In this document: in pieces, positions 1 to 43,507 of the stretch
Position numbering within the stretch: the stretch's first letter is position 1
How the letters are laid out: every line of letters starts with the position of its first letter
NCBI GenBank assembly: GCA_902778855.1
Contig: CACYZM010000019.1
Coordinates: 1 to 43,507 of the forward strand
From: an uncultured Bacteroidia bacterium
Lineage (GTDB): Bacteria; Bacteroidota; Bacteroidia; Bacteroidales; UBA932
DNA length: 43,507 bases
Reading direction: 5' to 3'
Notes under the pieces: generated by a model
The model's database searches: none
Told to the model about the DNA's origin: nothing
What the model saw: the letters and a program-made list of their open reading frames with translations, nothing else
Made by a program: the position numbers and the translations under genes

Positions 1-1
1 C

Positions 2-184
2 AAGGACCGGTCGGCCTATTTCCTCGTGGCCCTGGTCGCCCTGGCCTACATCGTCAGCTACGTCCTGCTCCAGATGGAAACGTACGCCCTCCTCACCGGT
101 TCCCTGATCCTCTTCCTGCTCCTGGCCGTCGTCATGTATTTCACCCGGAATCTCAACAAGAAGGAGGAGACCCGGCTGGAATAG
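2..184 (+). CDS. creD: CreD family inner membrane protein, C-terminal end (5' part outside window)
   Basis: The reading frame is open from the window edge to the TAG at 182-184 and gives the last 60 residues. Two hydrophobic segments are separated by a short turn containing LLQMETYALLTGS, followed by VVMYFTRNLN, which matches the C-terminus of the CreD / cell envelope integrity inner membrane family (that end usually carries an LLQxEdYALLxGS...VMYxTR pattern). CreD in enterobacteria is a CreBC-regulated envelope protein; its exact function is not settled. The ABC exporter starts one base after the stop, so the two are probably co-transcribed. The N-terminal domain cannot be seen here. Confidence 0.8.
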   Translation, partial: KDRSAYFLVALVALAYIVSYVLLQMETYALLTGSLILFLLLAVVMYFTRNLNKKEETRLE

Positions 185-185
185 T

Positions 186-2006
186 ATGGAAACCTTTAAG
201 CGCGTCTTGTCTTTTGCCCGGCCCTATGGCCGGATGATTCCCGGCTATCTGCTGCTGTCGGTACTGTCGGTCATCTTCGGCGTGGTCAATTATGCCCTGC
301 TGGGGCCGCTGCTGAGCGTGCTGTTCGACAATCCGGATGTGTCGGCGGTGGTGGAGAGGCCGGAATTCTCCTTGAGTCTTGATTATTGCACCGCCTGGTT
401 CGGATGGCTGCTTTCGAGCATCATCCGGGGGCGCGGGATCATCCGCGGCCTGGTGTTCGTGTGCGTGTCGCTGGTGGTGTTCTGCCTGCTGGCCAATGTG
501 TGCCGCTATCTGTCGCAGCGCATCCTGGTGGTGCTGGAGACGCGGATGATGAAGAACATCCGCAAGGAACTGTTTGCCAAGGTGGCTTCGCTTCCGGTGG
601 GCTGGTTTACCGCCCGCCGCAAGGGCGACGTGCTCTCCAGCCTGTCGAACGACGTGGCGGAGGTGCAGAACACCGTGGCGGGCGGCTTCCACGTGTTCCT
701 GCGCGAACCGATCCTGGTGCTGGGCTTCCTGCTGATGCTCTTCTATATGTCGCCGCGGCTGACGCTCATCTCGCTCATCGCCCTGCCGGTGTCGGCCTTC
801 ATCATCACGCGCATCACGCGCCGGCTCCGCGCCGACTCGGTTGAGACGCAGAGCCTGCTGGGGCGCATCCTCAGCCAGTTCGAGGAGGCGATTTCTGGTT
901 CGCGCATCATCAAGGCTTTCGGGGCGAAATCCTATGTGGAAGACAGTTTCGAGCAGGTCAACGAGCGGCATCGCCGCGTGTCGCGGCAGGTGCGCTCGCG
1001 CCAGGAACTGGCCTCGCCCGTGTCGGAATTCCTCGGCATCTCGATCGCCGCGGGCGTGCTTTTCTACGGCGGGTGGCTCAACTACCACGGCCAGCTGGGC
1101 ATGACCTGGCCGCAGTTCATCGTCTATATTATGTTCTACTGGAAGGTGCTCGAGCCGGCCAAGGCCATCGCCAAGTCGTATGCACTGCTCCAGAAGGGGC
1201 TCGTCTCGGCCGAACGGATCTTCCGCATCCTCGACGAACCCGAAGCCATTCCCGACGGGAAGCGGCCGCTCAAGGAATTCCGCGACGCCATTACCTTCGA
1301 CCACGTGACCTTCTCCTATGAAGATGTCCCTGTGCTGCAGGACGTGAGCCTGACCGTGCCCAAAGGGCAGACGGTCGCGCTGGTGGGGCCTTCCGGCGCG
1401 GGCAAGTCCACGCTGGCCGACCTGCTGCCGCGGTTCTATGACGTGCAGGAAGGCGCGGTCCGCATCGACGGGGAGGATATCCGCAACCTGCGTCTGGGCG
1501 ACCTGACGGCCCTGATGGGCATCGTGACCCAGGAGACGGTGCTGTTCAACGATACGGTGCTGGGCAACATCGCTTTCGCCCAGCCCGGCGCTACGCGGGA
1601 ACAGGTCATCGAAGCGGCGCGCATTGCCGGCGCCGACGCCTTCATCGAAGCGCTGCCGCAGGGTTACGACACCAACATCGGCGACCGCGGCGCGAAGCTT
1701 TCGGGCGGCCAGCGGCAGCGCATCGCCATTGCGCGCGCCGTGCTCAAGAACCCGCCCATCCTCATTCTCGACGAGGCCACCAGCGCCCTCGATACCGCGA
1801 GCGAACGGCTGGTGCAGGACGCCTTGTCCCGGCTGATGGGCGGCCGCACTTCGCTGGTCATCGCGCACCGCCTCTCGACGGTCCGGCACGCCGACCGGAT
1901 CTACGTCATTCGCGACGGACGCATCGTGGAAGAAGGGACACACGAAGATTTGGTTGCAAATCACGGTCTTTATTCGCATCTTTGCAGTTTGCAGGACTTT
2001 TCATAA
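186..2006 (+). CDS. ABC transporter, fused permease and ATPase (MsbA-like exporter)
   Basis: This is a 606-residue half-transporter with an N-terminal type-1 exporter membrane domain (about residues 15-320) followed by a nucleotide-binding domain. Walker A is GPSGAGKST at about 401-409, the signature LSGGQ is at 505-509, and Walker B ILILDEATSALD is at about 525-536, with a switch histidine in IAHRLST. Length and layout match MsbA / lipid A and multidrug exporters, which work as homodimers in the inner membrane and flip lipids or amphiphiles. The substrate cannot be read from sequence. The next gene is an acyl-CoA ligase 9 bases downstream, which loosely fits a lipid theme. The start is the only ATG that preserves the first membrane segment. 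Confidence 0.93.
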   Translation: METFKRVLSFARPYGRMIPGYLLLSVLSVIFGVVNYALLGPLLSVLFDNPDVSAVVERPEFSLSLDYCTAWFGWLLSSIIRGRGIIRGLVFVCVSLVVFCLLANVCRYLSQRILVVLETRMMKNIRKELFAKVASLPVGWFTARRKGDVLSSLSNDVAEVQNTVAGGFHVFLREPILVLGFLLMLFYMSPRLTLISLIALPVSAFIITRITRRLRADSVETQSLLGRILSQFEEAISGSRIIKAFGAKSYVEDSFEQVNERHRRVSRQVRSRQELASPVSEFLGISIAAGVLFYGGWLNYHGQLGMTWPQFIVYIMFYWKVLEPAKAIAKSYALLQKGLVSAERIFRILDEPEAIPDGKRPLKEFRDAITFDHVTFSYEDVPVLQDVSLTVPKGQTVALVGPSGAGKSTLADLLPRFYDVQEGAVRIDGEDIRNLRLGDLTALMGIVTQETVLFNDTVLGNIAFAQPGATREQVIEAARIAGADAFIEALPQGYDTNIGDRGAKLSGGQRQRIAIARAVLKNPPILILDEATSALDTASERLVQDALSRLMGGRTSLVIAHRLSTVRHADRIYVIRDGRIVEEGTHEDLVANHGLYSHLCSLQDFS

Positions 2007-2015
2007 ACTATCCCT

Positions 2016-3698
2016 ATGGCAAAAAAACCTTCCCGGAAACGCTCGTTCAACGTCCTTCTCGAAGAGAGTTTCAAGAAGAACTGGGAACGGCCCGCTTTAA
2101 CGAACTACAATCAGAACACCATATACTACAAAGACTTGGCGCAGAAAATCGCCGAGTTGCACCTCTTCTTCGAGGCCTGCGGCATCCAGCAGGGCGACCG
2201 CATCGCGGTCTGTGCCAAGAACCAGGTGAACTGGGGCGTGTCGTATCTGGCCGCCATGACCTACGGCGCCGTGGTGGTGCCCATCCTCCACGAATTCCAG
2301 CCGGCCAACATCCGGCACCTGGTCATCCACTCCGAATCGCGCATCCTCTTCGTGGGCGACAACATCTGGCCGAATATGGAAGGTCTCGACCTTCCGGGCG
2401 TGGAGGTCGTGGTGAAACTCACGGACTTCCAGGTGGTGTATGCCCTGCGTGAAACGGCCACCCAGACCATGGCGGAAATGGACTCCCTGATGCAGGCCCG
2501 CTATCCCCAGGGGTTCTCCAAGGAAGACATCCATTATTATGTGGACTCTCCCGAGGAGATGGCCCTGATCAGCTATACCTCGGGCACCTCGGGCTTCTCG
2601 AAGGGTGTGATGATTCCTTTCCGTGCGCTGACTTCCAATGTGCAGTTCGCCCACGAGGCGGAGCCGCATATGGACTGCAACTCCCGGATGGTCTCGATGC
2701 TGCCTACGGCGCATATGTACGGAATGATCTTCGAATTCCTCTTCGAGATGACGCTCGGCGCCCAGGTGTTCTTCCTCACGCGCCTGCCCAGCCCGAAGGT
2801 GATCCTCGATGCGATGGCGACGGTCAAGCCCGACACCATCATCTCCGTGCCGCTGGTCATCGAGAAGATCTACAAGAATATGCTGCTGCCTTTCATCAGC
2901 AAGGCCCGCATCAAGCTGATGCTCAACCTGCCGGTGATCGACAAGGTGGTCAAGAACAAGATCCGCGACAACCTCATCCAGGCCTTCGGCGGCAAGTTCG
3001 GCGAAGTGATCATCGGCGGCGCGCCGTTCAACCGCGAGGCCGAGGCGTTCTTCAAGCGCATCAACTTCCCGTTCACCATCGGCTACGGCATGACCGAATG
3101 CGCGCCCATCATCACCTATGTCCACTGGGACAAGACCAAGCTCTACTCCTGCGGCAAGGCGGCGCCCCGGATGAAGATCAAGATCGACTCCGACAATCCG
3201 AAAAAGATTCCGGGCGAGGTGCTGGTCAAGGGTGAAAACGTGTTCCTGGGCTACTACAAGAACGAGATCGCCACGCGCGAGGCGTTTGTGGACGGCTGGT
3301 TCCGCACCGGCGACATGGGCGTGATCGACAGCGACGGCTACCTCTACCTGAAGGGGCGCAGCAAGAGCATGATCCTGGGTCCTTCGGGCCAGAACATCTA
3401 TCCCGAGGAGATCGAGAGCATCCTGAACAACCTGCCCTATGTGGTGGAATCGCTCGTGATCGAGGACGATTTCAAACTGGTGGCCCTCGTCTATCCCGAT
3501 TTCGAACTGGCCACGGAAGACGGGCTCGACCGGGAAGCCCTCGAGGCGAAGATGGAAGAGAACCGCAAGATGGCCAACCTCGAGCTCGACCAGTACTGCA
3601 AGATCGGCGCCATCGAGATCGTGGACCAGGAATTCGAAAAGACTCCCAAGCGGAGCATCAAGCGATACCTTTATCAGCGCGACGTGAATACGCGTTAA
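2016..3698 (+). CDS. AMP-dependent acyl-CoA synthetase (long-chain fatty acid CoA ligase type)
   Basis: The 560-residue protein is an ANL-superfamily adenylate-forming enzyme. The P-loop-like motif SYTSGTSGFSKG is at about 186-197, the A5 motif GYGMTE at 356-361, and the A7 motif GWFRTGD at 427-433, followed by the lysine-containing region LYLKGRSK. These motifs bind ATP and form an acyl-adenylate that is passed to CoA. Length and motifs fit long-chain acyl-CoA ligases of Bacteroidota; chain-length preference cannot be inferred. It follows the ABC exporter by 9 bases and precedes the dCMP deaminase by 6, so all are likely one transcript. A role in recycling or activating fatty acids for membrane lipids is inference. 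Confidence 0.9.
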   Translation: MAKKPSRKRSFNVLLEESFKKNWERPALTNYNQNTIYYKDLAQKIAELHLFFEACGIQQGDRIAVCAKNQVNWGVSYLAAMTYGAVVVPILHEFQPANIRHLVIHSESRILFVGDNIWPNMEGLDLPGVEVVVKLTDFQVVYALRETATQTMAEMDSLMQARYPQGFSKEDIHYYVDSPEEMALISYTSGTSGFSKGVMIPFRALTSNVQFAHEAEPHMDCNSRMVSMLPTAHMYGMIFEFLFEMTLGAQVFFLTRLPSPKVILDAMATVKPDTIISVPLVIEKIYKNMLLPFISKARIKLMLNLPVIDKVVKNKIRDNLIQAFGGKFGEVIIGGAPFNREAEAFFKRINFPFTIGYGMTECAPIITYVHWDKTKLYSCGKAAPRMKIKIDSDNPKKIPGEVLVKGENVFLGYYKNEIATREAFVDGWFRTGDMGVIDSDGYLYLKGRSKSMILGPSGQNIYPEEIESILNNLPYVVESLVIEDDFKLVALVYPDFELATEDGLDREALEAKMEENRKMANLELDQYCKIGAIEIVDQEFEKTPKRSIKRYLYQRDVNTR

Positions 3699-3704
3699 CG
3701 GCTT

Positions 3705-4124
3705 ATGGACAAGGAAAAACAGACGAGATTCGACCGCAGCTACCTGGAAATGGCTGCCGTCTGGGCGAAGAATTCCTACTGCACCCGCCGGCAGGTGGGC
3801 GCCATCCTGGTCAAGGACCGGATGATCATTTCGGACGGCTACAACGGCACGCCGTCGGGTTTTGAAAACGTTTGCGAAGACGAGAACGGGGTGACGAAGC
3901 CCTACGTCCTCCACGCCGAAGCCAATGCGATTACGAAAGTGGCCCGCAGCGGCAACAGCAGCGAGGGCGCGACGCTTTACATTACCGATTCTCCCTGTAT
4001 GGAGTGTGCCAAGCTGATCATCCAGTCGGGCATCACCCGGGTCGTCTATGCCCGGGAATACCGGATCATCGACGGCGTGGACCTGCTGCGCCGCGCCGGC
4101 ATCCAGGTGGACAAATTCGAATAG
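3705..4124 (+). CDS. dCMP deaminase family protein
   Basis: This 139-residue protein carries the zinc-dependent cytidine/deoxycytidylate deaminase signature: HAE at 70-72 (zinc-binding His70, proton-shuttling Glu72) and PCMEC at 97-101 (Cys98 and Cys101 complete the zinc site). Family members convert dCMP to dUMP, feeding thymidylate synthesis, or deaminate related nucleotides; the ComEB name is used for the Firmicutes version. It lies in a tight run (6 bases after the acyl-CoA ligase, 3 before the protease), a common arrangement in Bacteroidales. Specificity for dCMP is inferred from family resemblance and the NGTPSGF loop after the first strand. Confidence 0.9.
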   Translation: MDKEKQTRFDRSYLEMAAVWAKNSYCTRRQVGAILVKDRMIISDGYNGTPSGFENVCEDENGVTKPYVLHAEANAITKVARSGNSSEGATLYITDSPCMECAKLIIQSGITRVVYAREYRIIDGVDLLRRAGIQVDKFE

Positions 4125-4127
4125 CCG

Positions 4128-5714
4128 ATGGAGCCGCGTACCAAGAATCTGCTTCGCTCCCTGGGCTGGTGGGTGATCCTGTTCCTGCTGCTCATCCTGA
4201 TCGGCCGTTTGTGGCAGCAGAACCGTAAGAAAGAAGTGCGGATTCCCGAATCCGACTGGGCCAAGCTGCAGCTTGTCCTGCAGAGCGTGGACCGCGACTA
4301 TGTCGACGAGATCGACCAGAAGGCCGTGACCGAAAAGATTCTGCCCGACCTGCTCGCCGCGCTCGACCCGCATTCGGTGTATCTTCCGCCCGTGGAGCTG
4401 AAGGAAGCCGAAGAAGACCTCCAGGGCGGGTTCGACGGCATCGGCATCCAGTTCAGCGTGCCCAACGACACGGCCATCGTGTCGCAGGTGATCGTGGGCG
4501 GCCCGTCCGAGAAGGCCGGCTTGCTGTCGGGCGACCGGGTGGTGCAGGTCGACGACCGCGTGATCGCGGGCGTGAACATGCCCCAGGACTCGATGGTCCG
4601 CCTGATGAAAGGCAAGCGCGGGACGCGCGTGGAAATCCACGTGATGCGCGAAGGCGTGGCCGAGCCGCTGGTCTTTCCCATCATCCGCGACGTGATTCCC
4701 GTCAACAGCGTGGATGTGGCCTTTATGCTCAACGATACGACGGGGTACATCAAGCTGTCGAAGTTCGCCCGCAGCACGTATCTGGAATTTCTCAAGGCGG
4801 CGCTCTCCCTGCGGGAGCAGGGCATGCGCCGGCTCGTGTTCGACCTGCGCGACAATACCGGCGGCTATCTCGACCAGGCGCTGCTCCTGTCGAACGAATT
4901 CCTGGAGAAGGGCGACCTGATCGTATATATGGAAGGCCGCAACCGGCCGCGCAGCGACGTGTTCGCCGACGGCAAGGGAAGCTGCCGCGACCTTTCGCTC
5001 GCCGTGCTCATCAACGAAGCGTCGGCCTCCTCGAGCGAGATTTTCGCCGGCGCGATGCAGGACAATGACCGCGCTACGCTCTACGGCCTGCGCTCGTTCG
5101 GCAAGGGCCTCGTGCAGGAACCGGTCTTCTTCAGCGACGGGTCGGGGATCCGGCTCACGGTGGCGCGCTATTACAGCCCGTCGGGCCGTTGTATCCAGAA
5201 GCCGTATTCCGATGCGTACGGATACGATATCTACGAGCGCTATCTCCACGGCGAGATGACGAGCGTCGACAGCATCAAGGTCAACGATTCGCTGCAATTC
5301 ACCACGCGCGGCGGCCGCACGGTGTACGGCGGGGGCGGCATCATCCCCGATGTCTTCGTCCCGCTCGACACCACCCGCTATACCGACTTCCTGGGCCAGT
5401 GCAACCGCCAGAGCCTGCAGGTCAAGTTCGCGACCCGGATGTCCGACCGTTACCGCGCCTCCCTGCGGGAGATCCACGACCTGCCTGCGCTCAACCGCTT
5501 CCTGGACGGTCTTCCGCTGAAAGATGAGTTCATCGCCTACACTACCGCGGCGGGCGTGAAGCCCACGCCGCAGGAGTGGGAAATCTCGGGTCCGCTCCTC
5601 CTGGTGCAGATCCGGGCCCTGATCGGACGCAACACGCCGATGAACGACGAAGCCTTCTATCCCATCTGGCTGACCACCGACAATGTGATGGAAGCGGTGT
5701 TGAAGGACGGATAA
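4128..5714 (+). CDS. S41 family C-terminal processing peptidase (CtpA/Prc type)
   Basis: The 528-residue protein has one N-terminal membrane anchor (about residues 11-28), a PDZ domain around 100-185 (GIGIQF ... VIVGGPSEKAGLLSGDRV), and an S41 catalytic core. The catalytic serine is most likely Ser301 in the NEASASSSE motif, and the general base is Lys326 in SFGKG; the 25-residue spacing is the same as Ser452/Lys477 of E. coli Prc. Such proteases work in the periplasm, degrading or trimming envelope proteins from their C-termini. The start ATG follows the deaminase stop by 3 bases. It is the last gene of the creD-to-protease run. Confidence 0.93.
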   Translation: MEPRTKNLLRSLGWWVILFLLLILIGRLWQQNRKKEVRIPESDWAKLQLVLQSVDRDYVDEIDQKAVTEKILPDLLAALDPHSVYLPPVELKEAEEDLQGGFDGIGIQFSVPNDTAIVSQVIVGGPSEKAGLLSGDRVVQVDDRVIAGVNMPQDSMVRLMKGKRGTRVEIHVMREGVAEPLVFPIIRDVIPVNSVDVAFMLNDTTGYIKLSKFARSTYLEFLKAALSLREQGMRRLVFDLRDNTGGYLDQALLLSNEFLEKGDLIVYMEGRNRPRSDVFADGKGSCRDLSLAVLINEASASSSEIFAGAMQDNDRATLYGLRSFGKGLVQEPVFFSDGSGIRLTVARYYSPSGRCIQKPYSDAYGYDIYERYLHGEMTSVDSIKVNDSLQFTTRGGRTVYGGGGIIPDVFVPLDTTRYTDFLGQCNRQSLQVKFATRMSDRYRASLREIHDLPALNRFLDGLPLKDEFIAYTTAAGVKPTPQEWEISGPLLLVQIRALIGRNTPMNDEAFYPIWLTTDNVMEAVLKDG

Positions 5715-5722
5715 AATGAAAC

Positions 5723-5775
5723 TTTTTTAGATTTTTTCCGTATAACTATTGTTTTCTCGCATTAAATCTAAAAAA
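5723..5775 (+). promoter_or_regulatory. 12-bp inverted repeat whose right arm overlaps the queA start codon
   Basis: TTTTTTAGATTT (5723-5734) is exactly complementary to AAATCTAAAAAA (5764-5775), with 29 bases between. The last A of the right arm is the first base of the queA ATG. In RNA this AT-rich hairpin would cover the start codon. A direct repeat ATGAAACTTT also flanks the arms (from 5716 and from 5775). It may instead mark the 3' end of the upstream transcript. No known riboswitch was recognised. Confidence 0.45.
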
Positions 5776-6824
5776 TGAAACTTTCCCAATTCGGATTTGA
5801 ACTTCCCCCGGAACTGATCGCCAAATACCCTTCCCCCGAGCGGGACGAATGCCGCCTGATGGTGCTGCACAAGGACACCGGCGAAATCGAGCACCGGATT
5901 TTCAAGGATATCATCGAGTACGCCGCGCCGCACGACCTGTTCGTGTTCAACGACGCCAAAGTGTTCCCCGCCCGGATGAGCGGCAACAAGGAAAAGACCG
6001 GCGCCGAGATCGACGTATTCCTGCTGCGCGAGCTCAACCGCGACCAGCGCCTCTGGGACGTGCTGGTCGATCCCGCCCGCAAGATCCGCATCGGCAACAA
6101 GCTCTATTTCGGAGAGAACGACAGCCTGGTGGCCGAGGTCATCGACAATACGACCTCCCGCGGCCGCACGCTCCGCTTCCTCTTCGACGGTACCTACGAG
6201 GAATTCCGCCAGACCCTCTACCAGATGGGCTCCCTGCCCGTTCCCAAGTGGATCCGCCCCCACGCGGAAGAGATTGACAAAGAGCGCTTCCAGACCATCT
6301 TCGCGTCGAAGGAGGGTGCCGTGGCCTGCCCGGCGGCCGGCCTGCACTTCAGCAAGATCCTCTTCAAGAAAATGGAGATCCGCGACATCGACACCACCTT
6401 CCTGACCCTCTATATGGGCAACGCCCATTTCCACAACGTGGACGTGGAAGACCTCTCCAAGCACAAGATGGACTCCGAGCAGTTCTCGATCTCCGAGGAG
6501 ACCGCTGCCGCGGTCAACGGCGCCAAGGCGCGCGGCAACAAGATCTTCGCCGTCGGCGTGACGGTGGCCCGCGCCCTCGAGACCTACGTCACGACCAAGA
6601 AGGAGATCCGCGCCTTCGACGGCTGGACCAACAAGTTCATCTTCCCGCCGTATCAGTTCTCGGTGCCCGACGCTTTCGTCACCAACTTCCATCTGCCCTA
6701 CAGCACGATGCTGATGACGGCCGCCGCCTTCGGCGGCTACCGCCCCGTGATGGATGCCTACAAGGTGGCCATCGAGCAGGGCTACCAGTTCGGTACCTAC
6801 GGCGACGCGATGCTGATTATTTAG
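5775..6824 (+). CDS. queA: tRNA preQ1(34) S-adenosylmethionine ribosyltransferase-isomerase QueA
   Basis: The 349-residue protein has the length and conserved stretches of QueA: the N-terminal FELPPELIAKYP, the central AAGLHFS motif, and the C-terminal NFHLPYSTMLMTAAAFGGY. QueA transfers the ribose part of S-adenosylmethionine to preQ1 at the wobble position of tRNAs, giving epoxyqueuosine. This is the penultimate step of queuosine synthesis. The gene has its own 60-base AT-rich leader, unlike the tightly packed genes before it, and is followed by repeats and a terminator, so it is probably transcribed separately. The ATG at 5775 is the natural start because family members begin with the same MKLSxFxFELP pattern. 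Confidence 0.95.
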   Translation: MKLSQFGFELPPELIAKYPSPERDECRLMVLHKDTGEIEHRIFKDIIEYAAPHDLFVFNDAKVFPARMSGNKEKTGAEIDVFLLRELNRDQRLWDVLVDPARKIRIGNKLYFGENDSLVAEVIDNTTSRGRTLRFLFDGTYEEFRQTLYQMGSLPVPKWIRPHAEEIDKERFQTIFASKEGAVACPAAGLHFSKILFKKMEIRDIDTTFLTLYMGNAHFHNVDVEDLSKHKMDSEQFSISEETAAAVNGAKARGNKIFAVGVTVARALETYVTTKKEIRAFDGWTNKFIFPPYQFSVPDAFVTNFHLPYSTMLMTAAAFGGYRPVMDAYKVAIEQGYQFGTYGDAMLII

Positions 6825-6826
6825 AT

Positions 6827-6921
6827 GGGGCTCTGCCCCAAACCCCGCGCCTCCCGGCCTTAGTACTTTGCTAATGCTGGGAGACGTGCGTATATGAGCA
6901 GGGTTTAGCAAAGTACCGGCC
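6827..6921. repeat. Intergenic palindromic repeat element downstream of queA
   Basis: Two structures sit here. The first is a perfect small hairpin GGGGC-TCT-GCCCC at 6827-6839, just after the queA stop. The second is a longer inverted repeat: GTACTTTGCTAA at 6863-6874 pairs exactly with TTAGCAAAGTAC at 6905-6916 across a 30-base loop, and GGCC lies just outside each arm (6856-6859 and 6918-6921). The layout resembles a small MITE or REP-like element. No protein is encoded. Copies elsewhere in the genome cannot be checked from this window. Confidence 0.55.
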
Positions 6922-6928
6922 TCCGGCG

Positions 6929-6948
6929 GTCCGCTGAAGCGGACTTTT
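6929..6948 (+). terminator. Rho-independent terminator after queA
   Basis: GTCCGC (6929-6934) pairs with GCGGAC (6939-6944) around a TGAA tetraloop, with an extra T-A closing pair possible, and is followed at once by TTTT (6945-6948). It lies 105 bases after the queA stop and before the dprA promoter region. Confidence 0.65.
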
Positions 6949-7032
6949 AGCGTATGACGTATAGCGACTTTTTTTAATTTGTTAATCCTGTCGAAATTGC
7001 TTTTCCGTCGGCCGATTTCGGGTCGGAGTCCG

Positions 7033-7040
7033 TATCTTGG
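7033..7040 (+). promoter_or_regulatory. Probable -7 promoter box for dprA
   Basis: TATCTTGG differs by one base from the Bacteroidota -7 consensus TAnnTTTG and ends 11 bases before the ATG at 7052. A TTG at 7037 that would extend the reading frame lies inside this box, which argues against using it as the start codon. No clear -33 TTTG was found at 19 bases. Confidence 0.45.
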
Positions 7041-7051
7041 ATGCAAAAAAG

Positions 7052-8158
7052 ATGGACTCCGACCTTTCTGTTTATTATTGTGCGCTGAGCCGGGTGTTCG
7101 CGTACAAATGCGCCGCCGGGCGGCATCTGCTGGAAACCTTCGGCGGCCCGGCCGCCGTGTTCGCCGCGCGCCGCGAGGAACTCGCGGCTGCGCTCCGCCA
7201 CGGCGACGACTTTATCGACCAGCTTCTGGCGCCCGCGCTGCTGGAATGGGCCCGGCGCGAATGCGAATGGGCGCGGAGCGCGGGTGTCCGGATGCTGGGC
7301 ATCGGACAGCCCGGCTATCCGCGCCGGCTCGCCGACTGCGGCGACGCGCCGCTGCTGTTGTATGTCCGCGGAGCGGCCGATATGGACGCTACGCACGTGC
7401 TCGCCGTCGTAGGCACCCGAAAGGCCACCTGGACGGGCCGCGACCAGTGCCGCCGCATCGTGGAGAATCTGGCCGAGCTGGAAGAGAAGCCGCTGATCGT
7501 CAGCGGCCTGGCCCTCGGCATCGACGGCTGCGCCCACGAAGCCGCCCTGGCCGCCGGCCTGCCTACCGTCGGCGTGTTGCCGTGCGGCCCCGAAGCGGTC
7601 TATCCGCGCCAGCACCAGGCCCTGGCCGACCGGATGCTCGAGCGCGGCGCCCTGGTCACCGACTTCGCGCGCGGCATCGCGCCCGAAGCCTACACCTTCC
7701 TGCGCCGCAACCGCATCATCGCCGGCCTGGCCGACGCCGTTCTGCTGGTCGAGTCGTACCGGAAGGGCGGGGGACTGATCACCGCTTCGCTGGCCGCTTC
7801 CTACAACCGGGAAGTCTATGCCGTGCCGGGCCGTCCGACGGACGCTTCGTTCGAGGGCTGCAACCGGCTGATCGCGGCGCAGGAGGCCGTGCTGGTGCCT
7901 GACGAGGAGGCGCTGGGCCTCGCGCTGGGCTGGCGCGTCCTGCGCCGAGCCAGCCGCCGGCCGTCGCTCCTGCGCCCCGACGATCCGCCGCTCCGCCGCG
8001 AACTGCTGCTGATTCTTGCCGAGCGGTCGCCGGCCACGATGGAGGAACTGGCGGCCTGGACCGGCCTGCCGGCCCGCGACATTTCGGTCGAGTTGCTCGA
8101 TTTGGAATTGGCGGGCCGCGTGGTGGCCGACGGAACCAAATTTTGTGTATCTTTGTAA
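7052..8158 (+). CDS. dprA: DNA-processing protein DprA
   Basis: The 368-residue protein has the DprA/Smf Rossmann core: VVGTRKAT, then SGLALGIDGCAH (the family's SGxAxGID..AH motif), then LPCGPEAVYPRQH. A short C-terminal winged-helix region (about residues 300-365) follows, as in many DprA proteins. DprA binds incoming single-stranded DNA and loads RecA during natural transformation; it is also conserved in species with no known competence. I chose ATG 7052 rather than TTG 7037 because the latter lies in the -7 promoter box. It is followed by tatD after 3 bases, and a promoter box for tatD lies inside the end of this gene. Confidence 0.93.
   Translation: MDSDLSVYYCALSRVFAYKCAAGRHLLETFGGPAAVFAARREELAAALRHGDDFIDQLLAPALLEWARRECEWARSAGVRMLGIGQPGYPRRLADCGDAPLLLYVRGAADMDATHVLAVVGTRKATWTGRDQCRRIVENLAELEEKPLIVSGLALGIDGCAHEAALAAGLPTVGVLPCGPEAVYPRQHQALADRMLERGALVTDFARGIAPEAYTFLRRNRIIAGLADAVLLVESYRKGGGLITASLAASYNREVYAVPGRPTDASFEGCNRLIAAQEAVLVPDEEALGLALGWRVLRRASRRPSLLRPDDPPLRRELLLILAERSPATMEELAAWTGLPARDISVELLDLELAGRVVADGTKFCVSL
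8148..8155 (+). promoter_or_regulatory. -7 promoter box TATCTTTG inside the 3' end of dprA, ahead of tatD
   Basis: A perfect TATCTTTG lies in the last codons of dprA and ends 6 bases before the tatD ATG at 8162. With transcription starting a few bases downstream of this box, the tatD message would be nearly leaderless. No TTTG -33 element is present at 19 bases, so this may be weak or may simply reflect codon choice. Confidence 0.4.
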
Positions 8159-8161
8159 GAC

Positions 8162-8929
8162 ATGATCGTCGATACCCACTGTCATCTCTACGACGAGGCC
8201 TTCCGTCCCGATTTTGACGACGTGCTCACGCGCGCCCGCGAAGCCGGCCTGGAGGCTTGCGTGATGCCGGGCATCGACCGCTCCTGCCACGAATCCCTCG
8301 TGGCCATGGCCGACGCCCTGCCCGGCTTCGCCTTCCCCTGCATCGGCCTGCATCCCACCTCCGTGTCGGAAACCTGGGAGGAAGAACTCGCTTTCGTAAA
8401 GGAACACTTCGCCGACCGCCGCTGGTACGCCGTCGGCGAAATCGGGCTCGACAAGTACTGGTCGAAAGATTTCGTGAAGGAGCAGATCCGCGTGCTCGAA
8501 GAGCAGATCGTCCTGGCCGCCGAAGCCGGCCTGCCCGTGATCATCCATCTGCGGGAGGCTACCGACGATTTCTTCCGCGTGCTGGAAGACCTCCGCGGCG
8601 TGGATTTCCGCGGCGTGATGCACGCGTATTCCGGAAGCTATGAAACGTACCGCCGCCTCCTGACCTATGCCGACTTCCGCTTCGGCATCGGCGGCGTCGT
8701 GACCTATAAAAATGCCGGCGTCGCCCTGGCCGTCGAAAAGATGTCGCTCGACGACATCGTCACGGAGACCGACTGCCCCTGGCTGACGCCCGTCCCGTTC
8801 CGCGGGAAGCGGAACGAGCCGTCCTACGTCCGGCTCGTCGTCGAAAAAATCGCCCAAATCAAGCAACTGCCGTACGAAGACGTGGCCGCCTCGACCACGC
8901 GGAACGCCCGGCGGCTTTTCAACCTATAA
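8162..8929 (+). CDS. TatD family metal-dependent DNase
   Basis: This 255-residue TIM-barrel hydrolase starts MIVDTHCHLYD, with the HxH metal ligands at residues 6 and 8. It has GEIGLDKY (the GE.GLD motif containing a ligand Glu), IIHLREA, and TETDCPWLTP near the C-terminus, where the ligand Asp sits. The TatD family cleaves DNA or removes damaged DNA ends using two metal ions in the cytoplasm. Its position between dprA (3 bases upstream) and an asparaginase (3 bases downstream) indicates an operon. The exact substrate of this paralogue is not known. Confidence 0.92.
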   Translation: MIVDTHCHLYDEAFRPDFDDVLTRAREAGLEACVMPGIDRSCHESLVAMADALPGFAFPCIGLHPTSVSETWEEELAFVKEHFADRRWYAVGEIGLDKYWSKDFVKEQIRVLEEQIVLAAEAGLPVIIHLREATDDFFRVLEDLRGVDFRGVMHAYSGSYETYRRLLTYADFRFGIGGVVTYKNAGVALAVEKMSLDDIVTETDCPWLTPVPFRGKRNEPSYVRLVVEKIAQIKQLPYEDVAASTTRNARRLFNL

Positions 8930-8932
8930 CCC

Positions 8933-9961
8933 ATGGACAGAAAGATCCTTCTCATCTACACCGGCGGAACCATCGGGATGAAGCAGAATCCCGACACGCT
9001 GCTGCTGGAGCCTTTCGATTTCACCCAGATCCTGCAGGAAGTCCCGGAACTGCGCAAGTTCGGCTTTGTCATCGATACCTATTCTTTCGACCCGGTGATC
9101 GACTCGTCCGACGCCAATCCGGCCTTCTGGGTCCGGCTCTGCGAGCTGATCGGCGCCAACTACAAGGCCTACGACGGTTTCGTGGTCCTGCACGGGACCG
9201 ACACCATGGCCTACTCCGCGTCGGCGCTGAGCTTCATGCTCGAAAACCTTGAGAAACCGGTCATCTTCACGGGCAGCCAGCTGCCCATCGGGATGCTCCG
9301 GACGGACGGAAAGGAAAACCTCATCGACTCCCTGGAACTGGCCGCCGCCTGCGACGCCCACGGCCATCCCTATGTGAGCGAGGTCTGCATCTACTTCGAG
9401 AACGAACTCTTCCGCGGCAACCGCACCACGAAATACAGCGCCGAGAACTTCAGCGCTTTCCGCTCGCCCAATTATCCGCCGCTGGCGGAGGTAGGCACGC
9501 ATATCCGCTACAACAACCAGGCTCTCTATCACCCGAGCCGCTGGGGCCTGCCCCTGCTGATGCACACGCAGCTCGACAACCGGGTGGCGGTACTCAAAAT
9601 CTTCCCGGGCATCTCCGAGGCCTATGTCCGGGCCGTCCTGGCGACGGAAGGCCTGCGCGCCGTGGTTCTCGAGACCTTCGGGTCGGGCAACGCTCCTTCG
9701 TACCCCTGGTTCCTGCAGGCGCTCTCCGATTTCACGGCCGCCGGCGGCATCGTGGTCAACATCACGCAGTGCCAGACGGGCATGGTCGATATGGGCGCCT
9801 ATGCCAACGGCGACACCCTCCGGCAGGCCGGCGTCGTGTGCGGACGCGACATGACGACCGAAGCCGCCGTCACTAAATTATTTGTGCTTTTGGGTCAATA
9901 TAGTGATAATAAGACAGTTGCTATAAAACTGGAAATCTCGTCGTTTGGAGAAATTTCTTAG
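8933..9961 (+). CDS. ansA: Type I L-asparaginase
   Basis: The 342-residue protein belongs to the asparaginase/glutaminase family. The first active-site motif is LIYTGGTIGM near the N-terminus (catalytic Thr in TGGTIG), and the second is VVLHGTDTMAYSASALSFML around residue 83 (HGTDT). There is no signal peptide, so it is expected to be the cytoplasmic type I enzyme that hydrolyses asparagine to aspartate and ammonia. Length matches AnsA of Bacteroidota. It is the last gene of the dprA-tatD-ansA run. The last 60 bases are markedly more AT-rich than the rest of the gene. Confidence 0.93.
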   Translation: MDRKILLIYTGGTIGMKQNPDTLLLEPFDFTQILQEVPELRKFGFVIDTYSFDPVIDSSDANPAFWVRLCELIGANYKAYDGFVVLHGTDTMAYSASALSFMLENLEKPVIFTGSQLPIGMLRTDGKENLIDSLELAAACDAHGHPYVSEVCIYFENELFRGNRTTKYSAENFSAFRSPNYPPLAEVGTHIRYNNQALYHPSRWGLPLLMHTQLDNRVAVLKIFPGISEAYVRAVLATEGLRAVVLETFGSGNAPSYPWFLQALSDFTAAGGIVVNITQCQTGMVDMGAYANGDTLRQAGVVCGRDMTTEAAVTKLFVLLGQYSDNKTVAIKLEISSFGEIS

Positions 9962-10085
9962 AAAACGTGCTACATTCCGAAAAAATTGTTAAATTGCAAA
10001 GAATTTTTGGCGGCACTATGTCGTTTTTGGACGTTAGAGAACTATAACTATTAAAAATACAGTGTTTAATTTAATCAAAAAACCT

Positions 10086-10892
10086 ATGAAAAAAATTTTC
10101 ATGTTTTTGGCAGTGATCGGTCTCCTGACCATTTCTGCTGAGTACCAGAAGACTTTTGCCCAGGATGAGCCTGCCGCGCAGACTGAGGTCGTGGACGAAG
10201 CCAACGCTGTCGCCGATGACGCCGCCGTCGATCCGTTCGCCGCGGCTCCGACCGACAAGCCGATCCACCAGCAGCTGAAGAAGCTGTTCATCGACGGTGG
10301 TGCGACGTTCATGTCGCTCGTGTTGTTGTGCCTCATTCTCGGTCTGGCCATCGCCATCGCCAAGATCATCACCCTGAGCATCGCCCAGAAGAACAACACC
10401 AAACTGCTGAACAAGATCGAGGACTGCCTCAAGAACGAAGGTGTCGAGAAAGCCTACGAGCTCTGCCGTGAAACGCCGGGCCCGGTCGCCCGTATCTTCA
10501 CCCAGGGCCTGCTCCGCGTCAAGGACGGCCAGGGCATCGAGAAAGCTGAGAAATCCGTCATCGAATACGGCTCCGTCGAAATGGGTAAACTCGAGAAGGG
10601 TCTCTCCTGGATCGGTCTGTTCATCGGTATCGCTCCGCAGTTGGGCTTCATGGGTACGGTTCTCGGTCTGATCCAGGCCTTCGACGCCATCGAGGTCGCT
10701 GGTGATATCAGCCCGGCTCTGGTTGCTGGTGGTATGAAAGTGGCTCTGATCACCACCGTCGGCGGTCTGGTCGTCGCCATCATTCTCCAGTTGTTCTACA
10801 ACTACATCATTTCCAAGATCGACACGATCGTCGTGGATATGGAAGACTCTTCCATCTCGCTCGTCGACATGCTTGTCAAATACAGCAAATAA
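10086..10892 (+). CDS. exbB: MotA/TolQ/ExbB proton channel family protein
   Basis: The 268-residue protein has an N-terminal hydrophobic signal-like segment ending near Ala25, an acidic alanine-rich linker (about 26-55), then three membrane segments (about 73-96, 172-198, 216-240). The stretches GIAPQLGFMGTVLGLIQAF and GGMKVALITTVGGL are typical of ExbB/TolQ. Such proteins form the pentameric stator that uses the proton gradient to drive TonB. I chose ATG 10086; a GTG at 10062 would add eight AT-rich codons before the hydrophobic segment. The 124-base AT-rich leader upstream shows no clear TAnnTTTG box. The next three genes complete the energy-transduction operon. Confidence 0.93.
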   Translation: MKKIFMFLAVIGLLTISAEYQKTFAQDEPAAQTEVVDEANAVADDAAVDPFAAAPTDKPIHQQLKKLFIDGGATFMSLVLLCLILGLAIAIAKIITLSIAQKNNTKLLNKIEDCLKNEGVEKAYELCRETPGPVARIFTQGLLRVKDGQGIEKAEKSVIEYGSVEMGKLEKGLSWIGLFIGIAPQLGFMGTVLGLIQAFDAIEVAGDISPALVAGGMKVALITTVGGLVVAIILQLFYNYIISKIDTIVVDMEDSSISLVDMLVKYSK

Positions 10893-10915
10893 TAACCTTC
10901 ATTCATTGACCGGTT

Positions 10916-11356
10916 ATGAAAGAAGCTAACGAAAAAAGAGAGAACAGGCCCTGGAAAATCCTTGAACTGATCCTTTTCCTGGTGTCGCTGGTGCTCTTCG
11001 TCGTCGTCCTCGTCTCCAAGCCGACGGGCGTTGACAGCGGATCCCTCGATACCTTCCTGTACTGGATCTACGTGCTGGTGCTCTTCGCAATCTGCGTGAC
11101 CCTGCTCTTCCCGCTTGTCGCGGCATTCAAGGATAAGAAAAAGCTCCTCCGCCTGATCATTCTCCTTGTGGCGGCCGTCGTCATCGTCGGCGGCGCCTGG
11201 CTGATTGCCCCGGGCAAGGCCATCGATACGAATGCAGTTACGACACCCGGCGACTTCAAGCTTGCCGACGCCGTGCTCTACATCACCTACCTGCTGGTGG
11301 GCGGCGCGATCGTCACGCTGATCTGGAGTGCCATCCGCAATGCGGTTAAAAAATAA
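10916..11356 (+). CDS. Four-TM membrane protein of the ExbB/ExbD operon, unknown function
   Basis: This 146-residue protein is almost entirely hydrophobic, with four predicted membrane segments (about 15-34, 48-69, 78-99, 118-138) joined by short charged loops. The N-terminus is charged and probably cytoplasmic. It sits 23 bases after exbB and 10 before exbD. Small membrane proteins in this position are seen in other Bacteroidota ExbB-ExbD operons, but I do not recognise a characterised function. A part in assembling or stabilising the stator is inference from position only. Confidence 0.8.
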   Translation: MKEANEKRENRPWKILELILFLVSLVLFVVVLVSKPTGVDSGSLDTFLYWIYVLVLFAICVTLLFPLVAAFKDKKKLLRLIILLVAAVVIVGGAWLIAPGKAIDTNAVTTPGDFKLADAVLYITYLLVGGAIVTLIWSAIRNAVKK

Positions 11357-11366
11357 GTGATTTCTT

Positions 11367-11945
11367 ATGGCTAAGAAAAAGGTTCCTGAAATTAACGGCT
11401 CATCAATGGCGGATATTGCGTTCATCGCGCTGATATTCTTCTTGATGGTGACCACCATGGACAAGGAGGAGGGTATCTCCCGTCTCCTTCCGCCGATCCC
11501 GCCTGAGGATCAGAAGGTGGAGAACCAGGAGGTCAACCGTCGGAATATCATCCAGGTGAAGATCAATTCCAATGACCGCCTCTTGGCCGGAAGTCAACCT
11601 ATGGATGTCAGCCAGCTGAAAGACAAGATCAAAGAATTCATGACCAACCCTTACGACGATCCGAATCTCCCTGAGAAAGAAATCAAGGACATCCCGGGTC
11701 TCGGACCGGTTCCTGTGACCAAAGGCGTCATCTCGTTGCAGAACGACCGCGGTACCACGTATCAGGCCTACATCACCGTCCAGAACGAGCTGATCAAGGC
11801 CGTCAACGAACTCCGCGACGACTTCTCGATGAAGACCTACGGCAAGAAATACAGCAAACTCGACGAAGAGCGGCAGGAAATTGTCCGCCAGGCCGTCCCG
11901 CAGCGTATTTCCGAAGCTGAACCGAAAGACGTCAAAAAGAAATAG
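11367..11945 (+). CDS. exbD: ExbD/TolR family biopolymer transport protein (first copy)
   Basis: The 192-residue protein has the ExbD layout: a short cytoplasmic N-terminus, one membrane helix (about 13-31) with the conserved aspartate Asp15 in SSMADIAFIALIFFLMVTT, and a periplasmic domain. That aspartate is thought to carry protons inside the ExbB pore. It is longer than the second copy and ends in a charged tail. The two non-identical ExbD proteins in tandem could form mixed dimers, a common Bacteroidota pattern. The second exbD begins 11 bases downstream, after a GGAGG-like stretch. Confidence 0.92.
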   Translation: MAKKKVPEINGSSMADIAFIALIFFLMVTTMDKEEGISRLLPPIPPEDQKVENQEVNRRNIIQVKINSNDRLLAGSQPMDVSQLKDKIKEFMTNPYDDPNLPEKEIKDIPGLGPVPVTKGVISLQNDRGTTYQAYITVQNELIKAVNELRDDFSMKTYGKKYSKLDEERQEIVRQAVPQRISEAEPKDVKKK

Positions 11946-11956
11946 GAGGATTCAGT

Positions 11957-12442
11957 ATGGCAAAATTCATCAAAGAAAACAAAGGCGAACTTCCGCAGAT
12001 GAATACCTCGTCCCTGCCGGACATCGTGTTCATCATCCTGATGTTCTTCATGGTGTGTACCTCCATGCGTCAGACGGAAACGAAAGTTCGTGTCCGCACG
12101 CCGCAGGCTTCCGAAATCGCGAAGCTCGAGCGTAAGGACTTGGCTTCCTATATCTATATCGGCACTCCTTCCCAGCAGTATCAGAAGGAGTATGGTACGG
12201 ACTCCCGTATCCAGCTGAACGATGTCATCTGCAAGGACAACTCCGACCTGAGCTCGATCCGCGACTTCATCGCCGCCGAGCGTGAGAAGATGTCCGAGGC
12301 CGACCGTCCGTTCATGCAGGTCAACATCAAGGCCGACCAGGATACCCGTATGGGTATCATCACCGACGTGAAGCAGGAGCTTCGCCGGTGCTCGGCCCTG
12401 AAGATCATGTATGGCGCGCGCAAGGGCGGCATTCAGAAATGA
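11957..12442 (+). CDS. exbD: ExbD/TolR family biopolymer transport protein (second copy)
   Basis: The 161-residue second ExbD has its membrane helix at about 20-38 (SLPDIVFIILMFFMVCTSM) with the conserved Asp22, and a periplasmic domain ending in a short basic tail. It is the last gene of the exbB operon, and a strong terminator follows 17 bases after the stop. AGGAGG occurs at 11945-11950, just before the ATG; Bacteroidota rarely depend on such sites, so it may not matter. Confidence 0.92.
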   Translation: MAKFIKENKGELPQMNTSSLPDIVFIILMFFMVCTSMRQTETKVRVRTPQASEIAKLERKDLASYIYIGTPSQQYQKEYGTDSRIQLNDVICKDNSDLSSIRDFIAAEREKMSEADRPFMQVNIKADQDTRMGIITDVKQELRRCSALKIMYGARKGGIQK

Positions 12443-12459
12443 CAAACGCTTAACTCAAG

Positions 12460-12490
12460 GAAAGGGTGGCTTCACGTCACCCTTTCTTTT
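12460..12490 (+). terminator. Rho-independent terminator after the exbB-exbD operon
   Basis: GAAAGGGTG (12460-12468) pairs perfectly with CACCCTTTC (12478-12486) across a 9-base loop and is followed by TTTT (12487-12490). It separates the exb operon from the alkaline phosphatase gene. A GTG at 12466 inside the stem would extend that gene's frame but is not a credible start. Confidence 0.8.
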
Positions 12491-12510
12491 ATCCCGCAAA
12501 GATTATCGAA

Positions 12511-13731
12511 ATGAAGAAAGTTCTGAGTTTTATGGCAGTCGCCGCCCTGCTGGCCCTGGCGGTTTCCTGCAAGCCGCAGGAAAAGCATGCGAAATATGTC
12601 TTTTATTTTATCGGTGACGGCATGGGATCGACCCACGTGGCGGCCGCGGAAGCCTATCTGGCGCAGGAACGCGGCGTGATCGGTATGGATCCGCTGTGCT
12701 TTACGCAGTTCCCCGTGATGGGCGAAGCCGTCTCCTGCTCGGCCAACCACATCATCACCGACTCGTCGGCGGCCGGCACGGCCCTTTCCACGGGCGAGAA
12801 GACGAACAACGGGATGCTGTGCATCGCCCCCGATTCCACCACCCAGCAGAAAAGCATCGCCTATAAGATTCACGAAGCCGGCTACAGCGTCGGCGTGATG
12901 TCCACCACGCCGATCAACCACGCTACCCCGGCCGCTTTCTTCGGACACAACATCAAACGCGGCAACTACTACGAAATCGGCAAGGAACTCCCCGGTACCG
13001 GTTTCGAGTTTTTCGCCGGCGGCGGCCTCTATCATCCCAAAGGGAAGGAGGGCAACGAAGAAGTTTCTCTCTACGATATGATTGCCGAAGGCGGCTATAC
13101 GCTGGCCTATGGCTATGAGGACTTCAAGGCCAAGAAGGACGCCGACCACATCGTGCTCGTCCAACGTGAAGGCTCCGAAGAGATCTGCCCGTATGCCCTG
13201 GGCCGTCCGGAAGGCGCCCTGACGCTTTCGCAGATCGTGGAGGCGGCCATCACCGTCTTGGAGCGCAATCCGAAAGGCTTCTTTATGATGGCCGAAGGCG
13301 GTCTGATCGACTGGACGGCGCACAGCCAGGATCTGGCGGGCACCATCTTCGAGACCCTCGACTTCGACCAGGCGATCGCCATCGCCGACGCTTTCTATGC
13401 GCGTCATCCCGAAGAGACCCTGATCGTCGTGACGGCGGACCACGAGACGGGCGGCCTCGCCCTGGGCCGGCGCGGCTACGACTATGACCTGACGGTCATC
13501 GACAAGATCAAGAGCGCTTCCGCCTCGACCGACGTGGAGAAGTATATGAACGATCCCCAGTCGATTGACTCGGTCAACGAAGAGGCGCGCGTGGGCTGGA
13601 CCACCTATTCGCACAGCGGCGGTCCCGTTCCCGTATGGGCCAAGGGCGTCGGCGCCTGCCAGTTCGCCGGCCGCCAGGACAACACCGACATTCCCAAGAA
13701 AATCTGCGCCGCAATGGGCGTGGCCTTCTGA
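12511..13731 (+). CDS. Alkaline phosphatase (lipoprotein)
   Basis: The 406-residue protein begins with a lipoprotein signal ending LAVSC (Cys20). It has the alkaline phosphatase core: FIGDGMGSTH (metal-binding Asp36), TDSSAAGTALSTG with the probable phosphorylated serine at 85, TADHETGG for a second metal site, and a C-terminal YSHSGG histidine. The family releases inorganic phosphate from phosphomonoesters in the periplasm, using two zinc ions and one magnesium. I chose ATG 12511 because the signal peptide starts there. The GH10-like gene follows after 8 bases, so the two may be co-transcribed. No Pho-box was recognised upstream. Confidence 0.92.
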   Translation: MKKVLSFMAVAALLALAVSCKPQEKHAKYVFYFIGDGMGSTHVAAAEAYLAQERGVIGMDPLCFTQFPVMGEAVSCSANHIITDSSAAGTALSTGEKTNNGMLCIAPDSTTQQKSIAYKIHEAGYSVGVMSTTPINHATPAAFFGHNIKRGNYYEIGKELPGTGFEFFAGGGLYHPKGKEGNEEVSLYDMIAEGGYTLAYGYEDFKAKKDADHIVLVQREGSEEICPYALGRPEGALTLSQIVEAAITVLERNPKGFFMMAEGGLIDWTAHSQDLAGTIFETLDFDQAIAIADAFYARHPEETLIVVTADHETGGLALGRRGYDYDLTVIDKIKSASASTDVEKYMNDPQSIDSVNEEARVGWTTYSHSGGPVPVWAKGVGACQFAGRQDNTDIPKKICAAMGVAF

Positions 13732-13739
13732 TCGGACCG

Positions 13740-15236
13740 ATGAAACGGACGCTCACCCTGCTGTTGATCGCGCTGCTCGCGGCCGCTCCTGCCTTTTCGC
13801 AGGAGCCGCCCAAGCGCGAGTTCCGCGGTGCCTGGCTGCACATCGTGGGCAACCAGCGGATCAAGACCCTGACCCGGGAGCAGATCCAGGATTGGTTCAC
13901 CGCCACGCTTGACGCTCTGGAAGCGCAAGGTTGCAATGCCGTCATCTTCCAGGTCCGCCCCCAGGCCGACGCTTTCTACGCGTCGGAGCTCGAGCCCTGG
14001 ACCCGTTTCCTGACGGGCGAGCAGGGCAAGGCCCCCGATCCGTTCTGGGATCCGCTGCAATTCATGATCGACGAGTGCCACGCGCGCGGCATGGAGCTGC
14101 ACGCCTGGCTCAATCCCTACCGGGTCACTTCCAACGACCGGGAGCAATTGCATCCCGACCACCTCTATTTCAAGAAACCCGAAATCTTCAAACGCTACGG
14201 CAGGCAGCTCTATTTCGATCCGGGCGAACCGGAATCCGTGGCGCATACCGTCCGGGTGATTGCCGACATCGTCTCGCGTTACGATGTCGACGCCATCCAT
14301 TTTGACGACTATTTCTACCCCTATCCCGAGAAGTTCGAAGAATTCCACGACGACGCCTCCTTCACGAAATACGGCGCGGCGCAGGGCTTCGAATACTGGC
14401 AGAAAGGGGATTGGCGCCGCCACAATGTGGAGACGCTCATCCACGCGGTGAACGATACCATCAAGGCCCTCAAGCCCTGGGTGCGTTTCGGCATCTCGCC
14501 CTTCGGCATTCACCGCAACCTGAAAGATACGCCCGACGGCAGCGGCAGCGCCACCAACGGCCTGTCGAACTACGAGGAACTTTTCGCCGACGTTCCCGCC
14601 TGGGCGGAGAAGGGTTATATCGACTATATCGTTCCGCAGCTTTATTGGCGGATCGGCCATCCTGCCGCCGACTACGACGTGCTTATCCACTGGTGGAACG
14701 ACAAGAACTATAAGGGCCAGCTCTATATCGGGCAGAGCATCGGCACCTTCAGCGAGCCCGATCTCGACAATCCCGCCATCACCCAGACGGCGCGCAAGAT
14801 GCAGCTTGTCCGGGAGTTGCCCAATGTCGACGGCAACGTGTGGTGGCCCGGCTGGAGTCTGGCCGAGAGTCGCGGGTTCAACCTGGCGGATTCCCTCCGG
14901 CTGGTCTATCAGAAGCATCCGGCCCTGATCCCGGCCTACACCGATCTGGATGCCGTCGCTCCAGACCCCGTGGCCTCGATCCATGCCTCCCACCGGGAGA
15001 TCTCGTGGAAACCCCAGCCCACCGACGATGTCCTCCAGCAGCCCCATTTCTACGTGGTCTACCGCTTCGCCAATGGTGAAGCCATCGACCTCTCCGACAG
15101 CCGTCACATCGTCAAAATCACCCGCGACACGCACTACAGGCCTGCCGAAAAGCACAAAGGCCACTATCAATACGTGATCACGGTCGTCGACAAGTGCTGG
15201 AATGAAAGTAAAGAGTCTAAAATAATTAAATGGTAA
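13740..15236 (+). CDS. Family 10-like glycosyl hydrolase (GHL10, YngK type), secreted
   Basis: The 498-residue protein has a signal peptide probably cleaved after AFS (about residue 20). A TIM-barrel region of the GHL10 family (PF02638 type) follows: EFRGAWLHIVGNQ, AVIFQVRPQADAFYASELEPW, MELHAWLNPYRV, and DAIHFDDYFYPYP, where the acidic residues of the active site are expected. Related proteins are thought to act on cell-wall or other glycans; the substrate here is unknown. The C-terminal 100 residues look like a fibronectin-III-type fold. I used ATG 13740, where the signal peptide starts, rather than earlier in-frame codons that overlap the phosphatase gene. Confidence 0.88.
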   Translation: MKRTLTLLLIALLAAAPAFSQEPPKREFRGAWLHIVGNQRIKTLTREQIQDWFTATLDALEAQGCNAVIFQVRPQADAFYASELEPWTRFLTGEQGKAPDPFWDPLQFMIDECHARGMELHAWLNPYRVTSNDREQLHPDHLYFKKPEIFKRYGRQLYFDPGEPESVAHTVRVIADIVSRYDVDAIHFDDYFYPYPEKFEEFHDDASFTKYGAAQGFEYWQKGDWRRHNVETLIHAVNDTIKALKPWVRFGISPFGIHRNLKDTPDGSGSATNGLSNYEELFADVPAWAEKGYIDYIVPQLYWRIGHPAADYDVLIHWWNDKNYKGQLYIGQSIGTFSEPDLDNPAITQTARKMQLVRELPNVDGNVWWPGWSLAESRGFNLADSLRLVYQKHPALIPAYTDLDAVAPDPVASIHASHREISWKPQPTDDVLQQPHFYVVYRFANGEAIDLSDSRHIVKITRDTHYRPAEKHKGHYQYVITVVDKCWNESKESKIIKW

Positions 15237-15246
15237 TATATATTTA

Positions 15247-15369
15247 TGCAATGGGTATCTGCTTTTCTTAGCGTCTCGCTCCGCGAGACCCCTCCCACGC
15301 TTTAGGCGTGGGCCCCTCCCTCTTATGTTGCCGAGGGTGGCACAGCACGAAAAGCAGATACCCATTGCA
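15247..15369. repeat. 123-bp MITE-like element with 21-bp perfect inverted ends and two internal hairpins
   Basis: The left end at 15247-15267 is the exact reverse complement of the right end at 15349-15369 (21 of 21; core GGGTATCTGC / GCAGATACCC). Between them are two further perfect hairpins: GTCTCGC-TCC-GCGAGAC at 15273-15289 and CCCACGC-TTTAG-GCGTGGG at 15294-15312. No reading frame of note is present. It occupies nearly all of the gap between the GH10-like gene and asnS, and ends 24 bases before the asnS ATG, so it would lie in or next to the asnS leader. Confidence 0.75.
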
Positions 15370-15393
15370 AAAAAAATAAATAGTCAATCATAG

Positions 15394-16773
<1,380 letters not shown>

Positions 16774-16791
16774 AAAAGAATAAACCATTAT

Positions 16792-17417
<626 letters not shown>

Positions 17418-17418
<1 letters not shown>

Positions 17419-18149
17419 TGAAATGGTGGGGTGGCCGGAATCAGGAGGACCGGGTCGGTTTCTACACGACCCTGGTCTTTCATTTGGCGATTCTGGTCAT
17501 CTTGCTCGCTTTCTCCGTCGGCCGTGTCGCCACGCAGGAACAGTCGTTCGTCCTGGATTTCACCAAACAGGAGGAGCTGGAAAAGCTCCAGAAGGAGATT
17601 GAACTCAAGGAAGAGGTGAACAAGAACCTCGAGGACCTGCTGGCCCGCCAGCCGCGCGAGCGCATCCGCAACGTGGCGGTCGATGCCGGCAGCAAGCTGC
17701 GCGACGACCGCTTCAAGAACCCGTCGGAAGTCTACGACGAGGCGCGCGAGCTCCAGCGCAAGCTCGACGCTTCGCGTCGCGACGCGCTGGCGCAGCAAGC
17801 CAAGGAGGAGGCGGTCGACCTGGGCCCGCAGAAAGGGGAGGAGTCGTCCGAACCCGCCCCGGCGTACCAGGGACCGTCGGTCATTTCCTATGAATTGGAC
17901 GGCCGCAAGGCGTTGAACCTGCCTGTCCCGGCCTACAAAGGCTATGGGGCTGGCGACGTGATGGTCGACATCGAAGTCAACCCGGCCGGCCGGGTGACGG
18001 CGGCAAGGGTCCGCCCCGAAGGTTCGTCGGCCGATGCGTCGCTCCACGCCTTCGCCATCGACGCCGCCAAACGATCCCGTTTCTCCGCATCCACCGACGC
18101 CGGCAAGACGCAGGCCGGGTGGATTCTCTATAGATTTATCGCCCAATAG
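17418..18149 (+). CDS. TonB-like energy transducer protein
   Basis: The 243-residue protein has a short cytoplasmic N-terminus, one membrane helix (about 17-35), a long charged region that is probably coiled coil (about 48-80 and 100-125), and a C-terminal domain. The stretch VMVDIEVNPAGRVTAARVRP followed by AAKRSRF resembles the TonB/TolA C-terminal fold. It lacks the usual long proline-rich spacer. The family would span the periplasm and pass energy from an ExbB-ExbD stator to outer-membrane receptors, several of which are encoded in this window. Assignment to TonB rather than TolA-like is uncertain. It starts on the stop codon of udk. Confidence 0.65.
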
Positions 18150-18169
18150 TTTTCTTTCAACCTGAACCC

Positions 18170-19129
18170 ATGAGACCTGAAATCGAAGCCGCCATCGACA
18201 GCATCAATGTAACGATGAATGCGGGAGGCATGAACACCATCAACATCGTCCTCGCTTTCGTGATGTACGGCGTGGCCCTGGGCATCAAGCCCCACACCTT
18301 CGTCGAAGTTTTCCAGAAACCCCGATCCGTCATCCTGGGTGCGTGCTGCCAGCTCATCCTGCTGCCGCTGCTCACCTTCCTCCTGGCCCTGCTGATGGAC
18401 AGCGTGGGCTGGATTTCCTGGACGATGGCGCTGGGTATGATCCTGGTGGCTTCCTGCCCGGGCGGCAACATTTCCAACTTCATGAGTTCGCTGGCCAAGG
18501 CGAACATCGAACTGTCGGTGTGCCTGACGGCCATCAGCACGGCGCTGGCCGTCCTGATGACGCCCTTCAATTTCTGGCTGTACGGCAACCTGTTCCTGAA
18601 ATTCGCCTCGGTCCACGGGGAAGTTCCGTACCTGAGCATTCCGCTTTGGGATGTGTTCAAGACGATCTTCATCCTGCTGGGCGTTCCTTTGACGCTGGGT
18701 ATCCTGACTTCCCGTTACTTGCCGAAACTGGCCGACAAGATGAAGAAACCGTTCCAGTGGGTGAGCATCGTGTTCTTCCTGGTGATGGTCGTCCTCTCGT
18801 TCGTGGGCAATATGGACGCCTTCCTCAAGTGCATCAAATACATCTTCGTCATCGTGCTGGTTCACAACCTGTTGGCGCTGCTCACCGGTTTCGGGGTGGG
18901 CTCGGCCTTCAAGGTGCCGCGTCGCGACCGCCGCACGCTGACCATCGAGACCGGCATCCAGAATTCGGGCCTCGGCCTGGTGCTGCTGCTCGGTACGTCG
19001 ATTTTCGCCGGCCTTCCGCCGCACGGCGGCATGCTGGTCATCACCGCCTGGTGGGGCGTCTGGCACATCATCTCCGGCCTGACCGTCGCCACCCTCTTCA
19101 ACCACTCCAAGAAGCCGTTGGAGGAATAG
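18170..19129 (+). CDS. Bile acid:sodium symporter (BASS) family transporter
   Basis: The 319-residue polytopic membrane protein has the BASS pattern: GMILVASCPGGNISNFMSSLAKAN (the conserved CPGG..SN sodium-site motif near residue 105) and TIETGIQNSGLGLVLL (the E.G.QN motif near residue 262). About nine to ten helices are expected. Family members carry bile acids, pantothenate, keto acids or other organic anions together with sodium; the substrate here is unknown. The next gene starts directly at its stop codon, suggesting co-transcription with the phytase-like esterase. Confidence 0.9.
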   Translation: MRPEIEAAIDSINVTMNAGGMNTINIVLAFVMYGVALGIKPHTFVEVFQKPRSVILGACCQLILLPLLTFLLALLMDSVGWISWTMALGMILVASCPGGNISNFMSSLAKANIELSVCLTAISTALAVLMTPFNFWLYGNLFLKFASVHGEVPYLSIPLWDVFKTIFILLGVPLTLGILTSRYLPKLADKMKKPFQWVSIVFFLVMVVLSFVGNMDAFLKCIKYIFVIVLVHNLLALLTGFGVGSAFKVPRRDRRTLTIETGIQNSGLGLVLLLGTSIFAGLPPHGGMLVITAWWGVWHIISGLTVATLFNHSKKPLEE

Positions 19130-20182
19130 GTGCGGCGTTCGGGAGTCCTCCTTCTGGGCATTTGGCTCTGTTGCGGATCTTTGCAGGCTTGTGGGCAGGA
19201 GATCCGCTGCACGGCGTTGCCGCAGCAGAAACTCTCGGTCAAGCCCGGCCAGTATTCCGGCATTACCTATGTTTCCGACGACCGGTACGCCGTCGTCGAT
19301 GACAAGAAGCGTGGCGGGGGCATCCTTTTCTTCGACATCCCCATCGATGAAAACGGTGTGGTTCGTACGGCCCAGGTCCAGTGTACCGTTCCTTCCGGAA
19401 CGGCGGCGGCCACCGGTTCCAGTCCGGACAACGAAGGCGTCGTCTATGCGAACGGAAAGCTTTATGTTTCCGCCGAGAACCAGACCATCTGCGAGTATGA
19501 CCTCGACGGCGTGGCGACTGGAAAATCTTTCACAATTCCGGCCGATATGCGCCGGAAATCGATTGCCGCCAACGGCGGTTTCGAGGCCCTGGCCTACAAC
19601 GAAGTGACCGGCCGTTTCTGGACGACCACCGAGTTTCCCCTGAAACAGGATACGGTTCCGCCCCGCCTGCACCGTCTCCAGCGTTTCGGCGCCGATTTCC
19701 AGGCGGACGCCCGCTATCTGTACCAGATGGACGAACCCGTCAAGACGGCTGCCGAGGGGAAAGCGGCCTGGGCGTATGTCTTCGGCATCCCTGCTATGAC
19801 GGCGCTCGACGACGGCCGGCTCCTCGTCCTGGAGCGGGAGGTTTATGTGCCGCGCAGCCGTCCGATGGACATTTTCTCCCAGTCCTTCACGAAAACGAAA
19901 ATCTACCTGGTCGATCCTTCCGGCAATCCGGCGGAGATCCTCCCCAAACAGCTGCTCTGTGAATTTGAGACGCATATGGCCTTTACGGCATCGGGCATTG
20001 ACGTGGCGCTTGCCAACTACGAGGGTATGTGCCTCGGCCCCCGGTTGCCCGACGGCCGGCGCTGCCTGGTCCTGATTGCGGATTCCCAGGCGGGGATGGC
20101 GTCCCTGGCGGCTTCGTTCGGCCGCAAGCAGCTGACCTGCGAGTTCGTGAAGGTCCTTCTGCTCGAAGGCAAGGGCATTTAA
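19130..20182 (+). CDS. Esterase-like activity of phytase family protein (secreted)
   Basis: The 350-residue protein begins with a hydrophobic export signal, possibly a lipoprotein signal (SLQAC, Cys21). The body matches the esterase-like phytase family (PF13449 type), predicted to be a beta-propeller: YSGITYVSDDRYAVVDDK, NEGVVYANGKLYVSAEN, GFEALAYNEVTGRFWTTTE. Such proteins are thought to be secreted phosphodiesterases or phosphatases. GTG at 19130 is the most likely start because it lies directly after the upstream stop and is needed for the signal; no ATG is available near the signal. Enzyme activity is unproven. Confidence 0.8.
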   Translation: MRRSGVLLLGIWLCCGSLQACGQEIRCTALPQQKLSVKPGQYSGITYVSDDRYAVVDDKKRGGGILFFDIPIDENGVVRTAQVQCTVPSGTAAATGSSPDNEGVVYANGKLYVSAENQTICEYDLDGVATGKSFTIPADMRRKSIAANGGFEALAYNEVTGRFWTTTEFPLKQDTVPPRLHRLQRFGADFQADARYLYQMDEPVKTAAEGKAAWAYVFGIPAMTALDDGRLLVLEREVYVPRSRPMDIFSQSFTKTKIYLVDPSGNPAEILPKQLLCEFETHMAFTASGIDVALANYEGMCLGPRLPDGRRCLVLIADSQAGMASLAASFGRKQLTCEFVKVLLLEGKGI

Positions 20183-20197
20183 TCCGTCTCTCCTGCG

Positions 20198-20707
20198 ATG
20201 AAGACACGTCCGGATATCGACGAATTGTTCCGCCTGTATTATCGGCCGCTGTGTATGTATGGCGCCCGGTTCCTGGGTGATGCGGATGCGGTGGAAGATG
20301 TGGTGCAGGCTGCGTTCGTGTCGCTTTGGGAACGGCTGCAGGCCGGCGGGCAAGTGGATCAGCCGAAATCCTATCTGTATCGCACCGTCCACAACCGTTG
20401 CATCGACCAAATCCGGCAGAAGCAGGTGGAAACGCCGGTCAGCCTCGGGCAGTTGACCTATGACGTGCCCGATGAAGAGACCGTCGACCGTTCTTTCCTT
20501 TGGGCCCGGCTCTGGACGGCCATCGACCGGCTGCCCCGCGCCCGGCGGGAAATCCTGCTGCTGAGCAAACGCGACGGACTGTCGCTGGCCGAGATCGCCG
20601 AGCGGCTGGGCATCTCCAAAAACACGGTCCACAACCAGTTGACCAAGGCGCTGCAGACGCTTCGAAACGGCTCCGATCCGGTTTTCTTCAAAATTTTCCT
20701 TTGGTGA
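20198..20707 (+). CDS. ECF RNA polymerase sigma factor (Bacteroidota FecI-like)
   Basis: The 169-residue protein has the two ECF domains. Region 2 is DELFRLYYRPLCMYGARFLGD...VEDVVQAAFVSLWERL (about residues 6-45). Region 4, about 105-160, has the helix-turn-helix LSLAEIAERLGISKNTVHNQLTKAL. It directs RNA polymerase to specific promoters when released from its anti-sigma factor. The neighbours are a short FecR-like protein, an STN-domain receptor and a DUF4249 lipoprotein, the classic arrangement of cell-surface signalling in this phylum. The 52-base gap to the anti-sigma gene may hold a promoter used by the sigma factor itself. Confidence 0.93.
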   Translation: MKTRPDIDELFRLYYRPLCMYGARFLGDADAVEDVVQAAFVSLWERLQAGGQVDQPKSYLYRTVHNRCIDQIRQKQVETPVSLGQLTYDVPDEETVDRSFLWARLWTAIDRLPRARREILLLSKRDGLSLAEIAERLGISKNTVHNQLTKALQTLRNGSDPVFFKIFLW

Positions 20708-20759
20708 ATAGTCATTTTTGAGGTCTTCTCCGTCATAGGGGTGTAAAGCTAGAACAACC

Positions 20760-21212
20760 ATGACGGAATTCAACGAAAATGACCTCGAATTCGTAGCCCG
20801 GAACTACCGCTCCGACAAGTTCGATACCCGAAAAGCCCTCCGCCGTTTCCACGCGGAAACCGATAGCCCCGTTCACCGCCGCTGGTGGATGACGGCCGCT
20901 GCCGCGGCCGCCTCCATCGTCGTGCTGTTCGCCGCCGGCTACGGCATCCGCAGCTGGGTGCGGCAGCGGCCCGAGCCGGCTCCGACGGAGCGGCCCGCCC
21001 TCAATCCCGATGTGGCCGTGACCCACGAATTCGTGTACGACAACGTCCCGGTCGAAGCCGTGCTGGCGGAACTCTCCGCCTATTATCACTGCACCCTCAC
21101 CACGGCGCCTACCGACAAAAAACTGACCGCCACGTTCCCCGACGACGACATCGACTACATTGTCGGTCTGATCGAGACTGCCTTGGACATTCAAATCACG
21201 GTGGAACGATGA
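20760..21212 (+). CDS. Minimal FecR-like anti-sigma factor (no central FecR domain)
   Basis: The 150-residue protein has a charged cytoplasmic N-terminus of about 40 residues, one membrane helix (about 43-62), a proline-rich linker (67-85), and a C-terminal region (88-150). That region resembles the DUF4974 domain at the end of Bacteroidota FecR proteins: EFVYDNVPVEAVLAELSAYY...KLTATF...IVGLIETALDIQITV. The usual FecR regulator of about 300 residues or more has a further periplasmic FecR domain in between; that part is absent. Position between the ECF sigma factor and the receptor supports an anti-sigma role. Its stop overlaps the receptor start (ATGA at 21209-21212). Confidence 0.7.
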   Translation: MTEFNENDLEFVARNYRSDKFDTRKALRRFHAETDSPVHRRWWMTAAAAAASIVVLFAAGYGIRSWVRQRPEPAPTERPALNPDVAVTHEFVYDNVPVEAVLAELSAYYHCTLTTAPTDKKLTATFPDDDIDYIVGLIETALDIQITVER

Positions 21213-23671
21213 AACGCGCCCTTGTCTTCCTTTTGCTGCTGCTGCCGTTTGCACTGTGGGGCCAGCCGCGGAATGCGACACTGAAAGCCCGGATGGACAG
21301 TCTGGAACGCGCTTTCGGCGTTCACTTCGTGTACGACGCCAGCCTGCCGGTCGAGGTGCCGACGACGTTCGAAGTCGATGCGGCGGCGAGTCTCCGGCAG
21401 AATCTGGAGCGATTGTTCGACGGAACCGGCATTAACTGGCAGTTGAAGAAGAAACACGTCGTCCTGACGCCGGCGAAGCAGGCGATCCCGCAGCGGCCGG
21501 CGCCCACGATGCCGGTCGATCCCTCCGCGCTCTCCCCGGCGGTGGACTCACTGCCCGCCGCCTCCATCACCGGCCATATCGACAGGGATATGAACTATAC
21601 GCAGACAGGGCTCACGAAACTCGACGGTGCCGCCTTCCAGCGCGCCTTCTCGGCGTTGAGCATACCGGACGTGATCAAGACCCTGCAGGCCCTGCCGGGC
21701 GTGGCTTCCGGCACGGAACTGCTTTCCAACCTCTATGTCCACGGCGGTGACGGCAGCGACAACCTGTATCTGCTCGACGGCGTGCCGCTCTACCAGATCT
21801 GCCACCTGGGCGGCATCTTTTCCGCCTTCAACACCGACGCCATCGAGACGCTGGATTTCTACAAGAGCGGCTTCCCGGCCCGCTTCGGCGGCCGGACCTC
21901 GTCGGTGGTCGATATCACCACCCGGGAAGGCGATCTCCACGACTACCACGGCACCTTCTCCCTCGGTCTGCTGGAAAGCCGTTTCCAGATCGATGGCCCG
22001 ATCGTGCCCGAAAAGACTTCTTTCAATTTTGCCATTCGCCGCACCTGGGCCGATGCGGTGCTCTATCCGGTGTTTTGGTATACCAACCTGCGAAAAAAGG
22101 AGAATGATCCGGAGACCTGGAGCAATTATTCCTTTACCGACCTGAACGCCCGCCTGACCCACGTTTTTGCCGACAAGAGCCGCCTGTCGGCCGGCGTCTA
22201 TGTCGGCCGGGACCGTTTCAAGTTTTCGGTGTGGGATGAATGGGAGTACGGCCTCGCATCTGCCCGGGACACTTCGCGCGTACTGCTCAGCTGGGGCAAT
22301 GTCCTGGCCTCCGTCGACTGGAAGAAAGCGTTTGATAACGGGATGCACCTGCATCTGATCGCGTACGGATCGGACACCCGTTCGCTGGAACGCTACGAAG
22401 AATTGTCTTTCGGCAGTCACGTGGGCGGCGAGCAGGAGAAGATTGATGGGCACGGCCTCTTGGATGACCTGGGCCTGACCGCCCATCTGGACTGGAACCC
22501 GACGCCCACGCACCACGTACGCTTCGGATCCGGCGCCATCCGGCACGCTTACCGGCCGCACTTCGCCTATGAAAGGAACTGGGAAGTGATGGACAGCGAC
22601 AGCCTGCGCCGGGCCGCCTGTGAAGTCAGCGTCTATGCTGAAGATGAAATGCGCCTGGCGCCGTGGCTGACGGCCAATGCCGGCCTGCGCAATACCGTCT
22701 ATTTCTCGGAAGGCCGGACCTGGAATTCCCTGGAGCCGCGTCTGGCCCTGAAGATGCAGTGCACGCCCGCGCTCAGCCTGAAGGCCTCTTATGCGGCGAT
22801 GAGCCAGTTCTCGCACAAAGTGGCCACGACCTACCTCGACCTGCCGACCGACTGCTGGCTGCCGTCCAGTGCGGAAGTTCCGCCGATGCGCTCCCGCCAG
22901 TTTGCCGGAGGCGTCTATGCCCGCCTGCCCCACGATATGCATCTGAACGTCGAAGGCTGGTGGAAAAAGATGGACAACCTGATCGAGTACAGTGGTATGA
23001 ATACGTTGTTTCCGCGGTTGACCGACTGGGAACGGCATTTCCGGACGGGGGAGGGGCGCTCGTATGGCCTGGAGGCGGACTTCGGCTATGAAACGCCGGC
23101 CCTGACCGTCAATGCCTTCTATACGCTCTCCTGGAACGAGCGTTACTTCCGGGACATCTGGCCCGACTGGTACCGCGACCGCAACGACAACCGCCACAAA
23201 CTGACCCTGCAGGCCAACTGGCGTGTCAACGAAAAGTGGGAACTCTATGCCGCCTGGAACTATCACAGCGGCAACCGGATGTCGCTGGCCACCCTCTATG
23301 CGCAGGGAATCTGGATCCAGGATGAAAACCGTTTGCGCCGACTCGTCGATGGGGGCGACATCGTTTTCAATACGTCGGACCGCTGGGTTTATGAGGCGCC
23401 GAACAACGTAAAACTGCCGGATTACCATCGGCTCGATTTCGGGTTCAACCGGCACCGGAAGACCCGTCGGGGCAACGAATCCATCTGGAACTTCAGTCTC
23501 TACAACGTCTATTGCCGGCTGAATCCCCTGTATGCCCTCGTCCGCCGTCAAGGCAAGGCAGCCAATACCGGCGATGACAGTTATCTGATCCGGGAAAAGA
23601 TCGCCTTTTCCGTCAAGGGCTATGGGATCGTCCCGTTGATTCCGACTTTCAGTTACACCTTGAAGTTTTAA
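21209..23671 (+). CDS. TonB-dependent receptor with STN signalling domain
   Basis: The 820-residue outer-membrane protein has a signal peptide (cleavage near residue 18). An STN domain at about 25-87 (LERAFGVHFVYDASLPVEV...NLERLFDGTGINWQL) follows, then a plug domain at about 150-240 (VHGGDGSDNLYLLDGVPLY, GRTSSVVDITTREGD), then a beta-barrel ending in an aromatic residue (LKF). The carboxypeptidase-regulatory-like domain common in such Bacteroidota receptors is not apparent between STN and plug. STN domains pass the ligand-bound signal to a FecR-type anti-sigma factor, consistent with the two genes upstream. Substrate is unknown. I used ATG 21209, where the signal peptide starts. Confidence 0.9.
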   Translation: MKRALVFLLLLLPFALWGQPRNATLKARMDSLERAFGVHFVYDASLPVEVPTTFEVDAAASLRQNLERLFDGTGINWQLKKKHVVLTPAKQAIPQRPAPTMPVDPSALSPAVDSLPAASITGHIDRDMNYTQTGLTKLDGAAFQRAFSALSIPDVIKTLQALPGVASGTELLSNLYVHGGDGSDNLYLLDGVPLYQICHLGGIFSAFNTDAIETLDFYKSGFPARFGGRTSSVVDITTREGDLHDYHGTFSLGLLESRFQIDGPIVPEKTSFNFAIRRTWADAVLYPVFWYTNLRKKENDPETWSNYSFTDLNARLTHVFADKSRLSAGVYVGRDRFKFSVWDEWEYGLASARDTSRVLLSWGNVLASVDWKKAFDNGMHLHLIAYGSDTRSLERYEELSFGSHVGGEQEKIDGHGLLDDLGLTAHLDWNPTPTHHVRFGSGAIRHAYRPHFAYERNWEVMDSDSLRRAACEVSVYAEDEMRLAPWLTANAGLRNTVYFSEGRTWNSLEPRLALKMQCTPALSLKASYAAMSQFSHKVATTYLDLPTDCWLPSSAEVPPMRSRQFAGGVYARLPHDMHLNVEGWWKKMDNLIEYSGMNTLFPRLTDWERHFRTGEGRSYGLEADFGYETPALTVNAFYTLSWNERYFRDIWPDWYRDRNDNRHKLTLQANWRVNEKWELYAAWNYHSGNRMSLATLYAQGIWIQDENRLRRLVDGGDIVFNTSDRWVYEAPNNVKLPDYHRLDFGFNRHRKTRRGNESIWNFSLYNVYCRLNPLYALVRRQGKAANTGDDSYLIREKIAFSVKGYGIVPLIPTFSYTLKF

Positions 23672-23674
23672 GCG

Positions 23675-24616
23675 ATGAAGAAACATACCTTTGGAATCCT
23701 GTGTCTCACGGTCCTGGCGGCCTGCGCCTGCGGCAAAGAGTTTGAACTGGAGGTGACCTCCGATCCGAAACTCTTCCTCCAATGCTGCCCCGGCCCCGGC
23801 GATACGACCATCATTCAGCTCAACCGGACCTTCGCGGTGGGCAGAACCGCGGATAACGTGCTGCTCCTGGAAGACGCGGACATCGATTTCGTGGTCAACG
23901 GAACGCCCTACTATGTGGAGCGTGCGGTGGATACGGCGGGCGTGATCCCGCCCGGCTGCTGGTTCGTGGTTGCTTCGCTCCAAGCGGGCGATGAGGTGGC
24001 TGTCGAAGCCCGTGCCGATGGGTTCAATCCCATTTCAGCCCGGGTGACACTGCCTTCTCCCGCGCCCGATTTTACCTGGAAATTCAACCGGGATTCCGTC
24101 CGTATCACCTTCCGCGACGATTCGGCCACCGAAGACTGGTACGGCCTGGCCGTCTATTGCGAGCGGACCCTCATCAATTTGGATACCGGGCAGGAAAGGG
24201 TCCTGAAGCAGAATCTCCTCCCGCTGAACGGCTCTTCCGACAGCTGGTGGTATTCGAAGGTCCGCAATTATGTCGACATCCCGTTCAACGGGTGGTCGTT
24301 CGGGTACGCCTGGAGCATGGTCCGGGTCTGGCCCGATACGGGTTTTTCGGGGCAGGAGACGACCCTGTTCATGCCCACGCGGGACATCGTTTCCTATGTC
24401 GGGAATTACGAGCAGCACGACCGCTTCAAGGTACGGCTCTACCGGGTTTCGAACGAATTTTTCCGCTACGGCGTCGCCCTGGAGCATATGCGCAGCAACA
24501 CCCTGGCGGAAGCCGGTCTGGCTCCGGCCGCCTATGCCTATTCCAATGTCCACGGCGGCGTAGGCGTCCTCGCCGCGTGGAACGTGTGTGAGACCGGCTG
24601 GCTCACATTGCCGTAG
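23675..24616 (+). CDS. DUF4249 family lipoprotein
   Basis: The 313-residue protein has a lipoprotein signal ending LAAC (Cys17; a second Cys follows at 19). The N-terminal part VVNGTPYYVERA...VVASLQAGDEVAVEARADGFNPISARVTLP and the overall length match DUF4249 (PF14054 type), lipoproteins commonly encoded after TonB-dependent receptors in Bacteroidota. It is likely on the outer membrane and may assist the receptor in binding cargo. The gene starts 3 bases after the receptor stop. It converges with the - strand Na/Pi gene, with only 11 bases between the two stop codons and no obvious terminator. Confidence 0.82.
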   Translation: MKKHTFGILCLTVLAACACGKEFELEVTSDPKLFLQCCPGPGDTTIIQLNRTFAVGRTADNVLLLEDADIDFVVNGTPYYVERAVDTAGVIPPGCWFVVASLQAGDEVAVEARADGFNPISARVTLPSPAPDFTWKFNRDSVRITFRDDSATEDWYGLAVYCERTLINLDTGQERVLKQNLLPLNGSSDSWWYSKVRNYVDIPFNGWSFGYAWSMVRVWPDTGFSGQETTLFMPTRDIVSYVGNYEQHDRFKVRLYRVSNEFFRYGVALEHMRSNTLAEAGLAPAAYAYSNVHGGVGVLAAWNVCETGWLTLP

Positions 24617-24627
24617 GTGTGTAAGGA

Positions 24628-26589
24628 TTACTCGTGGAACGTGTAGCCGTACTCGCCTTTGGTCACGAAGTTCTCGGCGTAGGGGCCGATCTTCCGGCGG
24701 ATGCGGGCGATGGTGGCATCGACGGTGCGGGTGGTTGCCAGGGCGTCGTCGGGCCAGAAGGCCTGCAGCAGTTCCTCGTGTGAGAAGACCTTTTCGCGGT
24801 TCTCCATCAGGAGTTTCAGCACTTCGTATTCGTTCTTGCCCAGGGAGACGGGTTCGCCGTCGACGCGGACCTCTTTGCCGTCGGTATCGATCTCGATGCC
24901 GCGGAAGCGGATGCCGTTGCGGGCGGCGCCCAGGCGGGCCTCGACCACGTTGATCACATAGTCGCCCGTCTTCTCGCATTCGGCGATCAGGTCGGTGAAC
25001 ACCGTACCGTTGTCGTAGCCATAGACCCGTTTGTCGAGGTTTTCGACGTTCTGCTGCTTGAGTTTGTTGCGGCAGATGTTGATGCGCGATTCGATGTCTT
25101 CCGACAGGGCGATGTCGTAGCCCTCCCGGTCACCGGTCAGCAGTTCGTTCATCCGGGCGAGCGATTCGTCGAGCAGCGAGAACATTTCCTCGACGCCGGC
25201 TTCCTGTTCCGCGATGAAAACGATCTTGTTTTCGCGCTTGCGCTTCAGGATGCGGGCGAGGTTGTAGCAGCCGTCGCCCACGGATTCCAGTTCGCCGATC
25301 TGGCGCAGCATGCCGCGGATGGTCTCCTTGGTGTCGTCGGACAGGTGTGCGTCGCCCACCTGGCCGAGGTAGCGGCCGATCTCGTTCTCCATCCGGTCGC
25401 TGATGCCCTCGTATTTCTCGATGCGTTCGAAGAGTTTGGCGAAAGCCTGGTCGTCCTGCGTGGTGTAGAGTTCCCGCACCAGCTCGAACATGCGCTGCAT
25501 CCGCTTGCCGAAGTCCTCGATCTCCTTCTGCGCCTGCAGGACGGAGATTTCCGGCGTCTTCATCAGACCGCCGCGGATATATTTGAGGCGGAACTCGTCT
25601 TCCTCCTCGGTCTTCTTCGGCTTGATGATGCGGCACACCAGTTTCTCCATCTGCGGGATGAATCCGATGAGCAGGGCCGTGTTGATAATGTTGAAGCCGG
25701 TGTGGAAGGTGGCCAGCGCAAAGGTCAGGCGGACCGGATCCTGGACTTCCGCCGTGGTGTCGATGCCCACGATGTGGCAGACGAGCCGGACGAACGGGAA
25801 GAAGAAGATGAGCATCCACAAGACGCCGAACACGTTGAACAGCAGGTGCGCCATGGCTGCGCGCCGGGCCTGGGTGTTGGCGCTCATCGCGGCCAGGTTG
25901 GCCGTGAGCGTGGTGCCGATGTTTTCACCCATCACCAGGGCGATGCCCTGGAAGATGGAGATGGCGCCGGTGGAGCAGAGGACCATGGTGATGGCCATCA
26001 GGGCGGCGGAACTCTGGACAATGGCCGTCAGGACCGTACCGATCAGCAGGAACAGCAGGACCGTCCAGTAGTTCGTCGGGAAACTGTCGAAGAAGGCGAC
26101 GACGGCCGGCCGGTTGGCCAGGTCAAGTTCGACGCCCGTCTGGCGCAGCATACCCAGGGCGAAGAGCAGGAAGCTCAGACCGAAGAGGAAATCGCCCACA
26201 TACCGGTGCTTGCCGAGCTGGATCAGGATGATGCCGACCAGGAAGACGGGCCAGACCATGTTGGCGATGTTGAAGGAGAAACCGGCCGACATGATCCACG
26301 CGCTGAGCGTGGTACCGATGTTGGCGCCCATGATGATCGAAATGGCCTGGCTCAGCGTCAGCAGCGCGGCATTGACGAACGAGACCGTCATGACGGTGGT
26401 CGCAGCGGACGACTGGACGGCGACGGTGACCAGGGCGCCGGTGGCGACGCCGGAGAAGCGGTTGGTGGTCATGGTGCCGAGCAGGTGCCGGAGCTGCGGA
26501 CCTGCCATTTTCTGCAGGGCCTCGCTCATGACTTTCATGCCGTAGATCAGCAGGGCGATCGAGCCCAGGAGTTTCAAAGCGATCAACAT
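24628..26589 (-). CDS. Na/Pi cotransporter with PhoU-like region fused to a PhoB/OmpR-type DNA-binding domain
   Basis: The 653-residue protein has three parts. Residues 1-320 are a Na/Pi cotransporter (NptA/PF02690 type) with both inverted QSS repeats (QSSAATT at 59-65, QSSAAL at 192-197) and GANIGTTL/GENIGTTL. Residues about 345-550 are a helical PhoU-like cytoplasmic region. Residues about 558-653 (coded by 24631-24918) are a complete winged helix of the OmpR/PhoB class: VDGEPVSLGKNEYEVLKLL, the VFSHEELLQAFWP helix, the recognition helix RTVDATIARIRRKIG, and the wing ending GEYGYTFHE. Ordinary family members stop after PhoU. The sequence is continuous, with no frameshift. It could be a membrane-tethered phosphate-responsive regulator; that function is inference. 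It follows the CPBP protease gene by 3 bases. Confidence 0.9.
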   Translation of the reverse strand: MLIALKLLGSIALLIYGMKVMSEALQKMAGPQLRHLLGTMTTNRFSGVATGALVTVAVQSSAATTVMTVSFVNAALLTLSQAISIIMGANIGTTLSAWIMSAGFSFNIANMVWPVFLVGIILIQLGKHRYVGDFLFGLSFLLFALGMLRQTGVELDLANRPAVVAFFDSFPTNYWTVLLFLLIGTVLTAIVQSSAALMAITMVLCSTGAISIFQGIALVMGENIGTTLTANLAAMSANTQARRAAMAHLLFNVFGVLWMLIFFFPFVRLVCHIVGIDTTAEVQDPVRLTFALATFHTGFNIINTALLIGFIPQMEKLVCRIIKPKKTEEEDEFRLKYIRGGLMKTPEISVLQAQKEIEDFGKRMQRMFELVRELYTTQDDQAFAKLFERIEKYEGISDRMENEIGRYLGQVGDAHLSDDTKETIRGMLRQIGELESVGDGCYNLARILKRKRENKIVFIAEQEAGVEEMFSLLDESLARMNELLTGDREGYDIALSEDIESRINICRNKLKQQNVENLDKRVYGYDNGTVFTDLIAECEKTGDYVINVVEARLGAARNGIRFRGIEIDTDGKEVRVDGEPVSLGKNEYEVLKLLMENREKVFSHEELLQAFWPDDALATTRTVDATIARIRRKIGPYAENFVTKGEYGYTFHE

Positions 26590-26592
26590 GGA

Positions 26593-27423
26593 TTATGGGG
26601 TTTTTCGAGCGTTTTTCAGGTGGATGCGCCACAGGTACCAGACCGAGAGGCCCAGCCCCAGGATGACGGTGATGATGGAGGCTTCGGCGCCGAACGCGCC
26701 GCCGGTGAGGCAGTCGGGACCGTTGACGGTCGCCTGGAGGAGGGATTTCCCGGCGTTGCCGCCGGAAACCTGGAAGCCGAAGACGTTGCCCTGGACGAAA
26801 TTCCACGCCCAGTGGATGCCGATGGGAAGCCAGAGCGTCCCGGAATACTTGTAGGCGGCGCCGAGCAGCAGGCCGGCTTCGATGGCGATGGCCAGCGACG
26901 ACCACCACGTGGCGCCGGGCTGGCCGTAATGCATGGCGCCGAAAAGCAGGGCCGACACGGTCAGGGCGGCGACAAAGCCCCATTTTTCGTCGATCCAGCG
27001 GAAGAGCACGCCCCGGAAGAGGATCTCTTCGCCGACGCCTACATACAGGAAAAGGAAAAAGGCCGAGATGATGGCGAGCGGCCGGTCGGTGCCGGCGCCG
27101 GTGATGCGGTAGAGGCCGAAGGCCATCATCACCAGCACGACGGCGGCCATAAAGCCCGCGCCGACGGCCAGGCCTTTGGCGGTGTCGCCAACGAGTTTTG
27201 CCCGGGGGATGTCTCTCGCGGGGTGTTTTTCAAACCACTTGACGAAGACTGCGTAGAGGGCGATCATCGCGGCCGAGACGGCGATGGCAATGATCCAGTT
27301 GACCCAGTCGATGGCGGAGATGTCGCCTGCCATCTGGGCGCCGGCGTACATCAGCAGCGCGAGTACGAAGCTGGCGATCAGCAACAGTACCCATTTCCAG
27401 ACTGGCATCGACTTGATGGACAT
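26593..27423 (-). CDS. CPBP family intramembrane glutamic endopeptidase
   Basis: The 276-residue polytopic membrane protein has the CPBP/Rce1-like motifs: EEILFRGVLFR (Glu132, Glu133, Arg137), AMHYG (His165) and HWAWNFVQG (His204, Asn208). These form the active site of intramembrane metal-independent glutamate proteases such as Rce1, and of bacterial homologues that process peptides or regulate membrane proteins. At least six helices are expected. It is the middle gene of a three-gene - strand operon, 10 bases after the DUF6440 gene and 3 bases before the Na/Pi-regulator fusion. The natural substrate is unknown. Confidence 0.9.
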   Translation of the reverse strand: MSIKSMPVWKWVLLLIASFVLALLMYAGAQMAGDISAIDWVNWIIAIAVSAAMIALYAVFVKWFEKHPARDIPRAKLVGDTAKGLAVGAGFMAAVVLVMMAFGLYRITGAGTDRPLAIISAFFLFLYVGVGEEILFRGVLFRWIDEKWGFVAALTVSALLFGAMHYGQPGATWWSSLAIAIEAGLLLGAAYKYSGTLWLPIGIHWAWNFVQGNVFGFQVSGGNAGKSLLQATVNGPDCLTGGAFGAEASIITVILGLGLSVWYLWRIHLKNARKTP

Positions 27424-27433
27424 AGGGGAGGGG

Positions 27434-27613
27434 TCAGCGGGTGACGATAACGTTTCCTTTGGCGTCGAGCAGCGGCGTCAGGCCGCCCGCGCCGCCGCCG
27501 GCGTTGACGAACAAGTAATTGACTCCCGTTTCGTTGTCGATGATGACACAGGCGGTGGTGAGCATGCCCACCCCGTTCTTTTCGTCGATGGTAAATCGTT
27601 TCTCTCTTGCCAT
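27434..27613 (-). CDS. DUF6440 family small protein
   Basis: This 59-residue protein reads MAREKRFTID at its start, with NETGVNYLFVNAGGGAGGLT in the middle and LLDAKGNVIVTR at its end. The pattern of an enzyme-like strand, then ETGVNYLF, then GGLTPLLD, is that of DUF6440, a small family without a known role. It is the first gene of the operon with the CPBP protease and the Na/Pi-regulator fusion. The ATG lies 6 bases after a perfect TATCTTTG box, so the transcript may be nearly leaderless. Confidence 0.82.
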   Translation of the reverse strand: MAREKRFTIDEKNGVGMLTTACVIIDNETGVNYLFVNAGGGAGGLTPLLDAKGNVIVTR

Positions 27614-27619
27614 AATCTA

Positions 27620-27650
27620 CAAAGATAATATTTTATGGCCAAAATCCAAA
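27620..27650 (-). promoter_or_regulatory. Bacteroidota promoter for the DUF6440-CPBP-Na/Pi operon
   Basis: On the - strand, TTTG (27647-27650) and TATCTTTG (27620-27627) are separated by exactly 19 bases, which fits the Bacteroidota housekeeping consensus TTTG-N19-TAnnTTTG. It lies in the 39-base gap after the lacI-type gene, so the operon can be expressed independently of that regulator. Confidence 0.75.
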
Positions 27651-27652
27651 CC

Positions 27653-28732
27653 TTAATAGTCGTCCACGTTGTTGCGGGAGAGGATATCCATATGCATATA
27701 GTTGTCCCGCCGTTCGGGTTCCTTGTTCAGGACCAGGTAATCGACCAGGGAATTGACGGCGAGGCGGGTCTGCTCGTCGGTATGCTGGGTGATGAGGTAG
27801 CGGATGGAGCCGCGGCGCAGGGCGGCGAGGTTGCCGTCGAGATTGTCGAAGCCCACGGCGCGGGGCATGTCGCCGGCCCGCAGGATTTCGAGCGCCGGGG
27901 CGATCAGGTGGATCCGGGAGTTGAACATCGCCACGTGGGTGATGCCGGGATTCGCCGTGAAAAAGGCGGACAGGGTCCCGACGATGCTTTCGGGATCGCG
28001 GGGATTGATGAACACGCTGCGGATTTCCACGTCGGGATAATGTTCCGTCATATAGTCGAAGAATCCTTCGCGGCGGGTGGCGGTGGGATCGCTCTTGCGG
28101 TTCCGGTCGCGCTCGATCCGGATGAGGGCCACTTTCATCTGGTCGGCGGCCTCGGGGACGGATGCGATGGAGTCGAACAACAGTTCGGCGCAGAGATAGC
28201 CGCTCTTGTACATCGGCATGCCGTAGAACGTGAGGTATCCGTCTTCTTCGAGTTTGGTGTCCACATAAGAATAAGGTATGCCCCGCTCCCGGAGCACGGC
28301 GGTCAGGACGGCGGTTTCATTCCGGAAAACGGGCGCAAGCACGACGGCCGCGGGCGAGAGGCCCAGCAGCTGGATGCAGGCTTCGCGGAACGAATCGATG
28401 TCATACTGGTCGTACAGGACCGTCTCGATGCTCACGTTGAAGGTCCGGGCATAGGCCTTGGCCTGTTCGGCGCCGCGGGCGGCCATTTCCCAGTACTCGC
28501 CGGTGTGGTAGCTGGGCAGCAGCAGCACGACGCTCCGGTTCTGGTCGTGGGCGAGGATCGAGGCGTAGATGTTCGGCTCATAGCCGATGTCCTTGATGAC
28601 GCGCATCACGTTGTCGTAACTCCGTTTCGAGACATCGCCCCGGTTGTGGAGCACGCGGTCCACGGTGCCCCGCGAGACGCCGGCCATCCGGGCCACGTCC
28701 TTGAGCGTGATTTTTCCTTTGTCTTTTTCCAT
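27653..28732 (-). CDS. LacI family transcriptional regulator of the polysaccharide utilization locus
   Basis: The 359-residue protein has an N-terminal LacI helix-turn-helix (ITLKDVARMAGVSRGTVDRV, residues 8-27, then the hinge RVIKDIGYEPN) and a sugar-binding periplasmic-binding-protein-like domain from about residue 60. It is divergent from susC, and two identical palindromes lie between them, the likely operators. It probably senses an oligosaccharide or sugar phosphate from the glycan handled by the locus. Whether it represses or activates is unknown. I chose ATG 28732; earlier in-frame codons pass through the -7 box and the operator. Confidence 0.92.
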   Translation of the reverse strand: MEKDKGKITLKDVARMAGVSRGTVDRVLHNRGDVSKRSYDNVMRVIKDIGYEPNIYASILAHDQNRSVVLLLPSYHTGEYWEMAARGAEQAKAYARTFNVSIETVLYDQYDIDSFREACIQLLGLSPAAVVLAPVFRNETAVLTAVLRERGIPYSYVDTKLEEDGYLTFYGMPMYKSGYLCAELLFDSIASVPEAADQMKVALIRIERDRNRKSDPTATRREGFFDYMTEHYPDVEIRSVFINPRDPESIVGTLSAFFTANPGITHVAMFNSRIHLIAPALEILRAGDMPRAVGFDNLDGNLAALRRGSIRYLITQHTDEQTRLAVNSLVDYLVLNKEPERRDNYMHMDILSRNNVDDY

Positions 28733-28757
28733 GGTTTCGACGCTTTGAACCGTTGCG

Positions 28758-28765
28758 CAAAGATA
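28758..28765 (-). promoter_or_regulatory. -7 promoter box for the lacI-type gene
   Basis: TATCTTTG on the - strand, 25 bases upstream of the ATG at 28732. No good TTTG is found at 19 bases; a CTTTT run around 28780-28784 is the nearest candidate. The operator palindromes lie about 30 bases upstream. Confidence 0.6.
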
Positions 28766-28793
28766 CGTTTTTTTTCTTGAAAAGGTACGGTTT

Positions 28794-28827
28794 CCGTGCG
28801 CGCGCACGGCGAATTGTGCGCGCGCAC
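28794..28827. promoter_or_regulatory. Two tandem LacI-type operators
   Basis: The 12-base palindrome GTGCGCGCGCAC occurs twice, at 28796-28807 and 28816-28827, 20 bases centre to centre (about two helical turns). The first copy extends to a 16-base palindrome CCGTGCGCGCGCACGG (28794-28809). A palindrome centred on CG is the usual LacI-family operator shape. The pair lies 35 bases upstream of the susC -33 element and about 30 bases upstream of the lacI -7 box, so it could control both promoters. Confidence 0.75.
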
Positions 28828-28862
28828 GGAGTTAAAATTCAGTGATTTATGTGGATCTTACA

Positions 28863-28893
28863 TTTGCTTTCGTCGACAAAATGCCTATCTTTG
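28863..28893 (+). promoter_or_regulatory. Bacteroidota promoter for the susC operon
   Basis: TTTG (28863-28866) and TATCTTTG (28886-28893) are exactly 19 bases apart, a consensus match. Transcription should start near 28899, giving a leader of about 44 bases before the susC ATG at 28943. Confidence 0.8.
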
Positions 28894-28942
28894 TATAGAC
28901 ACACGTCTCAAAACAAACAACCATATTTTTCAACAAACGCTT

Positions 28943-31900
28943 ATGACACAAAGCAAAACCATCCGAAAGAGGCCCGCTTTCATCGCGCGTCTCTTGGTCG
29001 TCGCCGCCGTGTTGCTGTTTGCCGGTTTCCAGCCGGCCTACGCACAGTCGGTCGACGTAAAGGGCACCGTGGTCTCCGCGACCGACGGTCTTCCTGTCAT
29101 CGGAGCTTCTGTGATGGAGAAAGGCACCTCGAACGGGACTGTCGTGGCTGACGACGGTACCTACCAGATCCGCGTCCGCCGCGGCGCCGTCCTGGTAGTA
29201 TCGGCCATCGGCTACGAGACCCAGGAAGTCCAGGCCTCCGGCCGGGTCGATGTCATTCTCGCAGAAGACAACCTGTGGCTGAACGACGCCGTGGTGATCG
29301 GCTACGGCGTGCAGAAAAAGAAACTCGTCACCGGATCGACCGTTCAGGTCAAAGGTGAAGACGTCGCCAAACTCAACACCGTCGATGTGCTGGCGGCCCT
29401 CCAGAGCCAGTCTCCCGGTGTCAACATCACGCAGAACAGCGGTTTCCTCGGAGCCGGCTTCAAGGTCAACATCCGCGGTCTGGGCACCACCGGTGACTCG
29501 GCGCCGCTGTATGTGGTGGACGGTGTGGCGAACGGCAGCATCTCCGCCCTCAACCCGGCCGACATCGAATCGATCGACGTTCTCAAGGACGCCGCCTCGG
29601 CAGCCATCTACGGCGCCCGTGCCGCCAACGGCGTCATCCTGGTCACGACCAAGAAAGGCAAGGCCGGCCAGGCGTATGTCTCGTATGACGGCTACTACGG
29701 CCTGCAGAACCTCTACAAGATCCCGACGATCCTCAACGCCTCCGAGTATATGGCCATCCAGGACGAGTCGCGCGTGATGGACGGTCTGGAGCCTTACAAC
29801 TGGAGCAACTACATTCCGGCCGCCACGCTGACGTCCATCGCCAACGGCTCCTGGAACGGCACCAACTGGCTCAAGGAGATCATCAACCACAACGCGCCCA
29901 TCATGAGCCACGCGGTCACCGTGGCCGGTGGCACCGACAGGGGCGTCTACTCCCTCGGTCTGGGTTACCAGAACCAGGAAGCCACGATGGGTGTTCCTTC
30001 GGCCATTCCGCAGCTGCGCCGCTACAACCTCCGCGTCAACAACGAGTACACGGTGTTCCGCAGGAACAGCCTCGACATCCTCAAGGTGGGTGAGACCCTG
30101 AACTACCGCTATTCGGAAACCGACGGTTCGTTCGCCACGGGCGGCATCTACTGGAACGGCGTGCACAACATGCTGGTCATGAGCCCGCTGCAGTATGCCT
30201 ACAACGAGGACGGAACGTACCACGTGCGCAAAGACGGCGACGGTTACAACTGGGATACCGCCAACGGTGCCTCCAAGAACCCGATCGCCTATATGGACTA
30301 CAACATGAACCAGAACCGGAGCAAGTCGCACTACCTGCAGGCCAGCGTCTACGCCGACCTCCAGCCGCTGAAGAACCTCCACATCCGCAGCCAGTTCGGC
30401 TACCTGATGGGTGCCAGCAGCTACCGCTCCTACATTCCGGAATACGACCTCGACATCACCGCCCAGCGCACGCAGGACGGCGTTTCGCAGTCGATGTCGC
30501 TCTACAACCGCTGGAGCTGGGAAAACACCGCCAGCTACAGCCTCGACGTGGCTGACCACCGCATCGACATGCTGGTCGGTTCGACGCTCGAAAAATGGGG
30601 CTTCGGCGAATCGCTGAGCGCCACCAACGTGAACTCGAACTTCAACGACCTCGAGCACGCCTACCTCTCGAACGTCTCGACGACCCCCGGCCCGGCTGCC
30701 TCCATCAGCGGTTCGCCGTCCGGCCAGGGTTCCCTCGCTTCCTTCTTCGCCCGTGCGAACTGGAACTGGAAAGAGACCTTCATGGCTTCCGCCACCCTCC
30801 GCGCTGACGGTTCCTCGACCTTCGCCCGCGGCAACCGCTGGGGTATCTTCCCCTCCGCATCCGTGGGCTGGGTGCTGACCAACATGCCCTGGATGTCGTC
30901 GGTCAAGGGCGTGGACTTCTTCAAACTTCGCGCTTCCTGGGGCCAGAATGGTAACTGCAACGTGGCCGCCTTCCAGTATCTCTCGCTGGTGACCTCCAAC
31001 AACGGTTACGGCGGATACGTCTTCGGCGACACGCTCACCGACCGCGCCACCGGTACCTATGCTTATATGATCACCAACCCCGACCTGAAATGGGAGACTT
31101 CGGAACAGCTCGACCTCGGCTTCGACGCCCGCTTCTTCCAGAACCGCCTCGGCGTCGAGTTCGACTGGTACCGCAAGATGACCAAAGACTGGCTCGTGGT
31201 TGCGCCGGTTCTCTACTCCTACGGCGCCAACGCCCCGTATGTCAACGGTGGTAACGTGCTCAACTCCGGCGTGGAGCTGGCGATGCACTGGAACGACCAC
31301 GTCGGCGACTTCTTCTACGGCATCAACGTGAACGGTACCTACAACAAGAACCGCGTCACCAAGATCGCCAACGCCGACGGCATCATCCACGGCAACGGCA
31401 GCATTCCGTGGGAAGGAGCCGAAGAACTCTTCCGTGCGGAAGTGGGCTACCCGATCGGTTTCTTCTACGGTTACCAGACGGCCGGCGTGTTCCAGAACCA
31501 GGCCGAGATCGACGCCTACACGGGTCCCAAGATCAACGGGGCGAACACCGTGCCCGGCGACGTGATCTTCGTCAACACGAACACGGATGACGTGATCGAC
31601 GCCAACGACCGTACGATGATCGGTAACCCGCACCCGGACTTCACGCTCGGCGCTTCCCTGAACTTCGAGTTCAAGGGCATCGATTTGTCCGTCACGGGCT
31701 TCGGCGCCTTCGGCCAGGAGATCTTCAAGTGTTACCGCGACTTCTCCGCTTCGCCGCTGGCCAACTTCACCACCGACATCTTCCAGCGCTGGACCGGCGA
31801 GGGTTCCTCCAACTTCTACCCGCGCCTGTCGAGCTCTTCGAGCTACAACTGGAACCGGATCTCCACCCTCTACATCGAAAAGGGCGACTATTTCAAGATC

Positions 31901-32128
31901 CAGAACGTCACGCTCGGCTACAACATCGCCAAGGCTTTCAAGAAATTCCCGCTTCAGACCCTCCGAATCTACGTGACCGCGCAGAACCTGCACACGTTCA
32001 CCAAGTATTCGGGCATGGATCCGGAAATCGGTTATGGCGGCGACGACTACGGATGGGCACAGGGCATCGACCTGGGCTACTATCCCAGCTCCCGCAACTT
32101 CCTGATTGGTCTCAGCCTTAAATTCTAA
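28943..32128 (+). CDS. susC: SusC/RagA family TonB-linked outer membrane protein
   Basis: The 1061-residue protein has a signal peptide (cleavage after PAYA, residue 34), a carboxypeptidase-regulatory-like domain (about 37-107), a TonB-box-like DAVVIGYG (115-122), and a plug with NIRGLGT, YVVDGV, and the SusC signature IDVLKDAASAAIYGARAANG (about 211-230). A large beta-barrel ending SLKF follows. With SusD it imports oligosaccharides across the outer membrane using TonB energy. I chose ATG 28943; upstream in-frame codons pass through the promoter and operators. The stop overlaps the first codon of a short susD extension (TAATG at 32126-32130). Confidence 0.95.
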   Translation: MTQSKTIRKRPAFIARLLVVAAVLLFAGFQPAYAQSVDVKGTVVSATDGLPVIGASVMEKGTSNGTVVADDGTYQIRVRRGAVLVVSAIGYETQEVQASGRVDVILAEDNLWLNDAVVIGYGVQKKKLVTGSTVQVKGEDVAKLNTVDVLAALQSQSPGVNITQNSGFLGAGFKVNIRGLGTTGDSAPLYVVDGVANGSISALNPADIESIDVLKDAASAAIYGARAANGVILVTTKKGKAGQAYVSYDGYYGLQNLYKIPTILNASEYMAIQDESRVMDGLEPYNWSNYIPAATLTSIANGSWNGTNWLKEIINHNAPIMSHAVTVAGGTDRGVYSLGLGYQNQEATMGVPSAIPQLRRYNLRVNNEYTVFRRNSLDILKVGETLNYRYSETDGSFATGGIYWNGVHNMLVMSPLQYAYNEDGTYHVRKDGDGYNWDTANGASKNPIAYMDYNMNQNRSKSHYLQASVYADLQPLKNLHIRSQFGYLMGASSYRSYIPEYDLDITAQRTQDGVSQSMSLYNRWSWENTASYSLDVADHRIDMLVGSTLEKWGFGESLSATNVNSNFNDLEHAYLSNVSTTPGPAASISGSPSGQGSLASFFARANWNWKETFMASATLRADGSSTFARGNRWGIFPSASVGWVLTNMPWMSSVKGVDFFKLRASWGQNGNCNVAAFQYLSLVTSNNGYGGYVFGDTLTDRATGTYAYMITNPDLKWETSEQLDLGFDARFFQNRLGVEFDWYRKMTKDWLVVAPVLYSYGANAPYVNGGNVLNSGVELAMHWNDHVGDFFYGINVNGTYNKNRVTKIANADGIIHGNGSIPWEGAEELFRAEVGYPIGFFYGYQTAGVFQNQAEIDAYTGPKINGANTVPGDVIFVNTNTDDVIDANDRTMIGNPHPDFTLGASLNFEFKGIDLSVTGFGAFGQEIFKCYRDFSASPLANFTTDIFQRWTGEGSSNFYPRLSSSSSYNWNRISTLYIEKGDYFKIQNVTLGYNIAKAFKKFPLQTLRIYVTAQNLHTFTKYSGMDPEIGYGGDDYGWAQGIDLGYYPSSRNFLIGLSLKF

Positions 32129-32142
32129 TGGAGGACACCTAT

Positions 32143-33972
32143 ATGAAAAAGATATCATCGATCATCCTTACATTGGCGGCCATCGTGTTCCTGACCGGTT
32201 GCGAGGACTTCCTCGACAGCAAGAACCTCACCCAGCGGACCACGGAAACCTTCCCTGAGACCGAACTCGACGCCCAGCAGATGGTGACGGCGATCTACGC
32301 CCACCTCCTCTATGAGTCGCCGGAGTCCTCGGCCTTCTTCTATATCTCCCACCTGGCCGGCGACGACTGCCTCGGCGGCAACCTGTCCTACTCGGGCAAC
32401 TGCGCCTGCAACTTCCTCCTGTACAAGGACAACCTCAACAACTTCCTCGGCCTGTGGGACCGCGACTACACCCTGATCAACCGGGCCAACAGCGCGCTGG
32501 CCAATATGGACAACGTGAAGAACTGGTCGAGCGAAAGCGAGAAGAACCGTCTCCTCGGCGAGACCTACTTCCTCCGTGCCTTCGCCTACTATGAACTGGC
32601 TCAGACTTTCGGCGGCGTTCCCTTGCGGACCACGACGGAAGCCATCAACCTGCCCCGCGCCTCGGTGGACGAGGTCTATCAGCTCATCGGGGAAGACCTG
32701 GCGAAAGCCATCGAACTGATGCCCAACCGGATCTACACCTTCGGATCGAACATGACCGGTCACGCGACCAAGGCCGCCGCTGAAGCGATGCAGGCCCGCG
32801 TCTTCCTGTTCTACACCGGCCGCTACGGCAAGACCGAACTGCCGAACGGTACGACCAAGGACAAGGTCATCGCCGACCTCGAAGACTGCATCAAGAATTC
32901 GGGCCACCAGCTCGTGGACGACCAGCGTGAACTCTGGGGTTACACCAACGACTACACCAACCAGAACACGTCGGGCTACCGCTACGGCTACACCGTGGCC
33001 CACGACCTCCACTGGGTGGGCAACAGCTCCATCGAGACGGTCTTCGCCAACAAGCACAACCTGACCTCCAACTGGACGTACACCTGGTTCTCGAACACCT
33101 TCTCGATGTTCTGCTCGCCGTCGAACGACAACCGCGACATGGCCCAGAGCTATCCGTTCAGCTTCGGCTGGGGCTGTGGCCCCGTGTCGCCGGCCCTCAT
33201 CGAAGAATGGAAGGCCTGGGACAAGCAGCAGACCCACACCGACGGTTACACCGAGGATCCCCGTCTGAGCGGTTCCGTATGGTCCTACAACGCCTACGAC
33301 CCCAACAACGCGGGCAACATCCTGATCGGCGACCGCAAACTCGACCCGAGCGAACCGGACTACACCGTATCGTACCGCTACTACGAGCAGACGGGCTACT
33401 TCCAGAAGAAGTACATCAACGTCGGCGCCTGGAGCGACGAGAAGGGACAGTACTTCCACTCGTTCGCCAAGGCTGAGTATCCGGACGTGACGGCCCAGAC
33501 CTCCGCCCAGCTGCTGCAGACCCCCGACCTGATCCACATCCGCTTCGCCGACGTACTCCTGATGCACTCCGAGCTCACCGAGACGGCCGACGGCATGAAC
33601 CGGGTCCGCGCCCGCAGCCACCTCGGCCCGATCGCCTACTCGCTGGAAGCCCTCAAGAATGAACGCCGCTTCGAGCTCGCGTTCGAAGCCATCCGCTGGC
33701 CGGACCTCCTGCGCTGGGCCGGTCCGAGCCTCGAATCCGCCGGCGCGCTCCTCAACAAGCAGACCGGATTCACCGTCATCAACGAAGGCGTGGTTACGCC
33801 GATGGTCCGTTACGACTATGCGGCCCGTCTGAAGGAGACCCAGGGCTACTGGCCGATTCCGCAGACGGAAATCGACATCGCCGGCAAGGACGAAAACGGC
33901 AACGACATCCTCGAGCAGAACCCCGGCTGGGGATCCCAGGCTCAGTTCAACGACTGGAACAATTTTAAATAG
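32143..33972 (+). CDS. susD: SusD/RagB family nutrient-binding outer membrane lipoprotein
   Basis: The 609-residue protein has a lipoprotein signal ending FLTGC (Cys20), followed by EDFLD, typical of SusD. The middle contains NRANSALANMDNVKNWS and GETYFLRAFAYYELAQTFGGVPL, the TPR-like SusD core, and the C-terminal part has ERRFELAFEAIRWPDLLRW. It binds glycan at the cell surface and acts as the lid of SusC. I prefer ATG 32143, where the signal starts; GGAGG lies 8 bases before it (32130-32134), which is unusual for this phylum. An ATG at 32128 would add five residues. Confidence 0.94.
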   Translation: MKKISSIILTLAAIVFLTGCEDFLDSKNLTQRTTETFPETELDAQQMVTAIYAHLLYESPESSAFFYISHLAGDDCLGGNLSYSGNCACNFLLYKDNLNNFLGLWDRDYTLINRANSALANMDNVKNWSSESEKNRLLGETYFLRAFAYYELAQTFGGVPLRTTTEAINLPRASVDEVYQLIGEDLAKAIELMPNRIYTFGSNMTGHATKAAAEAMQARVFLFYTGRYGKTELPNGTTKDKVIADLEDCIKNSGHQLVDDQRELWGYTNDYTNQNTSGYRYGYTVAHDLHWVGNSSIETVFANKHNLTSNWTYTWFSNTFSMFCSPSNDNRDMAQSYPFSFGWGCGPVSPALIEEWKAWDKQQTHTDGYTEDPRLSGSVWSYNAYDPNNAGNILIGDRKLDPSEPDYTVSYRYYEQTGYFQKKYINVGAWSDEKGQYFHSFAKAEYPDVTAQTSAQLLQTPDLIHIRFADVLLMHSELTETADGMNRVRARSHLGPIAYSLEALKNERRFELAFEAIRWPDLLRWAGPSLESAGALLNKQTGFTVINEGVVTPMVRYDYAARLKETQGYWPIPQTEIDIAGKDENGNDILEQNPGWGSQAQFNDWNNFK

Positions 33973-33980
33973 CAGACGAT

Positions 33981-34862
33981 ATGAAAACCTTGAAACTGTT
34001 CATTGCGGCTGCGGCTCTGCTGAGCTTCATGGCCTGCAATCCCATCGAAGATCTCTCGCTGCGTGAAAAATATGTCACCAACGCCGGAACGCCGATCAGC
34101 TCCGACGAGCTTTCGGCGGCCCTGACCGTATCGCAGGACGGCGCGACCAACGATATCATCACCCTCAAGAACGCCCGTCCCGACATCGGCGGCGCCTGGC
34201 ACGTGGGCACGGCGATGGGAGAGACCATCATCAAAAACGACACCTACACCTATGTGTATGAAGCCAACGGCGAGTTCGAGATCTACTATGCCGGCGTCTC
34301 CGCAGGCAAGATCGTCGAATCCAAGCGCTTCCCCGTCACCGTCACCGACGTGTACGACCCCTGGGCCGGTATGCTGACCGGCGCCAAGAGCAACACCGAC
34401 AAGTCGGCCAAGAAGACCTGGTCGTGGCGCGAAGTGTCCTGGGGCTCGATCTGCAACATGGGCGCCCACGGCGGCTGGAAGTACGCTTCCGCCGGCTATA
34501 CGCCCGAATCGAACTTCGCCTGGTGGGCCAACTTCACCCTGGCGGACGTGGATCCCTCCAAGGAGCGGATGGTCTTTGAATACGACGGCAGCAAGATGAC
34601 CACCTACGGTCCCGACGGGAGCGTGGCGGCACAGGGCACCTTCGGATTCATCAAGACCTCGCCCGAAGAGGCCGTTCTCGGAACCTGGGTCACCACCGCA
34701 CCGCTCATCGGAGCCCGCTTCGACGACTGCGGCCAGGGTTCGAGCAACCAGTTCTACCTGCTGACATTCACCGACCAGTACATCACCATCTACCACAACG
34801 GATGGGACGGCTCCGCCGACTGGGATGACTGCGGCTGGTACGCTTACTTTGAAGCCAAATAA
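33981..34862 (+). CDS. Surface glycan-binding-type lipoprotein of the Sus locus (SusE/F position)
   Basis: The 293-residue protein has a lipoprotein signal ending FMAC (Cys19). An N-terminal beta-rich region (about 50-130) looks PKD-like (TYVYEANGEFEIYYAGVSAGK...FPVTVTD). The C-terminal half has many tryptophans, glycines and aspartates (WGSICNMGAHGGWKYASAG, NGWDGSADWDDCGWY), a composition common in carbohydrate-binding surface lipoproteins. Its position directly after susD is where SusE/F-type surface glycan-binding proteins are found. Ligand and exact family are not identified. Confidence 0.7.
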   Translation: MKTLKLFIAAAALLSFMACNPIEDLSLREKYVTNAGTPISSDELSAALTVSQDGATNDIITLKNARPDIGGAWHVGTAMGETIIKNDTYTYVYEANGEFEIYYAGVSAGKIVESKRFPVTVTDVYDPWAGMLTGAKSNTDKSAKKTWSWREVSWGSICNMGAHGGWKYASAGYTPESNFAWWANFTLADVDPSKERMVFEYDGSKMTTYGPDGSVAAQGTFGFIKTSPEEAVLGTWVTTAPLIGARFDDCGQGSSNQFYLLTFTDQYITIYHNGWDGSADWDDCGWYAYFEAK

Positions 34863-34874
34863 CGTTACGTTTCC

Positions 34875-35435
34875 ATGAAGAAGATCCTTCCTTTCATCGC
34901 GGTCCTGCTCGCCGTCGCGGCGTGCCGGCCCGACGGGCCCACGCTCGAGATTCGCGGCCATATCGGAGACGGCTTCGACGGACAGAAAATCTATTTCTGC
35001 CCCCAGCCGCATCCCACGGCCGACATCGTGGACTCGACCGTGGTGAAAGGAGGGACCTTTCTTTTCCGGATTCCGGCCGATTCGCTCTACGTCGCCGACC
35101 TGACGCTTTCCCGCAGGGCGCCCGGCTATGCCGAAAGGCTGCTCATCGCCGTGGAGCCCGGTGTCCTCGACGTTACCCTGGGCGCGCCGAGCAGCGCGCA
35201 CGGGACGTCGACCAACGAGGCCCTGCAGGCCTGGAAAGAGCGGCTGCAGGGAGGCGATCCGGAAGACGCCAAACGCGGTACCTTCGACCTCATCCTCCGC
35301 TATCCCGATGCGGTCGGCGGTTACCTTTATATGCTCTTCGGCCGGCTGTTCGACCCGGAACAGCGGCAGCAACTCGATTCCCTCGGATACGACAAACTGA
35401 TACCGGATGTCCGTACGCGCAGACAGAACCCTTAG
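34875..35435 (+). CDS. DUF4369-like lipoprotein
   Basis: The 186-residue protein has a lipoprotein signal ending AVAAC (Cys17). The region LEIRGHIGDGFDGQKIYFCP...DSTVVKGGTFLFRI (about 25-65) matches the DUF4369 beta-sandwich found at the N-terminus of many Bacteroidota lipoproteins, where it often precedes a thioredoxin-like domain. Here no thioredoxin domain follows, and the protein ends in a short helical region. Its function is unknown. The ATG of the next gene lies inside its 3' end (35407), so the two overlap by 29 bases in different frames. Confidence 0.65.
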   Translation: MKKILPFIAVLLAVAACRPDGPTLEIRGHIGDGFDGQKIYFCPQPHPTADIVDSTVVKGGTFLFRIPADSLYVADLTLSRRAPGYAERLLIAVEPGVLDVTLGAPSSAHGTSTNEALQAWKERLQGGDPEDAKRGTFDLILRYPDAVGGYLYMLFGRLFDPEQRQQLDSLGYDKLIPDVRTRRQNP

Positions 35436-35583
35436 TTTCCTGACCGTCACCCTCTTTTTCGTGGCGTTGTGGGCGATCTTCCAGTTCGTCTTCCCGTACC
35501 ATCTTGCCTGTCCGACGCTTCCTGGCTGGCTACCTATTTCACGAAAGCAGCGCCGTTCTCGTTCCTGCTCGGCGACTGGCTGA
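35407..35583 (+). pseudogene. Frameshifted N-terminal part of the DUF6057-like membrane protein
   Basis: From ATG 35407 the frame reads MSVRADRTLSFLTVTLFFVA and then LWAIFQFVFPYHL, a good first membrane helix of the kind that opens DUF6057-like proteins. It then loses homology and stops at 35581-35583 (58 codons). The continuation of the protein (SDASWLATYFTKAAPF) is in another frame starting near 35505. This fits an indel around 35495-35510, possibly a loss of some 20-30 bases, since family members have extra residues between the first helix and this motif. An assembly or sequencing error is also possible. Confidence 0.6.
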
Positions 35584-36788
35584 CCCAGTTCTTCCCGCTG
35601 CCCGGCGTCGCGGCGGTGGTTACGGTGCTCCTGCTGGTCCTGGCCTGGGCCGGATTCCGTTTCCTGCTCGACGCCATGCCGACCGTCCGTCACGCAGCCT
35701 TGTGGGCGTTGCTGCCCACCGCGCTGCTGGCTTTCCTGATCCTCTCGCCCGAGGTTCCGCTGGCCGTGCTCGTGGGAACCTGCCTGTTCGTCTGGCTTTT
35801 CGCCTGGGCCTTCCGGATTCCCGGCAGACTGCTGCGTTATGTAGTGGTCGTGCTGCTCGCCGTGCTGCTGGTCCCTTCCGCGCGCAGCTTCAATTCCACG
35901 GCCCGGATGGAGAAACCCAGCCGGGAGCGGGAGTATGACTACCGCATCCATTTCAAGGCCGACGCGGGCCGGTGGGACACCGTCGAGAAGATGGGACGCC
36001 GGAATCCCTACGAAAGCCTGGTCACGGCCTATTACTACAATCTCTCGCAGGCTCGCGCCGGGCGGCTGCCCGACGGCCTGCTCAAAGCTTACCAGCCCAC
36101 CTGGCACGGGCTGTTCATCCCGGTCAAACCCGGCGTCGAAGACTTCAAGCTGATGGCCAGCACCGACGCCCTGTACCTGGCCGGCGATTATGCCCAGGCC
36201 CAGCATTCCGCCATGCTGGGGATGACCTTCTCCCCGCGGCAGCGCTCCGCGGCGATGATCCGGCAGCTGGCCGACATCGCCTTCGCCAACGGCGACTACG
36301 ACACGGCGCGCCGCTACCTCACCATGCTTTCCAAGACCGCGCTCTATCGGAAATGGGCGCTGGAAGGCCTGCAACTGCTCGATACCGAGGCCGACCGGCT
36401 CACCGTCAAGAACGACTGCCGCGACATCCTCGTCCAACACAACGACTACCGCACAGCCCTGGCCAACATTGCCGCGACGGCGTCCGACGCCAAGACGGCG
36501 ACCGACTACCTGCTCTGCCTCGACCTGCTCGACAAGGATCTGGCGCACTTCCGCCAGGACTATGATGCGCTTTACAAAGGAAGATACGACGCCGTCGGCG
36601 TGCCCGTCCTCTATCAGGAGGCCCTGCTGATGACGTTTGATGAAAATACGTCGCCCGCCGCGCAGCTCACGGAATATGGCATTGTTCGCGCGACGCTCGA
36701 CAACTGTGCTGAGTTCCTCAAAGGCAATGAAAAGCCTTTCCGGACAAGTTACTGGTTTTACCACAAATACGCCCAACCCGCCCAATGA
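35469..36788 (+). CDS. DUF6057-like membrane protein with displaced N-terminus
   Basis: The main open frame has at least four membrane helices (about residues 45-140), then a mostly soluble C-terminal half of repeated helices with TPR-like character (ALYLAGDYAQAQHSAMLGM, NGDYDTARRYLTML). This layout resembles DUF6057 proteins found in Sus-type loci of Bacteroidales. The first about 13 residues of the open frame do not look native: they come from reading the wrong frame over the first helix. The true N-terminus is at 35407 in another frame (separate entry). The GTG at 35469 is unlikely as a real start. The stop overlaps the next gene (ATGA at 36785-36788). Function is unknown. Confidence 0.7.
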   Translation: MGDLPVRLPVPSCLSDASWLATYFTKAAPFSFLLGDWLTQFFPLPGVAAVVTVLLLVLAWAGFRFLLDAMPTVRHAALWALLPTALLAFLILSPEVPLAVLVGTCLFVWLFAWAFRIPGRLLRYVVVVLLAVLLVPSARSFNSTARMEKPSREREYDYRIHFKADAGRWDTVEKMGRRNPYESLVTAYYYNLSQARAGRLPDGLLKAYQPTWHGLFIPVKPGVEDFKLMASTDALYLAGDYAQAQHSAMLGMTFSPRQRSAAMIRQLADIAFANGDYDTARRYLTMLSKTALYRKWALEGLQLLDTEADRLTVKNDCRDILVQHNDYRTALANIAATASDAKTATDYLLCLDLLDKDLAHFRQDYDALYKGRYDAVGVPVLYQEALLMTFDENTSPAAQLTEYGIVRATLDNCAEFLKGNEKPFRTSYWFYHKYAQPAQ

Positions 36789-38236
36789 AACGATGGCTGA
36801 CCTATAGCGTCTGGATCCTGATCCTGGCCGCCTGCGCGCGGGATGGGGCGTTCCGGGAAGCCGGAACCCCGCCGATGCTTCCCGACTATACGGACATCAC
36901 CCTGCCCGTCAACATCGCGCCCCTGAATTTCGAGCTGGAAGGGGCGGATGCCCTGCGGCTCGAGATCGAAGGCAGCCGGCCGTACCGGTTCAAGGCCGGC
37001 GGCGCCCAGCTGCGTTTCCCGATGAAGAAGTGGAAGGAGATGCTGCGTGAAGAGGCTGGCAATACGCTGCAACTTACCCTCACCGCCCGTTTCGGGCGAG
37101 AGTATAGGCGCTACGCGCCGTTTACCTGGACGATTTCGCCCGACAGCATCGACCGGTACCTGAGCTACCGCCTGATCGAACCGGCCTATGAAGTGTGGAA
37201 CGTGCTGAGCATCGAAGAACGCGACCTGGAATCGTTCAAGACCCGGCTCCTGGCCGACAACACCACGGTCGAAAGCACCTGCATCAACTGCCATACGGCC
37301 AACCGCGGCGAGGGGATCCAGACATCCTTTATGCACGTCCGCGGCGCCAAGGGCGGCACGCTCTACAGCCGTGACGGCCAGATGCGCAAACTCAATACGG
37401 CCACCGACAGTACTGCCGGGGCCGCCGTCTACGGTGAAATTTCCGCCGACGGCCGCTACGGCATCTTCACCACGGCCGACATCCGGCCGATCCTCCATAG
37501 CGGACGTTTCGACAAACTCGAGGTCTTCGACGCCTCGAGCGACCTGATCCTCCTCGACTTCGAGCAGGGGACCGTGACGGATTCCCCGCTCGTGAAAGGA
37601 CCGGCATTCCAGGAAACCTTCCCTTGCTGGTCCGCTGACGGAAAGACCGTCTACTTCTGCCGGGCCGCCGCCCATCCCCAGCCGGACAGCACGTTCGATA
37701 TGCACTACGACCTCTATTCCGTCGCTTTCGACCCCGCGACGGGGCGGCTGGGCGACACCCTGACGCTGGTCGTGGATGCCGCAAGCCGCGGAAAATCCAT
37801 CAGTTTCCCGAAATGCTCGCCGGACGGCCGGTACATCCTGATGACCGTCGCCGATTACGGCACGTTCCCGATCTGGCACAGCGAGACCGACCTCTGGCTC
37901 TACGAGATCGCAAGCGGCGCGCTTTTCCCGCTCGAAGCGGTCAACGGCAAGTATTCCGACTCCTATCATTGCTGGAGCAGCAGCGGGCGCTGGATCTGCT
38001 GGGCTTCCAAGCGCGACGACCGGCTCTACGGCAAGCCCTATTTCGCCCACGTCGGTGCCGACGGGACGGTCTCCAAACCCTTCGTCCTTCCTCAGCGCGA
38101 CCCGGGCCGCTACCTGGTCACGCTCAAATCCTACAATATTCCTGAACTCTACCGCTTCCCGGAATCCTATGATGCGGCGTATGTGAGCCGTTTCTACACC
38201 GAAATGGAGGCGGAAAAAATGTCTTATACGAAATGA
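36785..38236 (+). CDS. PD40/TolB-like lipoprotein with a CxxCH motif
   Basis: The 483-residue protein has a lipoprotein signal ending LILAAC (Cys17), an N-terminal beta domain (about 35-130), a CINCH motif at 166-170 that fits covalent haem c attachment, and a C-terminal beta-propeller with PD40/TolB-type repeats (CWSADGKTVYFCRA, KCSPDGRYILMTVADYG, CWSSSGRWICWASKR). Related proteins are often called TolB-like. The CxxCH motif sits in an otherwise poorly conserved linker, so haem binding is only a possibility. It overlaps the genes on both sides by 4 bases, which points to tight co-translation within the locus. Confidence 0.72.
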   Translation: MKRWLTYSVWILILAACARDGAFREAGTPPMLPDYTDITLPVNIAPLNFELEGADALRLEIEGSRPYRFKAGGAQLRFPMKKWKEMLREEAGNTLQLTLTARFGREYRRYAPFTWTISPDSIDRYLSYRLIEPAYEVWNVLSIEERDLESFKTRLLADNTTVESTCINCHTANRGEGIQTSFMHVRGAKGGTLYSRDGQMRKLNTATDSTAGAAVYGEISADGRYGIFTTADIRPILHSGRFDKLEVFDASSDLILLDFEQGTVTDSPLVKGPAFQETFPCWSADGKTVYFCRAAAHPQPDSTFDMHYDLYSVAFDPATGRLGDTLTLVVDAASRGKSISFPKCSPDGRYILMTVADYGTFPIWHSETDLWLYEIASGALFPLEAVNGKYSDSYHCWSSSGRWICWASKRDDRLYGKPYFAHVGADGTVSKPFVLPQRDPGRYLVTLKSYNIPELYRFPESYDAAYVSRFYTEMEAEKMSYTK

Positions 38237-39396
38237 CTATGAAGAACAGACTCCGTTCCCTGCTGACGTTCGCCCTGGCGGCGATGCTTGCTTTCTCCTG
38301 CACCGAAGACCCGTATCAGGCCGGGCCGGGCGGAGACGGGACGTCGGACGGCAGCACCGTGTCGCGCGCGGAACGGAAAGAAGGGCGCATTGCGCTGGGT
38401 TACTGCACCTACTACGGCTCCGCGACGCCGGATCCCGCGGTGCTGACCCACATCAACTATGCTTTCGCGGAGCTTTATGTCCGCGACGGCAAGTACGTCG
38501 GATTCAAGCTGCAGGGCAACGAATCGCGTTTCCAGCAGATCGTCAACGTCAAGAAGCAGCATCCGGAACTCAAGATCTGCCTGTCGTTCTCCCATACCGT
38601 GGCCAATTCCGACAACTACCAGGCCGGCGGCTTTTCGGTGATGTCCAGCACGGAGGAAGGGCGCAAGGCCTTCGCGGAAGACTGTCTGGCCTTCGTCCGC
38701 AAATGGGGCATCGACGGCATCGACATCGACTGGGAGTTCCCGGGCATCTCCTGGAGCGGCCACGCCTGCGACCCGGCCCACGACGTGGAGAACTACACGC
38801 TGCTGATGAAACAGCTGCGCGCCACGCTGGGCAACCAGTATCTGCTTACCTACGCCGGCTATGTGATGAACGTCCAGGGAACGCCCGACAACGGGCGCTT
38901 CATTGACATCGCCGCCGTCGATCCGTATGTGGATTTCGTCAACATCATGACGTACGACATCGCCGCCGGATCGGAGGGGCAGCATCAGTCCGCCTGGAAG
39001 CGGCCCGACTATTACTGTGACTGTGTCCGGGCCATCGACGCCTATCTGAGCGCCGGCGTTTCCCCGTCCAAACTCGTTCTGGGCATTCCCTTCTATGCGC
39101 GGCATGCCTGGGACAACAGCGACGGCTACAAAGGCTGTGTCGATTACGGCAAGTTCGCCACGGAGTATCCGGCGAGCAAGGGCTTCAAGATCGACAACTG
39201 GGATGAAAAAGGCCAGGTTCCCTACATCACCAAAGACGGAAAGATGTGGGCCGGCTATGACAATCCGAAGAGCATCGGACTGAAGGCCGAGAACATTCTG
39301 AAGATGGGAATGAAAGGTTTTATGTACTGGGATTACGACGCCGACGACTCGGCGGGAACGCTCCGCAATGCGGTCTGGAATGCAATTATGAAATAA
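38233..39396 (+). CDS. GH18 family glycosidase, lipoprotein
   Basis: The 387-residue protein has a lipoprotein signal ending AFSC (Cys23) and a GH18 TIM barrel. The catalytic signature DGIDIDWE is at 161-168, with Glu168 as the proton donor and Asp166 as its partner. YCTYYGS, LSFSHTVANSD, VNIMTYD and FMYWDYDADD mark other barrel strands. GH18 enzymes cleave beta-1,4 linkages next to GlcNAc, either chitin or the chitobiose core of N-glycans, by substrate-assisted catalysis. Surface anchoring and the SusCD neighbours suggest it cuts the glycan outside the cell. No other glycosidase is in the locus. ATG 38233 overlaps the upstream stop; Met at 38239 is an alternative. Confidence 0.92.
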   Translation: MTMKNRLRSLLTFALAAMLAFSCTEDPYQAGPGGDGTSDGSTVSRAERKEGRIALGYCTYYGSATPDPAVLTHINYAFAELYVRDGKYVGFKLQGNESRFQQIVNVKKQHPELKICLSFSHTVANSDNYQAGGFSVMSSTEEGRKAFAEDCLAFVRKWGIDGIDIDWEFPGISWSGHACDPAHDVENYTLLMKQLRATLGNQYLLTYAGYVMNVQGTPDNGRFIDIAAVDPYVDFVNIMTYDIAAGSEGQHQSAWKRPDYYCDCVRAIDAYLSAGVSPSKLVLGIPFYARHAWDNSDGYKGCVDYGKFATEYPASKGFKIDNWDEKGQVPYITKDGKMWAGYDNPKSIGLKAENILKMGMKGFMYWDYDADDSAGTLRNAVWNAIMK

Positions 39397-39448
39397 CAAA
39401 CCGATATTTTTTCTAATTTTAACGCATAAAAAAATAAACTTAACTACT

Positions 39449-40210
39449 ATGTACGCAAACGAATGGAAGAAAAACGCCTTTGGCGTAATGGACAAAATTG
39501 AAGCAACCCAGATGGAAAATATCAAAAAGGTGGCGACCCTGATGGCCGACTGCATCCAGTCCGGACATATGGTCCACACCTTCGGCTGTGGACACGCCAA
39601 CCTTCCGATCGAGGAGATGTATCCCCGCATCGGCGGCTTCGTGGGCTTCCACCCCATCTGCGAGCTTCCGCTGACTTTCTTCACCCACATTGTCGGTGAG
39701 ATGGGCATCAACCAGTTCCTCTGGCTCGAAAGGGCGGAAGGCTACGGCAAGGCCATCATGAGCAGCTGGAATTTCAACAAGGACGATGTCATGTGGATCT
39801 TCTCGCACACCGGTATCAATGCCGTCAACATCGACGTGGCCCTGGAAGCCAAGCGTCTCGGTATGAAAGTCGTGGTCTTCGGCTCCGCTTCGGAGACCGG
39901 CGCCAAGGTCCCTCGCCACTCCTGCGGCAAGAACCTCTTCCAGATCGCAGACTACGTGGTCGACTCCTGCTGCCCGCTCCAGGACGCCTCGGTCAAGATG
40001 AAGAAAGAGTTCGACAAGATCGGCCCGCTCTCCACGGTGGCTTTCGTCACCCTGGTCTGGATGACCATCTGCACCGTCGCCGAGATCCTCGAGGAACGCG
40101 GCGTGAAACTCTACATCCACCCGTCCCACAACGTCCCCGGCGACACCACCGCCCACGAACGTCTCGACGCCTGCATCAAGAAGTACAAGGAACTCGTTGC
40201 CGGCGTGTAA
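39449..40210 (+). CDS. SIS domain-containing protein (putative phosphosugar isomerase or binding)
   Basis: The 253-residue protein has a SIS (sugar isomerase) fold of the SIS_2 / UPF0309 type. An N-terminal helix leads to HMVHTFGCGHANLPIEEMYPR, and then VMWIFSHTGINAVNIDVALEAKRLGMKVVVFGS, the phosphosugar-binding loop with serine and threonine. The C-terminal helices resemble those of related bacterial proteins linked to amino sugar metabolism. There is no signal peptide, so it is cytoplasmic. It follows the GH18 gene by 52 bases. It may handle a phosphorylated product of the glycan; that is inference. Confidence 0.82.
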   Translation: MYANEWKKNAFGVMDKIEATQMENIKKVATLMADCIQSGHMVHTFGCGHANLPIEEMYPRIGGFVGFHPICELPLTFFTHIVGEMGINQFLWLERAEGYGKAIMSSWNFNKDDVMWIFSHTGINAVNIDVALEAKRLGMKVVVFGSASETGAKVPRHSCGKNLFQIADYVVDSCCPLQDASVKMKKEFDKIGPLSTVAFVTLVWMTICTVAEILEERGVKLYIHPSHNVPGDTTAHERLDACIKKYKELVAGV

Positions 40211-40240
40211 CGCGGTTCCGCGCGCCTTCGGCCGCGCTTC

Positions 40241-40298
40241 CATAGGCAGCGTCCCCATAGGCGATGGCCTATAGGCAGCGCCCCATAGGCAGTGCCCC
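40241..40298. repeat. Degenerate tandem repeat, four units of about 14-15 bases
   Basis: Units beginning CATAGGC or TATAGGC occur at about 40241, 40256, 40270 and 40284; three continue as AGC or AGT followed by GYCCC. The region lies in the 304-base gap after the SIS gene (40211-40514) and next to the REP-like cluster. No gene was seen in this gap. Confidence 0.6.
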
Positions 40299-40335
40299 CT
40301 TCTGCAACGCCCCCATCCGCATCGCTCCCTCGTTA

Positions 40336-40505
40336 GCGACGCCGATGGGGGCGCCGCTTTTTCTGCGTCGCCCGCAGGTTCCGGCTCTGAACGGCCGATT
40401 TCTGCTATCGACGCAAACGAGATAGATGAATCATCTGCGTCGCCGGCAGGAAACGGGATAAAACCATCTGCGTCGCCTGCGGGGAATGGGATTAAGTCGG
40501 CGAAC
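40336..40505. repeat. REP-like repeat cluster downstream of the RAYT gene
   Basis: The 15-base hairpin unit CTGCGTCGCCsGCAG (5-bp stem CTGCG/CGCAG in the best copies) occurs at 40363-40377, 40435-40449 and, slightly changed, 40468-40482. A reverse-oriented partial unit lies at 40336-40344. Units two and three are followed by GGvAAyGGGAT. The block 40351-40459 closely matches 41638-41744 on the other side of the transposase gene. Confidence 0.75.
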
Positions 40506-40514
40506 GCCTTTTCC

Positions 40515-41474
40515 TTAAGGTCTGTATCCGAGGCAGAGGCAGCGTTTGAGCTGGTCCTCGGTTGCGAACTTCTTCCGCTCTGCCCAGAGGGTTTTCCGGA
40601 TATGATCGAACAGATCGACGCGGCGGGCATACGGGATCTGGTAGATGGAAGGGTTCTCTATGCGGCTCGACAACCGGGGGACGAAGACGTCGTCGATCAA
40701 CGCGCAGAGTTCCAGATCCAGGATCCGGTTCGGGTTCAGTTTGCCGCTTTCGTTTCGCAGCAGGCCGCTGATGTCGTTCTCCGGTGTGCCCTGCTCGATC
40801 AGCTCCAGGGTAATGAGCGGACTGGATGATGCTTCCTCTTTCTGCGCCTGCAACCCCTTTTCGTCTCCGATTTTATTCATTTGATAGATGTAATTCCGGG
40901 GAGTTCCGTACAGCGATTCCACGTGGGCTGTTTCCAGAATCTCCTCCCGCAGCAACAGACCGGACTCATCCATCCGATATTGTTCCGGAAGGGAACTTCT
41001 GCTCGGCAGATACTTGTACCGTTGGTTGGTCGGAAGCAGGGGGATCCGTTCCATTTTTCCCAACTGTTTCCGGAAAAAGGCATTGGCCGAACTGTGCCGG
41101 TAGCCGAAGGGTGTGGGGGAGAGACCGTGGTGGAGCGCCTGCCGGTTGACATAGTTGAGGGCGGCCAGCGTGTGATGGAATCCGTCGACTTCCAGGATGA
41201 AAGGATTCCGCTCGCCCCACATCCCTCTCCGTGCGTACATCGCATTGAAATATCGGGCGAGGGAATAGCGGACACGGGTGATCAGTTCTTTGGGACTGTC
41301 CGTCAGGGCCAGGCAGTGCAGGTGTGTGGTAAGAAAGCCGTCGGCCAGGAGCCGGGCGTCCATTTCAAGGATAGCTATCGCCAGATAGTTGAAGCCGCGT
41401 GCCAGGTCGGCATCGCTTCGGAAGAGGAGTTCGTCTTCCGTGGAAGACAGAGAGATGTGATAGAGCTTTTGCAT
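40515..41474 (-). CDS. REP-associated tyrosine transposase (RAYT)-like protein, IS200/Y1 fold
   Basis: The 319-residue protein matches the TnpA-REP/RAYT pattern. The HUH metal motif is HLH at 51-53 in LTTHLHCLALTDS, then RYSLARYFNAMYARRGMWGER with the family's RYF.....G..... pattern. The probable catalytic tyrosine is Tyr108 in LNYVNRQALHHGL (the family's YiH.NPv..Glv motif), followed by TPFGYRHSSA. About 190 further residues follow the transposase domain, longer than in many RAYTs, and are of unknown function. RAYTs cut and rejoin single-stranded REP palindromes, and REP-like copies flank this gene on both sides. It is a single-copy gene here with no IS200-type ends recognised. Confidence 0.78.
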   Translation of the reverse strand: MQKLYHISLSSTEDELLFRSDADLARGFNYLAIAILEMDARLLADGFLTTHLHCLALTDSPKELITRVRYSLARYFNAMYARRGMWGERNPFILEVDGFHHTLAALNYVNRQALHHGLSPTPFGYRHSSANAFFRKQLGKMERIPLLPTNQRYKYLPSRSSLPEQYRMDESGLLLREEILETAHVESLYGTPRNYIYQMNKIGDEKGLQAQKEEASSSPLITLELIEQGTPENDISGLLRNESGKLNPNRILDLELCALIDDVFVPRLSSRIENPSIYQIPYARRVDLFDHIRKTLWAERKKFATEDQLKRCLCLGYRP

Positions 41475-41620
41475 CGCATTCCGTTTTCTTCGTTACACAA
41501 TCCGTTCACACATATTCTACCGCCGCGTTTCATCCGCCACAGTCGAAATGCTGAAAACGAAGATACGACAAATAATCGGTCATTGTTCTCTGCGCCGTTC
41601 CCTCGCGCCGTTCCATTGTC

Positions 41621-41757
41621 GGCGACGCAGATGAGGGCGCCGCTTTGTCTGCGTCGCCTGCAGGTTTTAGCGCTGAACGGCCGATTTCTGTCGTCGACGC
41701 AAACGAGATAGATGAATCATCTGCGTCGCCCGCAGGGAATGGGATCAAGTCGGCGAA
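41621..41757. repeat. REP-like repeat cluster upstream of the RAYT gene
   Basis: GGCGACGCAGA (41621-41631) and TCTGCGTCGCC (41648-41658) form an 11-bp perfect inverted pair across a 16-base loop. Forward hairpin units lie at 41649-41663 and 41721-41735, the latter followed by GGAATGGGAT as in the downstream cluster. The stretch 41638-41744 is a near copy of 40351-40459. It fills much of the 375-base gap 41475-41849, which holds no gene. A weak TATCTTCG box (41558-41565, - strand) may serve the transposase gene. Confidence 0.75.
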
Positions 41758-41810
41758 AGCTGTCCGGAATCGACAGGTCAGATCCCGAGATCGACCGATT
41801 AGGTTCCGGA

Positions 41811-41886
41811 ATCAATCGGTTAGAGACAGCGTGTTGCGGTATTCCTGGATCAGTCGGTTGAAGCCAGCGTGTTGCGGTACTTCCGG
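41811..41886. repeat. 38-bp tandem duplication covering the 3' end of the LytTR gene
   Basis: Bases 41811-41848 and 41849-41886 are two imperfect copies of a 38-base unit sharing GCGTGTTGCGGTA. Each copy contains the coding sequence for the tail YRNTL..TD and a TGA stop on the - strand (41850 and 41812). Shorter degenerate units around 41763-41810 repeat CCGrrATCrA. Confidence 0.7.
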
Positions 41887-42560
41887 GAGATGGGGAGGGT
41901 TTGGCCGGAGGCGGTGAGGGAGTCGGGGCCGACGGAGGTAATGGCGGCGCGGTTGACCAGATAGGAGCGGTGGATGCGGACGAAGCCGTCGCCGAGGATG
42001 CTTTCCCATTGTGAAATGCCGGTCTTGTTGCGGAAGCGGCGCCCTTCCGTGGCGTAAACCATGACTTCTTTGTCGTTTGACTCGATGTAGCGGATTTCTT
42101 CCGGCAGCAGGGAGACGGGCTTCCGGTCGGAGATGAACCGGATGGGTTCCCGGGCGGCCGGGAAACTCTTTTCGAGATAGCGCTTCAGCGCCCAGTCGAC
42201 CAGGATCAGCAGCGTCAGGACTCCGGCGATAAAGACGGGATTGAAAAGGGTCGGGGAGTAGTCGTCGTACTCAAAGAGGAAGATTTTGCGGAGACGGAGG
42301 ATGTAGAGATTGGCCAGCACGATCAGCGCTGTCTCTGATACCAGGATGGCCAGGAGTACGAAAACGGAATCCCGGATGCCGGCTTTCCGCGGTTCGAAAG
42401 AGATTTTCGGCAGGAAGAACCGCGCGGCCAGTGCCCCGGGCAAAAACAGGACCCCGATCAGCAGGGCCTCCGGAAACGAGAAGCCCATGCTGACAACAAG
42501 TGTCGCAATCAGCACGATAGCCAGTATCCAGACTCCCAGGACGATCAGCGTTTTCTTCAT
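41850..42560 (-). CDS. Membrane-bound LytTR family transcriptional regulator
   Basis: The 236-residue protein has four predicted membrane helices (about 5-22, 30-50, 64-90, 107-123), a short linker, and a LytTR DNA-binding domain at about 139-232 (EEIRYIESNDKEVMVYATEG, GDGFVRIHRSYLVNRAAI, LPISRKYRNTL). There is no response-regulator receiver domain, so it belongs to the membrane-anchored LytTR regulators. These usually act with small membrane partners. A divergent small membrane protein lies 173 bases away with paired direct repeats between. I chose ATG 42560; a TTG at 42572 lies in the -7 box. Its 3' end lies in a tandem duplication. Confidence 0.88.
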   Translation of the reverse strand: MKKTLIVLGVWILAIVLIATLVVSMGFSFPEALLIGVLFLPGALAARFFLPKISFEPRKAGIRDSVFVLLAILVSETALIVLANLYILRLRKIFLFEYDDYSPTLFNPVFIAGVLTLLILVDWALKRYLEKSFPAAREPIRFISDRKPVSLLPEEIRYIESNDKEVMVYATEGRRFRNKTGISQWESILGDGFVRIHRSYLVNRAAITSVGPDSLTASGQTLPISRKYRNTLASTD

Positions 42561-42569
42561 CTCTGCCGA

Positions 42570-42577
42570 CAAAGATA
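42570..42577 (-). promoter_or_regulatory. -7 promoter box for the LytTR gene
   Basis: TATCTTTG on the - strand, ending 9 bases before the ATG at 42560, so the transcript leader would be only a few bases long. A T-run around 42593-42597 is the only -33-like element at roughly the expected distance. Confidence 0.6.
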
Positions 42578-42616
42578 GCTGATTTCGCCGGGAAAAACTA
42601 CGCCGCAGCTGCTTTC

Positions 42617-42650
42617 AGGGGGATTTGGCCATCCGCGAGGGGGATTTGAC
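42617..42650. promoter_or_regulatory. Direct-repeat pair, candidate LytTR binding site
   Basis: AGGGGGATTTGGC (42617-42629) and AGGGGGATTTGAC (42638-42650) differ at one base and are spaced 21 bases start to start, two helical turns. LytTR proteins are known to bind paired direct repeats with this kind of spacing. The pair lies between the divergent LytTR gene and the small membrane gene, 26 bases upstream of the latter's -7 box. Confidence 0.6.
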
Positions 42651-42675
42651 AGGACGGACTCCAAGCCGTTTGTTC

Positions 42676-42683
42676 TACCTTTG
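42676..42683 (+). promoter_or_regulatory. -7 promoter box for the small ExbB-like gene
   Basis: TACCTTTG matches TAnnTTTG. No TTTG is found at 19 bases; the nearest upstream TTTG (42645-42648, within the direct repeat) is 27 bases away, so activation by a bound regulator is plausible. Confidence 0.55.
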
Positions 42684-42733
42684 TATCAGAGATCTCATCA
42701 CGGAATCAACGAATGCCTTTAAAACTAAAAATT

Positions 42734-43078
42734 ATGACAACGCTCTCTATCGTCTTTACCGCCCTTCCGCAACTCTTTCTGGAAGGCGGCCCCATCGGAA
42801 TGTCCATCCTGACCGTCATCTTGGTCGGACTGCTTTTCGCGGCCTGGAAAGCGCCCGCGTGGGTCCGAGGAATCGGCGCTGCAGGCCTTGCCTTCAGTTT
42901 TTTGATGGTGGCCATAAGCTGGTACAAAGCGGCGACTGCCGTAGAAATATGCCAGGGGGAAATCTCGCCCGCTCTCCTCTGGGGCGGCCTCAAATGCTGT
43001 ACGGTCACCATTATCTACGGACTGATCATCTACCTTGCCTCTTGGGTCATCTACTTCATCCGGACACCGAGATTATGA
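42734..43078 (+). CDS. Small ExbB/TolQ-like membrane protein
   Basis: The 114-residue protein has a hydrophobic N-terminus with FLEGGPIGMSILTVILVGLLF, a middle helix pair, and a C-terminal helix containing GEISPALLWGGLKCCTVTIIYGL, which resembles the ISPAL..GGLK...TT..GL signature of MotA/TolQ/ExbB proteins. It is about half the usual ExbB length and lacks the large cytoplasmic domain. It lies divergent to the LytTR regulator and could be its membrane partner or target; both are inference. I chose ATG 42734 over 42713 because the seven codons between are AT-rich like a leader and unlike the rest of the gene. Confidence 0.7.
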   Translation: MTTLSIVFTALPQLFLEGGPIGMSILTVILVGLLFAAWKAPAWVRGIGAAGLAFSFLMVAISWYKAATAVEICQGEISPALLWGGLKCCTVTIIYGLIIYLASWVIYFIRTPRL

Positions 43079-43101
43079 TTCACGGAGCCGGCAAAACAAA
43101 A

Positions 43102-43124
43102 AAAAACGATAAATCTTCGTTTTT
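43102..43124. terminator. AT-rich hairpin, possible bidirectional terminator
   Basis: AAAAACGA (43102-43109) pairs with TCGTTTTT (43117-43124) across the loop TAAATCT. The run of T forms part of the stem. It lies between the small ExbB-like gene and the promoter of the next gene. Confidence 0.45.
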
Positions 43125-43136
43125 CTACTAAAAAAA

Positions 43137-43167
43137 TTAGGAGATGATGAAAAAAGAATTATCTTTG
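43137..43167 (+). promoter_or_regulatory. Promoter for the outer-membrane protein gene at the window end
   Basis: TTAG (43137-43140, one mismatch to TTTG) and a perfect TATCTTTG (43160-43167) are 19 bases apart. The ATG follows 22 bases later at 43190. Confidence 0.65.
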
Positions 43168-43189
43168 TGTCGGGAATCTGAACGACATA

Positions 43190-43507
43190 ATGAAAGATAA
43201 GCTTTTTTTGTTGTTGTGTTGCGGTATGCTCGGCCTTATGCCGGCCCGGGCGCAGTTCATTCCGGGCGGTATTTTTGACCGGAATCAGGGATCTGTGCTT
43301 GTCAAGGTTCTGGAAGAGAAAACAGAGAAGCCGGTGCCGTATGCTTCGGCGTATCTGACGGCCAGGAACGATACGCTGATTACCAACTTCACGCTGACCG
43401 ATACGACGGGCCTGGCCCGCATCACGAAGGTGACGCGGGGCAATTACGTGCTGACCATCGAGATGCTGGGCTACAAGACCTACAACAAGGAGCATTATTT
43501 CTCGTTC
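43190..43507 (+). CDS. Outer membrane protein with carboxypeptidase-regulatory-like domain, N-terminal part (3' end outside window)
   Basis: The first 106 residues include a signal peptide (MKDKLFLLLCCGMLGLMPARA, trimmed to about residue 21 at ARA-Q) and then a beta-sandwich of the carboxypeptidase-regulatory-like type: SVLVKVLEEKTEKPVPYASA, TDTTGLARITKVTRGNYVL, MLGYKTY. This domain is usual at the N-terminus of outer-membrane beta-barrel and TonB-dependent receptor proteins in this phylum. Which of these it is cannot be seen because the gene runs past the window end. It has its own promoter. Confidence 0.78.
   Translation, partial: MKDKLFLLLCCGMLGLMPARAQFIPGGIFDRNQGSVLVKVLEEKTEKPVPYASAYLTARNDTLITNFTLTDTTGLARITKVTRGNYVLTIEMLGYKTYNKEHYFSF

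Follow-up and report, generated by a model that had tools for sequence, protein, structure and literature searches.

The window analysed here, a stretch of DNA of 43,507 nucleotides, contains a gene (P0001; positions 24628–26589, minus strand) in which a Na/Pi transporter, a PhoU domain, and a PhoB-type winged helix are joined in one protein of 653 amino acids. We estimate at about two in three the probability that proteins of this type, which occur in a group of gut bacteria, constitute a phosphate circuit in one polypeptide, in which the transporter would import phosphate, PhoU would provide the input, and the winged helix would act on a box at its own promoter; the copy in the window would be a derived member of this family.

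The frame was uninterrupted over its whole length, as the sequence-only reading had claimed; its strand was not given there. Searches against Pfam yielded Na_Pi_cotrans in two stretches (8.4e-56) and PhoU at residues 359–447 (3.5e-07), both above the curated cut-offs, as well as Trans_reg_C (PF00486) at residues 578–651 (1.5e-17, 63.8 bits vs. a gathering cut-off of 26.2). The transporter core (residues 1–325, positions 25615–26589, minus strand) matched the NCBIfam model TIGR00704 with 219.6 bits at a cut-off of 210.1. Both Na_Pi_cotrans repeats carried a QSS motif, at residues 59–61 (26407–26415, minus strand) and 192–194 (26008–26016, minus strand), as in NptA-type cotransporters. In an alignment of 48 rows, Q59, S60, S61, S193, and S194 were invariant and Q192 was nearly invariant. 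The PhoU-like helical domain, supported by PF01895, the structure 2i0m, and the helices of the model, occupied residues 346–553 (24931–25554, minus strand). It was followed by the PhoB/OmpR-type winged helix at residues 559–653 (24631–24915, minus strand), in which alignment to PhoB located the recognition-helix stretch RTVDATIARIRRKI at residues 621–634 (24688–24729, minus strand).

Sequence matches to solved structures comprised SLC34 transporters and PhoB/OmpR-type domains. An AlphaFold2 model built from 48 rows had a mean pLDDT of 81.8 and a pTM of 0.50, at which the orientation of the domains is unreliable. Residues 559–651 of this model formed the PhoB effector fold. Foldseek ranked the PhoB structures 1gxq and 1gxp first for the winged helix (TMt 0.81–0.84) and revealed PhoU 2i0m for the helical part (TMt 0.82, E 1.5e-3). 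The transporter core with both QSS repeats, the PhoU-like region, and the full C-terminal winged helix proposed from the sequence alone were all borne out by these searches; the winged-helix fold, on which that proposal depended, was present in the model and closest to PhoB. Among response-regulator models, NF053854 (Bacteroidota PhoB) was the top one for the C-terminal part, with 96.6 bits vs. its cut-off of 270, and the match was confined to the effector part (model positions 130–224). A receiver domain was absent from the fused protein according to Pfam, and the protein lies outside the PhoB response regulators as delimited by NF053854. The winged helix is, by the Pfam matches, covalently joined to a membrane protein. 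The loop past the last membrane helix (residues 322–345) contains seven K/R residues, and the C-terminal half of the protein is presumably cytoplasmic, in keeping with this loop and with the PhoU fold. An assembly join as the source of the fusion was rejected, since frames with these three parts were found in many different assemblies; the comparison included 45 distinct fused genes.

Upstream box and its association with the winged helix

An 11-bp tandem repeat, GTTAARATTNT-GTTACAAT, was found upstream of many fused genes. In the clean set, from which 32 rows were excluded (no stop, runs of N, unrecognised N-terminus, short upstream, or duplicates), this box with a -7 promoter element 34–36 nt downstream preceded 23 of the 45 fused genes and none of the 53 unfused orthologues. 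It represents a candidate for the conserved operator that the sequence-only reading had proposed to seek near homologues, co-conserved with the PhoB-like domain. Dinucleotide shuffles of the fused upstreams carried the box and the -7 element in 1 case out of 900. When the distance was left unlimited, an exact TAnnTTTG was present downstream of the box in 19 of 23 rows, and its spacing was 34–36 nt in every case.

Among fused rows with a PhoB-domain score of at least 105, the box was present in 23 of 25, and below 105 in none of 20; both this cut and the final definition of the box were chosen after the data were seen. The two exceptions, L016 and L084, lack the box despite a PhoB-like domain. 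When the rows were divided by the recognition-helix string, the box was present in 19 of 21 with at most two changes and in 4 of 24 otherwise. An HMM built from standalone PhoB domains gave a median of 120.2 for 22 rows with the box vs. 93.4 for 23 rows without it, the rows being related to each other. Independent pairs on the tree gave five results for the association, none against, and two without difference (p = 0.0625, the lowest value attainable with five informative pairs). When the rows were clustered at 90% core identity, the box was found in 9 of 28 clusters. An earlier association test with other criteria, in which eight loci truncated within fused genes had been counted as unfused, was not significant (median p 0.5); the criteria of the clean set use the HMM score in place of the helix string and accept a box with up to six mismatches together with the -7 element.

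A genome-wide scan with the pattern RTTAARATWNWGTTACAAW, allowing up to one mismatch, covered 23 genomes (14 fused and 9 non-fused). The exact box occurred once per genome in eight of the 14 fused genomes (G004, G053, G054, G069, G087, G104, G171, and G189), in all eight directly upstream of the fused gene; the nine non-fused genomes had no exact match. The fused gene of G141 has a weaker box. Within the one-mismatch limit, five one-mismatch hits were obtained vs. four for the reversed control pattern. A wider regulon was considered and rejected; at two mismatches the matches were about as frequent as those of the reversed control.

Further box-like sites were observed. Among the one-mismatch hits, a conserved near-box, GTTAAGATTWWTTTACAAT, lies between asd and a TonB-type gene in L195, L196, L198, and L199 (G141, G161, G171, and G104); it was set aside as a target because it occurs in G161 as well, a genome in which the search revealed no Trans_reg_C domain. 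An identical two-mismatch box, ATTAAGGTATTGTTGCAAA, is located at G004:C4:208168 and G054:C2:181495, in both genomes approximately 3.5 kb from the unfused paralogue. Upstream of the fused genes of L006 and L022, the first half-site, GTTAAAACA, resembles that of the box and the second half is changed; their proteins have altered recognition helices, and these loci are a candidate for retargeting.

Distribution of the fusion and the window copy

A scan of GTDB contigs was performed, of which the best 80 of 562 loci were kept. The one-frame fusion was present in 38 of 110 loci compared (L001–L024, L060, L067, L071–L075, L077, and L079–L084), a set that includes loci with standalone PhoB only as well as partial loci. 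In the genus of the window, 7 of 40 genomes carry the fusion; G004, G053, and G054 additionally carry an unfused paralogue that shares approximately 75% identity with the window protein. Among 199 genomes sampled from the family, the fusion was also present in the genera g31 (8 genomes) and g38 (1 genome). Across 394 genomes sampled from the phylum, the threshold of E ≤ 1e-100 was passed by 46 hits, 45 of them with no winged-helix match; with at most three candidates scored per genome, the sole hit reaching into the winged helix was the window's own. The fusion is rare.

The fused state changed 17 times on one transporter tree and 16 times on another. On the domain-only tree, the fused domains need two changes relative to standalone PhoB, and a single origin of the fused domains was obtained in 4% of bootstrap trees. 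We read these trees as pointing to one or two gains and many losses of the fusion; transfer between lineages may also have occurred. The domain is absent from L025, a member of the clade of the window copy.

The domain of the window copy had a PhoB score of 101.2. Its recognition helix is RTVDATIARIRRKI, that of most box-bearing relatives is RTVDVNITRIRKKI, and it has four differences from their commonest form. No box was found upstream of the window's fused gene; the best box-like sites in the window had five mismatches and were located elsewhere, and the genome contained no box at up to one mismatch. The changed recognition helix, the missing box, and the position close behind same-strand genes make a DNA-binding role of this copy doubtful. 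The ratio of divergence in the DNA-binding domain (DBD) to that in the core, calculated to the high-scoring rows, was 2.19 for the window copy, 1.83–3.07 for the low-scoring rows, and 0.78–1.91 for the high-scoring rows (0.8–1.4 in most of them). We relied on this ratio, by which the domain of the window copy is fast-evolving, because the pairwise dN/dS values of the window domain were inconsistent and dS was saturated: with L015, L060, and L011 they were 0.43–0.46 (0.16–0.22 for the core), and with other pairs, at saturated dS, 0.10–0.26. The regulatory role of the window copy has probably been lost or retargeted, and in our judgement loss is about twice as probable as retargeting.

For the window protein and the other box-less members, we give even chances to the winged helix being a passenger that does not bind DNA and is structural or in the course of being lost. 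The low scores of box-less fused rows against PhoB, their DBD/core ratios, the repeated changes of the fused state on the trees, and the domain-less L025 in the window's clade all speak for it. However, four close box-less pairs had DBD dN/dS values of 0.08–0.17, well under 1, which suggests that the domain serves some purpose even where the box is missing, and an altered helix could read a different operator. Box-bearing close pairs among those listed had values of 0.00–0.16. A passenger would also leave the 23 box-bearing rows unexplained; for the family, the autoregulating circuit remains our preferred reading.

Regulators and neighbouring genes

A survey of regulators of the OmpR/PhoB type covered 16 fused genomes (G000, G004, G011, G023, G053, G054, G055, G069, G087, G104, G141, G171, G175, G189, G216, and G231) with a completeness of 76–100%. 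In 15 of them no second winged helix of this type (Trans_reg_C) was found; the exception, G004, retains a second PhoB-like regulator. In the genome of the window (G000), the fused domain is the only Trans_reg_C match, and two receiver-domain matches lie in other frames. A 1236-aa frame with a weak HisKA match is located near a 407-aa receiver frame at G000:C33:11603-16206, and long frames with a weak HisKA match recur across the genus. Other HisKA proteins are kept in several fused genomes. Standalone Trans_reg_C domains were detected in 24 of 60 non-fused genomes (g1, 10 of 33; g31, 0 of 10; g38, 14 of 17). Many relatives have neither the fusion nor PhoB, which indicates that the regulator is dispensable.

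In seven genus members (G005, G012, G014, G017, G020, G046, and G045, in the last of which contig ends interrupt the cluster), two related transporters, approximately 42% identical, are arranged divergently to a phoB-phoR pair. In L093, L094, L095, and L114, transporter pairs diverge from phoB and from a phoR that is short (268 aa in L114), has a single hydrophobic stretch near its N-terminus, and lacks an evident periplasmic sensor. The exact repeat GTTA-N7-GTTA was present upstream of standalone phoB in 9 of 23 cases, compared to 18 of 2300 shuffles. All nine come from genus g38, and only imperfect repeats were seen in the seven split clusters of g1. The same exact repeat preceded 13 of 25 high-scoring fused genes, none of 20 low-scoring ones, and none of 53 unfused genes.

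These data bear on two related possibilities, namely that the fused protein represses its own gene or that the box belongs to another regulator and accompanies the intact domain. Both together appear improbable. The box precedes the promoter elements at constant spacing, as is usual for activator sites, and another regulator is disfavoured by the same repeat upstream of phoB in sister genomes as well as by the survey result for 15 of the 16 fused genomes. Activation of the transporter gene by its own attached domain is accordingly the variant we retain as the most likely.

The fused gene of the window is preceded, at a distance of 3 nt, by a gene for a CPBP/Rce1-like membrane protease (26593–27423, minus strand; Pfam) and, further upstream, by a 59-aa frame (27434–27613, minus strand), possibly the first gene of the run. 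All three share a strand and possibly constitute an operon. A DUF4249 gene (23675–24616, plus strand) converges on the fused gene; in L015, of the same clade as the window copy, a DUF4249 relative with 24% identity (L015:7944-9059, minus strand) has the same placement. Cleavage of the winged helix from the transporter, after which it would act as a soluble regulator of the same box, is suggested by the protease gene directly upstream but is less probable still, given that no CPBP gene was found beside the transporter at the other loci of L001–L110 (some with short flanks) and that in the AlphaFold2 model only about five residues separate the last PhoU helix from the first strand of the domain.

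Proposed circuit and known systems

In the proposed circuit, the Na/Pi symporter part would import phosphate, and the cytoplasmic PhoU domain, as the putative input, would report the status of phosphate or of transport. The winged helix is a relative of Bacteroidota PhoB; it is predicted to bind the tandem 11-bp box directly upstream of the promoter of its own gene and, acting from the membrane without cleavage, would most likely activate the transporter gene at phosphate shortage. In the simplest model, PhoU would hold back the attached domain during phosphate flow and release it at scarcity, and more transporter would be made. The control by PhoR-PhoB would in this way be collapsed into a single autoregulating transporter. 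Regulation by the attached domain is supported for the family by the comparative data; DNA binding and phosphate sensing by the fused proteins are putative. The suggestion that one protein both imports phosphate and regulates genes holds up best for the family, where the candidate operator is conserved with the attached domain, and is weakest for the window protein itself, with no box, a changed recognition helix, and other genes close in front of it. As for gene regulation from the membrane, the transporter's own promoter was the only target found.

We lean, somewhat beyond even odds, towards a history in which a secondary transporter captured the DNA-binding domain of its own regulator, shed the kinase and the receiver, and acted from the membrane on a single promoter; the stepwise loss of the operator, the recognition helix, and then the domain would represent this circuit being dismantled in sister species. 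How a transporter signals phosphate to the Pho system is a long-standing question. If the circuit is true, symporter, PhoU, and DNA binding would be linked with one predicted promoter as the read-out, and the signal would be traceable within a single protein. A two-component pathway would have shrunk to a single gene, and related living species would represent its forms with the box, without the box, and without the domain.

ToxR- and CadC-type regulators have an N-terminal winged helix, one membrane span, and a periplasmic sensor. The sequence-only reading had likened the fused protein to them, which did not hold: its winged helix is C-terminal, after a polytopic symporter, and its likely input is the transporter with PhoU, not a periplasmic domain, which places it outside this type. 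What they have in common is a DNA-binding domain in a membrane protein, and the available portion of PMC10269533 names no transporter fusion among transmembrane regulators.

With the NptA-type Na/Pi cotransporters (TIGR00704; S. aureus NptA, PMC13170248, as far as its accessible text goes), the fused protein shares the core with QSS repeats and the C-terminal PhoU; NptA-type proteins end after PhoU, whereas the fused protein continues into the winged helix. According to the same part of that source, S. aureus expresses nptA more strongly at intermediate phosphate when the PhoU domain of NptA is deleted, an effect interpreted by the authors as a contribution to the activation of PhoPR. With PhoB of the PhoR-PhoB system (NF053854; B. 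fragilis PhoB, available sections of PMC3547664), it has the DNA-binding domain in common, and PhoB genes of sister genomes have an upstream 11-bp tandem repeat of the same type as the fused-gene box. Unlike PhoB, the fused protein has no receiver, is joined to a transporter, and has no accompanying phoB found in its genome. The same sections describe binding of B. fragilis PhoB to the pstC promoter and list a putative Na+-dependent phosphate transporter in a table of altered genes (PMC3547664). A search of the open-access literature found no account of a fusion between a transporter and its regulator's DNA-binding domain. The CbrA/CrbS transceptors, in the portions of the sources at hand, likewise unite transport and signalling output in a single polypeptide; they signal through a histidine kinase, whereas the output of the fused protein would be the DNA-binding domain itself.
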